The position numbers and the translations under genes were made by a program. Below are positions 1 through 64,000 of a DNA stretch of 64,000 nt, one piece after another. The notes beneath the pieces were generated by a model, which ran no database searches, was not told the DNA's origin, and saw only the letters and a list, made by a program, of their open reading frames with translations. The stretch lies in contig NZ_RQYN01000002.1 of NCBI RefSeq assembly GCF_003860135.1, forward strand, positions 62,001 to 126,000, written 5' to 3'. The stretch's first letter is position 1. Every line of letters starts with the position of its first letter. The stretch comes from Tannerella forsythia. Its GTDB lineage: Bacteria; Bacteroidota; Bacteroidia; Bacteroidales; Tannerellaceae.

Positions 1-62
1 GTTCGGGGCGCTTTCTCACGTAAGACGCGGCGCACATCGATGATTGGTGTTTGTGCTTCCAT
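1..62 (-). CDS. Partial N-terminus, possible lysophospholipid acyltransferase
   Basis: An ATG at 62 on the minus strand opens a frame that stays open to the window edge and encodes 20 residues, beginning MEAQTPIIDVRRVLREKAP. The segment IDVRRVLREKAP resembles the N-terminus I remember for Bacteroidales lysophospholipid (1-acyl-glycerol-3-phosphate) acyltransferases of the hemolysin-like group. A TATCTTTG box lies just upstream at 70-77, which supports a gene start here. Twenty residues are too few for a firm family assignment, and none of the catalytic motifs lie inside the window. Confidence 0.4.
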   Translation of the reverse strand, partial: MEAQTPIIDVRRVLREKAPR

Positions 63-423
63 CGACCGACAAAGATAAGCAGATGCCGCTTATAAAAGCA
101 CTTTTTCGCTGTTTTTTTGTGTTCTTCTTCTGATGAGGAAGTAAGATGTCGACGTTGCAGGCGTGTCGTTATGGGTTGAATGGTTATGTGAAACTTCCGA
201 AAGTATCTGGGAGTATATGTTCTGCGGCGGCAACGTGTGTCGTTTCCGCGGAAAAAGCCTTGAAATCGGTACGACGACGTCATTCTGCGAAACTACTTAC
301 CGGAGAAAAATGGGGTTGTTGAAAACTTTCCTTCTCAAACGGTTAGCAAATTCTTGAGAATGTGTACTTTTACGGCTTGTTAAGAGTGTTTGCAAATTGA
401 TCGCTTGCGAAAAGACATTGAGA
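63..423. other. Intergenic region upstream of the dcw cluster; no gene seen
   Basis: This divergent gap of about 360 bases must hold the promoter of the dcw operon. I see no clear TAnnTTTG box on the plus strand; TACTTTTA at 365-372 is the nearest match. The only frame of any length (163-357) encodes a Cys/Trp-rich peptide with no resemblance to MraZ and is probably chance. The mraZ gene that often precedes rsmH is therefore not in this gap. Confidence 0.5.
70..77 (-). promoter_or_regulatory. Candidate -7 box TATCTTTG for the leftward gene at 62
   Basis: On the minus strand 77-70 reads TATCTTTG, an exact match to the Bacteroidota -7 consensus TAnnTTTG. No convincing TTG/TTTG element sits about 20 bases upstream, so support is the -7 box and its position only. 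The transcript would have almost no 5' leader before the ATG at 62. Confidence 0.35.
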
Positions 424-1341
424 ATGAACAAAAAAGAAAGCATTTATCATATCCCGGCTTTGTTCGATGAAAGTCTGGACGGCTTAGCCGTTCGGCCTTC
501 GGGTGTTTATGTCGATGTCACTTTCGGAGGCGGCGGGCACAGTCGTGGTATTCTGAGCCGTCTGGGTGAGGAAGGAAGACTTTACGGGTTTGATCAGGAT
601 GCCGATGCGGAAGCGAATATTCCGGACGACCGTCGTTTTGTTTTTGTTCGCAGTAATTTCCGTTATTTGTCCAACTTCCTTCGTTATCACGGCGTATCAC
701 AGATCGATGGACTTTTGGCTGACCTCGGCGTATCGTCCCATCACTTCGACAACGAGGCGCGGGGGTTTTCTTTTCGCTTCGATCAGGCTTTGGACATGCG
801 GATGAACAATCGTGCGGGACAAACGGCTTTTGATGTTCTCAATACGTATCCGGAAGAAAAACTAAGCGATCTGCTGTATCATTACGGGGAGTTGAAGGAG
901 GCGCGAAAAATAGCCTCACTTTTGGTTCGATCACGTAGCGAGCAACCGATCGTGTCAAGCCAGACATTGCTCGAGCGGTTACAGCCATTCGTTCGTAAAG
1001 AAAAAGAGAAAAAGTTTTTGGCACAGGTCTTTCAAGCCCTACGTATCGAGGTGAACGATGAAATGAATGCTTTGCGGGAGATGTTGCAGCAGGCCTTGAA
1101 AGTTCTGAAGCCGGGCGGGCGACTGGTTGTTATCACGTACCATTCGCTCGAAGATCGGCTGGTGAAGCATTTTATGCGGAGTGGCAATTTCGAGGGGGAG
1201 AACAAACAGGATTTTTTCGGCAACCGGCTAAGTCCTTTCCGTTTGATAAATAATAAAGTGATCACACCTTCGGAGGCGGAAATCGACAGGAATCCTCGTG
1301 CTCGGAGCGCGAAATTACGGATCGCAGAAAAAATAACATGA
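424..1341 (+). CDS. rsmH: 16S rRNA (cytosine(1402)-N(4))-methyltransferase RsmH (MraW)
   Basis: This SAM-dependent methyltransferase modifies C1402 of 16S rRNA in the decoding centre. The protein (305 aa) begins MNKKESIYHIPALFDESLDGL and carries the family's SAM-binding motif VDVTFGGGGHSRGIL, then DLGVSSHHFD and the C-terminal block VITYHSLEDRLVKHF. I chose ATG 424 over the upstream in-frame TTG at 397, because homologues start a few residues before the YHIPAL-type segment. It is the first gene of the division and cell wall operon; the ftsL-like gene starts one base after its stop, so translation is probably coupled. Confidence 0.97.
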   Translation: MNKKESIYHIPALFDESLDGLAVRPSGVYVDVTFGGGGHSRGILSRLGEEGRLYGFDQDADAEANIPDDRRFVFVRSNFRYLSNFLRYHGVSQIDGLLADLGVSSHHFDNEARGFSFRFDQALDMRMNNRAGQTAFDVLNTYPEEKLSDLLYHYGELKEARKIASLLVRSRSEQPIVSSQTLLERLQPFVRKEKEKKFLAQVFQALRIEVNDEMNALREMLQQALKVLKPGGRLVVITYHSLEDRLVKHFMRSGNFEGENKQDFFGNRLSPFRLINNKVITPSEAEIDRNPRARSAKLRIAEKIT

Positions 1342-1342
1342 C

Positions 1343-1690
1343 ATGAGTGAAACAAACAAAATAAATCCGAAAAAAAAACGGCAGTTATCTCCGCTCTATA
1401 TTCTGGGAGGAGGTATTCTGAAAGAAGATTTCATTGTCAGGCATACGAAACTGATCGTACTAATCGTCGGTTTGATGTTTGTATTTATCAGCAATCGCTA
1501 TACGTGTTTGCTGAAACTGCGCGAAATCGATAAGTTGCAGCAGGAGCTGAAAGATGTGAAATACGAATCGTTGGCTATTTCGGGACAGTTGACAGGAAAC
1601 AATCGTCTGTCGCAGATTGAATTGTTGGTAAAAGAAAGGGGGCTGGATCTGGAAAGTCCTCAGACACCTCCTTACATCATACAGAAATAA
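1343..1690 (+). CDS. ftsL: FtsL-like cell division protein
   Basis: A small bitopic membrane protein (115 aa) in the ftsL position between rsmH and ftsI. It has a basic cytoplasmic N-terminus, one membrane segment (about residues 34-53, LIVLIVGLMFVFISN) and a periplasmic stretch rich in Leu, Lys and Glu (about 57-100) that suits the short coiled coil of FtsL. FtsL joins FtsQ and FtsB at the septum and activates FtsWI. FtsL sequences are poorly conserved, so the name rests on size, topology and gene order more than on motifs. Confidence 0.85.
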   Translation: MSETNKINPKKKRQLSPLYILGGGILKEDFIVRHTKLIVLIVGLMFVFISNRYTCLLKLREIDKLQQELKDVKYESLAISGQLTGNNRLSQIELLVKERGLDLESPQTPPYIIQK

Positions 1691-1700
1691 AAGTTATAGT

Positions 1701-3911
1701 ATGGCGAGGTCTGAAAAAGAAGAAATGGAAGAAAAAGAGTCGGGCGACGGACATGTTCTGACACGTTACCTGATTGTCGTATTGCTGCTTTTGCCGGTAG
1801 TAATCGGGATTCTTTTCTTTACTTTCAAAGTCGCTTTTGTCGAAAAAGACAAATGGAACAAAGTGGCCGAGAGCCAGAAAAAACCTAACCGGTTAGTGAA
1901 CCCTAACCGTGGAAATATCTATTCGGCCGACGGCAAGTTGTTAGCAACCAGTGTACCCCGGTACTATCTATACATGGACTTTCAGGCCAGCGGATTTCAG
2001 AAAGGTTCAACAAAGTCCAAAGCCAATCTCGACACTTTCATGCACTCCCGTCGAAACGGTATCGATTCGCTTTCCTATTATCTTTCCCGAAAGCTTAAGA
2101 ATCGTTCGGCCGCAGGATATAAGGCACATTTGCTACGTGGACTCAAGTCGAAAAGCCGACAATATCCCGTGTACGAAGGGCGCATTTCATACATTGATTT
2201 GAAAGAAATCCGTCAGTATCCGTTTTTCCGCTTTGGCCGGAACGTGAGCGGACTCTACGAAAAAGAAATGGTACAACGACAGAAACTGTTCGGTACTTTA
2301 GCTTCGCGCACCATCGGCGACATTTACAACGAAATTGAGACAGGCGGACTCTCGAAAGGTAAAAATGGGTTGGAGTTGGAATACGATACGTTGCTGCACG
2401 GTCAGGCAGGCTATAACTCCGTGATGCGGGTAGGTGGCCGGTGGACAAACGTGATTGCGGAGGAACCCGTCGATGGGTTTGATATCCAAACAACCATCGA
2501 CACGCATATACAAGATTTGACCGAAAAAGCCTTGGTGAATAAACTGAAAGAGCTTGATGCCGCCTCCGGAATCGCTGTGGTTATGGAGGTGCAGACCGGT
2601 GAGATCAAGGCCATATCGAATATGGAACGTGTACGTCCCGGTGTCTATACCGAGACGAAAAACCATGCCGTGGCCGATGAAATCGAACCCGGATCGACTT
2701 TCAAGGTGGCTGCCATGATGGTCGCCATCGAAGACGAGATATGCACTCCCGAAACGCCGATTGATGTCGGAAACGGGACTTACACCGTCAGCGGACGTAC
2801 CATCAGGGATCATAATGCCCATCGAGGAGGATACGGAACGATTACGGCGGCTCAAAGCATCTGGTACTCTTCCAATGTGGGGGTCGCTAAAATCGTATTG
2901 AAAGGCTACGGCAGTCATCCGAAAAAATTCACGGATGGCCTTAAACGAACCGGAGTAGATGCCGATCTCCGTTTAGAGATACCGGGAGCGGGACGTGCCA
3001 AGATACGTACACCGGAAAGCCGGAACTGGTCGAGACTGACTTTGCCATGGATGTCGTTCGGTTACGAAGTTCAAATCCCGCCGATCAACACCTTGACTTT
3101 TTTCAACGCCATTGCGAACGACGGTAAGATGGTGCGCCCCATGTTTGTGAAGAGCATTACCCATAACGGCAAAGAAGTCCAATCTTTCTCGACCGAAGTC
3201 ATTCGTTCGTCTGTCTGCTCTTCCCGTACCCTGAAAATAATACAGGAGATGCTTTATAACGTGGTGAACTACAAAGATCCTGACGGACGTCGTGACGGTA
3301 CAGGCAAACCCGCCAAGTCAGATGTAGTAACCATTGCAGGAAAAACAGGTACGGCACAGATTGCCGCGTCGAGTGCGGCGCATAATGTGTCGTTCTGTGG
3401 ATATTTTCCTTACGAAAACCCGAAATATTCGTGTATTGTCGTCGTCTCGCGACCGCGTAACGGATCGCCTTCGGGCGGGTTGATGGCCGGCACGGTCTTC
3501 AAAGAAATTGCGGAGAAAACGTATTCGCATCAGATTACATTGAACCTCCGTACCATCGCAAAAGAGGCAGGCAGTGTGGCGATACCCGCCGTGAAGAACG
3601 GTGATGCACGAGCCGCGAAGTATGTGATAGAAGAACTGGATATCAATGCCTCGTCGAAGCGAATCGCTTCCGAATATGCTGTTTACGCGCGTAGTACAGG
3701 AAAAGATACGCTTCGGGTGAGAGAACTGACGCATCGCAAGGGATTGGTACCCTACGTCGTAGGCATGGGAGCCAGAGATGCCGTATATGCATTGGAGAAA
3801 TCGGGACTTCGCGTCAGTCTTTCGGGCAGAGGCCAAGTGGTTTCGCAGTCTGTCGCACCCGGTCAGCGGATCGTGAAAGGACAAACCGTCGAAATCGTGT
3901 TAAAAGATTAA
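1701..3911 (+). CDS. ftsI: Penicillin-binding protein FtsI (septal transpeptidase) with PASTA domain
   Basis: Class B penicillin-binding protein (736 aa) that crosslinks septal peptidoglycan with FtsW. An N-terminal membrane anchor lies at about residues 22-48, followed by the PBP dimerisation domain (RLVNPNRGNIYSADG). The transpeptidase domain shows all three motifs: S332-T-F-K335 with the catalytic serine, S390-S-N392, and K548-T-G550. The C-terminus (about 675-736, LVPYVVGMGARDAVYALEKSG onward) is a PASTA domain, as is usual in Bacteroidota FtsI. It sits 10 bases after ftsL and 12 bases before murE. Confidence 0.97.
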   Translation: MARSEKEEMEEKESGDGHVLTRYLIVVLLLLPVVIGILFFTFKVAFVEKDKWNKVAESQKKPNRLVNPNRGNIYSADGKLLATSVPRYYLYMDFQASGFQKGSTKSKANLDTFMHSRRNGIDSLSYYLSRKLKNRSAAGYKAHLLRGLKSKSRQYPVYEGRISYIDLKEIRQYPFFRFGRNVSGLYEKEMVQRQKLFGTLASRTIGDIYNEIETGGLSKGKNGLELEYDTLLHGQAGYNSVMRVGGRWTNVIAEEPVDGFDIQTTIDTHIQDLTEKALVNKLKELDAASGIAVVMEVQTGEIKAISNMERVRPGVYTETKNHAVADEIEPGSTFKVAAMMVAIEDEICTPETPIDVGNGTYTVSGRTIRDHNAHRGGYGTITAAQSIWYSSNVGVAKIVLKGYGSHPKKFTDGLKRTGVDADLRLEIPGAGRAKIRTPESRNWSRLTLPWMSFGYEVQIPPINTLTFFNAIANDGKMVRPMFVKSITHNGKEVQSFSTEVIRSSVCSSRTLKIIQEMLYNVVNYKDPDGRRDGTGKPAKSDVVTIAGKTGTAQIAASSAAHNVSFCGYFPYENPKYSCIVVVSRPRNGSPSGGLMAGTVFKEIAEKTYSHQITLNLRTIAKEAGSVAIPAVKNGDARAAKYVIEELDINASSKRIASEYAVYARSTGKDTLRVRELTHRKGLVPYVVGMGARDAVYALEKSGLRVSLSGRGQVVSQSVAPGQRIVKGQTVEIVLKD

Positions 3912-3923
3912 AGAAACAGAACA

Positions 3924-5387
3924 ATGAAATTAAACACATTAATAAAGAATTTACCGATAAAGCGCGTTCACGGCGATGACGCTTGCGAAGTATCGGGCAT
4001 TCATTCCGACTCGCGCCAAATAAGCGAAGGCATGCTCTTTGTCGCTGTCAGCGGAACGACCGTTGACGGGCACGATTATATCGGAAAGGCTATTGAAAAA
4101 GGAGCGGCGGCGGTTGTCTGCGAGAAAATCCCGGATAGCGTGGAGGGGTATAACCTCCCGTTTGTTGTTGTTTCCGATACGGCGGCTGCTTTGGGGCAAA
4201 TGCTGGATACATGGTATGATCATCCGTCGTCGAAGCTGACATTGATCGGGATAACCGGAACAAACGGAAAAACAACTGTTGCCACGTTGCTTTATCATTT
4301 ATTCGGCCGCTTAGGATATAAATGTGGACTGATCTCTACGGTATGCAACTATATCGGCGACAAAGCGATACCGACAGATCACACCACTCCCGATGCCGTG
4401 ACACTGCATGCACTCGTCGCACAGATGGCCAAGGCCGGATGTACCTATGTGTTCATGGAGGTGAGTTCACATGCTATCGATCAGCAACGTATCAGTGGAC
4501 TGACATATCGAGGTGGTATTTTTACAAACCTCTCCCGCGATCATTTGGATTATCATAAAACGGTTGAGCATTATCTGAAAGCGAAAAAAAGATTTTTCGA
4601 TGACCTGCCGGCCACCGCCTTCGCCTTAACGAATGCCGACGAGAAATCGGGGATGGTGATGCTGCAAAATACGGCCGCAACGAAACGGACTTACTCGTTG
4701 CAAACCGTCGCCGATTTCAAAGGGAAAATACTGGAGACGCATTTCGAAGGGACAGAACTTTTGATTAACGGTAAGGAGATCTCCGTTCATTTTGTCGGCC
4801 GTTTCAATGCCTCGAATCTGCTGGCCGTTTACGGTACAGCCGTCAGTTTGGGACAAGACCCGGAGACGGTGCTCGTTGTGCTGAGTGATCTGCGCTCCGT
4901 CACTGGACGTTTCGAGACGATCCCTTCCCCCCTCGAATATACGGCGATTGTCGACTATGCGCACACGCCGGATGCTTTGACCAATGTATTGAACAGTATC
5001 CATGATGTACTACGCGGTAACGGACGCGTCATTACGGTCGTTGGCGCCGGAGGAAACCGGGACAAAGGCAAACGCCCGCTGATGGCCAAAGAAGCTGCGA
5101 AACTTAGCGACCAACTGATTCTGACCTCCGATAATCCGCGTTTTGAAGATCCGGAAGCCATCATCGAAGAGATGCTGGCAGGACTATCTCCCGGCGATAC
5201 GGAACGTACGCTTTGCATTACCGATCGCAAGCAGGCAATCAAAACCGCCACTTGTTTAGCGAAGAAAGGCGATGTGATTCTGGTAGCCGGCAAAGGTCAT
5301 GAGGACTATCAGGAAATCAACGGAATAAAACATCACTTCGACGATCGCGAGATTTTACGAACGATTTTTGCAACTCAACATCCATAA
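3924..5387 (+). CDS. murE: UDP-MurNAc-L-Ala-D-Glu:meso-diaminopimelate ligase MurE
   Basis: ATP-dependent cytoplasmic ligase (487 aa) that adds the third residue of the peptidoglycan stem peptide. The Mur ligase ATP motif is G112-TNGKTT118. The sequence D403-N-P-R406 matches the DNPR motif of MurE enzymes that use meso-diaminopimelate, so a DAP-type wall is predicted. The catalytic domain (about 1-85, S-D-S-R) and Mur ligase middle and C-terminal domains are all present, and length is normal. Its stop lies 7 bases before the preferred mraY start. Confidence 0.97.
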
Positions 5388-5394
5388 TATCACC

Positions 5395-6660
5395 ATGCTT
5401 TACGAACTGTTTAACTATCTCGATCAACTTGATATCCCCGGAGCCGGCGTATTCAAATATGTTTCGTTCCGCTCCGTGATGGCATTTATTCTGGCCTTGT
5501 TCATCTCGACAACTATCGGACGCCGAATCATCGACAAATTACAAAAACTGCAAATCGGAGAGGTTGTTCGCGACCTCGGTCTTGAAGGGCAGATGAGCAA
5601 AAAAGGTACCCCGACGATGGGAGGGATTATCATCATCATTGCCATCATTATTCCGATCCTGCTGTTTGCACGGCTTAATAATATCTATCTCATTATTATG
5701 CTGATCACGACGGTGTGGCTGGGGGCCTTAGGCTTCGCCGACGATTACATCAAAGTCTTCAAAAAAGATAAGGAAGGACTGCACGGGCGGTTCAAGATCG
5801 TTGCGCAAGTCGGTCTGGGGCTGATCGTCGGACTGACGCTCTATTTCAGTCCTGACGCGGTGATCCGTGAGAATATGGAGATACGCAGTGCTTCGGAAAA
5901 CACCCTCGAAGAAGTACGGTTTCACCCCGATATGATCAAATCGACCCAGACGACCATTCCATTTGTTAAAAACAACAATTTCGATTATGCGGTTTTGGCA
6001 GAGTGGGCCGGAGATTACAAAACGGAAGTGACATGGATCATTTTTATCCTGATTACCATCTTTGTCGTGACGGCTGTTTCGAACGGTACGAACCTGACCG
6101 ACGGTCTCGATGGCCTAGCTGCCGGTAGTTCCGCCATCATCGGGGTGGCGCTTGGTATATTGGCGTATACGTCTTCACATTTCGAGTTTGCCTCGTTCCT
6201 GAATATCATGTTTATCCCCGGAGCAGAGGAATTGGTAATCTTTGCTTCGGCCTTTATCGGAGCGACGATCGGCTTTCTTTGGTACAATGCTTTCCCGGCT
6301 CAGGTATTTATGGGAGATACGGGAAGCTTAACTTTGGGGGGGATCATCGCGGTCTTTGCGATCATCATTCATAAGGAGTTGCTTATCCCGATTCTTTGCG
6401 GCGTGTTCTTCGCCGAAACGCTTTCGGTCATGATTCAGGTTGCCTATTTTAAGTATACGAAAAAGCGATACAGCGAAGGGCGGCGAGTGTTTAAGATGAC
6501 TCCGTTGCATCATCATTTCCAGAAACCGGGGAAAAGCGGTATACAAGCGCTGATACAAAAGCCGTATAATGTCATTCCCGAGTCCAAAATCGTCGTCCGG
6601 TTCTGGCTCATCGGAATTATTTTGGCTGCTGTCGCTATCATCACTTTAAAATTAAGGTGA
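5395..6660 (+). CDS. mraY: Phospho-N-acetylmuramoyl-pentapeptide-transferase MraY
   Basis: Polytopic inner membrane enzyme (421 aa) that moves phospho-MurNAc-pentapeptide onto undecaprenyl phosphate, giving lipid I. Diagnostic segments are the acidic pair D116-D117 in [18 protein letters not shown], the loop [15 protein letters not shown] and the late MTPLHHHF histidine motif. The frame is open upstream into murE, but ATG 5395 gives the conserved N-terminus [20 protein letters not shown], so I prefer it. Bacteroidales MraY carries an insertion after the second acidic region (about residues 155-200 here), which is present. Confidence 0.97.
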
Positions 6661-6662
6661 TT

Positions 6663-8000
6663 ATGAAAAAGCGAATGGTAATATTGGGAGCGGGAGAGAG
6701 TGGAGCGGGCGCTTCGGTGCTGGCCAAAGCGAAAGGCTTTGATGTGTTCGTCTCGGACCACGGAAGCATCCTGCCGAAATATAAGCAAATCATGGATGAA
6801 CGTGGGATTCTCTGGGAAGAGAGCGGACATACCGAATCGGCAATTCTGGACGCAGACGAGATCATTAAGAGTCCCGGCATTCCGGATGAGGCACCGATCG
6901 TGAGAAAAGCGATAGAGAAAGGTATTCCGATCATTTCCGAAATCGAATTTGCCGGGCGTTATACCGATGCGACGATGATCTGTATCACCGGAAGTAACGG
7001 CAAAACGACAACGACCTTACTTACGTACCATATCCTCAAAGAAGCGGGGCTGGACGTAGGATTAGCAGGGAATGTGGGGAACAGTCTGGCGTTTCAGGTA
7101 GCTGAATCGCCACATGCGTATTATGTCATAGAACTGAGCAGTTTCCAGTTGGATAATATGTACGAGTTCAAGGCCGATATTGCGGTATTGCTGAACATCA
7201 CGCCCGACCATCTGGATCGCTATCGGCATTGTATGCAGAACTATGTCGATGCTAAATTTCGTATTCTCCGCAATCAGACAGAGAAAGATGCGTTTATTTA
7301 TTGGAATGATGACCCCATCATCCGAAAGGAAATGGAGCGGCATCGTCCGAAGGCGACAACGTATCCGTTCTCCGATACGTTTCATCCGGAGCTGAAAGGC
7401 TATATCAAAGAAAAACAAATGATAATCCAAACGTTAAACGGAACATTCACAATGGATCAAGAAGCAATTGCCCTCAGAGGCACGCACAATCTTTATAATA
7501 CGATGGCTGCCGGCATAGCCGCGAAGATTCTGGACATCCGCGACGAGAAGATCAGAGCATCCCTCAGTGGTTTTCCCGGAGTGGCGCATCGTCTGGAGAT
7601 GGTTGCACGTATACGGGGCGTCGATTACATCAACGACTCGAAAGCGACGAACGTCAACTCGTGCTGGTATGCCTTACAGAGTATCAATACCAAGATGGTG
7701 CTTATTCTGGGAGGTACGGATAAAGGCAACGATTATTCCGAGATTGAATCGCTCGTATTAAAGAAGGTACGTGCATTGATTTTTCTGGGAGTAGACAATC
7801 AGAAGCTGCACGCCTTTTTCGATGGGAAAATCGCCCGGATCGAGGATGCCGGATCGATGGAAGAGGCTGTTAACAAGGCTTACCGCTTAGCCGAGAAAGG
7901 TGATACCGTACTGCTCTCGCCGTGCTGTGCCAGCTTCGATTTGTTCGATAATTACGAGGATCGCGGCGATCAGTTCAAGAAGTGTGTACGTAACTTGTAA
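6663..8000 (+). CDS. murD: UDP-MurNAc-L-alanine:D-glutamate ligase MurD
   Basis: Cytoplasmic ATP-dependent ligase (445 aa) that adds D-glutamate to UDP-MurNAc-L-Ala. It opens with the UDP-binding Rossmann motif VILGAGESGAGASVLAKAKG; the ATP site is G110-SNGKTTTT. The later stretch HRLEMVARIRGVDYINDSKATN is typical of MurD. I chose ATG 6663; an in-frame GTG at 6657 overlaps the mraY stop and is possible. The gene is followed by ftsW after 13 bases. Confidence 0.97.
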   Translation: MKKRMVILGAGESGAGASVLAKAKGFDVFVSDHGSILPKYKQIMDERGILWEESGHTESAILDADEIIKSPGIPDEAPIVRKAIEKGIPIISEIEFAGRYTDATMICITGSNGKTTTTLLTYHILKEAGLDVGLAGNVGNSLAFQVAESPHAYYVIELSSFQLDNMYEFKADIAVLLNITPDHLDRYRHCMQNYVDAKFRILRNQTEKDAFIYWNDDPIIRKEMERHRPKATTYPFSDTFHPELKGYIKEKQMIIQTLNGTFTMDQEAIALRGTHNLYNTMAAGIAAKILDIRDEKIRASLSGFPGVAHRLEMVARIRGVDYINDSKATNVNSCWYALQSINTKMVLILGGTDKGNDYSEIESLVLKKVRALIFLGVDNQKLHAFFDGKIARIEDAGSMEEAVNKAYRLAEKGDTVLLSPCCASFDLFDNYEDRGDQFKKCVRNL

Positions 8001-8013
8001 TTCGTCAAGCAGG

Positions 8014-9321
8014 ATGGCGCAAACGAATTTGACTAAAAAAGTGTTTCAGGGCGACACATCGGTATGGATTATTTTCCTGCTGCTCTGTTGCTTCTCGCTC
8101 GTCGAAGTGTTCAGCGCGACGAGTACACTCGCATATAAAACGTCGAACATTTGGATTCCGATCGTGAGGCACGCCTCTTTTCTCCTGGCAGGCTTCTTGA
8201 TGATTCTGGGCATGGTACGTATTCATTACAAGTACTTTTCTCTTGCGATTCTGCTAATGCCCCTTTCCATCCTGATGCTGGCGGTTACTCCCATCATCGG
8301 GGTCAGCGCCAACGACGCTTCACGGTGGCTGGAGATCTTTGGCGTTCAGTTTCAGCCGTCCGAATTCGGGAAGCTCGCCTGCATCGTTTATGTGGCTTTT
8401 CTGCTTAGCAAGCGCGGTAAATTTTCCGAGAAGGCGATCTTCCAATGGATTGTTGCCGGAGTAGGCATCGTTTGCTTTCTGATTCTTCTCTACAATTTCT
8501 CAACCGCTTTTCTGCTGGGTATGGTGTGTCTGCTGCTGATGTTTATCGGACAGATCTCGCTTGTTAGAATCGGGAAATTATTGTTATATTTACTTCTGGG
8601 AGGCGTAGTGCTTATCGCGGTTGCAACCATCGCACCGAAAACGGTCGAAAGATTCTTACCACGCTTGGAAACGTGGAGCAATCGTCTGATTAAACATGCC
8701 GATGATAGGGAAGAGGCTGAGAAAGCACAGACGGATAAAACGTATGTAATCACCGACGAAAATTATCAGGTTACGCATGCCAAGATCGCGATTGCACGGG
8801 GCGGTCTCTTCGGTAAGATGCCCGGACGCAGCGTGCAGCGGGATTTTCTGCCGCAGGCTTATTCCGACTTTATCTTTGCCATCATCATCGAGGAATTGGG
8901 GGTTGTCGGCGGGATCTTCGTATTACTGCTGTACATTATGCTGCTGATCCGTGTCGGAATCATTGCCCGACGATGCGAAAAGCTGTTCCCCAAATATTTG
9001 GTGATCGGTTGCGGGTTGCTGATCGTTATGCAGGCCTTGACGAACATGGCGGTTGCCGTTAATCTGATTCCCGTTACCGGTCAACCACTGCCGTTGATCA
9101 GTCGAGGAGGAACATCGACCATGCTGACGTGTATCTACATCGGAATTATTCTTAGTGTAAGTCATTTTGGAGCAGGCATGGGACCGGAAGAAGAGGAGGA
9201 GGAAGAGAGCGAAGAAAAAACGGACATGGAGGAGTATGTAGAAAGTTCGGGAGAAAATCCTATATTCGCTGTCGAAACGATAGAACAAACAGGGGGACAA
9301 AGAGAGCATGAACAAATATAA
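8014..9321 (+). CDS. ftsW: Septal peptidoglycan polymerase FtsW (SEDS family)
   Basis: Polytopic SEDS glycosyltransferase (435 aa) that polymerises septal glycan from lipid II together with FtsI. Segments typical of the family are LAVTPIIGVSANDASRWLEIFGVQFQPSE in the first half and the late VTGQPLPLISRGGTS loop. Many hydrophobic spans fit about ten membrane helices. The C-terminus (about 400-435) is an acidic cytoplasmic tail rich in Glu. The frame runs back into murD; ATG 8014 gives MAQTNLTKKVFQGD and avoids a long overlap. The 3' end overlaps murG by 14 bases. Confidence 0.96.
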   Translation: MAQTNLTKKVFQGDTSVWIIFLLLCCFSLVEVFSATSTLAYKTSNIWIPIVRHASFLLAGFLMILGMVRIHYKYFSLAILLMPLSILMLAVTPIIGVSANDASRWLEIFGVQFQPSEFGKLACIVYVAFLLSKRGKFSEKAIFQWIVAGVGIVCFLILLYNFSTAFLLGMVCLLLMFIGQISLVRIGKLLLYLLLGGVVLIAVATIAPKTVERFLPRLETWSNRLIKHADDREEAEKAQTDKTYVITDENYQVTHAKIAIARGGLFGKMPGRSVQRDFLPQAYSDFIFAIIIEELGVVGGIFVLLLYIMLLIRVGIIARRCEKLFPKYLVIGCGLLIVMQALTNMAVAVNLIPVTGQPLPLISRGGTSTMLTCIYIGIILSVSHFGAGMGPEEEEEEESEEKTDMEEYVESSGENPIFAVETIEQTGGQREHEQI

Positions 9322-10423
9322 AATTATCATCAGCGGAGGTGGCACGGGGGGCCATATTTTCCCGGCCATATCGATTGCCAACACGTTGAAGCAACGTTAC
9401 CCGGACGCGGAAATACGCTTTGTCGGAGCGGACAACCGGATGGAGATGGAGCGTGTGCCGGCTGCCGGGTATCCCATTGTCGGGTTACCGATTTGCGGCT
9501 TTGACAGAACGCATCTGTGGAAGAATATCGAAGTGGTACGCCAACTGTTTAAAAGCCTTCGGATGGCTAAGAAAATCGTTCATGAGTTCCGTCCCGACAT
9601 CGCGATCGGCGTCGGTGGTTACGCCAGCGGACCGGTGCTTTGGGCGGCAGCTTCTGCAGGCATACCCACCCTTATCCAAGAACAGAACTCGTATGCTGGT
9701 GTCACGAATAAGCTGTTAAGCAAACGCGCCTCCAAAATATGCGTCGCCTATGAAGGTATGGAACGTTTCTTCCCCAAGGAAAAGATGGTTTTGACCGGTA
9801 ACCCGGTACGGAAAGACCTTGAACACGGTCTTGAAAAAAGAGAAGAAGCATTTGACTTTTTCCGGTTGGATCCTGCCAAACCAACTGTCTTGGTGATCGG
9901 TGGAAGCCTTGGAGCACGTACGATGAATACCGGCATGTTGCACGGTCTGGATGATCTGATCGCTTCCGGTATTCAACTCATTTGGCAAACCGGACGATAT
10001 TACTACGAAGATATTAAGCGGCAATTAGTCGGGAAAGATACGCGGGGACTGCTTTGGTATTCCGACTTTATATCGCGGATGGACTATGCTTATGCCGCTG
10101 CCGATCTCGTCGTATCACGGGCCGGTGCCGGTACCATCTCGGAGTTGTGTCTGCTCAAGAAGCCGGCCATTCTCATCCCTTCTCCCAACGTCGCGGAAGA
10201 CCATCAGACGAAAAATGCGTTAGCCGTAGTCAATCGACAAGGCGCTGTTCTCCTTCCTGACAAAGATGCGGGTACTCGCTTGGCCGACACCATCAAGGAA
10301 CTGATGACCGATACGCAACGTCTTCAGTCGTTCGGTGAACATATCGGGCAACTCGCACAGCACGGCAGCGCGGAACGTATCGTCGACGAAATTGAAAAAC
10401 TTATTCAAAAGCATTCATCATGA
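9308..10423 (+). CDS. murG: UDP-GlcNAc:lipid I N-acetylglucosaminyltransferase MurG
   Basis: Membrane-associated GT28 enzyme (371 aa) that adds GlcNAc to lipid I to make lipid II. The N-terminal glycine-rich loop SGGGTGGHIFPA (residues 9-20) and the C-terminal UDP-GlcNAc region VVSRAGAGTISELCLLKKPAILIPSP are both clear, as is GNPVRKDL in the middle. Length is normal. It overlaps ftsW at its start and murC by four bases (ATGA) at its end, which suggests translational coupling. Confidence 0.97.
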   Translation: MNKYKIIISGGGTGGHIFPAISIANTLKQRYPDAEIRFVGADNRMEMERVPAAGYPIVGLPICGFDRTHLWKNIEVVRQLFKSLRMAKKIVHEFRPDIAIGVGGYASGPVLWAAASAGIPTLIQEQNSYAGVTNKLLSKRASKICVAYEGMERFFPKEKMVLTGNPVRKDLEHGLEKREEAFDFFRLDPAKPTVLVIGGSLGARTMNTGMLHGLDDLIASGIQLIWQTGRYYYEDIKRQLVGKDTRGLLWYSDFISRMDYAYAAADLVVSRAGAGTISELCLLKKPAILIPSPNVAEDHQTKNALAVVNRQGAVLLPDKDAGTRLADTIKELMTDTQRLQSFGEHIGQLAQHGSAERIVDEIEKLIQKHSS

Positions 10424-11799
10424 AGATAGACCAGATACAATCCATTTATTTTGTCGGTGCAGGCGGTATCGGCATGAGTTCCCTCATTCGTTACTTCCTT
10501 GCGAGAGGTATCCGGGTGGCAGGGTATGACCGCACTCCTTCAAAACTGACGAAACATCTCTGCGACGAAGGCGCGGAGATTCATTATACGGATGATGTAG
10601 AGCAAATCCCCGAGGCTTTCAGGATGCCCGAGCAAACTCTCGTCGTCTATACTCCTGCTGTCCCGGACACACATAGTGAGCTTGCATATTTCCGGTCGCA
10701 CGGCTTCGAAGTCTTGAAACGTTCGCAGCTGCTCGGACTGATTACTCGTTCGGCGCGCGGAATTTGCATCGCCGGCACACATGGGAAAACAACCGTATCG
10801 TCCATGACGGCACATCTGCTGAAGCAGTCGCATGTCGACGGCAATGCTTTCTTGGGAGGCATTCTGAAGAATTCCGATAGCAACCTACTGCTATCGGAAC
10901 ACAGTGACCTGACGGTCATCGAGGCCGATGAGTTCGACCGCTCATTTCATCATCTGACACCCTACATGGCCGGAATCACTTCGGCCGATCCCGATCACCT
11001 TGACATTTACGGTACACCGGAAGCCTATCGCGAAAGTTTTGAGAAATTTACTTCGTTGATCCGTCCCGGAGGTACGCTCATCTTAAAAAAGGGAATCGAT
11101 CTGACACCTCGTCTCCAAAACGACGTCACTCTTTATACTTATTCCGCATCGGATGAAACGGCTGATTTTCATGCCGAACATATCCGTATCGGAAACGGAG
11201 AAATCGTGTTCGACTTTGTAGGGCCGAACATTCGCATACCGGATATTTCGTTAGGCGTTCCGGCGCGTGTCAATATCGAAAACAGTCTTTTGTCCATTGC
11301 GCTGGCTTGGTTAAACGGAGTTCGTCCCGACGAAATTCGCGCGGCGATGCAATCTTTCGCGGGAGTCGAACGGCGTTTCGATATTCGTCTGAAAAAAGAA
11401 CATATCGTGGTGATCGATGACTATGCGCATCACCCGCAGGAATTACAGAACAGTATCGCGTCTGTCAAGGAACTGTATGCCGGGCGCAAAGTGACAGGTG
11501 TTTTTCAGCCTCACCTGTACACGCGTACACGCGATTTCGCCGACGAGTTTGCATCAAGTCTTTCGCTCCTCGACGAACTGATCTTGTTGGACATTTATCC
11601 GGCACGTGAGGAACCGATTCCGGGGGTTAATTCGCAAATGATTCTCGACAAGGTGACGATTACCGACAAACGATGCTGTACGAAAGAAGAATTGCCGGGC
11701 ATTATCGCCAACGGTACGTATGAGGTACTTCTGATGCTCGGTGCCGGCGATATCGACCGGCTGGTAGAACCTGTCTGTCAAATATTGGAAAGCCGATGA
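10420..11799 (+). CDS. murC: UDP-N-acetylmuramate:L-alanine ligase MurC
   Basis: Cytoplasmic ligase (459 aa) that starts the stem peptide by adding L-alanine to UDP-MurNAc. The N-terminal UDP-binding motif is VGAGGIGMSSLIRYFLARG; the ATP site is G119-THGKTT125; the DDYAHHPQE block in the C-terminal half is characteristic of MurC. It overlaps both neighbours by ATGA junctions (murG before, ftsQ after). Confidence 0.97.
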   Translation: MKIDQIQSIYFVGAGGIGMSSLIRYFLARGIRVAGYDRTPSKLTKHLCDEGAEIHYTDDVEQIPEAFRMPEQTLVVYTPAVPDTHSELAYFRSHGFEVLKRSQLLGLITRSARGICIAGTHGKTTVSSMTAHLLKQSHVDGNAFLGGILKNSDSNLLLSEHSDLTVIEADEFDRSFHHLTPYMAGITSADPDHLDIYGTPEAYRESFEKFTSLIRPGGTLILKKGIDLTPRLQNDVTLYTYSASDETADFHAEHIRIGNGEIVFDFVGPNIRIPDISLGVPARVNIENSLLSIALAWLNGVRPDEIRAAMQSFAGVERRFDIRLKKEHIVVIDDYAHHPQELQNSIASVKELYAGRKVTGVFQPHLYTRTRDFADEFASSLSLLDELILLDIYPAREEPIPGVNSQMILDKVTITDKRCCTKEELPGIIANGTYEVLLMLGAGDIDRLVEPVCQILESR

Positions 11800-12524
11800 A
11801 AAAAATCCTGTCCGTTATCGTAGCCGTGGTGCTCTTTTGCTATCTTGTCTTTTCCGTTATCCTTATGAACGGCAAAGAAGAGGACGGGGTGTGCCGTCAA
11901 ATCACGGTAGTCGTTAAAGATAGTGCGGACAGGCATTTTATCGACAGAAAGGATGTGCTTTCCATCCTTAAAAACACTTCGCTTTATCCGATCAATCAGC
12001 GTCTTCGAGACATCAATACTGAGAAGATCGAACGAAAAGTAGCCGATAATGAACTGATCGACCGAGTGAGTGTCTATAAAACACCGTCGGGGAACATCAA
12101 CATTGAAGTTACGCAAAAGACGCCTGTTTTACGCGTTTTCAGCACACAGGGGAGTTATTATATCGATGAACACGGACACATCATGCCTGTCAGTCCGCGT
12201 TATGCAACTTACCTCCCGATTGCCAGCGGAAACATAGAAAAATCGTTCGCGACAACGGATTTATATAAATTTGCACTATTTTTGCAGAAACATGATTTTT
12301 GGAACAACCAAATCGAGCAGATTTATGTTTATCCCAATAAGGAAGTAGAGCTGATCCCGCGGGTAGGAGATCATCGTATATTTCTGGGCAGCTTTGATGA
12401 CTTCAGGGAGAAAATGGATCATTTGCAGCTCTTTTATGAGCAGGCCATCCCGAAAGTGGGCTGGGAGAAATACAGGATTATTAATTTGAAATACAAAAAC
12501 CAGATTGTTTGTACAAAAAAATAA
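11796..12524 (+). CDS. ftsQ: Cell division protein FtsQ
   Basis: Bitopic membrane protein (242 aa) of the divisome; FtsQ links early cytoplasmic proteins to FtsL/FtsB and FtsWI. One membrane segment is at residues 4-25 (ILSVIVAVVLFCYLVFSVILM). The periplasmic part contains a POTRA-like region (about 35-105, with the DRVSVYKTPSGNINIEVTQKTPVLRVF stretch split around residue 90) and a beta-rich FtsQ domain. It is divergent from proteobacterial FtsQ, as is usual in this phylum, so the name also relies on its place between murC and ftsA. Confidence 0.92.
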   Translation: MKKILSVIVAVVLFCYLVFSVILMNGKEEDGVCRQITVVVKDSADRHFIDRKDVLSILKNTSLYPINQRLRDINTEKIERKVADNELIDRVSVYKTPSGNINIEVTQKTPVLRVFSTQGSYYIDEHGHIMPVSPRYATYLPIASGNIEKSFATTDLYKFALFLQKHDFWNNQIEQIYVYPNKEVELIPRVGDHRIFLGSFDDFREKMDHLQLFYEQAIPKVGWEKYRIINLKYKNQIVCTKK

Positions 12525-12528
12525 ACTT

Positions 12529-13857
12529 ATGGTGACAGATTATATTGTAGCGATTTACTTGGGAACTTCTCATCTGGTTGGAATAATCGGGAAGAAAAAT
12601 GCCGGAGGAACCTTTACGCTGGTAGCCGATGAGGTGAAAGAGTCGACGTTCTGCATTCAACGCGGGTGCATCCACAATGTGGCGGAGACGGCGATTCGGA
12701 TCAAACGACTTATTCTGGAGCTGCAAAATAAACTCCCCAATTCCCGTATTGAGAAGGTGTATATCGGAATCGGAGGGCAATCTCTTCGTTCGATCGACCA
12801 TTCCGAAGTGCGTACGATCAATGCCGATGCTTTCGTGACGGAAGAAGATATCCGAATCCTGAACAATCAGTGCAGGAGCTATCATCCGGACATGCTTGAT
12901 GTGCTGGCTATCGCTCCTCCGGTATACTATCTCGACGACAAGCGTACAACCAATCCGGTGGGTATCCCCTGCAAGCGTATTGAAGCGCGATACAAACTGA
13001 TTGTCGGACAGCCCATCATCCGCAAGTCTGTCATCAACAGCATCGAGAATCAGGCACACATTACGGTGGCCGGCATCATCGTATCGCCCCTCGCTCTGGC
13101 CGATGCCATGCTAAGTCCCGACGAGAAAGAATTGGGATGTGCGGTGATCGACTTCGGTGCTGGTGTTACTTCTCTGGTCGTTTACAAGAACGGGACGCTG
13201 AAACATTTGTCCGTCATTCCGTTGGGTGGCAATCTCATTACGCGCGACCTGACGAGCCTCCATCTCGTAGCCTCCGAAGCGGAGCGGCTGAAAATCACGT
13301 ATGGCGATGCCATGCCCGATAAGACACAGGATGGAACGGTCTCCTTGGGAGCTGTAGAAGGAGCCGGCATGCGGGAGATCGATATGAGCGAGATCAATAC
13401 CGTGGTTGAAGCGCGTGCCAAAGAGATTGTCGAGAACGTCTATGCCCGTCTGGAAGAAAACGGTCTGAAGGACGCATTAGGGGCAGGAATTGTACTTACC
13501 GGCGGTGCTTCGTCATTGAAGAATTTACAGGAGATGGTACATGAACGCTTCAGACAGGATGTTCGTTATTCGGCGATTCGAAAAGGACTGCTCGAAAACG
13601 AAAACGATATGGTAGGCAATCCGCGCTACATGAGTGCGATTGCCGTTCTGTTACAGGGGACGGAAAATTGTGTCGAACTCCTTCACCAACAACGAACGGC
13701 TGACTCCGATCCCGCGACGGAAGATGATCACGACTCGGATCAGGAAGAGGAGGAGGTGGTAGAGAAACCGGCTCCGCAGAAACCTTCAAAACAAAAGAAA
13801 GGCAGCCTTTTGGGCGGATTCGGAAAATTTGCCAAAGGGCTTTTCGACGAAGATTAA
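12529..13857 (+). CDS. ftsA: Cell division protein FtsA
   Basis: Actin-like ATPase (442 aa) that tethers FtsZ to the inner membrane. The N-terminal phosphate loop YIVAIYLGTSHLVGIIG, the KVYIGIGGQSLRS segment, the DFGAGVTSLVVYKNG phosphate 2 motif and the late VLTGGASSLKNL adenosine motif are all seen. A long acidic linker (about 395-420) leads to a C-terminal GSLLGGFGKFAKGLFDED helix that should bind the membrane. ATG 12529, four bases past the ftsQ stop, is preferred to the overlapping ATG at 12505. Confidence 0.96.
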   Translation: MVTDYIVAIYLGTSHLVGIIGKKNAGGTFTLVADEVKESTFCIQRGCIHNVAETAIRIKRLILELQNKLPNSRIEKVYIGIGGQSLRSIDHSEVRTINADAFVTEEDIRILNNQCRSYHPDMLDVLAIAPPVYYLDDKRTTNPVGIPCKRIEARYKLIVGQPIIRKSVINSIENQAHITVAGIIVSPLALADAMLSPDEKELGCAVIDFGAGVTSLVVYKNGTLKHLSVIPLGGNLITRDLTSLHLVASEAERLKITYGDAMPDKTQDGTVSLGAVEGAGMREIDMSEINTVVEARAKEIVENVYARLEENGLKDALGAGIVLTGGASSLKNLQEMVHERFRQDVRYSAIRKGLLENENDMVGNPRYMSAIAVLLQGTENCVELLHQQRTADSDPATEDDHDSDQEEEEVVEKPAPQKPSKQKKGSLLGGFGKFAKGLFDED

Positions 13858-13881
13858 ACACTAGAATAAACGCATACGATT

Positions 13882-15243
13882 ATGAGTAATACGATATTAC
13901 AATTCAATCTCCCGACAGATACGCGCAAGATCATCAAAGTGGTCGGCGTCGGTGGTGGCGGTGGAAATGCCGTCACGCACATGTATAAGGAGGGTATCCA
14001 TGATGTTTCTTTCGTGCTTTGCAATACGGACAGTCAGGCCTTGTCGCGTTCGGAGGTGCCGGTTAAGATTGCGTTGGGACGCACGGTGACCGAAGGGCTT
14101 GGTGCGGGAAATAATCCGGAGCGTGCCGAGCTGGCGGCTAAAGAAAGCGAAGAAGAAATCTACGCGATGCTGAACGACGGCACGAAAATGGTCTTCATCA
14201 CCGCCGGAATGGGAGGCGGAACCGGTACGGGGGCGGCACCGGTGATTGCCCAAATAGCCAAAGATATGGGGATTCTGACGGTCGGTATCGTCACGATTCC
14301 GTTTCTTTTCGAAGGCCCGCCCAAAATCATTCAGGCCTTGAACGGCGTCGAAGCCATCAGTCGGAACGTGGATGCACTGCTCGTCGTGAACAACGAGCGA
14401 CTGAACGAAATCTACCCCGATCTGACTATGTTGAACGCTTTTAAAAAAGCGGACGATACGTTGACTATCGCGGCCAAGAGTATTGCCGAAATCATCACGC
14501 TCGACGGAGTCATCAACCTCGACTTTGCCGATGTCAAAACGACGTTGCAGAATGGCGGCGTAGCCCTTATCAGCAATGGATACGGCGAAGGCGAAGGCCG
14601 GCTGGAGCAGGCCATTCAGGATGCGCTCCGTTCCCCGCTGCTCAACAACAACGATATCTCGAATGCCAAGAAGATCCTCTTTAATATTTCGTTCAGCAGC
14701 AACACTCAGGAGGCGGACGGCAACGAGCTGCGGATGGATGAGGTTCGCTATATGACGGAATTTATGAAGCAGTTCGGCGAAGACATCGAAGTGATCTGGG
14801 GAACGGCCATTGACGAGTCGCTGAAAGGAAAGGTTAAATTCACGGTGCTGGCCACCGGTTTCGATCTGGAATCCATCCCCGAAATCAAAGATATTCACGA
14901 CAGTCAGCGCAAACGTATGACCGAAGCCGAAATCATGGAAGAGGAAGAGCGTCTCCGGACGAAAGAGCGTGATAAAGAGCTGATCGAGAAATATTACGGC
15001 AAGAAACAAGGAAGCAAGCGCGTTCCGCACAAGGTCATGCATGCGAGCATTGCCGTGCTGACAGCCAACGAGCTCGATGACGATGCGATCATTACCCTGT
15101 TGGAAGAGAATCCGACATACAGTCGCGACCCGAAGCTATTGCTCCGTGCCCGCAACAAAAATGCCGGAGAACATCAGGGACACACGCCTGAAACACAGGC
15201 CCCGCAGTCAGGCAAGCCTAAAATCAGCTTTAGAATAGGATAA
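13882..15243 (+). CDS. ftsZ: Cell division GTPase FtsZ
   Basis: Tubulin-like GTPase (453 aa) that forms the Z ring. The GTP-binding signature G111-GGTGTG117 is intact, preceded by [15 protein letters not shown] (about 21-35) and followed by the T7 loop region [12 protein letters not shown]. After the GTPase body is a long charged linker (about 325-430), and the end KPKISFRIG suits the conserved C-terminal peptide that contacts FtsA. It is 24 bases downstream of ftsA. Confidence 0.98.
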
Positions 15244-15276
15244 TCATTGACGTACAAACAATTTAAAACAAACAAT

Positions 15277-15726
15277 ATGAGTATATTCGATCAGGTTAGT
15301 AACGATATCAAAGCCGCCATGCTGGCGAAAGACAAAGTCAAACTGGAAGCCCTTCGTAACGCGAAGAAATACTTTCTGGAAGCCAAGACCGCCCCGGGAG
15401 CTGATGATACGCTTACGGATAAGTCGGCGTTGAAAATTCTTCAGAAGTTAGTTAAACAAGGCCGTGAATCCGCTCGCATTTATACCGAGCAGAACCGTGC
15501 CGACCTTGCAGAAGCAGAGTTGGAGCAGGTGAAAGCGCTCGAAGGTTATCTGCCCAGTCAATTGTCGCCCGAGGCGCTTGAGGCGGAGGTGAAAAAAATC
15601 ATTGCTGAGGTCGGTGCGACTTCATTGAAAGAAATGGGTAAGGTGATGGGGATTGCTTCGAAAGCCTTATCGGGTAAAGCCGAAGGCGGAGCCATCTCCG
15701 AGGTCGTGAAAAGGCTGCTCGCATGA
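15277..15726 (+). CDS. yqeY: GatB/YqeY domain protein
   Basis: Small cytoplasmic helical protein (149 aa) of the YqeY family, homologous to the C-terminal domain of GatB, the amidotransferase subunit that makes Gln-tRNA(Gln). Family features are SIFDQVSNDIKAAMLAKDKVKLEALR at the start, the KQGRESARIYTEQNRADL helix, and the GKVMGIASKALSGKAEGG tail that binds tRNA in GatB. Free-standing YqeY has no firmly assigned function. ATG 15277 is preferred to the TTG at 15247. A YqeY gene directly after ftsZ is common in Bacteroidales. Confidence 0.93.
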   Translation: MSIFDQVSNDIKAAMLAKDKVKLEALRNAKKYFLEAKTAPGADDTLTDKSALKILQKLVKQGRESARIYTEQNRADLAEAELEQVKALEGYLPSQLSPEALEAEVKKIIAEVGATSLKEMGKVMGIASKALSGKAEGGAISEVVKRLLA

Positions 15727-17156
15727 TTACTTTTCTTTGCTGCCTGGCCGCACTGATTGCCGGGTACTTTATTTACGGAACCGTAATAGAACGTATCTTC
15801 GGGATCGATCCGCAACGTCTCACACCGGCTTATACGAGGGAGGATGGTGTCGATTATATCCCGATGCCGACATGGCGTATCTTTATGATTCAGTTCCTGA
15901 ATATTGCCGGATTGGGACCGATCTTCGGTGCCATCATGGGAGCGAAGTTCGGCACCGCTTCTTTTCTGTGGATCGTTCTGGGGAGTATCTTTGCCGGAGC
16001 GGTTCACGACTTTATGGCTGCCATGCTCTCGCTCCGTCACGATGGGGAGAGCTTGCCCGAAATCATCGGCCGTTACCTCGGAAAAGGTTGTAAGCAGTTT
16101 ACACGCGGATTTACGGTGCTGCTGATGATTCTTGTCGGTGTCACTTTTGTGGCCGGCCCGGCCGGACTGTTGGCCAAGCTCACTCCCGAACATCTGAACG
16201 TAACTTTCTGGATCGGCATTATCTTCGTATATTATATTCTGGCTACGTTGTTGCCGGTCGATAAAATCATCGGAAAAGTCTATCCTCTTTTTGCGTTTGC
16301 GTTGATTTTTATGGCGATCGGTATTCTCGTCGCCTTGTTGATACGTTTCCCGGCCTTGCCTGAACTAACAGACGGGTTAGTCAATACCAACCCGCAGGCC
16401 GATGTGTTGCCTATCTTCCCGATCATGTTTGTCAGCATTGCCTGTGGAGCGATTTCCGGTTTCCATGCTACGCAAAGTCCGCTGATGGCGCGCTGCATAC
16501 GTACCGAGCGACATGCGCGTCCCGTCTTCTTCGGTGCCATGATTACCGAAGGGATCATTGCTCTGATTTGGGCGGCCGCAGCGACGTACTTCTTTCAGGA
16601 GAATGGTATGGGAGAGAGTAACGCCGCCATTGTGGTGGATGCGATCACAAAAGAATGGCTCGGAACCTTCGGGGGATTACTCGCGCTGCTTGGGGTTATT
16701 GCCGCTCCGATCACATCGGGCGATACAGCCCTTCGTTCGGCTCGACTGATCATTGCCGACTTTACGCACATCAGCCAGAAGCCTATTGCGAAACGACTTC
16801 TGATTTCTGTTCCGGTTTTTCTTGTTACATTCGGCATACTCCTTTACAGCCAGAAAGATGCGGGAGGGTTCAATATGATTTGGCGCTATTTTGCATGGAC
16901 GAATCAGACATTGGCCGTTTTTACGCTCTGGGCAGTGACGGTTTATCTTGCCAAGAAAGGTAAGGCATACTTCGTTGCGCTGATTCCTGCGCTTTTCATG
17001 ACGGCCGTCTGCACCACCTACCTGCTTGTGGCGCCCGAATGCTTCGGCTTGCCCATCGGACTGTCTCAGGCCATCGGTACTGGCGTGGCATTGCTCGCTC
17101 TGTTGCTGTTTTTTGTTGGCAGATCGAGAAATATGTCTTCCGGAACAAGCAATTAA
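15723..17156 (+). CDS. cstA: CstA-family carbon starvation transporter
   Basis: Polytopic inner membrane protein (477 aa) of the CstA family; members import peptides or pyruvate during carbon starvation. Recognisable parts are YFIYGTVIERIFGID at the N-terminus, PMPTWRIFMIQFLNIAGLGPIFGA, and GSIFAGAVHDFMAAMLSLRHDG, followed by many hydrophobic spans. It is shorter than E. coli CstA (about 700 aa) and matches the compact form common in anaerobes. An ATGA overlap with yqeY suggests co-transcription with it. It converges with the leftward efflux operon, whose last gene ends 16 bases away. Confidence 0.92.
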   Translation: MITFLCCLAALIAGYFIYGTVIERIFGIDPQRLTPAYTREDGVDYIPMPTWRIFMIQFLNIAGLGPIFGAIMGAKFGTASFLWIVLGSIFAGAVHDFMAAMLSLRHDGESLPEIIGRYLGKGCKQFTRGFTVLLMILVGVTFVAGPAGLLAKLTPEHLNVTFWIGIIFVYYILATLLPVDKIIGKVYPLFAFALIFMAIGILVALLIRFPALPELTDGLVNTNPQADVLPIFPIMFVSIACGAISGFHATQSPLMARCIRTERHARPVFFGAMITEGIIALIWAAAATYFFQENGMGESNAAIVVDAITKEWLGTFGGLLALLGVIAAPITSGDTALRSARLIIADFTHISQKPIAKRLLISVPVFLVTFGILLYSQKDAGGFNMIWRYFAWTNQTLAVFTLWAVTVYLAKKGKAYFVALIPALFMTAVCTTYLLVAPECFGLPIGLSQAIGTGVALLALLLFFVGRSRNMSSGTSN

Positions 17157-17172
17157 GGAGGCTGGCAGCCGA

Positions 17173-18495
17173 TCAGTTGGCTCCTTCGTAAAACTCCATG
17201 ATCTTTTTACGCAGCAGATATTCGTACTTGGCCTGCGTGCGGTTTGACATGGCCTTCGTCATGCTTGTTTTGGATTGATTATACTCATAGACCGTGGCGC
17301 GGCCGTTGGCAAACTTCTCATTCATATAGCCGAACGATTTGCGTGCCGAGACGTAAGCCGCCTCCGAAGCCTTGTATTTCTCTCCGGCGGCGACAGCATT
17401 GTAGTAAGCCTGTTGAATATCTTTATACAAGGCTTTCTTCGTATTCTCAAGCTGCAATTCCTGCATACGCTTACCGAGCTTGGCACTACGTACCCCGTTA
17501 CGCGTAGCCCAACGGCTGAAGATAGGCACACTTAAATTGAAGCCCAAATACTGATTCCGGTTCTTCTTCAATTGTTCGGAGAACGAAAGATTATCAAAAC
17601 CATCGGCGAAATAGTAATTATTGCCATATCCGGCTCCGAACGAAAGAGTCGGATAATAAGCGCTCCGGGCAATCCCGATATTCTTTTCGCTGCTTTGCAG
17701 ACGCAATGCTTCCGCACGTACCGAAGCCCGTGTCGTCAATGCCGTACGATAGATATCCTCCGGCTTGCGTGCCAAAAGAAATTCCACCTCTCCCGCCGGC
17801 TCTTCAACGGCAAATCCTTCGGGGCTGGGCAGTTCGAGCAGTTGGGTCAACCCTAGCAACGCGATTTGCAAATCAGATTCTGCCTGTACGACCGATAACT
17901 CATCATTGGCCACCTGCGCTTCGACTTCATAAATCTGCGCTTCCGAGGCACGCCCTGCCGCGTACATGCTCCTGATGCGCTCAAGCTGTTCACGGCTGAG
18001 CGCAAGCTGTTCGTTCGAAACGCCCAGCAGTTCCTTCTGGTAGAGCACCTGCAAATAAGCCGAAGTGATGGATATCTCCATATTCTCCTTTACTTTTTCC
18101 AGCTCGGCGGCCATCGCCTGCAAATTCAACTTGGCCACCGCCACCTCATTCGTGATCCGGAAACCTGTGAAAACAGGAACGTTCGTCGACAGAGACCAGC
18201 TCGTCGAGCGAGCGTTCTGGTTCTTATACGTATTATCATAGCCCGAAGGAGAGCGACCGAAGTTCCACCCCTGCGAAGCGCTCGCCGAGAGATCCGGCAG
18301 ACGTTTGCTCTTGGCCGTGCTTAATGTCACCTCCTGCTGTTGCACATTGATTTGTTGCATACGCACTTCAAGGTTATGCTCTTTCGCATAGTCGATACAC
18401 TCCTGCAACGACCACTTCTTCTCCTGCTCCTGTGCCGATAACATACCGGCCAATAAAAAGGCCGAAAGCCCTATCCTTATCGTTCGTTTCATCAT
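17173..18495 (-). CDS. TolC-family outer membrane efflux channel
   Basis: Outer membrane factor (about 440 aa) expected to form a trimeric channel for the MacAB-like pump encoded upstream. It starts with a signal peptide (MMKRTIRIGLSAFLLAGMLSAQ), then two TolC/OEP repeats: the first contains LQECIDYAKEHNLEV and PDLSASASQGWNFG, the second SVRAEALRLQSSEKN and YPTLSFGAGYGNNYYF. ATG 18495 (or 18492) puts the signal peptide at the N-terminus; the frame opens upstream at 18525. It is the last gene of the operon and starts about 47 bases after the adaptor gene. Confidence 0.92.
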   Translation of the reverse strand: MMKRTIRIGLSAFLLAGMLSAQEQEKKWSLQECIDYAKEHNLEVRMQQINVQQQEVTLSTAKSKRLPDLSASASQGWNFGRSPSGYDNTYKNQNARSTSWSLSTNVPVFTGFRITNEVAVAKLNLQAMAAELEKVKENMEISITSAYLQVLYQKELLGVSNEQLALSREQLERIRSMYAAGRASEAQIYEVEAQVANDELSVVQAESDLQIALLGLTQLLELPSPEGFAVEEPAGEVEFLLARKPEDIYRTALTTRASVRAEALRLQSSEKNIGIARSAYYPTLSFGAGYGNNYYFADGFDNLSFSEQLKKNRNQYLGFNLSVPIFSRWATRNGVRSAKLGKRMQELQLENTKKALYKDIQQAYYNAVAAGEKYKASEAAYVSARKSFGYMNEKFANGRATVYEYNQSKTSMTKAMSNRTQAKYEYLLRKKIMEFYEGAN

Positions 18496-18542
18496 TTTTT
18501 TCGTTCTGTTTTTTCCGATTCTCATTCTGGCTCCTTTTCGGA

Positions 18543-19661
18543 TCAGTTTTCTTTATTGACTGCCGCACCACGTATCTTATCCGAAGATGTCAGCCCTTCT
18601 TTTACCTCGATCTTGATTCCGTCGCTCAGTCCGGTTTTGATCAGATGCCTTTCAAAAACCTGCGTCGGCTCCTCCTGCTTCACCAGTTGCACAAAGGCCG
18701 AGTCACCATGAAACTCGACGGTGCTTTCGGGAACCGTGAGGACGTTCTCGGCACGTTGCAGCACAATCTCCGCATTCGCGCTGTAGCCGGCACGCACAAA
18801 AGCTGTGTCAGGTAAGGAAACGGCCGCCTTAATCTCAAACTGAATCGCGCCATTCTTCTCCTCTCCCTTCGGCGAAACATATTCCAGCACGGCATTGAAC
18901 GTCTGACTCTCCAGCGCACCGATCGTCAGTTTGATCGGCATGCCTTCGTTGATTTTCCCAATCTCCGTCTCATCTACATTGCCTCTGAAGATCATATCGT
19001 TCATATTGGCGACAGATGCGATCGTCGTACCTTCGTTGAAGTTATTACTTTGGATCACGGAATTGCCGACCTTCACCGGTACATGGAGGATCATTCCCGT
19101 AATGGTGCTGCGGATCTGCGTCGTACTGCTCACTTTCGAGTTCTTCGCGATCCCGTCGCGCACGATCTCGAGCGCGTTCTGCGCATTCGTGTATTCTTCT
19201 TTCGCCTTCATATAGTTCGCTTTCGAGACATCGTACTCCTCGGCCGTCATAATCCCTTGGTTGAAGAGTTGCTCATCGCGTTTAAACGTGCTCTCGATCT
19301 GCTTCAGGTTGATATCCGCCACATTGACACGCGACTCGGCACTGTTCAATTGCACCATCTCCGGTATCACCTTGACACGGGCTATCATCTCTCCGGCCGT
19401 CACTTTTTGGCCTGCTTCCTTCATCAGCTCGGAGATGATACCCGATATCTGGGGTTTAATCAGTACCTCGTAACGAGGTTCCACATGGCCTGTTGCCACG
19501 GTCTTAGTCTCCACAGTCCCCATTTCGGGCGTGACGATCTCATACACCGTTACCACCGGTTGCGCCTTCTTCCACAGGAAAATAAATGTACTCAACACCA
19601 GTAGCCCCACAAACGAAAGCAGGACGATCCTCATAATCTTCTTTACCAATCTGTTTCTCAT
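18543..19661 (-). CDS. MacA-like periplasmic adaptor (HlyD/RND-MFP family)
   Basis: Membrane fusion protein (372 aa) that bridges inner membrane permeases and the TolC channel. One N-terminal membrane anchor (residues 9-30) is followed by a barrel-sandwich half (PRYEVLIKPQISGIISELMKEAGQKVTAGEMIARV), a long alpha hairpin (about 100-160) and the second half with LHVPVKVGNSVIQ. The C-terminal beta barrel ends at the operon-typical VPESTVEFHGDSAFVQL segment. Its place between permeases and TolC supports the MacA role. Substrate cannot be told from sequence. Confidence 0.92.
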   Translation of the reverse strand: MRNRLVKKIMRIVLLSFVGLLVLSTFIFLWKKAQPVVTVYEIVTPEMGTVETKTVATGHVEPRYEVLIKPQISGIISELMKEAGQKVTAGEMIARVKVIPEMVQLNSAESRVNVADINLKQIESTFKRDEQLFNQGIMTAEEYDVSKANYMKAKEEYTNAQNALEIVRDGIAKNSKVSSTTQIRSTITGMILHVPVKVGNSVIQSNNFNEGTTIASVANMNDMIFRGNVDETEIGKINEGMPIKLTIGALESQTFNAVLEYVSPKGEEKNGAIQFEIKAAVSLPDTAFVRAGYSANAEIVLQRAENVLTVPESTVEFHGDSAFVQLVKQEEPTQVFERHLIKTGLSDGIKIEVKEGLTSSDKIRGAAVNKEN

Positions 19662-19681
19662 TTTTTTTATCTTTGCTTTAT

Positions 19682-20956
19682 TTATTCGTCTCTAATCGCA
19701 TCGATGGCTTTGATCTGCATCGCCCGCCAGGCAGGAATCAATCCAGCCAACATACCGCATACGAGCAGCACGATCGTCGCAGCAACAGCCGTCCCGATAT
19801 GTACGCCGGGATGCAGGATCGCCGGATTGTCGCCCGGTTGAGCCGAGAGGATGCGATCGACCAGATCGAGCAGGAATACGCCGAAGCTCAACCCCAGCAG
19901 TCCGGCAAGAGCCGTCAACACAAGGCTCTCACTCATCACCTGCGAAACTATGTGCCACGGTTTTGCCCCGATGGCGCGACGCACGCCGATCTCGCGCGTA
20001 CGCTCTTTCACGGTCACCATCATGATATTGCTGATCCCGATGACTCCGGCCAGTAACGTACCCATCCCAACCAGCCAAACTAACGCGTCGATACCTCCAA
20101 ACAACATGTCGAACATCCGGAACTGCGCGGCCAGATTGATGACGAGTACCGCCTGTTTATCGTCCGGCGCGATACCGTTCTGACGTTTCAAGATTCCGGT
20201 AATGTCGTCGATGACTTTCTGAATCGGTTGCCTGGGATAAGCACTTACGCAAAGGAAATGCATGATGTCTCCCTGGTTCAGCGTTTGCTGCATCGTGGTG
20301 TACGGGAGAAAAACCGTTTCTTCCGACCGGCCACCAATGTTGATATTTGCAGAGCGCGCCTTCACCACACCGACTACTTGATAATAGATTCCATTGACGC
20401 GCACATATTTTCCGCAAGGATTTTCGTTCTTGAACAGCACCTCATTGATTCGTGTACCGATCAGGCAGACCTTGCGCTTCTCGCGGAAGTCGATCTCGTT
20501 CAACAAACGGCCGAAGTGCAACTGTTGCCTCTCGATTTTAAAATAAGAAGGATGAACTCCTTTGACGTTGTACGTGCCGGTAAGCTGGCCGTAGACCACG
20601 TTTTTCTCCTGACGGGAGCCCCAAAGCACCGGCGATATGGCTTCGAGGCCGTCCACCTCACGCAGTATCGTTTCCAGATCGCGATTACGCATGTTCCATT
20701 GTCGTCCCTTGTTGAAGCCGCGATACGGCTCGCCCGTTCGTTCGGCCATGAAGAATACAGAGTTGGTCGCGAAACCTTTGGTACCTTCGAACATCGCATT
20801 CTTCAGACCCGTTCCGGAGCCTAACAAGATGACAAGCATCAGAATCCCCCAGAACACCCCGAAGCACGTCAGCAAACTGCGGGTTTTGTTGCGGGTAATG
20901 GTTACCCATATCTCAACCCATCGATCCGTATCAAACATCATCCATCTTTTCATCAT
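19682..20956 (-). CDS. MacB-like ABC transporter permease (second copy)
   Basis: ABC permease (424 aa) of the MacB/LolCE type VII superfamily. An N-terminal membrane helix (about 22-45, RSLLTCFGVFWGILMLVILLGSG) leads to a periplasmic MacB core domain, then three C-terminal helices within the FtsX domain (GVIGISNIMMVTVKERTREIGVRRAIGA is the coupling region). It has no ATPase domain; the separate ATPase at 22224-22895 should serve it. Its ATG overlaps the stop of the other permease (ATGA); an internal Met at 20938 is an alternative start. Confidence 0.93.
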   Translation of the reverse strand: MMKRWMMFDTDRWVEIWVTITRNKTRSLLTCFGVFWGILMLVILLGSGTGLKNAMFEGTKGFATNSVFFMAERTGEPYRGFNKGRQWNMRNRDLETILREVDGLEAISPVLWGSRQEKNVVYGQLTGTYNVKGVHPSYFKIERQQLHFGRLLNEIDFREKRKVCLIGTRINEVLFKNENPCGKYVRVNGIYYQVVGVVKARSANINIGGRSEETVFLPYTTMQQTLNQGDIMHFLCVSAYPRQPIQKVIDDITGILKRQNGIAPDDKQAVLVINLAAQFRMFDMLFGGIDALVWLVGMGTLLAGVIGISNIMMVTVKERTREIGVRRAIGAKPWHIVSQVMSESLVLTALAGLLGLSFGVFLLDLVDRILSAQPGDNPAILHPGVHIGTAVAATIVLLVCGMLAGLIPAWRAMQIKAIDAIRDE

Positions 20957-22230
20957 TCTACCCTCATCGCTTCGACCGCAGGGATCTTGACGGCCTTTCG
21001 CGCCGGAAAATAACCGGCTATCACCCCTGCGATAATCAGTAAAACCGTTGCCGAAACAGCGATACCTAAGTTCACGGTCGGATGGCGGAAAAGCGTAACA
21101 CCTTCACCCTGAGCCCCATCTGCCGACCCGCTGTTGGCACCTGTCATCGTCATGATATAATCGACTCCCTCCGTCACTCCGATACCCATCACCATCCCGA
21201 CATAGCCAAAAGCGGCCGTGATGAGAATCGATTCGATGATGATAAGCCAAAGGATCGACGAGGGCTTGGCGCCAATCGCTTTGCGGATGCCAAATTCGCG
21301 CGTGCGCTCACGCACCGTCACCAGCATGATGTTACTTACTCCGACAATCCCGGCCATCAACGTACCGATGCCCACAATCCAGATGAAGAGAAGAATTCCG
21401 TTGGTCATCATCGTGAACATCCGGATGTTCTCTCCCATATTCCATATCCCCAAAGCCCCTTTGTCCGTCGGGTCGAACTGATGACGGCGTGCCATCCTTC
21501 CGCGAAAGCGCTCTTCAAAGGCTTCATTCTCGGCCTGTGTCGTAACCCCCTTCACCGTAAAGAGCAGTGAACTTAATCCTTCCCCACCCCTGTATAACTG
21601 TTGAGCCGTGGTGAACGGGAGATAGGCGGGCATGTTATTGCTCATACCCTTATCGTAATATACCCCGATAACCTGAAACATCATCTGCCCGATGCGGACA
21701 TATTGCCCCAAAGGATTGGCCTCATGAAAGAGCACTTCGGCCATGCGCGGGCTAAGCACAATCACTTTGCGACGCTCACGCATATCGATCTCATTGATAA
21801 AGCGTCCTTTTCCCGAATCAATACGCACGAAATCGATCTTGGCGAAATCAGGAGACACCCCTCTCACCTCGCCTGTCTGGAACTCTTTGCCGTAAGCCAG
21901 CGTATCGTCGTGAAAGATAACTCCCGTGTAAAGGTCGACCTCCGGAAAGTCGGTTTTCAGATGAACAAGATCGTCATTCCTCAATCGCAGTCTCCGGTTC
22001 TCACGGTTGCCTTTCCACGGCTTGGTGGTATAGCGCGGCCAGACCTCGATACGGTTAGCCGAGAGATCGCGAAAGTTGTACATTACGCCATTGTGGAGTC
22101 CGTTGCCGGCTCCCAACAGGATGACCAGCATAAAAATCCCCCACGCGACCGAGAAACCGGTCAGGAAGGTGCGGAGTTTGTTCTTCCGCATCGTGCTCCA
22201 GATTTCTCGCAAGTTATCGAAGTCTAACAT
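20953..22230 (-). CDS. MacB-like ABC transporter permease (first copy)
   Basis: ABC permease (425 aa) with the same layout as its neighbour: N-terminal helix (about 18-42, RTFLTGFSVAWGIFMLVILLGAG), periplasmic MacB core domain, and C-terminal FtsX domain with VGVSNIMLVTVRERTREFGIRKAIGA. The two permeases are clearly paralogous but diverged, which suggests a heterodimer as in LolCE rather than a MacB homodimer. It overlaps the ATPase gene by 7 bases and the next permease by 4. Confidence 0.93.
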   Translation of the reverse strand: MLDFDNLREIWSTMRKNKLRTFLTGFSVAWGIFMLVILLGAGNGLHNGVMYNFRDLSANRIEVWPRYTTKPWKGNRENRRLRLRNDDLVHLKTDFPEVDLYTGVIFHDDTLAYGKEFQTGEVRGVSPDFAKIDFVRIDSGKGRFINEIDMRERRKVIVLSPRMAEVLFHEANPLGQYVRIGQMMFQVIGVYYDKGMSNNMPAYLPFTTAQQLYRGGEGLSSLLFTVKGVTTQAENEAFEERFRGRMARRHQFDPTDKGALGIWNMGENIRMFTMMTNGILLFIWIVGIGTLMAGIVGVSNIMLVTVRERTREFGIRKAIGAKPSSILWLIIIESILITAAFGYVGMVMGIGVTEGVDYIMTMTGANSGSADGAQGEGVTLFRHPTVNLGIAVSATVLLIIAGVIAGYFPARKAVKIPAVEAMRVE

Positions 22231-22895
22231 GGCCTCTGTTCTATCAGTCCGTCCTTTACATGCACAATCCGATCGGTCGCTTCGGAAACGGAGCGCTCAT
22301 GCGTCACGATGATCATGGTCATCCCGGTTCGGTTGACTTCGCGCAACAACTCCATGACCTCTACCGTGGTCTTGCTATCGAGCGCCCCCGTCGGTTCGTC
22401 GGCAAGAATCACTTGCGGCTGCGCAATCAAGGCGCGGGCAATGGCTACCCGCTGCTTCTGCCCGCCCGACATCTCATTGGGCATGTGTTCCGCCCAATCT
22501 TTCAGCCCGACACGGTCTAAATATTCAAGTGCCAAAGCGTTTCTCTTCTTTCGTGAGACGCCCTGATAGTACAGCGGCAATGCCACATTCTCCATGGCAT
22601 TCTTGAACGAGATCAGATTAAACGACTGAAACACGAAGCCGATCATCCGGTTGCGCAGCTCGGCCGCGCGGCTCTCGCTGAGGTTGCGGATCAGCTGGTT
22701 ATCGAGATAATATTCGCCTTCATCATACGTATCCAGTATGCCGAGAATATTCAACAACGTACTTTTTCCCGAACCCGATGCTCCCATGATGGAGACCATC
22801 TCGCCGCGTTCGATGTCCAAATCAATCCCCTTGAGCACATGCAACGGGGCACCGTTATAATAAGTCTTATGAATCCCTTTCAGTCGAATTATCAT
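22224..22895 (-). CDS. ABC transporter ATP-binding protein (MacB/LolD type)
   Basis: Cytoplasmic ATPase (223 aa) that powers the two permeases. Walker A is G38-ASGSGKST46, the Q loop FVFQSFNL follows at about 87-94, the signature is S143-GGQKQR, and Walker B with catalytic glutamate is VILADEPTG (D166-E167). The VMELLREVNRTGMTMIIVTHE switch region is also normal. It is the first gene of a five-gene leftward operon (ATPase, permease, permease, adaptor, channel) that should form a tripartite machine exporting a drug, peptide or lipid. Confidence 0.95.
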   Translation of the reverse strand: MIIRLKGIHKTYYNGAPLHVLKGIDLDIERGEMVSIMGASGSGKSTLLNILGILDTYDEGEYYLDNQLIRNLSESRAAELRNRMIGFVFQSFNLISFKNAMENVALPLYYQGVSRKKRNALALEYLDRVGLKDWAEHMPNEMSGGQKQRVAIARALIAQPQVILADEPTGALDSKTTVEVMELLREVNRTGMTMIIVTHERSVSEATDRIVHVKDGLIEQRPC

Positions 22896-23233
22896 CGTTT
22901 TTCAGTCTATTTTAGATTCTGTCTCTTTTCTGTTAGACGCAACTCTTTTCTTTTTGTTACAAGAGAGCGTCCGTTTTTTTCTGTTATAAGCCTCGTACAT
23001 GCAGCACAAGGCACACGCTTCAATCTGTTTTTCAATACTCTTTATCCACTCGCTGCCCATGCTGTTGTGGGCTGCACCTGCTTGCAGGAGCACCTCGGCT
23101 CTACCAAGTTGTTTCCATCGGATCGATTCGGATTGATCGATGAGTATTGATTCGCTATCATCCTTTTAATCTGCCGGAAAAACGGGGGCAATATACAAAT
23201 GTTTTTCAGAAAAAAGTAAGATGACATCAAATT
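22896..23233. other. Intergenic region upstream of the efflux operon
   Basis: About 340 bases between the leftward channel gene and the leftward ATPase gene. It must hold the efflux promoter. A weak -7-like TATATTG is present on the minus strand near 23195-23189, but the -33 element is not clear. Two small minus-strand frames (22902-23093 and 23042-23230) encode peptides without recognisable features and I do not call them. No tRNA or known riboswitch was recognised. Confidence 0.4.
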
Positions 23234-23899
23234 TTATTCCGCCGATTTGTTTTTCTGATTATCGGAAACAAAGATCGAAGCAATATAAGCCGTAAATGTA
23301 CCGAAAAGCCCGACTCCCGAAACCATTAGAAACAAGGCGATCACTCGTCCTTCGGTGGTGACCGGATATTTATCGCCGTACCCTACCGTAGTAATCGTAA
23401 CAAATGCCCACCAAACAGCGTCTTCGGCCGTCTGTATGTTGCTATTCGGGGCTGTTTCTACCTGAAGGATCGCAACGGACGAAAAAACGATGAGCAGGAC
23501 GGCTAAAACAGACGCGGAATGAAACGAACCTTGAACCTTATTCTGAAAAACATAGGTCAGAAATTGCTGTGTAGTATGAAACGCTCGGAGGATACGGACA
23601 AGCCGTACTAACCGGAAGATGCGTCCCAGCCGCAGGTAGTTGATCATGGGGATGCAGGAAACCAAATCGATCACGCCCCAGCGCATGAACTTCAGTTTAT
23701 CGTCTGCCTGATGAAACCGGATGCAAAACTCAATGAAAAAGAACGCGCAAATGGCCATGTCGATATAGTTCAGTAACCGGGATGTTTCGGGCGAGAGGTC
23801 AAAAGCCGTATCGACGATCAAGGCTCCGAGTACATAGATCGACAGTACGAAAACCATCAGGTTTAAGAAACCGAATTTTTCGGCAGGATTGTTTTCCAT
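23234..23899 (-). CDS. Voltage-gated-type potassium channel (ion transport protein)
   Basis: Inner membrane channel subunit (221 aa) with the six-helix plan in compact form. The selectivity filter T171-VGYGD176 is perfect for potassium. The S4 helix carries six arginines at every third position (90, 93, 96, 99, 102, 105), the pattern of a voltage sensor. Hydrophobic S1 (about 12-30), S2 (46-62) and S3 (75-87) come before it, and S5/S6 flank the filter. There is no RCK or cyclic-nucleotide domain. It is monocistronic by position. Confidence 0.93.
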   Translation of the reverse strand: MENNPAEKFGFLNLMVFVLSIYVLGALIVDTAFDLSPETSRLLNYIDMAICAFFFIEFCIRFHQADDKLKFMRWGVIDLVSCIPMINYLRLGRIFRLVRLVRILRAFHTTQQFLTYVFQNKVQGSFHSASVLAVLLIVFSSVAILQVETAPNSNIQTAEDAVWWAFVTITTVGYGDKYPVTTEGRVIALFLMVSGVGLFGTFTAYIASIFVSDNQKNKSAE

Positions 23900-24269
23900 C
23901 GTTATATCAAAAATTGGAACAGGTTAGAAAAAGCCGCAAGATACAATGTTTTCTCTTTATAAGCAATGGCAGGCATAACTTTGTGGAACTTGCCGGCCGG
24001 TCGCTGCCTCAAAGGCATCCGACTATATGAAACAGCTCTTCACGTAGACTGTCGGCCCCATACGCTTCCACACAGTTTGAACCAACGGCAAGATAAGGCC
24101 TCCAAACGCATCAATCTATATAATCGGCAAGATAAAGCTACGCATGCCATGTTCCATGTTCGAGATCCTCATGTCTTCAAAACCGCCTCCATAAAATTGT
24201 AACAAGTACAATTGTGTCTCGGCTATAAAAAATATCTTTTTTTTCTTTTTTATTTGCAGAATTACATTG
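23900..24269. other. Divergent intergenic region between channel and flavodoxin genes
   Basis: About 370 bases. The minus strand has a weak -7-like TATCTTGC near 23943-23936 that may serve the channel. An 11-base word, CGGCAAGATAA, occurs twice (around 24085 and 24126), with unknown meaning. The small plus-strand frame at 23966-24202 has no protein-like features. I see no RNA gene. Confidence 0.35.
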
Positions 24270-24277
24270 TAACTTTG
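24270..24277 (+). promoter_or_regulatory. Candidate -7 box TAACTTTG for the flavodoxin-katA pair
   Basis: TAACTTTG matches the Bacteroidota -7 consensus TAnnTTTG exactly. The -33 position holds only a T tract, not TTTG. It lies nine bases before the ATG at 24287, so transcription would begin almost at the start codon. Confidence 0.45.
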
Positions 24278-24286
24278 CAGAAAAAA

Positions 24287-24715
24287 ATGAACGCAACCGT
24301 TTTATACTATAGTCACAAGGGGAAAACAGCCGGCTATGCACGCGAGATAGCCATGTATCTCTGGTCGAAAGGGTTTAACGTGAGCCTTTGCGCGATCTCC
24401 GATTTTGACAGAACCAAGTTACAGCAAACCGACTTTCTTTTCTTGGGATGCTGGACCTGCGGATGGTTCGTGATCGGTCAGCACCCGCACCGGAAATGGA
24501 CCACGTTTGTTCGTTCGGTTCAAGATCAACTGCCGGAAAAGGTGCTGTTTTTTACAACCTATAAGATCCGTACGGGAAGTATGTTCCGACGCATGCAACG
24601 GGCGGCCGGCCTCGTGCCTTCCGCGAAGGCGATGCGCCTTAAAAGCCGTACGGGAAAGCTAAGCGAGCAGGATAAAATCATTTTGAATCGCTTCACAGAA
24701 ACAAGGAAACAATAA
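24287..24715 (+). CDS. Flavodoxin-like protein
   Basis: Short cytoplasmic flavodoxin-fold protein (142 aa). The N-terminus [23 protein letters not shown] has the layout of a flavodoxin first strand, phosphate-binding loop ([10 protein letters not shown]) and first helix, and [13 protein letters not shown] matches the third strand and FMN-ring loop. It probably binds FMN and carries electrons, or is a flavodoxin-type reductase partner. ATG 24287 gives this typical N-terminus; the frame opens upstream at 24212. It precedes katA by 23 bases with no promoter between, so the two are likely co-transcribed, which hints at an oxidative-stress role. Confidence 0.8.
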
Positions 24716-24738
24716 GACCCTCATTTAATAACAAAAAT

Positions 24739-26199
24739 ATGGAAACGAAGAAATTAACAAGTGCTTCCGGAGCTCCGGTAGCCGACAATCAGAACGTAGC
24801 GACGGCCGGCAAACGCGGTCCGATGCTTTTGCAGGATGTTTGGTTTATTGAAAAGTTGGCACATTTCGACCGGGAAGTAATCCCCGAACGACGCATGCAC
24901 GCCAAAGGCTCCGGAGCCTTCGGCACATTCACCGTAACGAACGATATTACATCGTACACCAAAGCGGCTTTATTCTCTACCATCGGAAAAAAGACCGATG
25001 TCTTTGTTCGATTCTCGACCGTAGCCGGCGAACGCGGCGCGGCAGACGCCGAACGGGACATCCGAGGCTTTGCCATGAAGTTCTATACCGAAGAAGGCAA
25101 CTGGGACCTCGTAGGAAACAACACGCCCGTGTTCTTCCTTCGCGATCCGCTCAAATTCCCCGACCTGAATCATGCCGTAAAACGCGATCCACGTACCAAC
25201 ATGCGCAGCGCGCAAAACAATTGGGACTTCTGGACCCTCTTGCCCGAAGCGCTGCATCAGGTAACCATCACGATGAGCGACAGAGGTATCCCCTATTCCT
25301 ATCGGCACATGCACGGATATGGCAGCCATACCTTCTCATTGATCAATGCCGACGGCAAACGTATCTGGGTCAAGTTCCATCTGCATACGCAACAGGGCAT
25401 TAAGAACCTGACGGATCAGGAAGCCGAAGCCATCGTCGGGAAAGACCGCGAAAGCCATCAGAGAGACCTCTACGAGAGCATCGAAAAAGGCGACTTCCCC
25501 AAATGGACGATGAAGATACAGCTGATGACCGAAGAACAGGCTGCCGCCTGCCCCTTCAATCCGTTCGACCTGACCAAGGTCTGGAGCCAGAAGGAATATC
25601 CGCTGATCGAAGTCGGCGTACTTGAACTGAATCGCAATCCGGAGAATTATTTTGCCGATGTCGAGCAGGCCGCTTTCAACCCCGCCAATGTGGTACCGGG
25701 CATCAGTTTCTCACCCGACAGAATGCTGCAAGGACGCCTCTTCTCCTATGGAGACACACAGCGCTATCGCTTGGGAGTAAACCATCACCAGATCCCGGTG
25801 AATCGTAGTCGCTGTCCTTTCCTGAACATGTATCATCGCGACGGACAGATGAGAGTAGACGGCAATTACGGCTCTACACTCGGATATGAGCCAAACGGCT
25901 ATGGCCAATGGCAACAGCAACCCGAATATAAAGAACCGCCTCTGGAACTTGACGGAGCAGCTTATCAATGGGATTTTCGTGAAGACGATGCCGACTATTA
26001 TTCCCAACCCGGAGCCTTGTTCAGACTTATGACTCCCGAACAACAACAAGTATTGTTCGACAATACGGCGCGGGCTATGGGCGATATTCCCGAAACCATC
26101 AAACTGCGCCACATCGGCAACTGTATGAAGGCGGACGAGGAATATGGTAAAGGAGTAGCGCGTGCGTTGGGTATCAACATCGACGGAATGACATTCTGA
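24739..26199 (+). CDS. katA: Haem catalase (KatA, clade 3 size)
   Basis: Monofunctional haem catalase (486 aa) that converts hydrogen peroxide to water and oxygen. The distal histidine is H54 in [13 protein letters not shown], the distal asparagine lies in GNNTPVFF (127-128), and the haem-ligand tyrosine is Y338 in [14 protein letters not shown]. The size is that of small-subunit catalases. A strong terminator follows at 26221. In strict or aerotolerant anaerobes of this order, katA supports survival of oxygen and phagocyte exposure. Confidence 0.97.
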
Positions 26200-26220
26200 T
26201 CTCTCTCTTTTCGTATAACA

Positions 26221-26252
26221 GGGATATGGGCTTTTGTCCGTATCCCTTTTTT
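26221..26252 (+). terminator. Rho-independent terminator after katA
   Basis: A nine-base stem (GGGATATGG at 26221-26229 with CCGTATCCC at 26238-26246, one G-T wobble) with an eight-base loop is followed by six Ts and, after a G, five more. It lies 21 bases after the katA stop, separating katA from the repeat region. Confidence 0.88.
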
Positions 26253-26376
26253 GTTTTTACGTTATACCTAACCGGCTCGCCGATGCAATATTCGTCCCTT
26301 CGTCAGGCGTATTCTACGGCTGCCTTCGTATACGAAAGAAAAAAAAATGAGCGACAGAAAAAAAAGAATAAAAAAA

Positions 26377-26410
26377 TTTGCGTGTAATTAATTTTCTTTC
26401 GTTATCTTTG
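26377..26410 (+). promoter_or_regulatory. Promoter upstream of the 83-bp repeat array
   Basis: TTTG at 26377-26380, then 22 bases, then TATCTTTG at 26403-26410. Both boxes match the Bacteroidota sigma consensus (TTTG and TAnnTTTG); the spacer is one base longer than the usual 19-21. Transcription from here would begin about 26417 and read through the whole repeat array toward the gene at 27158. No terminator is seen in between. Confidence 0.6.
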
Positions 26411-26517
26411 TAAACAAATTATCCGAAGCATATTTTGAATGTGGCAAGCGAGCCGCGATAAAGAGACCAAGGGACTACTCTCGATATGTATGCGTCGATA
26501 AAACGCAGCGGGGAATA

Positions 26518-26932
26518 AGCCGGCACGTAAAGAAAGCTCGTAAAATCAGACACGGAAGGAGCTTTCTTGAAAAAAAGTCGGCAAAATGTCGGACGGAATG
26601 AGCCGGTACGTAAAGAATGCCCGTAAAATGAGACACGGAGGGGACTTTTTTGAAAAAAGGTCGGCAAAATGTCGAACGAAATGGGCTAACACATGAAGAA
26701 AGCTCGAAAAATGAGACACGGAGAGAGCTTTCTTGAAAAAAGGTTGGTAAAATGTCGGACGGAATGAACCGGCACGTGAAGAAAGCCCGAAAAATGAGAC
26801 ACGGAGAGAGCTTTCTTGAAGAAAGGCCGGCAAAATGCCGGACGGAATAGGTTGACATGTGAAGAAAGCCCGAAAAATGAGACACGGAGAGAGCTTTCTT
26901 AAAGAGAACCCGACAAAATGTCGGACGGAATG
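26518..26932 (+). repeat. Five tandem 83-bp repeats, each with two hairpins
   Basis: Units start at 26518, 26601, 26684, 26767 and 26850, with an exact 83-base period and no length change between copies; a decayed sixth begins at 26933. Each unit has a first inverted repeat (AAGAAAGCTC at 26530-26539 with GAGCTTTCTT at 26559-26568 in unit 1) and a second, smaller one about 60 bases into the unit. The second stem changes in a paired way: CCGGCA/TGCCGG in unit 4 (26827-26841) and CCGACA/TGTCGG in unit 5 (26910-26924). The period is not a multiple of three, so long minus-strand frames across the array are not evidence of a gene. Confidence 0.92.
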
Positions 26933-27157
26933 AGCCTACATGCGAAGAGAGCAGATAAAACAGGCCGTTTTATGCATCGCGTATTTTATACGGCTCGGAA
27001 GGAGAGGCACAGATGGTGCCAAAAGGATCTATCGGCTGATACAATGCTGAAAAACAGGCTGCCCGCCGTCGAGCGGGCGGAGACAAAGAAGAAATGAAAC
27101 AAACCGATTCACCCGGAGCTTAGTTGAAAAACGAACTCCCTTAAACTCAAAAACAAA
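26933..27157 (+). other. Leader between the repeat array and the DUF6261-like gene
   Basis: About 225 bases without a gene. It contains the decayed sixth repeat (to about 26950) and a GC-rich hairpin at 27061-27078 (GCCCGC, loop CGTCGA, GCGGGC) with no U tract after it. No TAnnTTTG promoter was seen here, so the gene at 27158 probably depends on the promoter before the array. Confidence 0.5.
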
Positions 27158-27904
27158 ATGAAAAACAGAAGAATCAAAAAAAGTTCAAGCAGTCAGTTTA
27201 CCAGCGCGAGACATGCTCATTTTCACACTCAGGTATATGGTATGATCGCAGAGTATGGATTTGACAAAGTGCATGTTCCGATCGAGCTATCGATCGAATG
27301 GAAGCGTAACATCGACATCGAAGCGGACCTCAACAATCAGTCGTTCGCTCATACCGAGACATCGCAGTTGAACGAGTACGATCACAAGCGAGACGAGTTG
27401 CTCTACTTCTTCTTCGGTACCATTCGTAACGGATTGCGTTCGCCCGAAGCGAAATTCAAGTCGGCATCGGAGGCATTGACAAGCCTTCTTTATCCGTATA
27501 AAGACTTGCAAGGGCAAGCGCGCGACCGGAAGACGGCGCAAATCGAAGGATTGATTATCGACATGCGCAAAGACGAAAACAGTGCACACATGGATACGCT
27601 GGCGCTACGATCGACGGTCGACATGCTGGAAGGGGTCAACAAAGCGTATCAGGAACTGAAAAACAGCCTCACCCGAAAAAAAGCTGCGAAGCCGGAAGAG
27701 TCGCCGGACGATGTACGCCGGCGTACAAACACCTGCTACGAGCAAGTAACGGATCTGATTTATGCTTCTTACCTGCTTGAAACCGATATTACTCGCAAAG
27801 AAGAAATCGGCCGGCTGATAGACGCGCTTAATCAGTTCATCGAAGAGCAAAAAATAGCCTATAAACAAAGTCAGGCTCAGAAAACAAGGGAAAAGAAGAA
27901 TTAA
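27158..27904 (+). CDS. DUF6261-like helical protein of unknown function
   Basis: Predicted cytoplasmic protein (248 aa) with no signal peptide or membrane segment. It is rich in Lys, Glu, Asp and Gln and looks almost wholly alpha-helical. The order of features (an early ARHAHFHTQVYGMI segment, a central SAHMDTLALRSTVDMLEGVNKAYQEL helix, and a C-terminal YEQVTDLIYASYLL region) resembles the DUF6261 family of Bacteroidota as I recall it; a profile search would settle this. Function is unknown. It lies behind a leader of about 740 bases that contains the 83-bp hairpin array. Confidence 0.65.
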   Translation: MKNRRIKKSSSSQFTSARHAHFHTQVYGMIAEYGFDKVHVPIELSIEWKRNIDIEADLNNQSFAHTETSQLNEYDHKRDELLYFFFGTIRNGLRSPEAKFKSASEALTSLLYPYKDLQGQARDRKTAQIEGLIIDMRKDENSAHMDTLALRSTVDMLEGVNKAYQELKNSLTRKKAAKPEESPDDVRRRTNTCYEQVTDLIYASYLLETDITRKEEIGRLIDALNQFIEEQKIAYKQSQAQKTREKKN

Positions 27905-27965
27905 CGAAGACAGCCCGAAGGGCAATACGGGCCGCGATAAGCGGCGGACAATGCGGATGATGTTT

Positions 27966-28043
27966 AGCAGCACGGAGCGCAAGCAACCGAACAGCTCGGG
28001 AAATAACGACAAAGCAGGGTTAGCGCTTCGTGCTGCTTTGTCG
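27966..28043. other. Overlapping inverted repeats between convergent genes
   Basis: Two stems share bases and cannot form together. One pairs AGCAGCACGGAGCGC (27966-27980) with GCGCTTCGTGCTGCT (28023-28037), 15 pairs with one wobble. The other pairs CGACAAAGCAG (28007-28017) with CTGCTTTGTCG (28033-28043), 11 perfect pairs. On the minus strand the second stem is followed by TTATTT, so it may end transcription of the leftward lipoprotein gene; on the plus strand no T tract follows. Confidence 0.6.
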
Positions 28044-28054
28044 TATCTTATGGA

Positions 28055-28675
28055 TTAATGTTTTTCAGCCGGATGATAGGGTACATGCGAATCGTGCAGA
28101 ATAATCTTGAGTACGCCTTCTTTATCTTTCGTATAGGCGAATGAATACTCTACTTTCACTTCGTCGCCACCCTCGGCCGGTGTGAAATAATAATTTCCCA
28201 TGGCAACAGCCATGTTTCCGTCAATCTTGGTTCCGACGTTTTCCCAACGCACACTGCTCCAAGGCTTAATGGCAAACCCGTGATCTTCGGGATAGCCGTC
28301 GTTTCCGGCCACGAAGTAAGACAACGCCCCTTCGAAATCGGTACGGAACTGCTTGTCTGACACCAACGTCGGCTTAAACAGCACAACACCTTCCTGATAG
28401 TTATAGAAACGGTTGATATGCTCCGTAGCGGCCGCTTTATAATCTCCTTTTTCCTGATATACTTTGCCGATTTTCACAATGCCCTCACCCCATCCTTTCT
28501 GGGCATCGAGCACCTCTTGTTCGGTAATTACCGGCGTTGCTTCGGCCTGCGCAACCGCATGGTTTTCTTGCTGCACTTTCTCTTTGCAGGAAGTCATTCC
28601 CGACGAGAATATAAACGCACAAACGACTGCCAGCACAGCCCCACTCATTTTCATTTTAATCTTTTTCATTTGCAT
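28055..28675 (-). CDS. SnoaL-like lipoprotein
   Basis: Secreted lipoprotein (206 aa): the signal peptide ends at a lipobox-like SSGMTSC (Cys at about residue 30). The body resembles the NTF2-fold (SnoaL/DUF4440-like) lipoproteins of Bacteroidales, with QKGWGEGIVKIGKVYQEKGDYKAAA, FEGALSYFVAGND and a C-terminal DSHVPYH. Related proteins have been labelled phosphoribosyl-AMP cyclohydrolase in databases, but I see none of that enzyme's zinc motifs, so that name should not be used. Function is unknown. An excellent promoter lies about 100 bases upstream. Confidence 0.75.
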   Translation of the reverse strand: MQMKKIKMKMSGAVLAVVCAFIFSSGMTSCKEKVQQENHAVAQAEATPVITEQEVLDAQKGWGEGIVKIGKVYQEKGDYKAAATEHINRFYNYQEGVVLFKPTLVSDKQFRTDFEGALSYFVAGNDGYPEDHGFAIKPWSSVRWENVGTKIDGNMAVAMGNYYFTPAEGGDEVKVEYSFAYTKDKEGVLKIILHDSHVPYHPAEKH

Positions 28676-28771
28676 AGTTTTCTAATCAAAAAATCCCCTA
28701 CTCTTTCTAGGATTTTCGGGAAACTCCTCTCTTTTCTCAAGCACGAAAGCTAACCCGTTGCTTCAAGGCAT

Positions 28772-28803
28772 CAAAAATACGATTTTTATCCGAATAAAAG
28801 CAA
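28772..28803 (-). promoter_or_regulatory. Promoter of the SnoaL-like lipoprotein gene
   Basis: On the minus strand TTG (28803-28801), 21 bases, then TATTTTTG (28779-28772). This is an exact match to the Bacteroidota TTG-N19-21-TAnnTTTG promoter and gives a leader of about 90 bases. Confidence 0.75.
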
Positions 28804-28838
28804 CATTTCGAAGAAAAGTCAAAGATTCAGAGGCGTTT

Positions 28839-30692
28839 TTACCGCGAGAACTTCACAACCAGAGAACTTAGCGGAGCAACACGCAACGGATGTCCGACAA
28901 GGATAGAGCGCCCCGACAAGATATCTTTTCCCTCCGGCCGATAATGCCTCAGCACTTCATCATAGCGCGGCCAGTCAAGGGCATGCGGCTCGTTCGAAGC
29001 ATTTACGCACACGAACACCGCCCCGTCGTCATCGTAGCGGAAATAGGCGTACATATTTCCCTCGACAGCGAAGTGCATCGTTCGTCCATGATGGATAACG
29101 CTCTCCGTCTTGCGCCAGTTAAAAAGCCGGCTGTAATGCTCGAACACCTCCCGCTGCACGGCCGAACGTTGCGAAGCATCGAAAAGATTCAACGTATCGC
29201 CCGGCCATCCTCCGGGGAAATCGACCCGCAGACCACCGTGCCCCTGCGTAAGATCTTTCGACGCAAACATCAACTCATCACCGCTGAAAATCTGCGGGAC
29301 ACCGCGTAAAGTGGCCAGTAAGGTAGCCACGAGCTTGGCCTTTTCAGGATTCTTCCCCACTTCATCGGCCACACGCTCGGTGTCATGATTAGCCGCCATA
29401 ATCAACAGGCCGCGCGGATCATCGAACAGGAAATCGTGCGAAAGCGAACGATAAATCAGCTTCATCCCGCTGTCCCAACCCGTATAGTCGTCTGTCAACG
29501 CCTTGCACAACACGCTTTGAAGCGGGAAATCCATTACCGAAGGAAGATAAGAACAGAAACCGTCTTTATTCTTACTCTTCGCTCCTCCTTCCCAGTAAGC
29601 AAGTTGAGCCGGCGAGCTTGTCCAGCACTCCCCGACAATATTCACAGCCGGATATTCGGCACGAACCGCTTTACACCACTCGGCCATCGGCTCTTTCTCG
29701 TTGTAGAAATACGTATCGACACGCAGACCGTCCAAATCGGCATATTCCATCCACCAGACAGCCCATTGCTTGAAATATTGAAGCAAGTCGGGATGATTCA
29801 GATTCATGTCCGGCATGCTTGTATCGAACCATCCGCTTTCGTGCACCATCCGGTCACGCGTCGACGCATTCGGATCCATATTCACGGAAGATAGATGGTT
29901 AGACGAAGTATAACGATCAAACTGATGCACCCAGTCTTGATAAGGCAAGTCACGCATCCACCCATGTGCGGCCCCGCAGTGGTTCGTCACCACATCCATA
30001 ATCACCTTCAAGCCCCTCCGGTGACACTCCTTGACAAACGTCCGGTAAAGCGCATTATCGCCAAAACGCGGATCGATACGGTAGTAATCGGCACAGGCGT
30101 AACCGTGATACGACGACTTCGGCTCGTTATCGAGCAGCAGCGGAGTAGACCATACAGCCGTAGCCCCGACAGAGGCAATGTAGTCAAGCCGATCGATCAT
30201 GCCTTGCAAATCACCGCCATGACGCCCGAAATAATCATTCCGGTCAGGCTTCTCGGCCGTGTCATGCGTCGCATCGTTGTTCGGATCACCGTTCGCAAAG
30301 CGGTCGGGCATGAGCAGATAAATCATATCGGCCGATGAGAAGCCCGCTCGCTCGGCCGATTTCTCCCGCCGACTCTCCAATTTATAGGTATAGGTAAACT
30401 TCTTCTTGCCCTTACGCAGTAGCAAAGTATACTCGCCCGGCCGTGCATCGGGAGCAATATCCATATCGACAAACAGATAATTCGGGCTTTCCGCGTTACG
30501 CACCTTGCGCACGGACATCCCTCTCTGATCGACTTCGACCAAGCAGTCACGCAAATCCTCCCCATAAAACATCAGGGTAAGTGGCGTACGCATCCCCACC
30601 CACCAACTCAGCGGCTCAACGCGTACAATCTTCTGCGCTCCGGCGCCGAATGAAAGAAAAACAAAAGCAAATAAAAAGAGTAATGTTTTCAT
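28839..30692 (-). CDS. GH13 alpha-amylase-family glycosidase (neopullulanase/cyclomaltodextrinase type)
   Basis: Exported starch-degrading enzyme (617 aa). A signal peptide (about 1-19) is followed by an N-terminal beta domain (20-110) of the cyclomaltodextrinase type and the GH13 barrel. Catalytic residues are D326 (DGLRVDTY), E355 (NIVGECW) and D437 (AANHDTERV); the VTNHCGAAH segment is the first conserved region. A C-terminal beta domain ends the protein. It probably cuts alpha-1,4-glucans or pullulan in the periplasm, like SusA. No susCD genes are next to it. Confidence 0.94.
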   Translation of the reverse strand: MKTLLFLFAFVFLSFGAGAQKIVRVEPLSWWVGMRTPLTLMFYGEDLRDCLVEVDQRGMSVRKVRNAESPNYLFVDMDIAPDARPGEYTLLLRKGKKKFTYTYKLESRREKSAERAGFSSADMIYLLMPDRFANGDPNNDATHDTAEKPDRNDYFGRHGGDLQGMIDRLDYIASVGATAVWSTPLLLDNEPKSSYHGYACADYYRIDPRFGDNALYRTFVKECHRRGLKVIMDVVTNHCGAAHGWMRDLPYQDWVHQFDRYTSSNHLSSVNMDPNASTRDRMVHESGWFDTSMPDMNLNHPDLLQYFKQWAVWWMEYADLDGLRVDTYFYNEKEPMAEWCKAVRAEYPAVNIVGECWTSSPAQLAYWEGGAKSKNKDGFCSYLPSVMDFPLQSVLCKALTDDYTGWDSGMKLIYRSLSHDFLFDDPRGLLIMAANHDTERVADEVGKNPEKAKLVATLLATLRGVPQIFSGDELMFASKDLTQGHGGLRVDFPGGWPGDTLNLFDASQRSAVQREVFEHYSRLFNWRKTESVIHHGRTMHFAVEGNMYAYFRYDDDGAVFVCVNASNEPHALDWPRYDEVLRHYRPEGKDILSGRSILVGHPLRVAPLSSLVVKFSR

Positions 30693-30882
30693 TGTGTGTT
30701 TTTTTGAACAAAAGAAAGCTACAATCCGTCTTTTTCTACCTTCTATGAGATAAAATATAAAGCGGATAAATAATAATTAACTGTCAAGGAAACCACTAAG
30801 ACTTCTCAGCGTACAAAAAATATAACATAGAATGAATATGTTTTTCTCAAACCCAAAAGAAGATTATGATAAAACCTCCCCC

Positions 30883-33195
30883 TTACTCTTCGACCCAAAT
30901 GCTTGCGGAGAGGGTGTGTCCCTGCTCATCGACGACGGTCATCGTATGTTGTCCGGGCTGGGGAGAGACGGAGACTTTATGAAAATCGCGAGTGGCCGTG
31001 AGGTATTCGCCGTTCAGATGCCAGAAAACGGTTGCTTCGCTGTTGCTGTGCGCCAATTCGAACGTGAGGACTCCCCGAGTTCCGTCGAGCTGCTTCGGCA
31101 ACGTCACACGGGTATGATAATTTTGCGGATAGATAAACTGCATCGGCTGCTCGGAATCGGCTCCGCATCCGGCCAGAAAAGGCGGGAGCGGCTTATATTC
31201 GGGATGACGACGCCTGTAATACCATTCCCAGGCAGGCGGCAAGACAAACCAGTTCTCCGGAATCGTCGTCCCGTTATTCAGACAATGCTCGTAGACGCGA
31301 TAACGCCTGTCGGCACTCAGATTTACACGGATATGATAAGGACACGCCACGGTTCGCTGTCCGTTCGGACAAATCGGAACCGTTTCCGTCTCGTCGCAAA
31401 AACGTCCTTTCAAATGTCCCGACAGACGGCACACTTCGGCCTCCACTAATACGCCTTCGGGACGAGCGAACCACTCGGACGAAGGCAAAATATTGAAAAT
31501 ATCGAACATCACCGGCCCGGCCGTACGCGCTCCGACCAGCTCGGGTTTACCCTCGCCCGAAGCATTGCCCACCCATACGCCCACGGCATAGCGTGGCGTC
31601 ACGCCAACAGCCCACGCGTCGCGAAAGCCGTAACTCGTACCCGTCTTCCAGGCGATAGCCTGCATCGAGGGGATCGTCCGCCAGTCGATATCTTCGGGAC
31701 GATTCACCTCTTTGATGGCATCGAACGTCTGCCATACGGCGCCGGGCTGAAAGATTTCAGGCAGGGACGAGGGGGCATCGTCGTCCAGCAGGAGGCACGC
31801 TGTCCGTTCTTTCCCTTGCAGCGCCCGTGCCATATCGGCATAGACCGTAGTGACATCCCAAAGCGTAGCTTCGGCACCGCCCAGAATAAGCGAAAGACCG
31901 TAATGCGACGACGGACGGGTCAAGGTAGTCAAGCCGGCCTTTTTCAGAAAATCGTAAAACTTGGGTACACCATAACGACGCAGCAGCAGCACGGAAGGAA
32001 TATTCAACGACCGGGCAATGACTTCGGACGCCGGCACAGCGCCATCGAACTGCATGTTAAAATTCTGCGGAGCAAAACCGTTTACATTCATCGGCACATC
32101 GGGTAGCAACGTATGCGGGAGAATCTCGCCATCCTGCAAAGCCGCATAATAGAGCAAAGGCTTGAGGATACTTCCCGTACTACGAGGCGCACGGATCACG
32201 TCGACCTGATTACCGGACTTCGTGTCTTGAAAATTAACATTGCCGCAATAAGCCAGCACCCGATTGGAATGTACATCGATCACCATCGCAGCCATATTGC
32301 GGATATCGTGCCGGACGAACTCGGCATGCCAACGAGTCAATAGCCTTTCGAGCTGCAGTTGCATCCCTTTGTCGATCGTCGAAGTCACCTGCTGCCCTTG
32401 ACGGCTTCCATAAACATACGATACCAGATGCGGGGCAATCTGAGGCAACGGCAACGGTTCCGGAGGAAGCGCTTCGCTCAAGGCCAGCTCATAATCGATT
32501 TCATCGATCATCCCTTGCCGATAGAGTTGCTCCAATAACTTGTTTCGCTTTTTGATCAACGCCGGACGGTTTTTGGCCAGATGAATCATCGAAGGAGCAT
32601 TGGGCAACACAGCCAACGTCGCGGCCTCAGCCCAGGAGAGCTGCGCGGACGAATGCCCGAAATAACGCCAGGATGCGGCATCAAGCCCTACGACATTGCC
32701 CCCGAAAGGGGCATACGAGGCATAAAGGGCAAGGATTTTCGCCTTCGAATATCGACATTCGAGACGCGTTGCCAGTATCATCTCAATCAACTTCTCTCCG
32801 ATCGTTCTGCGTTCACCACGCGAGAGACGAATCGTCTGCATCGTCAGCGTACTGCCTCCACTCACTACCCTTCCGGCCTTGATGTTCTGCAACAGCGCTC
32901 TCCCCGTCGCCAGCGGATTAACGCCCCAATGCCGGTAATAATAACGATCTTCAAAAGCAATCAAGCACTTCGCGAACTTCTCCGGCACGGTATCGTTTAC
33001 CGGGAAACGCCATTGTCCGTCAGCCGCGATCCGGGCCCCCAGCAATTCGCCGTGGCGATCGGTCACCACTGTGGCGTAGGGAGTATGAAACAAGGTACGG
33101 GGGAGGCAGAAGAAATAGCAAACAAGCAAAAGAGCTATCCCGTATCGGACAGCCCTTTTGCTAAATAACGGATCTTTTATGCTCCGGTTGATCAT
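30883..33195 (-). CDS. pbpC: Penicillin-binding protein 1C
   Basis: Bifunctional class A penicillin-binding protein (770 aa). After a membrane anchor (about 14-34) comes the GT51 glycosyltransferase with catalytic E82 in FEDRYYYRHWG and the GGSTLTMQ motif. The transpeptidase shows S342-I-L-K345, S396-L-N398 and K517-T-G-T520. The C-terminal BiPBP_C-like beta domain (about 680-770) marks the PBP1C branch. ATG 33195 overlaps the stop of the upstream macroglobulin gene (ATGA); the frame opens earlier at 33261. The pairing with alpha-2-macroglobulin is as in E. coli pbpC-yfhM. Confidence 0.96.
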   Translation of the reverse strand: MINRSIKDPLFSKRAVRYGIALLLVCYFFCLPRTLFHTPYATVVTDRHGELLGARIAADGQWRFPVNDTVPEKFAKCLIAFEDRYYYRHWGVNPLATGRALLQNIKAGRVVSGGSTLTMQTIRLSRGERRTIGEKLIEMILATRLECRYSKAKILALYASYAPFGGNVVGLDAASWRYFGHSSAQLSWAEAATLAVLPNAPSMIHLAKNRPALIKKRNKLLEQLYRQGMIDEIDYELALSEALPPEPLPLPQIAPHLVSYVYGSRQGQQVTSTIDKGMQLQLERLLTRWHAEFVRHDIRNMAAMVIDVHSNRVLAYCGNVNFQDTKSGNQVDVIRAPRSTGSILKPLLYYAALQDGEILPHTLLPDVPMNVNGFAPQNFNMQFDGAVPASEVIARSLNIPSVLLLRRYGVPKFYDFLKKAGLTTLTRPSSHYGLSLILGGAEATLWDVTTVYADMARALQGKERTACLLLDDDAPSSLPEIFQPGAVWQTFDAIKEVNRPEDIDWRTIPSMQAIAWKTGTSYGFRDAWAVGVTPRYAVGVWVGNASGEGKPELVGARTAGPVMFDIFNILPSSEWFARPEGVLVEAEVCRLSGHLKGRFCDETETVPICPNGQRTVACPYHIRVNLSADRRYRVYEHCLNNGTTIPENWFVLPPAWEWYYRRRHPEYKPLPPFLAGCGADSEQPMQFIYPQNYHTRVTLPKQLDGTRGVLTFELAHSNSEATVFWHLNGEYLTATRDFHKVSVSPQPGQHTMTVVDEQGHTLSASIWVEE

Positions 33196-36100
33196 CGTTC
33201 TACCGTGACACGTCCAGCACGTGTGCGTGCCTGTGCTCCCGCATCGTACATCGCTCCGCAATGTACGGCAGGCAATACGAACGTACCGGCATAAGACGCT
33301 TGCAACCGTACCTTAAACACTTTCGTTTCACCTTGCCTCAAATCGAAATACGTCAGTACTCCATCGTCGCGAATATCACGATAGATGTAAGACGCCGCTC
33401 TTTCCATATCCTGATCTTCCGGATTGATCATGCGCTCGTTATACACTTCCCATCCCGACGGAATAAGCTGTGTCAAGGCAACATCGGTATAATCATTGAC
33501 TCCACTGATATTCGACACCCGAATCACCGCCATAAAGTCCGCACCTTGCTTCAGCCGTTGCACATCGACCGGCGACCCTTTCAGATCGGTATACGTGACT
33601 GTCATGCGCAAATTCTGCTCCATGGCCGGCAGTGAGTCGCGGAGAGGCTTCGTCTTCGAGACAAGACTCACGTACAGCAATCCGTTTCCATTGTTTTTGA
33701 CGGCTGCGGCACCGGTTGTCGGACGTGTCGGGAGATCTTTCTGGAAAATGGCACGCGCCGAATTCACCTTGGATTGGGCCTTGCCGTTCAACGTCCAGTC
33801 GAACTGTAACGAACCGGACACCTTCTCCGCCAGACGTCCCATAGCCACCAACGAATAAGCGGTAGACTGCGTAGTAAACGATTGTTCACGTGAAAGGATG
33901 GCCGAGACTTTCCGGGCCTGCTCGAAGGCTTCCTTTTCCTTGCCCATCAGGACCATCGTCTCAAGAATCATTGCCATATCGCGTTCGGACGAACCAAACG
34001 TCGAATTGTTTAACGCATACGGGGCTACTTCTGTCGAAATGTTAAAGACAAGTTCGTTCGCTGCCTTCGTCTTACCGGATAAAGCATAGGCCGCCGCGAG
34101 ACACCAGCGCGCCTGCATCGACAGATCTTTCAATTCTTTCATCCGGTTCATCGCCCCGAGCTCGGGAGCACCGGCCAACGCCAACGTATAAAGACGGTAA
34201 GCCTGCGAAAAGTCCGACTGATAATATCCATACCGACGACTTCCCCGTGCATTCGCCCGCCAGTTCTGCGCGGCACCGCGCTGGTAGTTTTTCCATCGAC
34301 TCAGCACACCCGAATTGACGTCATACCCTTTTTCTTTTGCCAAAACAAGGAAGCTGCCGGCGTACGATGTTACCCATTCATTCTCGTACCCGTCGCCCGG
34401 CCAGTAAGTAATCCCGCCATTCGACAACTGACGACCGTACAGATTCAGAATCGCTTCACGCACATTCTTTTTCACGGATTCGGTCTCTTTCTCCTCCATG
34501 TCCTTAAACTGAGCGATAAACAACAGGGGCAAAGCCCTCGAAGTAAGCTGCTCGGAACAATAATGCGGATAGTCATACAGATAATCGAACCGTCGACTGA
34601 TATCGACCGAAGGGATACGGGACACTTCGAGCTTCACCCAGTTCCCGTCAAAATCCCCATCCAACGTGTAGGTAAAGTCAGCCGATTCTCCGGCATTGAG
34701 GAGTTTATTGTCCATACGGACAATCGGTGGATTAGGATTCCGGACATCAATCTCAATCGTCTCTTTCGAAGTATGCCCATTGCCTGTGGCGGTTACCGTC
34801 ACTCGTTCTATTCCCGTCGAAGAGCCCGATTTCAGGGCGAAGTATACCATCTTATCGCCGGGAGTGGCAAAATTCAGGGATTGACTGCCTCCGTTCGCGA
34901 TTTTTAACTTACCCGTCGTCTCCACCTTGATCGAGACGTTCTTCACCGTATTCTCCATTGCAAACACATTGACCGGCAAATAAATTTCTTCGTCCGTGCT
35001 GACTACACGAGGCAATGACGATAAGATCATCAACGGCGTACGCACCGGCACAGTCTTCTCCGCCTTGCCGTAAGCACCATCCTGCCCGGCAACGACCATC
35101 ACCCGTACCGATCCGATATACGGCGGAAGCTTCAACTTATGGCTCTGCTCCTCTCCTTTTTTCAACGCGAACGGACCGATAAACTTCACGACCGGTTTGA
35201 AGCGGTTGGCTTTCGAGTTGGCAGGCTTCATATCTTCATCCCCTCCAATACTGAACAGTGAACCATACTTTCCTGCATAGGCGCCCATCACAAAGTCATA
35301 CATATCCCAGGTACGTATCCCCAACGCCTCGCGCGCATAAAAGACATTCCACGGATCAGGCGTTTTGAAATTCGTCAGATCAAGTAATCCGTCGTCGACC
35401 ACAGCCAGCGTGTACGTCATGGCTTTTCCCGATGTTTCTTTCACTTTGACGGTGAACTCCGTCTCGGGACGTAACACGTCGGGCATCGTAATTTGCGGCG
35501 TAAGTTCAGAACCTTTATTCGTCACGAAAACCGGTATCACTCCGTACATTCGGATAGGCAAATCATTGGCGGCTTGTGCATGAGGTTGCAACAGACTGAC
35601 GTGCACATAGACGTTCGGCGCCATCTGCTCCGTAATTTTAAACGTATATTTCGTATCGCCTGACGAAGCCATGTCGACCCACTCACGGCTTATGACTTCC
35701 GATCCGTTCTCAATAGAGACCAACGCCCGGCCACCTGCCGATGAAGGAATAATCACCGTCGCCTCCTGACCGGCTTCGTACGAAGATTTATCCAGCGAAA
35801 AAGCTAACATCTTAATCCCGTTCGGATCGGATTTATTCGATCGTCCGCGCCACGAAGGCCAGTCGATATAAATGAGCCCGCCTGTCGCATGACCGCTTTC
35901 TCGATCCTTGACATAGACGAGATAACGTCCCCATTCGGGATAATCCACCCGGAAACCGATCCGTGCCTTACCGCCCGAAGTACTCAACGTGCCTGATGCC
36001 ACGGGCGAGATCGAAGAGTTATTCAGGTACGAGACGAACGATTCGTCATCATGCTCCCACCACCAACTCCAACCGACCTTGTAAATCTTATATTCCAGAC

Positions 36101-38786
36101 CGGAACGATTCGTCGGTTGACCGTCCGGACTGAGCGTCACGACTTCGAACTGATGATCCACATCCGTCTCGAGGTAATCTGTTTTTCCCTTCTCTCCGAA
36201 ATGAATCCCTACATACGATTCGAAAGGAGAGAAAGGAATCGTCTGGGTATAGATACTCGCATCCCCCCCCGGTTCAAACACCCTGCATGTAATGTTGGCA
36301 CGCAACATACCCGGCGCATCTTTGGCAGCCGGCAACGACATGCGAAAGACCGATTTTCCGTCGCCATTCAGTGTTCCGGAATAAAGATCGACCGTACTCG
36401 ATGTAAAATCTGTAGCCGGATTATGAAAGATGTATTTTTCATATCCTTTAAACCGGGTCGTCGTTTCAGACAGCATCAACTCCACCTTCGTTTTAAGATT
36501 CTGCGCCACCGCACCGGTCAGCCATGCCGATTCGAGAGTTGCCTGAACGGGCGACGTCGAAGCCTTCAACTGCTTCCCGGGTATGGTCAAGTTAATTTTC
36601 AAACGATTAGGCTTCACGGTCTCAATACGTAATGACTTATGAAACGACGTTCCGCCCACTTTCACATAGGCATTCCAAAGTCCCGTCGGATCATCGGCTT
36701 TAGTCGGGATTGTAAACGTATACAATCCGTTCAATCCTTTTGCAGATACTTGCTTCTGATAAAACTGTCCACGAGGATTATACACTTCGATCGACACCGG
36801 ATGATTAGCCGGAATACGCTTTTCACGGTCTTCCAGTATAAACGAAACATGCAAGGTATCTCCCGGACGCCACACGCCACGCTCACCGTACACAAAGCCT
36901 CTCAGACCTTTTTGAATCTCCTTACCGCCTACATCGAAACGACTTAGCAGATTATCCTCTCCATCGACGAGACGGAGATAGGTCTTTTGCTTATCTTCCG
37001 ACGACGCTACGAGCACGAACGGTTTGTTTTTAGCTTTGATCAGCGCAAATCCGTCTCCGTCCGTCCGAGCCTTCCCTATCGATTGCAACTGGAAATTATA
37101 AGCCGTTACTTCCACATTCGACATCGGTTTTGCATCCAGCAGATTCGAAACCGCAACCCATAACGTATTGTTCGTATTGCCCTTCACAATCACCCCCATG
37201 TTAGAGGCCATGACATTCGTCGTTGCCTTACGCTCCGAAACCATATAATAACTCGGATGGCACGGGTTATCCCGTTCGTCCCATTCGTATACCCCCCAGT
37301 CTATGTTCGAATTATCATAATAATACGTTTGGGGCTGGTCCCATACGGCCTCGTCCTCTTCCGTCATCTCACCGGCCTCAACACGTGTCAAAGCATTTGA
37401 TGCTTGCAGATTACGCGCAGCAGGTTCGTTTCCGCACGGATAAGCCGAATAATCCTGCTTAAACGAGAGTTCTACCCGATAAATGGCTCCCGGCTCCTGC
37501 TTCATCACCCCACTGAGGTCGATAAAATAGTTGTCCCAATCGTGTATGTTCTTGGTCGGATCACTATCGAGACGAAGCATCTTCTTGTATATCAGTCGTC
37601 CGGAACGTCTCAATTCCGAAGAAGACGATGCGGACAACGAGTTGTCCTGTAAGAACATCAGCACGTTGCTTTCAAAAATCCGAATCACTTTCAGGTCGAC
37701 AGCGTACAGATTAACCGCCCGGAACGGCAAAACCAGTTCTTTAGAGTCAGGCATAATCGTTCCCGACGACAAGAACTCCACCTGCGGACTTAGTGAATTC
37801 ATTTGCAGAGTCACGGACGAAGACGTAGGCAACGATTCGTCGGATACATTTTTCAATCCCTGATCAACATTAATATAAAGGGACGTATTTTCACTCTTTC
37901 GCTCGAAAAAGATTTTGACTTTATTGTCCTCCACCTGAAACGTATAGGAAGAGATCGGTTCAAGCGTAATCAATCCATTCAAATCCTGCGTGTTGGAGAC
38001 AGGCGAAGAAAAAGTCAGGCACACGCCATGTTCGGGTGCTTCAATGACCTCGGCCGATAGTAACTTAAACGGCGGTGTCAGTGCCGGTATGCCCATCTCC
38101 CGCTTGATTCTTTTATCAGAATTAAAAGCCTTTCCGTCGACTGTAACCTCAAGCATCGTTTCAGATTCTTTCTTAGCGATGTTCGAAACAACGAAATGGA
38201 ACGTGCGCGGATTGCCGGTAGGTGTTACGACCGGAGAGAACGATTCGTTTTCTCTCATAGCCGTTATCATCTCTTGTACAATCGTGGCGGAGGGAGCTTC
38301 GCTGAAACGGATCTCCCCCTGAACAGCGACTTGATTCATCGCTGATTCTACCACATCGAGCGAAGTAAATTCCATCATAAAGCTTCGCTCTTCCACACGG
38401 AACGAAAATTCAAACTCTTCCAGTTTCTTCTCCACCTTCATCACTTTACCCAGTGCAAAGGTGGCGTTGTAGAGCTCTCCGGGTTTCAATGCGCCGGAAT
38501 CGGGAATAAACTGGAGCGTTTTGTTGTTGGCCCAAAAAGTTTTTCCCTTCAGCGACGGAGAGAAACGAAAGAGTTTCTCTTTCACTTCGGCACCTATCTC
38601 CACGATTTGCTGTTCTTCAGTCAACTCAATGAAAACAGACGCATCGGACGAGACTACTCCTCCGGTATATGCACTTACATAAGGAGCATATTCGGATGAA
38701 GGCACAATATCCCGATTTCTTTTGCAGGATATGCAGGACAAGCCTGCGACGATTGCAACAATGGCAAGTGTAAGAATTTGTTTCAT
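33192..38786 (-). CDS. Bacterial alpha-2-macroglobulin family lipoprotein (YfhM-like)
   Basis: Very large surface or periplasmic lipoprotein (1864 aa) that traps attacking proteases. The signal peptide ends at the lipobox LSCISC (Cys 21). Macroglobulin domains fill the first 1300 residues, including the GERGVWRPGDTLHVSFIL segment. The thioester motif is intact: C1410-S-E-Q1413 in DYPHYCSEQLTSR, followed by the alpha/alpha barrel of the thioester domain. It is the first gene of an operon with pbpC; the macroglobulin is thought to protect the periplasm while PBP1C repairs the wall. Confidence 0.96.
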   Translation of the reverse strand: MKQILTLAIVAIVAGLSCISCKRNRDIVPSSEYAPYVSAYTGGVVSSDASVFIELTEEQQIVEIGAEVKEKLFRFSPSLKGKTFWANNKTLQFIPDSGALKPGELYNATFALGKVMKVEKKLEEFEFSFRVEERSFMMEFTSLDVVESAMNQVAVQGEIRFSEAPSATIVQEMITAMRENESFSPVVTPTGNPRTFHFVVSNIAKKESETMLEVTVDGKAFNSDKRIKREMGIPALTPPFKLLSAEVIEAPEHGVCLTFSSPVSNTQDLNGLITLEPISSYTFQVEDNKVKIFFERKSENTSLYINVDQGLKNVSDESLPTSSSVTLQMNSLSPQVEFLSSGTIMPDSKELVLPFRAVNLYAVDLKVIRIFESNVLMFLQDNSLSASSSSELRRSGRLIYKKMLRLDSDPTKNIHDWDNYFIDLSGVMKQEPGAIYRVELSFKQDYSAYPCGNEPAARNLQASNALTRVEAGEMTEEDEAVWDQPQTYYYDNSNIDWGVYEWDERDNPCHPSYYMVSERKATTNVMASNMGVIVKGNTNNTLWVAVSNLLDAKPMSNVEVTAYNFQLQSIGKARTDGDGFALIKAKNKPFVLVASSEDKQKTYLRLVDGEDNLLSRFDVGGKEIQKGLRGFVYGERGVWRPGDTLHVSFILEDREKRIPANHPVSIEVYNPRGQFYQKQVSAKGLNGLYTFTIPTKADDPTGLWNAYVKVGGTSFHKSLRIETVKPNRLKINLTIPGKQLKASTSPVQATLESAWLTGAVAQNLKTKVELMLSETTTRFKGYEKYIFHNPATDFTSSTVDLYSGTLNGDGKSVFRMSLPAAKDAPGMLRANITCRVFEPGGDASIYTQTIPFSPFESYVGIHFGEKGKTDYLETDVDHQFEVVTLSPDGQPTNRSGLEYKIYKVGWSWWWEHDDESFVSYLNNSSISPVASGTLSTSGGKARIGFRVDYPEWGRYLVYVKDRESGHATGGLIYIDWPSWRGRSNKSDPNGIKMLAFSLDKSSYEAGQEATVIIPSSAGGRALVSIENGSEVISREWVDMASSGDTKYTFKITEQMAPNVYVHVSLLQPHAQAANDLPIRMYGVIPVFVTNKGSELTPQITMPDVLRPETEFTVKVKETSGKAMTYTLAVVDDGLLDLTNFKTPDPWNVFYAREALGIRTWDMYDFVMGAYAGKYGSLFSIGGDEDMKPANSKANRFKPVVKFIGPFALKKGEEQSHKLKLPPYIGSVRVMVVAGQDGAYGKAEKTVPVRTPLMILSSLPRVVSTDEEIYLPVNVFAMENTVKNVSIKVETTGKLKIANGGSQSLNFATPGDKMVYFALKSGSSTGIERVTVTATGNGHTSKETIEIDVRNPNPPIVRMDNKLLNAGESADFTYTLDGDFDGNWVKLEVSRIPSVDISRRFDYLYDYPHYCSEQLTSRALPLLFIAQFKDMEEKETESVKKNVREAILNLYGRQLSNGGITYWPGDGYENEWVTSYAGSFLVLAKEKGYDVNSGVLSRWKNYQRGAAQNWRANARGSRRYGYYQSDFSQAYRLYTLALAGAPELGAMNRMKELKDLSMQARWCLAAAYALSGKTKAANELVFNISTEVAPYALNNSTFGSSERDMAMILETMVLMGKEKEAFEQARKVSAILSREQSFTTQSTAYSLVAMGRLAEKVSGSLQFDWTLNGKAQSKVNSARAIFQKDLPTRPTTGAAAVKNNGNGLLYVSLVSKTKPLRDSLPAMEQNLRMTVTYTDLKGSPVDVQRLKQGADFMAVIRVSNISGVNDYTDVALTQLIPSGWEVYNERMINPEDQDMERAASYIYRDIRDDGVLTYFDLRQGETKVFKVRLQASYAGTFVLPAVHCGAMYDAGAQARTRAGRVTVER

Positions 38787-38932
38787 GGGTTCTTTCTATT
38801 TAAAATCGTTTATTCTTATTATGTTCAGTTTAGTTTCACTCATTAAGAGGCAGAAGCAAACAAAATTCCGGATAAAGACACGGATTGACCCACTTCTATT
38901 TTCTATAATAATCATTAAAGTTTTTAAAATTG

Positions 38933-38963
38933 CAAATATATACTATTCCTCGTACACATGCAA
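38933..38963 (-). promoter_or_regulatory. Promoter of the macroglobulin-pbpC operon
   Basis: On the minus strand TTG (38963-38961), 20 bases, then TATATTTG (38940-38933), an exact fit to the Bacteroidota promoter. The leader to the ATG at 38786 would be about 140 bases. Confidence 0.75.
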
Positions 38964-39090
38964 GAAAAAAAAGATTTTTCCGTCATGAGAATATCTGGCA
39001 ATACGGTGCATTCGACTATGTAGTCGAAATCGTTAAGTAATCTATTCAAAATAAATTCTCCATAAATTATGTACATTCATTCTCTTTTTT

Positions 39091-39098
39091 TACTTTTG
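39091..39098 (+). promoter_or_regulatory. Candidate -7 box TACTTTTG for pyrE
   Basis: TACTTTTG matches TAnnTTTG exactly and lies 26 bases before the pyrE ATG. The -33 element is not recognisable. Confidence 0.5.
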
Positions 39099-39124
39099 CC
39101 CCTTCGAATTTGGACATAAATATT

Positions 39125-39763
39125 ATGAAAGCATTAGAACGAATCGTAGCAGAAAAATTACTAAAGATCAAGGCCGTAAAATTACAACCGGCTAATCCGT
39201 TCACATGGGCTTCCGGATGGAAATCACCCATTTATTGCGATAACAGGAAAACCCTCTCTTATCCGGCTATACGCACCTTCATCAAACTGGAACTGGCACG
39301 TATCATCTGCGAGAAATACGAACACGTCGATGCCATTGCAGGCGTAGCCACGGGGGCTATTGCCCAAGGAGCTTTGGTGGCTGACCTCCTCGGCCTGCCA
39401 TTCGTATACATCCGTTCGGCACCGAAGGATCACGGACTGGAAAATTTAATCGAAGGCGAATTGAAACCGGGCTCGAAGGTTATCGTTGTCGAAGACCTCG
39501 TCTCTACCGGCGGAAGCAGTCTGAAAGCCGTGAATGCCGTGCGCAATTTCGGATGTCAGGTCATCGGTATGGTCGCGATCTTCACCCATGGTTTCCCGAT
39601 AGCCGAACAGCAGTTTAAAGAGGCAAAAGTATCGCTGACGACACTCTCGAACTATGACGCCGTCATCGAAGAAGCGGTTAAAATCAATTATATTGACGAA
39701 ACGGAAGTAGCCATCCTTCAAGAATGGCGCAAGGACCCTGCGAACTGGGACCCGGACGCTTAA
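39125..39763 (+). CDS. pyrE: Orotate phosphoribosyltransferase PyrE
   Basis: Cytoplasmic enzyme (212 aa) that joins orotate and PRPP to give orotidine 5'-phosphate in pyrimidine synthesis. The PRPP-binding motif is V121-VEDLVSTGGS131, and the N-terminal PANPFTWASGWKSPIYCDNR segment binds the other substrate. ATG 39125 is preferred over the TTG at 39110, which gives the usual N-terminus. It heads a rightward set with an SRPBCC gene and argH. Confidence 0.96.
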   Translation: MKALERIVAEKLLKIKAVKLQPANPFTWASGWKSPIYCDNRKTLSYPAIRTFIKLELARIICEKYEHVDAIAGVATGAIAQGALVADLLGLPFVYIRSAPKDHGLENLIEGELKPGSKVIVVEDLVSTGGSSLKAVNAVRNFGCQVIGMVAIFTHGFPIAEQQFKEAKVSLTTLSNYDAVIEEAVKINYIDETEVAILQEWRKDPANWDPDA

Positions 39764-39781
39764 CATCATGCACATAAACGA

Positions 39782-40216
39782 ATGACAGAATTTACCAGTC
39801 AAGTCAGAACGATCCCGCATAACGACGAGCCTATCTTCTCGATGTTATCGGACCTCTCCAATCTGGAGCGCGTTAAAGCCCGGATTCCGGAAGACAAAAT
39901 CAAACGTTTCTCTTTCTCGAACGACCGTTGTTGTATCGAAATAGATCCGGTAGGTAAGGTCGAGTTCCAAATCGTCGACCGCGAACCGAACAAAACGATC
40001 AAATTCGAAACCGTTCAATCTCCGGTGCCTTTGTCCATGTGGATTCAACTCAAACAAGTGGCAGAAAAAGATACGAAAATGAAGATGACCGTACGCGCCG
40101 AATTGAATCCGTTTATCAAAGCCATGGTTTCAAAGGTGATGCAGGAGGCGGTCGATAAGATATCGGAAGTCATTGCTTCTCTGCCGTACGAATCGGCCGA
40201 GAACGAAAACGCCTAA
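39782..40216 (+). CDS. SRPBCC-family protein
   Basis: Small soluble protein (144 aa) of the START/polyketide-cyclase-like SRPBCC fold, which binds hydrophobic ligands. Visible features are the N-terminal helix region DEPIFSMLSDLSNLERVKARIPE, the beta-rich middle with VGKVEFQIVDREPNKTIKFE, and a long C-terminal helix (about 108-135). The specific ligand is unknown. In Bacteroidales this gene often lies between pyrE and argH, as here (gaps of 18 and 5 bases), so it is probably in one operon with them. Confidence 0.8.
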   Translation: MTEFTSQVRTIPHNDEPIFSMLSDLSNLERVKARIPEDKIKRFSFSNDRCCIEIDPVGKVEFQIVDREPNKTIKFETVQSPVPLSMWIQLKQVAEKDTKMKMTVRAELNPFIKAMVSKVMQEAVDKISEVIASLPYESAENENA

Positions 40217-40221
40217 CGCTT

Positions 40222-41559
40222 ATGTCGCAGAAACTTTGGGAGAAAAACATACAGGTCGATAAGGAAGTAGAACAGTTCACGGTCGGGAGAGATCGTGAAC
40301 TGGATCTTTATCTGGCACCTTACGACATGCTTGGGTCGATAGCACACATCACCATGCTTGAATCGATCGGACTGCTAACGAAGGACGAACTGAAAAGTCT
40401 CCATACGGAACTAAAAAGCATGTATGCCGAAGCCGAGCGTGGTCATTTCGTGATCGAGGACGGTGTGGAAGATGTGCATTCGCAAGTAGAGCTTATGCTC
40501 ACACGCAAGTTGGGCGACATCGGGAAAAAAATCCACAGCGGACGTTCCCGCAACGATCAGGTATTGCTCGATCTGAAACTGTTTACACGCGCTCGAATCC
40601 GTGAACTGGTCAAGTTGACCGGCGATTTATTCGAAGTGTTGATCGACCAGAGCAATCGCCACAAAGACATCCTGATGCCGGGCTATACCCATCTGCAAAT
40701 CGCGATGCCTTCCTCTTTCGGACTTTGGTTCGCAGCCTATGCCGAGAGCTTGGCCGACGATCTTTTGCTGATGCAGGCAGCATATAAGATATGTAACCGC
40801 AACCCGTTAGGTTCTGCGGCAGGATACGGCTCTTCATTCCCGTTGAACCGCTCCATGACGACGGAACTGTTGGGCTTCGACTCGATGAACTACAACGTCG
40901 TTTACGCCCAAATGGGACGAGGAAAAATGGAACGGACCGTCGCCTATGCCATGGCGGGGATAGCGGCAACACTCTCGAAGTTGGCGATGGATGCCTGTCT
41001 CTTTAACAGTCAAAACTTCGGATTCATCCGATTAACCGACTCGTTTACAACCGGTTCCAGCATCATGCCTCACAAAAAGAATCCGGACGTGTTCGAGCTG
41101 ACGCGCGCCAAATGCAATAAGCTTCAAGGGATGCCCCAACAAATCGCATTCATCTGTAGCAACCTGCCTTCCGGATATTTCCGCGACCTGCAAATTATCA
41201 AAGAACTTTTTCTTCCGTCGTTCGATGAATTGAAAGATTGTCTCCGGATGGTCACTCTGATGATGCGCGAAATAAAAATCAACGAACAGATCTTGGACGA
41301 CCCAAAATATTCGCTGCTTTTCAGCGTTGAAGAAGTAAATCGCCTGGTTATGGAAGGAATGCCTTTTCGGGACGCGTATAAAAAAGTAGGTATGGACATC
41401 GAGGCCGGAACGTTTACAGCCGCCCCGACCATCCGTCATACGCACGAAGGAAGTATGGGGCATCTCTGTAATGAGAAGATTGAACGGCTGATGCAACAGA
41501 CGATCGAGGGCTTTCAGTTCGAGAACGTCGACCGGGCCGAAAAAGCATTGCTGGCATGA
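40222..41559 (+). CDS. argH: Argininosuccinate lyase ArgH
   Basis: Cytoplasmic enzyme (445 aa) that splits argininosuccinate to arginine and fumarate. The fumarase/lyase superfamily signature is G278-SSIMPHKKNP288 with the catalytic serine in this loop. The HSGRSRNDQ motif and PGYTHLQIAMP, both typical of ArgH, are present. Its last bases overlap the next gene by an ATGA junction, which couples it to the Rieske-like lipoprotein. Confidence 0.96.
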   Translation: MSQKLWEKNIQVDKEVEQFTVGRDRELDLYLAPYDMLGSIAHITMLESIGLLTKDELKSLHTELKSMYAEAERGHFVIEDGVEDVHSQVELMLTRKLGDIGKKIHSGRSRNDQVLLDLKLFTRARIRELVKLTGDLFEVLIDQSNRHKDILMPGYTHLQIAMPSSFGLWFAAYAESLADDLLLMQAAYKICNRNPLGSAAGYGSSFPLNRSMTTELLGFDSMNYNVVYAQMGRGKMERTVAYAMAGIAATLSKLAMDACLFNSQNFGFIRLTDSFTTGSSIMPHKKNPDVFELTRAKCNKLQGMPQQIAFICSNLPSGYFRDLQIIKELFLPSFDELKDCLRMVTLMMREIKINEQILDDPKYSLLFSVEEVNRLVMEGMPFRDAYKKVGMDIEAGTFTAAPTIRHTHEGSMGHLCNEKIERLMQQTIEGFQFENVDRAEKALLA

Positions 41560-42023
41560 GAAAGAAGTTCTATTTAATCTTATTCGTAGTGTTCGGATGG
41601 TTGGCTTGTACGGAAGAACATCCCATACTCAATTATCCGGTAGATCTATTTTTAGACACCCAGTATAGCGACAAAAATATCCGCAGAGGGAATATTCTCG
41701 GATACCAGACTTATACAATCGAAGATATGCGGGAAAGACCTTTCGAAATAAGGGCGACCGGTTATGGTGGCGTATTGGTCGTACGCGCATTGGATGGAGA
41801 ATGTTACGCCTTCGACTTGGCCTGTCCGCACGAAAATGACCGCGCAACTCTTATCTCCGTAGATCAGGATCGTACCACGGCCACTTGTCCGAAATGCAAG
41901 ACCGTTTATGATATCAGTGCCGCAACTGTTCCGGGTATTCCCATCAAAGGAGTCAGTAAATCTCAGTTAAAAAAATACTCCGTTCACGAAAACGGCAGCA
42001 AAATCATCATACGAAACTACTAA
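41556..42023 (+). CDS. Rieske-like lipoprotein with unusual ligand set
   Basis: Small lipoprotein (155 aa): signal peptide 1-17 and lipobox GWLAC with Cys 18. The C-terminal half has the Rieske fold pattern: C90-P-H92 as the first ligand pair and C111-P-K-C114 as the second, 18 residues apart. In a true Rieske centre the fourth ligand is histidine (CxxH); here it is cysteine, giving three Cys and one His. It may still bind an iron-sulphur cluster, or another metal. Similar lipoproteins occur in Bacteroidales without known function. It is coupled to argH and is not obviously part of arginine synthesis. Confidence 0.8.
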   Translation: MRKKFYLILFVVFGWLACTEEHPILNYPVDLFLDTQYSDKNIRRGNILGYQTYTIEDMRERPFEIRATGYGGVLVVRALDGECYAFDLACPHENDRATLISVDQDRTTATCPKCKTVYDISAATVPGIPIKGVSKSQLKKYSVHENGSKIIIRNY

Positions 42024-42157
42024 TCGATATGCCGCGGGATTCGGCCGATTGTAAAATCGTTGGTTTATCCTTTCCTAAAGCAACATTTACGCGTCGAGTG
42101 GTGCAAAACTTGTAACGAGACGAACGGCAGGGATGTGGCGTTTTTAAAAATATCATG

Positions 42158-42165
42158 TAAATTTG
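42158..42165 (+). promoter_or_regulatory. Candidate -7 box TAAATTTG for the aminotransferase cassette
   Basis: TAAATTTG fits TAnnTTTG; TGTG at 42134-42137 lies 20 bases upstream as a weak -33. A short hairpin, CGCCAA with TTGGCG, sits at about 42167-42183 directly before the ATG at 42185. Confidence 0.5.
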
Positions 42166-42184
42166 CCGCCAAATAAATTGGCGA

Positions 42185-43231
42185 ATGGACACAAAAACGA
42201 ATTTCCTCGACCGTAACGAATTTAATTTCGATCCGGCTCCCGAAGCAATAGAAGCCATTAAGAGCTTCGACGTAAAAAAACTGTGTTTTTATACCCGTAT
42301 TTTCAACCAGGGAAAAAAAAGCATTTTTTCGGAGTATCTCTCGGCGACATACGGCATTGATGAAGCACAGGTACTTATCGGTTATGGAGGCGAAGACATC
42401 CTGAAGCAAGTCGTACATTTTTTTCTTACCGAAGACGATCGGAAGACCATCCTGATCCCGAACTTCTCGTGGTGGTACTATAAATCCATTGCCGAAGAGG
42501 TGAACGGTCGCAGCATCATGTATCCTATCTACGAAGAAGGCGACACGTTTACTTATGCCATTGACGAGCTTAGGCAAACCATCGAACGTGAAAACCCGAA
42601 GATCGTACTGCTCGCTTCGCCTAATAATCCGACAGGCAATATGCTTACGCCGGAAGAGCTGAAAACGATCTGTTCGTTTGTTCCCGCCTCGTCAGTCGTA
42701 TTGGTGGACGAATCATACGCCTCGTTCGTAAGCCACGATAACAGCTATGTAAAAGCATTGATCGAAGCTTTTCCGAACATCATTATTACACGCACCCTTT
42801 CCAAATTCTACGGACTTCCCGGATTACGTCTGGGCTTCGGATTTATGAGCCGGGAACTCGAACGATTCACCAGATACAGCACAAAGTACCTCGGATATAA
42901 CCGCCTCTCGGAAGAAGTCGGTATCGCGGTACTGAAAGCAGAAAGTTACTACCGGAAAATCGCCGAGTCGATGAATGCCGACCGACGTCTTTACGAACAG
43001 GAGATCGGCCTTCTGCCCGGCTTCAAGGTCTACCGATCGAATGCCAATTTCATCCTGATCAAGTATCCCCCAGCATTGAGAGCCGGCCTTCAGGAAGCTT
43101 TGGGTACAGCCGATTACAAAATCAAATTTATGGACGAACCGGAGCTCGATTCACACGTGCGCATTACGATCGGAAGACCCGAGCAGAACCGCACCGTAAT
43201 CGACATCATTAAAAAAGTCGCTGCTTCATGA
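42185..43231 (+). CDS. PLP-dependent aminotransferase, HisC-like (fold type I)
   Basis: Class I/II aminotransferase (348 aa). The PLP lysine is K207 in RTLSKFYGLPGLRLGFG; ASPNNPTGN and VDESYASF are the usual cofactor-binding segments. It resembles histidinol-phosphate aminotransferase, but the genes after it are not histidine genes. It overlaps the nucleotidyltransferase gene by ATGA, and in some Bacteroidales the two activities are joined in one protein, which suggests a shared pathway. It may aminate a small alcohol or sugar-like precursor, or work as a decarboxylase of the L-threonine-phosphate type; the substrate cannot be told here. Confidence 0.88.
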   Translation: MDTKTNFLDRNEFNFDPAPEAIEAIKSFDVKKLCFYTRIFNQGKKSIFSEYLSATYGIDEAQVLIGYGGEDILKQVVHFFLTEDDRKTILIPNFSWWYYKSIAEEVNGRSIMYPIYEEGDTFTYAIDELRQTIERENPKIVLLASPNNPTGNMLTPEELKTICSFVPASSVVLVDESYASFVSHDNSYVKALIEAFPNIIITRTLSKFYGLPGLRLGFGFMSRELERFTRYSTKYLGYNRLSEEVGIAVLKAESYYRKIAESMNADRRLYEQEIGLLPGFKVYRSNANFILIKYPPALRAGLQEALGTADYKIKFMDEPELDSHVRITIGRPEQNRTVIDIIKKVAAS

Positions 43232-43971
43232 AAGCCTTGATTCTGGCAGCCGGCATGGCTTCGCGATTACGTCCGCTGACCGACCACACCCCTAAATGTC
43301 TGCTTCGAATTGGCGAACAATGTTTGCTCGAACGTACTATCGGCGCATTGCAAGCCAACGGAATCGACGACGCGACGATCGTCACCGGCTATCTTGCCGA
43401 ACAAATCGAGACGTTCGTCAATGAGCGATTTCCACAACTACGATGTACATTCATCCGGAACGAAAATTATGCCTCGACAAATAACATCTACTCGCTCTGG
43501 TTAGCTCGAGACGTGATGAGAGGTAGCGATTTTCTCCTTCTGGACAGCGATATCTTCTTTGCTCCGGAATTGATCACCGCCTTGATCCAAAGCCCATCGT
43601 CCGACTGCTTGGCACTCAACCGCCACCCGCTCGGCGAAGAAGAAATCAAAGTCATTGCCGATGCGAAGGGCAAAGTTGTTGAAATCAGTAAAACATGCCG
43701 CATCGAAGCGGCTATCGGGGAATCGATCGGAATCGAAAAAATTTCATCGGCTTATGCGCACGATCTGTTCGACGAACTCGACCGAATGATCGTGTGTGAA
43801 AACCTCGGACATGTCTTTTACGAACAAGCCTTCGAACGACTGATCGCCAAAGGCCAAACATTCGACATCGTCGACACTACGGAGATCTTTTCGATGGAAA
43901 TCGATACGGTTGACGACTTCCTTCTGGCGGAAAAAAATTATACGCTACTGAAACAAAAGCAATCTTCATGA
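43228..43971 (+). CDS. Nucleotidyltransferase, LicC-like
   Basis: Cytoplasmic sugar- or alcohol-phosphate nucleotidyltransferase (247 aa). The N-terminal signature LAAGMASRLRPLTDHTPKCLL binds NTP; the metal-binding acidic residues are D106 and D108 in LLLDSDIFF. The segment ENYASTNNIYSLWLA (about 79-93) is close to that of LicC choline-phosphate cytidylyltransferases. It may make a CDP-linked small head group. Overlaps of four bases with both neighbours tie it to the aminotransferase and the TagF-like transferase. Confidence 0.85.
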   Translation: MKALILAAGMASRLRPLTDHTPKCLLRIGEQCLLERTIGALQANGIDDATIVTGYLAEQIETFVNERFPQLRCTFIRNENYASTNNIYSLWLARDVMRGSDFLLLDSDIFFAPELITALIQSPSSDCLALNRHPLGEEEIKVIADAKGKVVEISKTCRIEAAIGESIGIEKISSAYAHDLFDELDRMIVCENLGHVFYEQAFERLIAKGQTFDIVDTTEIFSMEIDTVDDFLLAEKNYTLLKQKQSS

Positions 43972-45050
43972 CGGATATACGAAAAGGACTGCGCGTCGTG
44001 CTGTTTTGCGAGCATCAATATGCGATCAATATCCTGCAACCGATCGAGACAGAAATACGCAACAACCTGAATGATTGCGGATACGAGATGTTATGGTTTG
44101 TCGATCGACGGCACATCCCGGAGTTCCCGCTGAAAAACGATACCCGCTGGACACATTCCATGCAGGAAGTCTACGATTTCTCACCCGAGGTTATCTTTGT
44201 GCCCGGCAACATCGTGCCTTATTATTTGCCCGGAGTCAAAGCCGAAATTTTTCACGGTTACGCGGCCGAGAAAAAAGACCACTGGATCATTCGTCGATAT
44301 ATCGACATTTATCTGACGCAGGGGCCCTTCTTCACCCGGGGATTCGAGGCGCTGGCACGTAAATACAAAGACTTCGAGGTCAAAGAGACGGGCTGGTCAC
44401 GGCAGGACTGGATTCATCAGAACCGGCATGCCTTCGACGAAGAGAAGCAACAATGGTTAGCCACGCATAACCGGGAGCATCTGGTGCTTTACGCACCTAC
44501 GTTTTCGCCGTCACTGACCTCCGTGCCACATCTGCGCGAAGGACTAAAACAGCTGGCAGACCAACGAAACATTCTGCTCCTTCTCAAACTCCATCCGCTG
44601 ACGAAGCCCGAATGGGTAGCAAACTACCGGTCGTTGGCAGACGAGCATACGAACATCGTGTGGATCGACGACCATAACATCACGAAATACCAACTGATGG
44701 CAGACGTGATGATCAGCGATACTTCATCAACCATATACGAATTCCTGTTACTCGATAAGCCGGTCATCACCTACAAAGCCGTCGCGAAAGACAAATTCTG
44801 GCTCGACATCGACCATGCCGACCTGCTGCCTGAAGCTTTCGATGAAGTACTCGACAGTCCTATGTTCAAGGAGAAGCGCCGGTGGGTGATCGATAACTAC
44901 GACCCGCATAACCACGGTAAGGTATGCCGCAATATGTTACTTGCCGTACACGACTATATCGACCGTCACGGGGTGCCGCGTGAACGCAAACTGAACCTCT
45001 GGCGCAAATATAAAAGCATCAAAACCTTCGGAAAGATCGTACGCAAGTAA
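43968..45050 (+). CDS. CDP-glycerol glycerophosphotransferase-family protein (TagB/TagF-like)
   Basis: Transferase (360 aa) related to the teichoic acid polymerases TagB and TagF, which move phospho-alcohols from CDP donors to lipid-linked acceptors. Key residues of the family are H97 (FHGYAAEKKD), the HP pair at 209-210 (LKLHPLTKP), and S250-DTSS with E258 (CDP-binding). No membrane segment is visible, so it is probably cytoplasmic or peripheral. As this is a Gram-negative lineage, the product is more likely a decoration of a glycan or lipid than a wall teichoic acid. It is the last gene of the three-gene cassette. Confidence 0.85.
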   Translation: MTDIRKGLRVVLFCEHQYAINILQPIETEIRNNLNDCGYEMLWFVDRRHIPEFPLKNDTRWTHSMQEVYDFSPEVIFVPGNIVPYYLPGVKAEIFHGYAAEKKDHWIIRRYIDIYLTQGPFFTRGFEALARKYKDFEVKETGWSRQDWIHQNRHAFDEEKQQWLATHNREHLVLYAPTFSPSLTSVPHLREGLKQLADQRNILLLLKLHPLTKPEWVANYRSLADEHTNIVWIDDHNITKYQLMADVMISDTSSTIYEFLLLDKPVITYKAVAKDKFWLDIDHADLLPEAFDEVLDSPMFKEKRRWVIDNYDPHNHGKVCRNMLLAVHDYIDRHGVPRERKLNLWRKYKSIKTFGKIVRK

Positions 45051-45686
45051 CTATTTCCGTCCGAAGTCGGCGGGTATTTCACCCCAGGCTGCCGTATCCC
45101 ATTTCAGGATTCGCGTCGTGTAGGTATTTTCACGCAACCATTTCTCCGCTCGGCGAATCAGTTCGAAAATCGGGGCATTAGCCGCGTTCTGTTCTAACTT
45201 CGTCCGGCATTTTTTAAGTCGTACCCATTGCATGGCATTACGACTGTCGGAATAAATCGGCATCGCACAGTTGCTTTTCTTGAACAGTGCCAGCCCATGC
45301 ACCAGCGCCAGAAACTCGCCGATATTATTCGTCCCCTGCGCCATAGGCCCGATGCGAAAAATCTCCTGTCCCGTCTCGACGTACACCCCCCGATATTCCA
45401 TATCGCCGGGGTTACCGCTACAAGCGGCATCGACTGCAAGACTCTGCACGATGTAGGGAACTTCACCCTCGCGACGAAGCGACTTGGCAGACGACGCAGC
45501 CTGCTTCCCGATGTACTCATAAGGCGATTGGCGCAGAGCTGTTTCGGCCTCGGAACGCGAAGCGAACGACTTGTAAAGAGCCCCCTCAAACCCCACGGTC
45601 TGTAGTTTACACTCCGTCCAATTCTCATAAATCCCGGGACAAACGCCCCGCCATACCACATAATATTTCTGTTTTGACTTTCCCAT
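45051..45686 (-). CDS. rnhA: Ribonuclease HI with N-terminal viroplasmin domain
   Basis: Enzyme (211 aa) that cuts the RNA of RNA-DNA hybrids. The N-terminal 50 residues (KYYVVWRGVCPGIYENWTEC, KSFASRSEAETAL) form the viroplasmin/hybrid-binding domain. The RNase H fold has catalytic residues D86 (VDAACSGNPG), E124 (NNIGEFLAL), D147 (IYSDSRNA) and probably D197. The frame is open far upstream to 45947, but ATG 45686 starts the conserved domain. It converges with the TagF-like gene, stop to stop with no gap. Confidence 0.94.
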   Translation of the reverse strand: MGKSKQKYYVVWRGVCPGIYENWTECKLQTVGFEGALYKSFASRSEAETALRQSPYEYIGKQAASSAKSLRREGEVPYIVQSLAVDAACSGNPGDMEYRGVYVETGQEIFRIGPMAQGTNNIGEFLALVHGLALFKKSNCAMPIYSDSRNAMQWVRLKKCRTKLEQNAANAPIFELIRRAEKWLRENTYTTRILKWDTAAWGEIPADFGRK

Positions 45687-45761
45687 CCGCTTTTCCGTTT
45701 TTGTAGCAACGAACGGCCGGCAGAATACCGATACCGCACGATCTCTTCCGGATTTTCCGCA

Positions 45762-45769
45762 CAAAAGTA
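45762..45769 (-). promoter_or_regulatory. Candidate -7 box TACTTTTG for rnhA
   Basis: The minus strand 45769-45762 reads TACTTTTG, an exact TAnnTTTG. The -33 element is weak. The leader to the ATG at 45686 would be about 70 bases, which also supports that start. Confidence 0.5.
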
Positions 45770-45893
45770 AACATTTTTTTTCGTAGTGGCTAAGTGCTTT
45801 TCCCGAGCTCGTTTGAAGAAATTCCACACAAGCCCATGAAATCGCTTCTGTTATTTTTTGTTGTTTTTCTTTTACAATCTCAAAAAAAACGAT

Positions 45894-45901
45894 TACCTTT
45901 G
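45894..45901 (+). promoter_or_regulatory. Candidate -7 box TACCTTTG for the TlpA-like lipoprotein gene
   Basis: TACCTTTG is an exact TAnnTTTG match, 20 bases before the ATG at 45922. The -33 region is a T-rich stretch without TTTG at the right distance. Confidence 0.48.
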
Positions 45902-45921
45902 ACACGAAATTTTCAGGAAAT

Positions 45922-47043
45922 ATGAATCTGAAAAAACTATTATTCATCGGGTGTATCTCCTATCTGTTCGCGGCATGTACCAAAGATGCGGCTTATCAGG
46001 TAGATATAAAGCTCTCCAATCTGGAAGCGCAAGATATCTATGCCGTATTCGAAGCTCTCGACAGCAAACACGTAGATACGATCGTCTGCCGGCCGTCCGA
46101 AACCATCTCGATCATACGGCAGGAAGGAGCGTATACGACCCTCACCATTTATTTCGAAAACCATAAGGATTGGATTACCGTCTATCTCGAGCCGCATAAG
46201 AAGATTACCGTCAGTGGAGACGCGCTCTATCCGCGACTCGTGCAAATCAAAGGTACGCGCACCAACGAACTGTTGTCCGATTTTCGGAAGAAAGTCGCGC
46301 CGTTGTTGAAAGAAAAAACCGAACTCTCCGGATCCATCGATACCGCGACACATATTCGGCCCGACCATAATAAGGCAGAGCATACATCACGTTTGGCCAA
46401 TATCGATCATGAATTGACGACACAAGCCGAACATTTCATCCGCAAACATCCCGACGACGAGGCTTCGGCCGTTCTGATACAGGAATACTTCCTCGATCCC
46501 GAAAATCCGCTTCCCGCCGAGACACTGATTAACATACTCGATGCGAAACTAAACGATTCGTATATCGTCAAAAACCTTAAGGCTTACTGTCAGAGAGCGA
46601 AACAAACGATCGTCGGAGCACAGGCTCCCGATTTCGAGATAACCAACATCTACGGAACTCCCTATACGCGTCATTCGTTTGCCGGCAAGTATTGCGTGCT
46701 TGCTTTCACCGCTACGTGGTGCGACTTGTGCCAAATCGAAAACATGCTGCTGGACAAGATTGCCCAAGCCTCCCGTCCCGAATCACTCGATATCATGCTC
46801 ATCAGTCTCGACGAAGACCCGCAGAAGGTTCGCGATTTTATCAAAAACCAGACCATACGCTGGAACATTTGTACCGACTCGGCCGGACAAGCCATCCACT
46901 TGTTGGAGGCTTACAACATCAGCTCGCTTCCCCGCTGTTTCGTGCTTGATAAGAACGGAACGATTGTTCTGAAAACGGATAACGGCATCGAGCTGAAACA
47001 AAGCCTCGAAACTTTGGGAGTTATTCCCAATGGCGAAAAATAA
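45922..47043 (+). CDS. TlpA-like thioredoxin-domain lipoprotein
   Basis: Lipoprotein (373 aa): signal peptide and lipobox LFAAC with Cys 19. Residues about 25-110 form a DUF4369-like beta domain, the middle is helical, and the C-terminus (about 235-373) is a thioredoxin fold with active site W266-C-D-L-C270 and a cis-proline region SSLPRCFV. Such proteins reduce disulphides or deliver electrons in the periplasm of Bacteroidota, often for cytochrome or surface protein maturation. cobU follows by 24 bases and may be in the same transcript. Confidence 0.9.
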   Translation: MNLKKLLFIGCISYLFAACTKDAAYQVDIKLSNLEAQDIYAVFEALDSKHVDTIVCRPSETISIIRQEGAYTTLTIYFENHKDWITVYLEPHKKITVSGDALYPRLVQIKGTRTNELLSDFRKKVAPLLKEKTELSGSIDTATHIRPDHNKAEHTSRLANIDHELTTQAEHFIRKHPDDEASAVLIQEYFLDPENPLPAETLINILDAKLNDSYIVKNLKAYCQRAKQTIVGAQAPDFEITNIYGTPYTRHSFAGKYCVLAFTATWCDLCQIENMLLDKIAQASRPESLDIMLISLDEDPQKVRDFIKNQTIRWNICTDSAGQAIHLLEAYNISSLPRCFVLDKNGTIVLKTDNGIELKQSLETLGVIPNGEK

Positions 47044-47067
47044 ATACAAAACAAGGCACTTCGAGCG

Positions 47068-47577
47068 ATGAAACGAATTATTCTCATCACCGGCGGTCAG
47101 CGTTCGGGAAAAAGCAGCTACGCCGAGCAGATGGCACTGTCATGGTCTGACCATCCGATTTACATGGCCACCGCGCGTGTATGGGACGACGAGTTCCGCC
47201 AACGTGTCGAACGACATCAGGCTTCGCGCGGCACGCAATGGACGAATATCGAAGAAGAAAAAACATTGAGCCGGCACGATGTCACAGGACGCGTCGTGGT
47301 GATCGACTGTGTTACGCTGTGGTGTACGAATTTCTTCTTCGACCTCCATGCCGACGTACAGCAAGCCTTGCAAGCCGTCAAAGACGAATTCGACCGGTTT
47401 ACGGCACAAGACGCCACGTTCCTCTTCGTCACCAACGAAATCGGGCTGGGAGGCGTTTCCGAGAATGCTCTGCAACGCCAATTTACCGACCTCGAAGGAT
47501 GGACGAATCAGTACATCGCAGCCCGTGCCGACGAAGTCGTTCTGATGATCAGCGGCATCCCGGTAAAAATAAAATAA
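47068..47577 (+). CDS. cobU: Adenosylcobinamide kinase/guanylyltransferase CobU
   Basis: Bifunctional cytoplasmic enzyme (169 aa) of the nucleotide loop pathway of vitamin B12: it phosphorylates adenosylcobinamide and then transfers GMP. The P-loop is G9-GQRSGKSS17; H50 in RVERHQASRG is in the place of the GMP-accepting histidine; FVTNEIGLGGVSENALQRQF is typical of the family. In many Bacteroidales cobU is followed by cobT, cobS and a phosphatase; here it is followed by an opposing epimerase gene, so the cluster is split or the rest lies elsewhere. Confidence 0.93.
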   Translation: MKRIILITGGQRSGKSSYAEQMALSWSDHPIYMATARVWDDEFRQRVERHQASRGTQWTNIEEEKTLSRHDVTGRVVVIDCVTLWCTNFFFDLHADVQQALQAVKDEFDRFTAQDATFLFVTNEIGLGGVSENALQRQFTDLEGWTNQYIAARADEVVLMISGIPVKIK

Positions 47578-47621
47578 GAGAGAGGCAGCCCGAGAAGCCG
47601 GAGATTCATCCCGGAAAGACG

Positions 47622-48545
47622 CTAAATTTGACTCTTTCTTAAGAGATTTTGCAAAGCCTTCTCTAATGTTTCATATTGAAAAAGATATCCTGAACGGATC
47701 ATTTTTTCTGAAGACACCCTACTGCCTTCCAACAAGATCGAAGCCCGCTGTCCGAAAAGCATGTTGATCATACATCGCGGAACAGGAGGCAACCACAAAG
47801 GTCGGCCAAGTACGCAGGCAAGCGCCCTGTTAAATGATCCGTTATTAACATGCTCCGGAGACACCGCATTGTAAACGCCTTTCATCGAAGAATGACGCAG
47901 GATGTGCAAGATGATTCCGCACAAATCATCCACATGAATCCACGGCATATATTGTTTTCCATTTCCCAGCGAAGCACCGAGGTAATTTTTGACCGGGCGA
48001 ATCATCTTGGCTAAAGCACCTCCTTGTGCGGACAGTACCACTCCGATTCGTAAAACAACCGTCCGATCCGATACCCCTTGTACGGAAAATGCCTGAGCCG
48101 CCTGTTCCCAATCCTCGCATACATCGCTCAGAAAATCGCGAGCTCCTTTTTTATCGTCTTCGGAAAAGATACTTTCAGACGTTACCGTACCGTAAAATCC
48201 GACGGCTGAGGCCGAAATAAAAGATTTGATTCGAATATCGTTCTTCTTCAACGCATCCAATATAAGCCTTGCCGAATCGACCCGACTCGATCGAATGATA
48301 TGCTTATACTGATCCGTCCACGGCTTATCTGCTATACCCGCACCGGCCAAATGAACGATATGTGACACCTCTTCAAAAGCCTTGGCGTCGATCCGTTTGC
48401 CGGCAATATCCCATTCATACTCATGATCGCTCCGTTTACAACGTGTTAAAAAGCGAGCAGAATAACCTTCCTGTACAAGCTTCTCTCCCAATACGCGCGC
48501 AATCATTCCGTTTGCTCCCGTAATCAAAACGATTTCTTGTCGCAT
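47622..48545 (-). CDS. TIGR01777-family NAD(P)-binding epimerase-like protein
   Basis: Protein of the extended SDR superfamily (307 aa), family TIGR01777 (YfcH-like). The Rossmann motif is ITGANGMIARVLGEKL; HLAGAGIADKPWTD and the SASAVGFYG active-site region (YG in place of the longer Ser-Tyr-Lys pattern) follow, as does YMPWIHVDDLCGII. The C-terminal LPPVPRCMINMLFGQRASILLEGSRV block is typical of the family. Its reaction is unknown. ATG 48545 starts MRQEIVLITGANG; the frame opens at 48590. It ends 45 bases from the convergent cobU. Confidence 0.88.
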   Translation of the reverse strand: MRQEIVLITGANGMIARVLGEKLVQEGYSARFLTRCKRSDHEYEWDIAGKRIDAKAFEEVSHIVHLAGAGIADKPWTDQYKHIIRSSRVDSARLILDALKKNDIRIKSFISASAVGFYGTVTSESIFSEDDKKGARDFLSDVCEDWEQAAQAFSVQGVSDRTVVLRIGVVLSAQGGALAKMIRPVKNYLGASLGNGKQYMPWIHVDDLCGIILHILRHSSMKGVYNAVSPEHVNNGSFNRALACVLGRPLWLPPVPRCMINMLFGQRASILLEGSRVSSEKMIRSGYLFQYETLEKALQNLLRKSQI

Positions 48546-48917
48546 AACAAAATCACAACAGGTTAATCGGCCGGATACTCCAAGCAACAAATACTGTCGC
48601 CCCGTTTTGGCAATCCTAAAAGCCTGTGAGTCGCTCTATCCGCACGCATACACCAATCCATACTTGCCGCTGCGTGCAGATGGTTTATATCTGTAGAATG
48701 GTAAATAATCATGTTACTGTTGACCATACTATTTTTTCATTTCTGTTTTATTTTAACTGGATACCAAAATTACATCTTTTATTGATTCAAGAAAAGATAC
48801 TGGCACAAGAATCATTTCATGATCAGGTAAAGCACTCAATCGAAGCAGGATGATCAATGATTGAAAAACTTTTATCGCACTACAATAAAATAAAAACATT
48901 CTTTCTCCCTCTATCAT
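48546..48917. other. Intergenic region before the 21-bp repeat array
   Basis: About 370 bases of AT-rich sequence without a recognisable gene. A minus-strand TAATTTTG (48773-48766) fits the -7 consensus and might serve the epimerase gene, but no -33 box is at the right distance. I see no promoter pointing into the array. Confidence 0.35.
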
Positions 48918-49247
48918 AAGGAAACATTCCTTCACCTTAAGGAAGCATTCCTTCATCTTAAGGAAACAATCCTTCACCTTAAGGAAATGCTCCTTCATCT
49001 TAAGGAAACATTCCTTCACCTTAAGGAAGCATTCCTTCATCTTAAGGAAACATTCCTTCACCTTAAGGAAGCATCCTTCATCTTAAGGAAACGTTCCTTC
49101 ACCTTAAGGAAACGTTCCTTCACCTTAAGGAAACGTTCCTTCACCTTAAGGAAACATTCCTTCATCTTAAGGAAACATTCCTTCATCTTAAGGAAGCATC
49201 CTTCATCTTAAGGAAACGTTCCTTCATCTTAAGGAAGCATCCTTCAA
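48918..49247. repeat. Sixteen tandem 20/21-bp palindromic repeats
   Basis: Units of 21 bases with consensus AAGGAAACATTCCTTCACCTT start at 48918 and repeat to about 49247. Within each, AAGGAA pairs with TTCCTT across a three-base loop (ACA, GCA or ACG), and unit borders form CCTTAAGG or TCTTAAGG, so the array is dyad-symmetric on two registers. Most units are 21 bases; units at 49065, 49190 and 49231 are 20 bases, having lost one base at the loop while AAGGA/TCCTT stays paired. The last copy decays at 49247. There are no spacers, so it is not a CRISPR. Confidence 0.93.
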
Positions 49248-49383
49248 GTAAAAAAAAACGGATTTTCGGACAACAAAACAAACGGTTCGCATGTTATTAT
49301 TATAGCGGTGAGACAAACAGGGATGGCATCGTGCCGCTACTTCCGATATCATCCCACAGTATTAACAAAAAAAGCAAATGGAT

Positions 49384-49707
49384 ATGGCAACAAAATCGAC
49401 CAAATCGTATGCCGAACAGTTGAATCGGACGAAGGTGATGCTGGATGGATTGCGTGCCAATGCCGCCACGATTCAGAAGCGAGGGCTTGACGATGTTTTT
49501 TTCGACCGGTTGCAGAAAGGGCTTGAACGTTCCGTTGCCCTGAACACCGAACAGGAGAAATTAAAAGCCGATCTGAAAATCAAGACCGATGAACTGACGA
49601 ACGAAATGGATGTGCTGGCTAAATTGTATGCCGAGGCAAAAAAGTTAGTCAAGATTGAGTTTCCGCAAGAGCAATGGGTTGAGTTCGGCCTGGCTGACAA
49701 GCGGTAA
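49384..49707 (+). CDS. Small helical coiled-coil protein, unknown function
   Basis: Cytoplasmic protein (107 aa) with no signal peptide. Residues about 45-90 (LERSVALNTEQEKLKADLKIKTDELTNEMDVLAKLYAEAKKLVK, given here only to show heptad-like Leu/Val spacing, in short pieces: LERSVALNTEQEKL, TDELTNEMDVLAKLY) suggest a coiled coil. The C-terminus FPQEQWVEFGLADKR looks like a conserved tail. Phasin-like or nucleoid-type roles can be imagined but nothing proves them. ATG 49378, two codons earlier, is also possible. It lies about 135 bases after the 21-bp array. Confidence 0.65.
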   Translation: MATKSTKSYAEQLNRTKVMLDGLRANAATIQKRGLDDVFFDRLQKGLERSVALNTEQEKLKADLKIKTDELTNEMDVLAKLYAEAKKLVKIEFPQEQWVEFGLADKR

Positions 49708-49737
49708 TTTCCGGAAAGGAAAATGAAACGGAACGGC

Positions 49738-49765
49738 TGCCGGGGTTGTTGATCAGCTCCGGCAG
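49738..49765. terminator. Possible terminator hairpin after the small helical protein
   Basis: CTGCCGG (49738-49744) pairs with CCGGCAG (49759-49765), 31 bases after the stop at 49707. No good T tract follows on either strand, so a role as a terminator is weak. Confidence 0.3.
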
Positions 49766-49834
49766 TATGATTTAGCCCAAACAGCTGAAGCATCAACAAG
49801 CCGGAAAAGGGAAAATATTTTTTTAAAAGGATTG

Positions 49835-49905
49835 TTGTCTCACCAAGATTCGAACTTGGACAAACAGAACCAAAACCTGTTGTGCTACCATTACACCATG
49901 AGACA
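49835..49905 (-). tRNA. tRNA-Gln (anticodon TTG)
   Basis: Read on the minus strand, the acceptor stem is TGTCTCA (49905-49899) with TGAGACA (49842-49836), and 49835 is the discriminator A. The D arm (GTGTAATGGTAGCAC), an anticodon arm ACAGG-TTTTGGT-TCTGT with anticodon TTG, and a T arm with GTTCGAATC are all present. CCA is not encoded. It reads CAA glutamine codons. Presence of a Gln tRNA in a lineage that often makes Gln-tRNA by GlnRS is unremarkable. Confidence 0.95.
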
Positions 49906-49930
49906 AACGAAACATTCGGTAAAAACGCTG

Positions 49931-49961
49931 CAAAAGTATAAGAAATCTCTCGTATTTGCAA
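49931..49961 (-). promoter_or_regulatory. Promoter of tRNA-Gln
   Basis: On the minus strand TTG (49961-49959), 20 bases, then TACTTTTG (49938-49931), an exact consensus promoter. Transcription would start about 49924, some 20 bases before the tRNA. It lies right after the tyrS stop (49978). Confidence 0.8.
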
Positions 49962-49977
49962 CTTTTTTCCCGAAAAA

Positions 49978-51270
49978 CTATTTTGCGATCAGTAAAAAGT
50001 AATTCTTCTTGCCGCGCTGCACGAGTAAATATTTTCCGTTCAGCAACGCACCGGTGTCGAGTGTCGCATCAAACTCGTTCAGTTTCTCTTTGTTGATGCT
50101 TACGCCACCGTTCTGTACCATCTTGCGCATCTCGCCTTTCGAAGGGAATACGGCGGCTTTCTCGGTGCAGAGATCGACGGCTTTGATGCCGGTAGCCAGC
50201 TCGTCGCGCGAAATTTCAAACTGCGGTACGCCTTCGAAGACGGAGAGCAGCGTCTCCTCATCGATCTTTTTAAGCGTCTCGGAAGTGGCTTGACCGAACA
50301 GAATATGAGAAGCTTCGACTGCCATTTCGTAATCTTCGGCCGAGTGTACCATGGTCGTGATCTCCTGTGCCAGACGTTTCTGTAAAGGACGCAGATGAGG
50401 AGCGGCCACCTGTTCCTGTTCGAGTGCTCCGATTTCTTCGCGGCTCAGCGCCGTGAAAATCTTGATATATTTGGCAGCGTCGGCATCGCTTACGTTGAGC
50501 CAAAACTGATAGAACTTATACGGCGAAGTGTAATTCGGTGCCAGCCATACGTTGCCCGTCTCCGTCTTGCCGAACTTCCCACCGTCTGCCTTCGTGATGA
50601 GCGGACACGTAAGCGCATACGCCTCACCGTTCAGCTCGCGACGGATCAACTCGGTGCCCGTTGTGATATTGCCCCACTGATCGCTTCCTCCCATCTGAAG
50701 TTTGCAGTTCTCGTGCTGATAAAGATACATAAAATCGTAGCCCTGCAAAAGCTGGTAGGAAAACTCGGTGAACGACATCCCCACATTCGAATCGGCACTC
50801 AGGCGTTTCTTTACCGAATCCTTCGCCATCATGTAATTGACCGTGATATGCTTGCCGATGTCGCGAATAAAATTCAGAAATGTATAGTCCTTCATCCAGT
50901 CGTAATTGTTCACGAGCTTAGCCGCATTCGGAGCGTCGGAATCGAAATCGAGGAATTTGGCCAACTGTTTTTGGATACATTCCTGATTGTGCCGGAGCGT
51001 TTCCTCGTCGAGCAGGTTTCGCTCGGCCGATTTCATCGAGGGATCGCCGATCATCCCCGTCGCACCGCCCACCAACGCAATCGGACGATGTCCCGCGCGC
51101 TGGAAATGCCGAAGCATCATTACACCGACCAGATGCCCGATATGCAGCGAATCGGCTGTCGGGTCTATTCCTACATACGCGGACGTCATCCCTTGCCGCA
51201 AACACTCTTCCGTTCCGGGCATCATGTCATGCACCATACCCCGCCATTTCAGTTCTTCAATAAAATCCAT
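49978..51270 (-). CDS. tyrS: Tyrosyl-tRNA synthetase TyrS
   Basis: Class I aminoacyl-tRNA synthetase (430 aa) that charges tRNA-Tyr. The HIGH motif is H43-IGH46 in [10 protein letters not shown]; the KMSKS-type loop is K232-FGKT236; [10 protein letters not shown] binds tyrosine. A C-terminal S4 RNA-binding domain (about 355-430) is present, with the [15 protein letters not shown] segment. Length is normal for the bacterial TyrS form. Confidence 0.97.
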
Positions 51271-51303
51271 CGTTTTATAGCTATTGTGTATTTTTTAGTC
51301 GCG

Positions 51304-51311
51304 CAAAGGTA
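51304..51311 (-). promoter_or_regulatory. Candidate -7 box TACCTTTG for tyrS
   Basis: The minus strand 51311-51304 reads TACCTTTG (TAnnTTTG), 34 bases before the tyrS ATG. The -33 element is not recognisable. Confidence 0.5.
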
Positions 51312-51365
51312 GTTATTTTTTTAGGTTCATACTTGGCGTGAACGCATGAAAAACCGATTCGGCAC

Positions 51366-51396
51366 TTGGTCGCCCACAAAACTCTTTCTATCTTTA
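51366..51396 (+). promoter_or_regulatory. Promoter of the GH123-like gene
   Basis: TTG at 51366-51368, 20 bases, then TATCTTTA at 51389-51396, one mismatch from TAnnTTTG (final A for G). The leader to the ATG at 51428 would be about 25 bases. Confidence 0.55.
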
Positions 51397-51427
51397 CCGA
51401 ATATTAATCTTTTCATGATAAATAACG

Positions 51428-53191
51428 ATGAAACAAACATTCCTTCTTGTAGCGCTTTGTCTATCCGGAGCGCTTTGTTCCGCACAAACGCCTTATCCGT
51501 TGAGCGAATACAACGAACTGACCGATCTCCGTCCCCCCGTCGATGAGGGCCATTGGTCGAAAGTGCCTGCCACGCCTCCATTGCGTTGGGGAAGTACGGA
51601 TATACGTTACACGAAACACGACGTCCCTGCCATCTCACATCTTCCGATCTGGAAAGCTACGGCATGGAAAGGCGAACGTGTCAACGCGCAAGCCGTTTTA
51701 TGGACGAGAAACTTTCACGACAACGTCGGATTGGAAGTAAGCGAATTACGCAACGGCAGCTCGGTGATTCCCGCCGAAGCCGTACAATCGGCTTTCGTCC
51801 GTTATGTGATGACCGACGAGTTGAACAAAGACGGAAAAGGCGGATGCGGCCAACGTCCCAACAAAGCCGAGTGGGATTCCTCGCTCGTGGCCGATGTGCT
51901 CGACCCAGCCGCACGTCTTAGCATCGATGCCTGCACGACACAGCCCATCTGGCTTACGATCAGCATTCCTTCGGACGCACGTCCGGGCGTCTACAAAGGC
52001 ACATTGACTGTCTCCGCCGACGATATGACGGCACAAGAACTGCCGTTCGAAATCAACGTACTCGACCGTACGCTTCCCTCGGCCAAAGACTGGGCGTTCC
52101 ATCTCGATCTGTGGCAGAATCCCTATGCCGTAGCACGCTATTATCAGGTTCCTCTCTGGAGTCAGGCACACTTCGATGCCATGCGCCCGGCCATGAAATT
52201 GTTGGCCGACGCCGGACAGAAAGTCATTACGGCCTCCATCATGCACAAGCCTTGGAACGGACAGACGGAAGATGCCTTCGACAGTATGATCGCTAAGACA
52301 AAAAGAATCGACGGCACATGGTCGTACGACTATACGGTTTTCGACAAATGGGTGGAATTTATGATGAACGAAATCGGCATCGACCGCCAGATCAATTGCT
52401 ACACCATGATACCGTGGGCGCTCCGTTTCGATTACTTCGATCAGGCTACCGGACGGATCCTGTTTATCGAAGCCAAACCGGGCGAACCGGCTTACAACGA
52501 ATATTGGGGTGCCTTTTTGAAAGATTTCGCCGCTCACCTGCGTGCCAAAGGATGGTTCGAAAAGACCACCATCGCCATGGACGAACGTGGCCTCGACGCG
52601 ATGCAGGAAGCCATCAAGGTGATCCGCAAGGCAGATCCGGACTACAAAATCTCTTTGGCCGGCAATTACCACAGCGAAATAGAGCATGAGTTGCACGATC
52701 TTTGTCTGGCCTATACGCACACCTTCCCTGACGAAGTCAAAGCCGCACGGCAAAAGGCCGGTAAGGTGAGCACCGTCTACACCTGCTGTGCCGAAGCCCG
52801 TCCGAATACGTTCACGTTTTCTCCACCCTACGAAGCGACATGGATCGGATGGCATGTCATGGCCGGAAACTACGACGGCTACCTGCGCTGGGCCTATAAC
52901 AGCTGGACAGCCGATCCGTTGCGCGATTCGCGCTTCCGCTCATGGGCCGCAGGCGATTGCTACCTGATCTATCCGGGAGCACGTAGCAGCATCCGCATGG
53001 AACGGCTGATCGAAGGTATTCAGGACGCGGAAAAGATACGTCTTTTGCGCGAGGAGTTTACACGCAAGAAAGCCAACGGAAAACTACGGAAGCTGAATCG
53101 TATCGTGTCGGAGTTCTCGTCCGAAGGCATGTTACGCCCCGATCCGGCCACTCGATTAAAAAATGCCCGAGAAGCGCTGAACAGATTCTAA
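51428..53191 (+). CDS. GH123-like glycoside hydrolase (DUF4091 domain)
   Basis: Exported glycosidase (587 aa) with a signal peptide (about 1-19, ending CSAQ). The N-terminal half is beta-rich (a DUF6067/galactose-binding-like domain), and the C-terminal half is the DUF4091/GH123 barrel. GH123 enzymes remove beta-N-acetylgalactosamine from glycolipids by substrate assistance and use an Asp-Glu pair; here D385-E386 in AMDERGLDAMQ fits that pair. The segment LIYPGARSSIRMERLIEGIQDAEKI near the C-terminus is characteristic of DUF4091. It is a single gene between tyrS and der, not within a visible polysaccharide locus. Confidence 0.85.
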   Translation: MKQTFLLVALCLSGALCSAQTPYPLSEYNELTDLRPPVDEGHWSKVPATPPLRWGSTDIRYTKHDVPAISHLPIWKATAWKGERVNAQAVLWTRNFHDNVGLEVSELRNGSSVIPAEAVQSAFVRYVMTDELNKDGKGGCGQRPNKAEWDSSLVADVLDPAARLSIDACTTQPIWLTISIPSDARPGVYKGTLTVSADDMTAQELPFEINVLDRTLPSAKDWAFHLDLWQNPYAVARYYQVPLWSQAHFDAMRPAMKLLADAGQKVITASIMHKPWNGQTEDAFDSMIAKTKRIDGTWSYDYTVFDKWVEFMMNEIGIDRQINCYTMIPWALRFDYFDQATGRILFIEAKPGEPAYNEYWGAFLKDFAAHLRAKGWFEKTTIAMDERGLDAMQEAIKVIRKADPDYKISLAGNYHSEIEHELHDLCLAYTHTFPDEVKAARQKAGKVSTVYTCCAEARPNTFTFSPPYEATWIGWHVMAGNYDGYLRWAYNSWTADPLRDSRFRSWAAGDCYLIYPGARSSIRMERLIEGIQDAEKIRLLREEFTRKKANGKLRKLNRIVSEFSSEGMLRPDPATRLKNAREALNRF

Positions 53192-53193
53192 GC

Positions 53194-54507
53194 TTATTTC
53201 TCTCGGATAAATACCTGAATCGGTGTACCGAGAAAATCCCAGTGCTCGCGTAATTTATTTTCGAGAAAACGCTTGTAAGGCTCTTTTACCCACTGCGGCA
53301 GATTGCAGAAAAACGCAAACGACGGAACACTGCCTGCCGGCAGTTGGGTAACATATTTAATTTTGATGTATTTCCCTTTCCACGCGGGAGGAGGAGTCTT
53401 TTCAATAATCGGAAGCATCGTCTCGTTCAGTTTGCGGGTCGGCACACGCCGGCGGCGATTATCATACACCGCCTTAGCCGTCTCGAGCACTTTCAAAATA
53501 CGCTGCTTCGTGAGCGCAGAAATAAACAGAATGGGGAAGTCGGTAAACGGGGCCATCCGCTCGCGAATCGCACGTTCATACGTCTTGATGACAGCCGTGC
53601 TCTTATCCTCCACAAGATCCCACTTGTTTACACAAACAATCAGCCCTTTCTTATTCTTCTGGATAATGGAAAAAATATTCAAGTCCTGGCTCTCGATCCC
53701 GCGTGTCGCATCGAGCATTAACACACAGACGTCGGAATTTTCGATGGCACGGATGGAACGAATGACCGAATAATATTCAAGGTCTTCATTCACTTTTCCT
53801 CTCTTACGGATACCCGCCGTATCGACCAGATAAAAGTCAAGACCGAACTTATTGTATCGCGTATAAATCGAATCGCGTGTCGTGCCCGCGATATCGGTGA
53901 CGATATGACGATCCTCGCCGATAAACGCATTGATCAGCGATGATTTTCCCGCATTCGGACGTCCCACGACGGCAATTCGCGGCAACGCCTCTTCCAGCAT
54001 CTCCGGAGCTTCAGAAGGTAGCAGCTCAATGATACGATCCAACAGATCGCCTGTGTACGAACCGTTCATCGCCGAGATACAATACGGATCACCCAGTCCG
54101 AAACGGTAAAATTCGGCTGCCACCGCATGCCAGTCGTAAGTGTCGGCCTTATTCGGCACAAGCACCACCGGCTTCTTGCTGCGACGCAGGATATGAGCAA
54201 CCTCATCGTCGAGATCGGTCATGCCGTTTTGCACATCGACGACGAAAAGAATCACATCCGCCTCCTCGATCGCGATCTGCACCTGCTTGTTAATCTCTCC
54301 TTCGAAAACGTCTTCGGAGTTAACAACCCAGCCGCCCGTATCGATAATCGAAAATTCGCGCCCTGTCCATTCCACTTTCCCGTACTGACGGTCACGCGTC
54401 GTTCCCGCTTCCTCATTGACGATCGCCTGACGCGACTGCGTCAAGCGGTTAAACAGGGTAGACTTGCCGACATTCGGCCGTCCGACGATTGCTACCACAT
54501 TTCCCAT
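53194..54507 (-). CDS. der: Ribosome assembly GTPase Der (EngA)
   Basis: Double GTPase (437 aa) needed for maturation of the 50S subunit. The first G domain begins [13 protein letters not shown] (P-loop G9-S16) and the second GRPNAGKSS (G182-S189); both have DTGG or DTAG G3 motifs and NKAD/NKWD G4 motifs. A C-terminal KH-like domain (about 350-437) follows. ATG 54507 gives the standard N-terminus; the frame opens at 54603. Last gene of the yceD-rpmF-fabH-era-der series, about 76 bases after era. Confidence 0.97.
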
Positions 54508-54583
54508 ATCCTTTTTTGATTTACATGTTTCGTAATTACGAGCCGGAAGAAACAAAGGAGCGCATCTGCTGCGCCCCACAATG

Positions 54584-55477
54584 TTAATCCAGCTTATAGC
54601 CAAATGATTTCAGCAAATTGTCACGATTGCGCCAGTCCGACACCACCTTGACAAACAACTCGAGAAAAATCTTCTTCTCGAAAAATCGCTCCATATCTTT
54701 GCGCGCCATCATACCGACTTTCTTCAGCGCCTGCCCGCCATGTCCGATGATGATGCCTTTCTGCGTTTCACGCTCGACAATAATCAGTGCCTTGATATGC
54801 ACACGCGTCGGCTCTTCGATAAACTGCTCCACAGCGACCTCCGTAGCATACGGAATCTCTTTCTGATAATAAAGCAATATCTTCTCACGGATAATCTCCG
54901 TGACAAAAAAACGCGCCGGACGGTCGGTCAACGCATCTTTTTCAAAATAAGGCGGAGAGTCGGGAATCAATTCCCGGATACGCTTCTTCAACGGCTCGAT
55001 ATTGAACTTCGATGTAGCCGATATCGGAATAATCTCCGCCTCGGGCAACAACGTATGCCACTCTTCCACCAAGGCCTCCAGCTTCGGCTGATCGGCCAAA
55101 TCAATTTTATTAATCAGGAGCAGGACAGGACATTTCGCCTGTCGTACCCGTTGCAGGAAATCGTCGTTCTTATCGGTCTTCTCGATTACATCAGTCACAT
55201 AAAGCAAGACATCCGCATCGCCCAAGGCCGATTCCGACGATTCCCGCATCGTCTCCTGCAATTTATAGTTAGGACGCAAGACTCCGGGCGTATCCGAATA
55301 GACAATCTGCATATCGTCGGTATTGACAATCCCCAAAATACGATGACGCGTTGTTTGCGCCTTCGACGTGATAATCGATATGCGTTCACCCACCAACTGA
55401 TTCATCAGGGTGGATTTGCCAACATTCGGATTCCCGATGATATTGACAAAGCCGGACTTATGCTTCCGATCCGTCAT
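54584..55477 (-). CDS. era: GTPase Era
   Basis: GTPase (297 aa) that binds 16S rRNA and helps 30S assembly. The P-loop is G15-NPNVGKST23; DTPG (62-65) is G3 and NKID (123-126) is G4. The C-terminal KH domain carries the GxxG loop at G245-HGG248 ([15 protein letters not shown]). It overlaps the 3' end of fabH by 20 bases, so translation is likely coupled. Confidence 0.97.
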
Positions 55478-56462
55478 AGGCCCACTTCACATAATTGGCG
55501 CCCCATGTCCAACCGGCCCCAAAAGCGGCCAGTACCAAGTTATCTCCCTTTTTCAGGTTCTTCTCCCATTCCCAGAGGCATAACGGAATCGTTGCCGAAC
55601 TGGTATTACCATATTTCCGAATGTTCACCATCACCTTTGAGTCGTCGACTCCCAAACGGCGCGCCGCCGCATCGATGATGCGCAGATTGGCCTGATGCGG
55701 GACAATCCAATGAATATCGTTCTTCGTCAATCCGTTTCGTTTGACAATTTCTTCCGCCACATCGGCCATATCGGTAACGGCACGCTTAAATACAGCCTGC
55801 CCCTCCTGATAGACAAAATGTTCACGGTTATCAATCGTCTCGTACGAAGGCATCCGCACAGACCCACCGGCCTTCATAATCAAATGAGATTTTCCGGTAC
55901 CTTCGGTACGAAGAATCGTATCCAGAACCCCATAATCTTCGCAGGTTGGTTCTAAAAGAGCCACCCCACAACCATCGCCGAAGAGCGGACACGTTGTTCG
56001 GTCTTCATAGTTGGTAATGGCCGACATCTTCTCACTCGAAACAACCAGCATGCGCTTGTAGCGTCCCGAACGGATGAAATTCGAGGCAGTCTCCAATGCA
56101 TAAACAAATCCTGCACAGGCAGCCTGTATATCAAAGGCAAATGCATTTTTGCAACCTGATTCATACGCAATGATAGAGGCTGTACTCGGGAAATGATAGT
56201 CGGCCGTCGACGTCGAACATATAATTCCGTCTATGGTTTCCGGATCAATTCCTTTCTTGCGGATGAGTCGACCGACAGCTTGTGCTCCCATATAAGCAGC
56301 TCCTAATTCGGGGTCTTTCAAAATACGTCTCTCCTTGATTCCGACCCGTGTCATGATCCATTCATCAGTCGTATCGACCATTTTTGACAAATCGGCATTT
56401 GTCAACACATCGTCCGGAACATATCCGTCGACCCCTGTAATCACTGCATTTATCTTGTCCAT
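55458..56462 (-). CDS. fabH: Beta-ketoacyl-ACP synthase III FabH
   Basis: Condensing enzyme (334 aa) that starts fatty acid synthesis by joining acetyl-CoA (or a branched acyl-CoA) to malonyl-ACP. The catalytic triad is C116 ([13 protein letters not shown]), H256 ([10 protein letters not shown]) and N286 ([10 protein letters not shown]). Its place after rpmF and yceD is the common bacterial order (plsX is not present here). The use of branched primers, frequent in this phylum, cannot be told from sequence. Confidence 0.96.
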
Positions 56463-56549
56463 AATCGCGGTTCTTTAAAAAAATAGCCCTTAAAGATTCA
56501 GGGCTATCTTTCTTCGTTTTTACATCAAATTTGGTCCGAAGTGTTTCTA

Positions 56550-56735
56550 TTAAAGGGCAACTTCTTTTTCAATGGCCAGCTTGCCTCGATAATATCCGCA
56601 TTCGTTACAAACGGTGTGATACACATGCCATGCGCCGCAATTCGGGCAGATGGCCATTGTCGGAGTCACTGCGTGATCATGCGATCTTCTCTTGGCAGTT
56701 CTCGCGCTTCCTTGTCTTCTTTTAGGATGTGCCAT
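56550..56735 (-). CDS. rpmF: 50S ribosomal protein L32
   Basis: Small ribosomal protein (61 aa) beginning MAHPKRRQGSARTAKRRSHDH. It keeps four cysteines, C30-x-x-C33 and C43-x-x-C46, so it is the zinc-binding form. It is 21 bases after the yceD-like gene and 87 bases before fabH. Confidence 0.97.
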   Translation of the reverse strand: MAHPKRRQGSARTAKRRSHDHAVTPTMAICPNCGAWHVYHTVCNECGYYRGKLAIEKEVAL

Positions 56736-56756
56736 AATCTTATTTTTATTTTAAAT

Positions 56757-57341
56757 TCATTCTTCATTCTTCAGTTTTTTCAGAGCATCCCAACGAGGAT
56801 CTGTCGCAGGATCTTCATACTCATCCGACAGTATGTTATCGTCGTCCTCCATCTCATCTTCCGCATTGTCGCTTTCATCAGACCGATGTGCCGAGTGTTT
56901 GCGTAGTCGGGCCGACATCGCCTTGTTACATTTTCCCGGCGCATGCACATGCTTCATCGGGATATTCAACGCGACAAACTCGTAAAGAAACCATGCCAGA
57001 TTCACACGACCTTCATCTTCCGAGATGACTAATATTTCATCGCTTTCTTCTGCATATTCCTTGCCAAATTTCACTCTCAAGCGATTATCCGACTCAATGG
57101 GTTGTTCCATATCATCCAGACACCGGTCGCACGATACGATCACCATACCGGATAAATGAAACGTCATCTCAAATGAAGACACTTTGCGCTCCACTTTCAA
57201 CGAGACATTTACTTTACCGCGCTGTACTTCGGTCCCGTCAATATCCGTAAAAAACTGATTATCCAAAAAGTATTCGTATGTACGAACTTCTTCCGGATTC
57301 ATATTTTTCAACTCAACCCAATATGCGCCGAATTTGCCCAA
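56757..57341 (-). CDS. yceD: DUF177 (YceD-like) protein
   Basis: Cytoplasmic protein (194 aa) of the YceD/DUF177 family, thought to act in 23S rRNA maturation or ribosome assembly. The central CDRCLDDMEQPIE segment (about 91-103) with its CxxC pair, the long acidic tail and the final DPRWDALKKLK are typical. It precedes rpmF, the usual arrangement. A TACCTTTG box upstream at 57369-57376 fits as the operon promoter. Confidence 0.93.
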   Translation of the reverse strand: MGKFGAYWVELKNMNPEEVRTYEYFLDNQFFTDIDGTEVQRGKVNVSLKVERKVSSFEMTFHLSGMVIVSCDRCLDDMEQPIESDNRLRVKFGKEYAEESDEILVISEDEGRVNLAWFLYEFVALNIPMKHVHAPGKCNKAMSARLRKHSAHRSDESDNAEDEMEDDDNILSDEYEDPATDPRWDALKKLKNEE

Positions 57342-57368
57342 AGCCTACAATCTCCAAAAAAAACGCTG

Positions 57369-57376
57369 CAAAGGTA
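57369..57376 (-). promoter_or_regulatory. Candidate -7 box TACCTTTG for yceD-rpmF-fabH-era-der
   Basis: The minus strand 57376-57369 reads TACCTTTG (exact TAnnTTTG) 28 bases before the yceD ATG. The -33 position has a T-rich stretch without TTTG. Confidence 0.55.
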
Positions 57377-57496
57377 TATTTTTTTTGTATAGAAAAAGAA
57401 TTATTCCTCACATTTTTCAGCAACATTCCAATTATGAACACCTTCATAAAACGAGCGCTCATGATAAAATCCGCTTATTTATTTCATTCATGATCC

Positions 57497-59833
57497 TCAC
57501 TTCGTCATCGAATACGGTTTTTCGTAAGCCGCCGATTTTTTGTTCGGACGAGCGCACATCTCGAATTCGATTTCACCGCCGCCGAGGATATCGGCATGGG
57601 TGAGGTAGGCCTTTCGATATGGCCGACCGTTGAGCGTAATCGATTTGACATAGACGTTTTTCGGCGAAGCATACTTGGTCTTCACGGTAAACGTCTTACC
57701 GTTTTCGAGTTGCATAACCGCTTCTTTCACAAAAGGCGAACCGAGAACGTACTGATCCGTTCCCGGACAGACGGGATAAAATCCGAGCGCCGAAAAGATG
57801 TACCATGCCGACATCTGTCCGCAGTCGTCGTTACCCGACAGCCCATCGATACGGTTGCGGTACATCCTGCGCATAATCTCGTGTAAACGCGCTTCCGACT
57901 TCCAGGGTTCGTCCGTCCATTTATACAGATAAGGTACGTGATGGCTCGGTTCGTTACCGTGCACGTAGTTGCCCATCAATCCCTCTTCATTAATATCTTC
58001 CGTATGTTCAAAGTATTTGGCAGGCAAGTGCATTGTGAAGAGCGAATCGAGACGACACACAAACCGTTTTTCCCCACCCATCAGGCGCATCAATCCGTTA
58101 ACATCGTGAGGCACAAAGAACGAATAGTTCCACGAATTACCTTCGATAAAACCCTGTCCGTGGGTATCGAGCAAGTCAAAGTCTTTCTTGAACGTCCCGT
58201 CCTGATGCTTCGGACGGGCAAAACCCAGCGATGGATCAAAAATATTGCGGTAACTGCACGCACGTTTGGCATACTCTTCCTCTACGTCCGCGACCTTCAT
58301 CCGCTTAGCCAGCTCACTGATCGCCCAGTCGTCGTAACTGTATTCGAGCGTGACCGAAGCTGCCGAACCGCTGCGTTCGAGCGGCACATAACCCAGCTTC
58401 TTATATTCGGCAATACCATCGTAGTAATCCAGATTCGAACTGTTTATGCAAGCATCCAATGCAAGCTTTTTATCCACCTCCAAGCCTTTCGTGAGGGCAT
58501 CGGCCACAACCGAAACGGAGTGATACCCGATCATGCACCAGTTTTCGTTGCCCATGTGCGACCAGACCGGCAGGGCACGATGTACGCTCTGCCGGTAATG
58601 ATTGAGCATGGAATGAACGAACTGCACGCTGCGCGACGGTTTAATCAGGTTCATCAGCGGATGCTGAGCTCGAAACGTATCCCAGACGGAAAAGACCGTA
58701 TAGTTGGTTTGCCCTTCGGCCGCCTGATGGATATTGTGGTCAATGCCACGATAACGTCCGTCGACATCCTGATATACGGAAGGATTAATCATCGTATGAT
58801 ACAAGGCTGTGTAGAATACGGCTTTCGTATCGTCGTCGGCTTCCATACGGATGCAACTCAACTCTTTCTCCCACTTCGCCTGCGTAGCCTTCCGAACTTC
58901 ATCGAACGATTTTCCACCCGTTTCGGCGGCCAAATTCTTCTGTGCCCCCAGACAATCGACCGGCGAGAGTGCGACCTGCACTTCGAGCGGACGACCGTCG
59001 GAGAAATCGAATTCAAAATAAGCCGTAAGGTGCTTGCCGAACATCTCCGGAAAATTCTTCGTCATGTCGAACCTGCGCCAGAATCCTTTATAAAGAACCT
59101 CTTCGTTATTGCGACAACCGTAAGCGGCAATCGGCTTCGAGAACTTCACGGCGAAATGGGTGTAACTCATCCGTGACCAACCGCGGGTGATGCGGTAGCC
59201 GGTAAGCGTACACGAATCTTCCACACGAAGATTGGCCATCAACACTTTGCCGTTGTAGTGGTAAATGCCGTAATCGAGGTCGAGTACGATGTGCCCTGTC
59301 TGAGAACCTTGCGGAAAGGTATAACGATGCACGCCGACCCGTTCCGTAGCGGTCATCTCGGCACGGATGCCGTAATCTTCGAGCAGCACGGAGTAATATC
59401 CGGCTTCAGCCTTTTCATGCTCGTGACTGAAACGCGAGCGATAGCCGCTTTCGGGATGCTCTGCCGTACCTCTGTCGAGTTTTACCTCACCGGTTGCAGG
59501 CATCACTAAAATATCGCCGAGATCGGAATGTCCCGTGCCGTTAAAATGGGTATGACTAAACCCGACGATCGTTTTATCGTCGTACTGATAGCCTGTGCAA
59601 TACCGATAGGCATCGGGTTGATACACTCCGCCGATATTGTGCGGGACCATTTCCGTATCGGGGCTTAACTGTACCAGACCGAACGGTGCGCAGGCTCCGG
59701 GGAACGTATGCCCCATGCTTTTGGTTCCTACCATCGGGTTCACGTACGGCAGCAAATCGCCCGCCAACACGTTAAACGTTGCAGTGACTGCCAGATAACC
59801 GATCACGATTCCGATTTTCATACGTATGTTCAT
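57497..59833 (-). CDS. GH92 alpha-mannosidase
   Basis: Exported calcium-dependent exo-alpha-mannosidase (778 aa) of family GH92, abundant in gut Bacteroidota. The signal peptide (about 1-24) is followed by LLPYVNPMVGTKSMGHTFPGACAPFG, the family's start. The late motif G667-NDDCGQMSAW and LGFYPVCPGTDQYVLGSP are strongly conserved in GH92. ATG 59833 (or 59821) gives the signal peptide; the frame opens at 60007 inside the next gene. It is the last gene of the operon with GH28 and GH106, 22 bases after GH28. Confidence 0.95.
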   Translation of the reverse strand: MNIRMKIGIVIGYLAVTATFNVLAGDLLPYVNPMVGTKSMGHTFPGACAPFGLVQLSPDTEMVPHNIGGVYQPDAYRYCTGYQYDDKTIVGFSHTHFNGTGHSDLGDILVMPATGEVKLDRGTAEHPESGYRSRFSHEHEKAEAGYYSVLLEDYGIRAEMTATERVGVHRYTFPQGSQTGHIVLDLDYGIYHYNGKVLMANLRVEDSCTLTGYRITRGWSRMSYTHFAVKFSKPIAAYGCRNNEEVLYKGFWRRFDMTKNFPEMFGKHLTAYFEFDFSDGRPLEVQVALSPVDCLGAQKNLAAETGGKSFDEVRKATQAKWEKELSCIRMEADDDTKAVFYTALYHTMINPSVYQDVDGRYRGIDHNIHQAAEGQTNYTVFSVWDTFRAQHPLMNLIKPSRSVQFVHSMLNHYRQSVHRALPVWSHMGNENWCMIGYHSVSVVADALTKGLEVDKKLALDACINSSNLDYYDGIAEYKKLGYVPLERSGSAASVTLEYSYDDWAISELAKRMKVADVEEEYAKRACSYRNIFDPSLGFARPKHQDGTFKKDFDLLDTHGQGFIEGNSWNYSFFVPHDVNGLMRLMGGEKRFVCRLDSLFTMHLPAKYFEHTEDINEEGLMGNYVHGNEPSHHVPYLYKWTDEPWKSEARLHEIMRRMYRNRIDGLSGNDDCGQMSAWYIFSALGFYPVCPGTDQYVLGSPFVKEAVMQLENGKTFTVKTKYASPKNVYVKSITLNGRPYRKAYLTHADILGGGEIEFEMCARPNKKSAAYEKPYSMTK

Positions 59834-59855
59834 GGTGCGTAAACTTTTTGAGAAT

Positions 59856-61346
59856 CTATGGTTCAACATGTATCCCCGACGAGCGGTGACGTACGATCTC
59901 GTCTTTATGCGCCGACTCCGGAATGGAAGTCTCGATATTTTTAAAGACGGCATCATGCACATCGTCAAGCACGACGGCCGGGCGATAATCCGCTTTTTGG
60001 GCGACAAGTTTCACATGATTAAACCGAATACCCTTAGCATGCCGGATATAAAAACCCCATGCCGGAAGCTCCTTAAACATCGAAAATTCCGGATACTTAT
60101 TCTCCATCTCGGGAACCCTGTCCAACTCATCCAATCCCACTTTGGCATACCGCGCATTACCACCTCCGGGATACCGGATTTCGATATTTTCCAACGTTAC
60201 GTTTTCGATGGGGATAGACGGAATACCGGAGATGATGCAGGGAGAGATGTTGCGCGGCAGATCTTCAATCGGCCCTTCGTAGCGATAACCGGCATCAGGC
60301 TTGGTGGCCGGCACTTCGGCATAGACATTGGATATCCTGATATTTCGCAGACAGGGCTTGTTACGCACCGTGCGAGTTCCTGTACGAAGAAAAATCACAT
60401 TGCCCGTGTTGATCGAAACAAGACTATCCACCGTCACATTATCTATTACCGCTCCATCGACCGAGGCAAAAGTGATGGCCGAACGATACGTATCAAAGAC
60501 CGTGTTTTTGACGATGCGGATATTGCGAAATCCTCCGGCCGAAACAGTTCCGAATTTGATGCCGCTGGCACTTGTGCGCACCGTATTGTTGTAAATGTAA
60601 ACGTTGCTGCATTCGTGATCGGCACTGTGCGACTTCAAGCAGATGCCGTCGTCGGCCGCATCGAAGTATGAATTTCGTATAATCACGCTATCGCAATCCA
60701 CGATATCGATTCCGTCGTTGTTCCAATACGCTTTGCTGTCGGTCGTAATTTCTTCGACAAGCAAGTTACGACATTGCTCGTACTGCTGATTCCAGCTTGC
60801 CGGATCTTTCAGCAGAATACCCTGTATATGAATATCCCGGCATCTCTTAAAATAGATGTTCTGCGGACGTCGAAATTCGCGAGGACGATCGAGCAACAAC
60901 GCGTCTTCAAAGATGCCGTTATTGATCAGCGAAATCAGGTTGTTGGCCACCTCGTACCCCCGTCCGTCGATCACGCCTTGGCCTGTGATGCCGATATGGT
61001 GCTGTTCGTGCGCTACCACAAGCGCCGTCCAGTTCCAGTTCTCACCGATGTCGTAATCAAGTGGATTGGTCGAGCCCAGCAATACGGCCCCTTCTTTCAG
61101 GTGAAGCGTAACGTTCGATTTCAGATAGATCGTTCCCGTGAGATAACGTCCGACAGAAAAAACGAGCCTTCCGCCTCCCTTGTCGTGGATATGGTCGATG
61201 GCCTTTTGAATGGAGCGCGTGTTAAGCGTTGCCCCGTCGGACCGGATACCGAACAGCGAAGCGTTGTAATCCTTTGCGGCGAGTTGATTGCACAACACAG
61301 CCGAAAGGCAGAAAATAATTGATTTCAGAATGTTCATTGGAAGCAT
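59856..61346 (-). CDS. GH28-family glycosidase (polygalacturonase-like)
   Basis: Exported parallel beta-helix enzyme (496 aa) with a signal peptide (about 1-24). The GH28 catalytic aspartates are in N209-N-D211-G-I-D and D232-D233-G. The usual GHG histidine motif is not visible; the place after the second strand reads TSASGIKFGT, as in a subset of GH28-like proteins. Likely substrates are pectic chains such as rhamnogalacturonan or oligogalacturonides. ATG 61346 or 61337 may be the start. It begins 11 bases after the GH106-like gene. Confidence 0.88.
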   Translation of the reverse strand: MLPMNILKSIIFCLSAVLCNQLAAKDYNASLFGIRSDGATLNTRSIQKAIDHIHDKGGGRLVFSVGRYLTGTIYLKSNVTLHLKEGAVLLGSTNPLDYDIGENWNWTALVVAHEQHHIGITGQGVIDGRGYEVANNLISLINNGIFEDALLLDRPREFRRPQNIYFKRCRDIHIQGILLKDPASWNQQYEQCRNLLVEEITTDSKAYWNNDGIDIVDCDSVIIRNSYFDAADDGICLKSHSADHECSNVYIYNNTVRTSASGIKFGTVSAGGFRNIRIVKNTVFDTYRSAITFASVDGAVIDNVTVDSLVSINTGNVIFLRTGTRTVRNKPCLRNIRISNVYAEVPATKPDAGYRYEGPIEDLPRNISPCIISGIPSIPIENVTLENIEIRYPGGGNARYAKVGLDELDRVPEMENKYPEFSMFKELPAWGFYIRHAKGIRFNHVKLVAQKADYRPAVVLDDVHDAVFKNIETSIPESAHKDEIVRHRSSGIHVEP

Positions 61347-61357
61347 ATTTTTATAAT

Positions 61358-64000
61358 TTATGAATGGATATACATGGTAACCGGCCCTACCAGTCCCATC
61401 GACTGGATCGGTTGGTCTTTCGATTTAAGTACGGTAAATTTCTGCGCCGTAAGGTTGTCTTTGAGCGTTTTCATATAATTCCCCATCGTAGTAACGACAT
61501 GTACTTCGAGCTGATTGGAACCTTTTTTCAGGGACGGGCCGAGGGCGTAAATCCGCCGACCATACCACTTTACCCCGAACGATTGTCCGTTGACAAACAC
61601 TTCGGAAACACCGTGCACTTTACCGAGATTCAGGTACACATCTTTTCGTCCGTCCGTCTCGAATGTCCGGCGATAGACAACTGTTCCCGTAAAATTCACC
61701 CACTCGGTCTCTTTGAGGTCTTTCAGGGTTTCCATCGGAAAAGTTTTCACCCATCCTTCGCGACTGTGGCGAAGCTCGACCTCCCAGGCGCCGTCAAGCG
61801 TACGTTCTTCCTTTCCGCTTATCGGAAGGGGACGCCACGGCTTACCGTGCTTCTCGTGGCTCCACACGATCAGACGTGTTTCCGCCGGTCCCAATTCGAG
61901 GCTTATGGTATTTCCATCAGGATGTATGCGATAGCGTTCACCCGTTTCGGCATCCCATACCCATGGGAATCGCCGAGCCGTTATTTCGGCGGCAAAAGTG
62001 ACGTTCGTCGTATAGGCCTGATTACGGTGCGTATTCGCAAAGAAAAACAGCTCATCGTGCGCGTCACTGCGATAGCGGTTCTGCATCACAAAACGGTCGG
62101 AATGTTCAATATCAAGATAATGAGGGATTCGGTATTGTCGCATCACCTCACGGTACCATTCGAGGAAACGATCGTCTTCGGGCTTGCGAAGCAGGACAAA
62201 ACGATCGGGGTATTGTTTCAACTGCTCCACCCACTGTTTCACCTGCCGGTCTCGTTCATGAAAGTCCTGCAAACCGAGCGATTTCTCCGGATATTTCTCT
62301 ATGCAGAAAATCCGTCCGCCATCGACCACAAAATCATACAATTTGGCCAACACTTCCGGATTGATTCCGCTCACCTCGACTAAGAAAAGCGTACCGTAAG
62401 CCTTGGAACCGTAGCAGAGCTTTCCGTTCCTGACCGTCGACTCGCGGAGGACGATCTCCGAGGTGTAGTCCGCCCCGCCTCCGTTTTTATGAATGGCCTC
62501 CCACACAAGTGACGTGTAGGGTACGTTCAGTTTTTCGGGGAACGGATCGGTCTGCACGCCCATTTCGCTCCACAAGTCGTACGTAGCGGGGAGGATGGCG
62601 ATATCGGTGTACATGTCTGCATTTGTCAGCACCGACGAGAGACGCGCCTTGTAACGGTTCAGGTACTTGACGTAAGGCCACCAGTTGTTGTTTTCGTTAT
62701 GATACGTACCGTATTGTACCCAGCCGGGGAAAGGCGCGTCGGGCGGAGAGTAATTGAATCCATGCCAGACGGAATGAGTCACGCCCGACATGATACTATG
62801 ATCGGATCCGATTTTCAGCAGCTCCGGCGTGGCGTTGAATACATCGTAGGTATTCGTCATCTCTTCGCAGCTCACTACCCGCTTACCGGTGAGGTGAGCG
62901 GCCGAAGAGACGAATTTATTGATCATGGTGTAAGCTCTTCCTCGGCGGTAATCGTCGTCGGGTAATTCTTCACCGGGACGATGTTTGAGCCAGTTCGTTG
63001 TCCACGATTCACCTTCGGGGATGTCGAAACCCAAGCTGCTTTCGAGCGGGAAAAAACCGCGTCCGTAGGCTTGTGCTCTTGATTGCACTCCCTGCTCCTT
63101 GCACCATTGCAGGTACGTTTCGGTAAATCGCTCCCGTAGCAACTCGGCTTTGGTCAGTTCGAAATCAAACCGTACGCGATTCAGTATATCTGCAAATTCG
63201 GGCGTTTTCTCTGCCCCGTACGTATCATCGACAACCGCCCCCAGCCGTCCGACCTTGAACAGAATGAACGGCAGATAAGGCATCAAATCGTAGCCGCGAC
63301 GTTGCCGAAAAGCTTCCACCAAATCGTCTGTCCAGTTACATCCTTCCAACTCCATCGAATCGCAGAAGAACGCACGCAGATGTTTCAAAAGCGCGCCGGT
63401 TCTTTTCCGTATTGTGTCAGACATACGATCGAGGTAACTGCGCACGGCCGCACGGTTCATATGGTTAAGAATATGTCCGGCCGCACCCGGCGCACCGTTG
63501 ATGACCGATGCGAAGGAATCGACCTTCACCAGCGCGTAAAGTACATGTTTACCTTCGGGGATATCGATGCGGATGACTTCGTCTTTACATTGGTCCGAGA
63601 AGTCGACGGATTGCTCCGGCCCGCTCATCGGATCGGGAACAACCTGCAGAGAGAGGAGTTCGAACGTACGTGACGGATTAGGCACGGTCACACCGGGATC
63701 AACCGCCTTGAAGAGATGAAACCTCGACGCTTCGTACATCGTCGGGCCTTCGAGTTTCTCGGCATAAACGAGCACCACTTGCGCTCGCTCGGCACCCTGT
63801 AACGTCTCGGCACCAAACGGCCATCCCGACCCGACAATCAAATCGCACGTCATTCCGAGACGTTTCGCCTCATCGAAAGCGACTTGCAACATATCGATCC
63901 ACTCATCGCTCAACCACGTGAGCGACTTCTTGCCCAGATCGTCGCCCGACGAAGGAAAAGCGATCGGGTTGATCTCCACGCCGCCCACACCGGCATCTTT
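61358..64000 (-). CDS. GH106-like glycoside hydrolase (alpha-L-rhamnosidase family), N-terminus cut
   Basis: The frame is open to the window edge, so the gene starts outside (at least 880 residues are seen). At the edge it reads KDAGVGGVEINPIAFPSS, then DLIVGSGWPFGAET, DSMELEGCNWTDD, RAQAYGRGF and SCEEMTNTYDVFNATPELLKIGSDH, blocks typical of the GH106 (PF17132) rhamnosidase family. The C-terminus (about the last 150 residues) is a beta-sandwich domain. GH106 removes alpha-L-rhamnose from pectin (rhamnogalacturonan II or I). With GH28 and GH92 downstream, a complex polysaccharide is the likely target. The ATG lies beyond 64000. Confidence 0.85.
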   Translation of the reverse strand, partial: KDAGVGGVEINPIAFPSSGDDLGKKSLTWLSDEWIDMLQVAFDEAKRLGMTCDLIVGSGWPFGAETLQGAERAQVVLVYAEKLEGPTMYEASRFHLFKAVDPGVTVPNPSRTFELLSLQVVPDPMSGPEQSVDFSDQCKDEVIRIDIPEGKHVLYALVKVDSFASVINGAPGAAGHILNHMNRAAVRSYLDRMSDTIRKRTGALLKHLRAFFCDSMELEGCNWTDDLVEAFRQRRGYDLMPYLPFILFKVGRLGAVVDDTYGAEKTPEFADILNRVRFDFELTKAELLRERFTETYLQWCKEQGVQSRAQAYGRGFFPLESSLGFDIPEGESWTTNWLKHRPGEELPDDDYRRGRAYTMINKFVSSAAHLTGKRVVSCEEMTNTYDVFNATPELLKIGSDHSIMSGVTHSVWHGFNYSPPDAPFPGWVQYGTYHNENNNWWPYVKYLNRYKARLSSVLTNADMYTDIAILPATYDLWSEMGVQTDPFPEKLNVPYTSLVWEAIHKNGGGADYTSEIVLRESTVRNGKLCYGSKAYGTLFLVEVSGINPEVLAKLYDFVVDGGRIFCIEKYPEKSLGLQDFHERDRQVKQWVEQLKQYPDRFVLLRKPEDDRFLEWYREVMRQYRIPHYLDIEHSDRFVMQNRYRSDAHDELFFFANTHRNQAYTTNVTFAAEITARRFPWVWDAETGERYRIHPDGNTISLELGPAETRLIVWSHEKHGKPWRPLPISGKEERTLDGAWEVELRHSREGWVKTFPMETLKDLKETEWVNFTGTVVYRRTFETDGRKDVYLNLGKVHGVSEVFVNGQSFGVKWYGRRIYALGPSLKKGSNQLEVHVVTTMGNYMKTLKDNLTAQKFTVLKSKDQPIQSMGLVGPVTMYIHS

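Follow-up and report, generated by a model that had tools for sequence, protein, structure and literature searches.

Tandem arrays of 41/42-bp dyad-symmetric units lie upstream of DUF6261 genes across the Bacteroidales and may be DNA sites for the adjacent protein

Genes of the DUF6261 family in the Bacteroidales are nearly always preceded by tandem arrays with a period of 41 or 42 bp, or a multiple, whose sequence differs between paralogues while the period stays constant. This linkage is very secure. The array class is large and apparently not previously described: a literature search returned a single paper naming DUF6261, a Streptococcus oralis study in which the term occurs once, and no paper tying the family to repeats. 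The arrays are most likely helically phased DNA sites for a dimeric protein, and that protein is probably the product of the adjacent DUF6261 gene.

The window, the whole 64,000-nucleotide stretch of Tannerella forsythia DNA that was analyzed, contains one such array. The original prediction had described it as five copies of an 83-bp unit, and TRF returned the same structure, with period 83, 82% matches, no indels and a score of 549 (Table 1). The five units align at 90% mean column identity, and the genome holds no sibling array. As predicted, units 1 and 3 hold a fully paired 10-bp stem, AAGAAAGCTC/GAGCTTTCTT; in units 2, 4 and 5 this stem carries one or two non-pairs. The small stem also reads as reported, with CCGGCA/TGCCGG in unit 4, CCGACA/TGTCGG in unit 5 and a wobble in unit 1, wobbles being present in units 2 and 3 as well. 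Two features had been missed, the composite nature of the unit and the tie of the array to the downstream gene. Because most of the 15 DUF6261 genes of this genome are preceded by an array of period 41, 42 or a multiple, all of different sequence, the 83-bp unit is a 41+42 dimer. The window DUF6261 gene starts 222 bp downstream of the array on the same strand, and a catalase gene is the upstream neighbor of the array.

Table 1. Features of the window, and arrays and related features at other loci (L numbers).
Feature	Position	Strand	Basis
Tandem array, 5.1 copies of an 83-bp unit (41+42 dimer)	26512..26936	+	TRF; gapless five-unit alignment; sole copy in genome
Dyad 1 of unit 1, AAGAAAGCTC (26530-26539) / GAGCTTTCTT (26559-26568), 19-base center, recurring every 83 bp	26530..26568	+	Sequence; 92% of cells pair, five units
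Dyad 2 of unit 4, CCGGCA (26827-26832) / TGCCGG (26836-26841), 3-base center	26827..26841	+	Sequence; 30/30 cells pair, five units
Candidate promoter -7 element TATCTTTG, ~100 bp before array	26403..26410	+	Read from sequence
DUF6261 gene, 248 aa, predicted helical bundle	27158..27904	+	Pfam PF19775, E 2.3e-32; AlphaFold2 mean pLDDT 94.5
DUF805b RNA (RF02914), ~800 bp past DUF6261 gene	28695..28729	-	Rfam match, 37.1 bits (cut-off 35.6)
Second array, 16 copies of 21 bp, palindromic units	48913..49246		
Small ORF, ~108 aa, likely helical	49381..49707		
Arrays before nqrA and before YitT-like gene	L184:19676-19932, L214:6897-7262; L175:13439-13646, L204:15146-15442		G000 and G376
42-bp array (G000 C2)	L176:13035-13139		
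Protein of unknown family, 167 aa, after that array	L176:13372-13872		
Elements with ends ACGTGAGTTCG...CGAACTCACGT that carry arrays	L197:14989-15589, L221:5107-5532		
DUF6261 with C-terminal beta domain (example)	L133:4001-4990		

Several familiar classes were rejected for the window array. A coding repeat does not fit, 83 not being a multiple of three and the scanned open frame across the array having no family match. The entire 83-bp unit repeats, as opposed to repeats with unrelated spacers, which rules out a CRISPR array; an Rfam search over the array returned no match, ruling out a known RNA family. Elsewhere in the window, a second array has a unit half of 42 bp in length, and the small ORF that begins 141 bp after it has protein relatives in 6 of the 40 other genomes searched.

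DUF6261 is patchily distributed within the order, being present in 45 of 392 genomes and 29 of 204 genera. Among 147 distinct DUF6261 genes, the upstream region was 41/42-bp periodic in 129 (118 by TRF and 11 more by autocorrelation), and about 12% had no detectable array. The linked arrays have a median of 4.8 units, and the median gap between array end and start codon is 81 bp. A peak at lag 41 or 42 was present in 74 of the 88 upstream regions taken from the window's genus and one order relative, and peaks of mean upstream self-identity were confined to lags 41, 42 and their multiples. Most DUF6261 loci from other genera and named MAGs also have the array, and the link holds order-wide. Arrays of 41/42 bp or a multiple numbered 133 in ~108 kb upstream of DUF6261, compared with 8 in the remaining ~582 kb of these loci; arrays of other periods showed no such enrichment (3 upstream, 42 elsewhere). 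The density excess was 61, 75 and 188 times in three sets of loci. Homologous arrays in relatives, on whose presence the original prediction had been staked in advance, were thereby found. The shared period of 41-42 bases corresponds to about four turns of the double helix.

The consensus units are palindromic beyond chance, with a mean best stem of 6.46 compared with 4.41 in shuffles. Across 57 arrays, the within-array substitution rate was 0.14 at the dyad center, 0.016-0.024 at 3-7 bp from it and 0.11-0.14 at 9-13 bp, a profile in which picking long-stem arrays may introduce bias, while complementarity of the consensus by itself needs no low variation; randomly shifted centers gave a flat profile. 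Judged from these substitution patterns, the low-change zones at 3-7 bp have the shape of two half-sites.

Orthologous arrays have swapped their dyad sequence while keeping it self-complementary. In one DUF6261 subfamily the frame of the unit (GTCGCAATCC...) is retained while the dyad differs, allowing 19 frame-anchored orthologous units to be compared. The dyad lies at one fixed position, where 79 of 114 cells are Watson-Crick, the center having been set after an offset scan (every other offset gave 19-36) and the loci being related, so that cells are not independent events. Shuffling arms among loci gave 38.7±5.9 Watson-Crick cells, with a maximum of 61 in 10,000. Single dyad pairs take up to four Watson-Crick types, and subfamilies c1-c3 look similar by eye. 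The paired changes that the original prediction had read from the window's five units are therefore borne out between orthologous arrays and not within the window, where covariation did not exceed shuffling (148 of 500 shuffles reached the observed value) and the window alone is thus no proof of paired change. Its proposal that a symmetric element, as opposed to a protein, is under selection is supported.

The symmetric element could in principle act as RNA or as DNA. Selection on RNA tolerates G·T and does not tolerate A·C. Broken pairs within arrays comprised 99 G·T and 84 A·C, with a neutral expectation of 1.12:1 (P 0.77), and those between the 19 orthologous arrays comprised 8 of each. Many dyads are centered on 0-2 nt and are therefore too tight to fold. 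The Bacteroidales promoter -7 consensus is TAnnTTTG, and upstream of arrays this motif occurs at 1.81 per kb on the gene strand, compared with 0.85 on the other strand. In 30 genes it was found solely upstream of the array, and in 13 solely between array and gene; the array is therefore not always within the transcript. At one locus, L005, the likely promoter sits between array and gene. Action of the array class at the RNA level, as far as such sequence comparisons can tell, is not supported.

We therefore consider it very unlikely that the array works like the repeats of type III toxin-antitoxin systems, as an RNA leader whose successive hairpins are bound by the DUF6261 protein. The layout of repeats followed by a gene is shared, and in the window and at several other loci a likely promoter lies ahead of the array. 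The window array, taken as RNA, folds better than dinucleotide shuffles (z -4.4), and its small stem is RNA-like, with seven wobbles and no A·C, yet it is one array among many. The lack of G·T excess, the tight centers and the promoter position at L005 all weigh against a leader, as does the absence of any toxin or defense family match to DUF6261 in the searches made (Pfam, PADLOC). RNA structure, which the original prediction had offered as the target of selection, is thus not borne out; of its alternative, structure in DNA, the DNA element is favored, with a symmetric protein site preferred over an extruded cruciform.

We propose that each array lines up dyad-symmetric DNA sites, with one or two in every 41-42 bp, and that the four-turn spacing would place successive sites on one face of the helix. 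A DUF6261 dimer would bind cooperatively to the sites in its own array and thereby control its own expression. Each paralogue would recognize its own dyad sequence; under such recognition dyad and protein would change together, with no cross-talk between paralogues. Taken whole, this account of cooperative, autoregulatory and paralogue-specific binding is tentative, its chance of being right in every step falling a little short of even; it is the best of the explanations considered.

The window protein scored 112.5 bits against the Pfam family (cut-off 27), and DUF6261 was the sole family matched at E up to 0.01. Its AlphaFold2 model is a confident all-helical bundle. Many relatives, including many DUF6261 proteins of the window's own genus, have a C-terminal beta domain after the helical bundle, with the motif YTGKPVxxIPxV...FTVxYKNNxxPGTATLxIxGxGxYxG...TFNI. 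DUF6261 was unmatched in NCBIfam and PHROGs. A known defense system was rejected on the lack of a PADLOC match, and a phage origin on the lack of a DNA match in phage records, of a PHROGs match, and of relatives of two DUF6261 subfamilies in viral contigs. A fold search with two DUF6261 models returned helical bundles only, at Z below 10 and within the chance range for such folds, with no convincing match, and no DNA-binding motif was recognized. The average DUF6261 protein is acidic, the median net charge being -5 and the charge of the window protein +2. This acidity and the absent fold match are what chiefly weakens the case for DUF6261 as the binder.

The same two properties favor a different binder, such as a nucleoid or partition-like factor, with DUF6261 a mere frequent carrier of the sites or a partner of the binder, and so do similar arrays at other genes, which are many in one genome of the genus (G376) and few in the window genome (for example before nqrA and a YitT-like gene). 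We nonetheless regard a different binder as unlikely. Each DUF6261 paralogue has array sequences of its own, which diverge along with the protein, and their turnover is fast, 2% of pairs still BLAST-matching at 50-60% protein identity, whereas a single common binder would keep arrays alike. Outside G376, moreover, arrays away from DUF6261 are rare. The arrays before nqrA and the YitT-like gene keep their position in both genomes with different sequence. Another 42-bp array precedes a 167-aa protein whose relatives, in seven genomes searched, occurred in all five with DUF6261 and in neither of the two without (Table 1).

G376, a complete 3.0-Mb genome of the window's genus with 55 DUF6261 matches, carries, per Mb, ~140 arrays with units of 41/42 bp or a multiple. 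Most are not adjacent to DUF6261, and they were grouped into sequence families. In 1.2 Mb sampled, 28 dispersed arrays lay between convergent, 63 between tandem and 17 between divergent genes (background 34, 122 and 27), showing no promoter bias, and arrays upstream of DUF6261 never lay between convergent genes. A promoter regulon acting through dispersed arrays was therefore rejected; a simple regulon is unlikely because arrays without DUF6261 are common in G376 and not promoter-biased. Families with exactly one DUF6261 locus showed a weak excess, 16 compared with 10.6 expected (P 0.03; 0.06 at another threshold). Array density was 142, 40, 24 and 20 per Mb in genomes with 55, 38, 15 and 5 DUF6261 copies and near 0 in genomes with none. 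This is suggestive of density tracking copy number, but one genome with 11 copies gave 0 and the samples are mostly of 50-100 kb. Palindromic repeats that flank the gene and are also dispersed were seen for several G376 DUF6261 genes and, in part, for the L001 locus of the window genome. A further dispersed palindromic repeat, GTAGGGGCGTATTGCATACGCCCC, adjoins many G376 arrays and is seemingly a separate MITE-like repeat.

One class of G376 arrays lies, in both orientations, inside elements with terminal inverted repeats ACGTGAGTTCG...CGAACTCACGT; further elements sharing these ends have other arrays or lack one. Array and gene have also been copied together to new sites, with three 1.43-kb copies that are 95-97% identical, end near the array start and the stop codon, and show no inverted repeats. 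Together with the lack of promoter bias among dispersed arrays, these observations favor a selfish repeat system (compare REPIN-RAYT and BrickBuilt) in which the array is a mobile or slippage-made minisatellite and DUF6261 its passenger or spread factor. We doubt this explanation: no terminal inverted repeats were seen in the examined flanks of the DUF6261-linked member of that G376 family, the searches detected no transposase-like domain, and slippage does not account for one period across unrelated sequences, dyad symmetry and symmetry-keeping swaps.

If DUF6261 is indeed the binder, the pairs might constitute an undescribed chromosomal system of the Bacteroidales, in which the many DUF6261 proteins bind DNA with array specificity and coevolve with their sites, each having a helically phased dyad array of its own; dyad sequences would have been swapped repeatedly with symmetry and four-turn spacing kept, and dozens of pairs plus dispersed arrays would mark some chromosomes. 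This broader reading is possible, and we would sooner bet against it than for it. On this reading the pairs would perhaps organize the chromosome, or reflect intragenomic conflict that forces changes of specificity. The arrays give DUF6261, a family of unknown function that reaches 55 copies in a 3-Mb genome, a concrete candidate DNA partner that can be tested. Were binding confirmed, the swapped dyads of the 19 orthologous arrays would offer a natural experiment on the coevolution of a symmetric DNA-recognition code with its protein, spacing being fixed and sequence free.

Among known systems, the iteron or operator arrays of plasmid replication and partition are tandem, helically phased protein sites beside the gene of their binder, which is often autoregulated. 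The arrays described here likewise comprise tandem, helically phased repeats next to the gene of a putative binder. They differ in being chromosomal, with up to 55 DUF6261 genes per genome and a dyad that differs per paralogue, and DUF6261 lacks any domain of replication or partition proteins.

ToxIN and other type III toxin-antitoxin systems have tandem repeats directly upstream of a single protein gene, as here, but those repeats function as RNA, and the gene encodes an endoribonuclease toxin (PMC8860590). The broken-pair counts reported above, by contrast, give our arrays no apparent RNA-wobble signal, and DUF6261, predicted to be all-helical and without a convincing fold match, matches no ToxN-like endoribonuclease family in Pfam or PADLOC.

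The BrickBuilt minisatellite MITEs of Porphyromonas gingivalis consist of 23-nt repeats with a leader, a tail and inverted repeats such as GAGACCTTTGCA (PMC4596501). They too are intergenic tandem minisatellites of a related Bacteroidales genus, and some G376 arrays likewise lie between terminal inverted repeats. The DUF6261-linked G376 array examined had no terminal inverted repeats around it, however, and the arrays here are linked to one gene family; the difference in unit (83 bp, or 41+42, in the window and 41/42 bp in the other arrays, versus 23 nt) rules out BrickBuilt membership.

REPIN-RAYT systems pair palindromic extragenic repeats with a tyrosine transposase, each RAYT being distinctive and flanked by its own repeats (PMC3116915). 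The likeness lies in palindromic extragenic repeats with a linked gene and in the dispersal of similar repeats. DUF6261, in contrast, is a helical bundle without a tyrosine transposase domain (HUH, Y1), and its repeat units stand in long tandem arrays with a fixed helical period.
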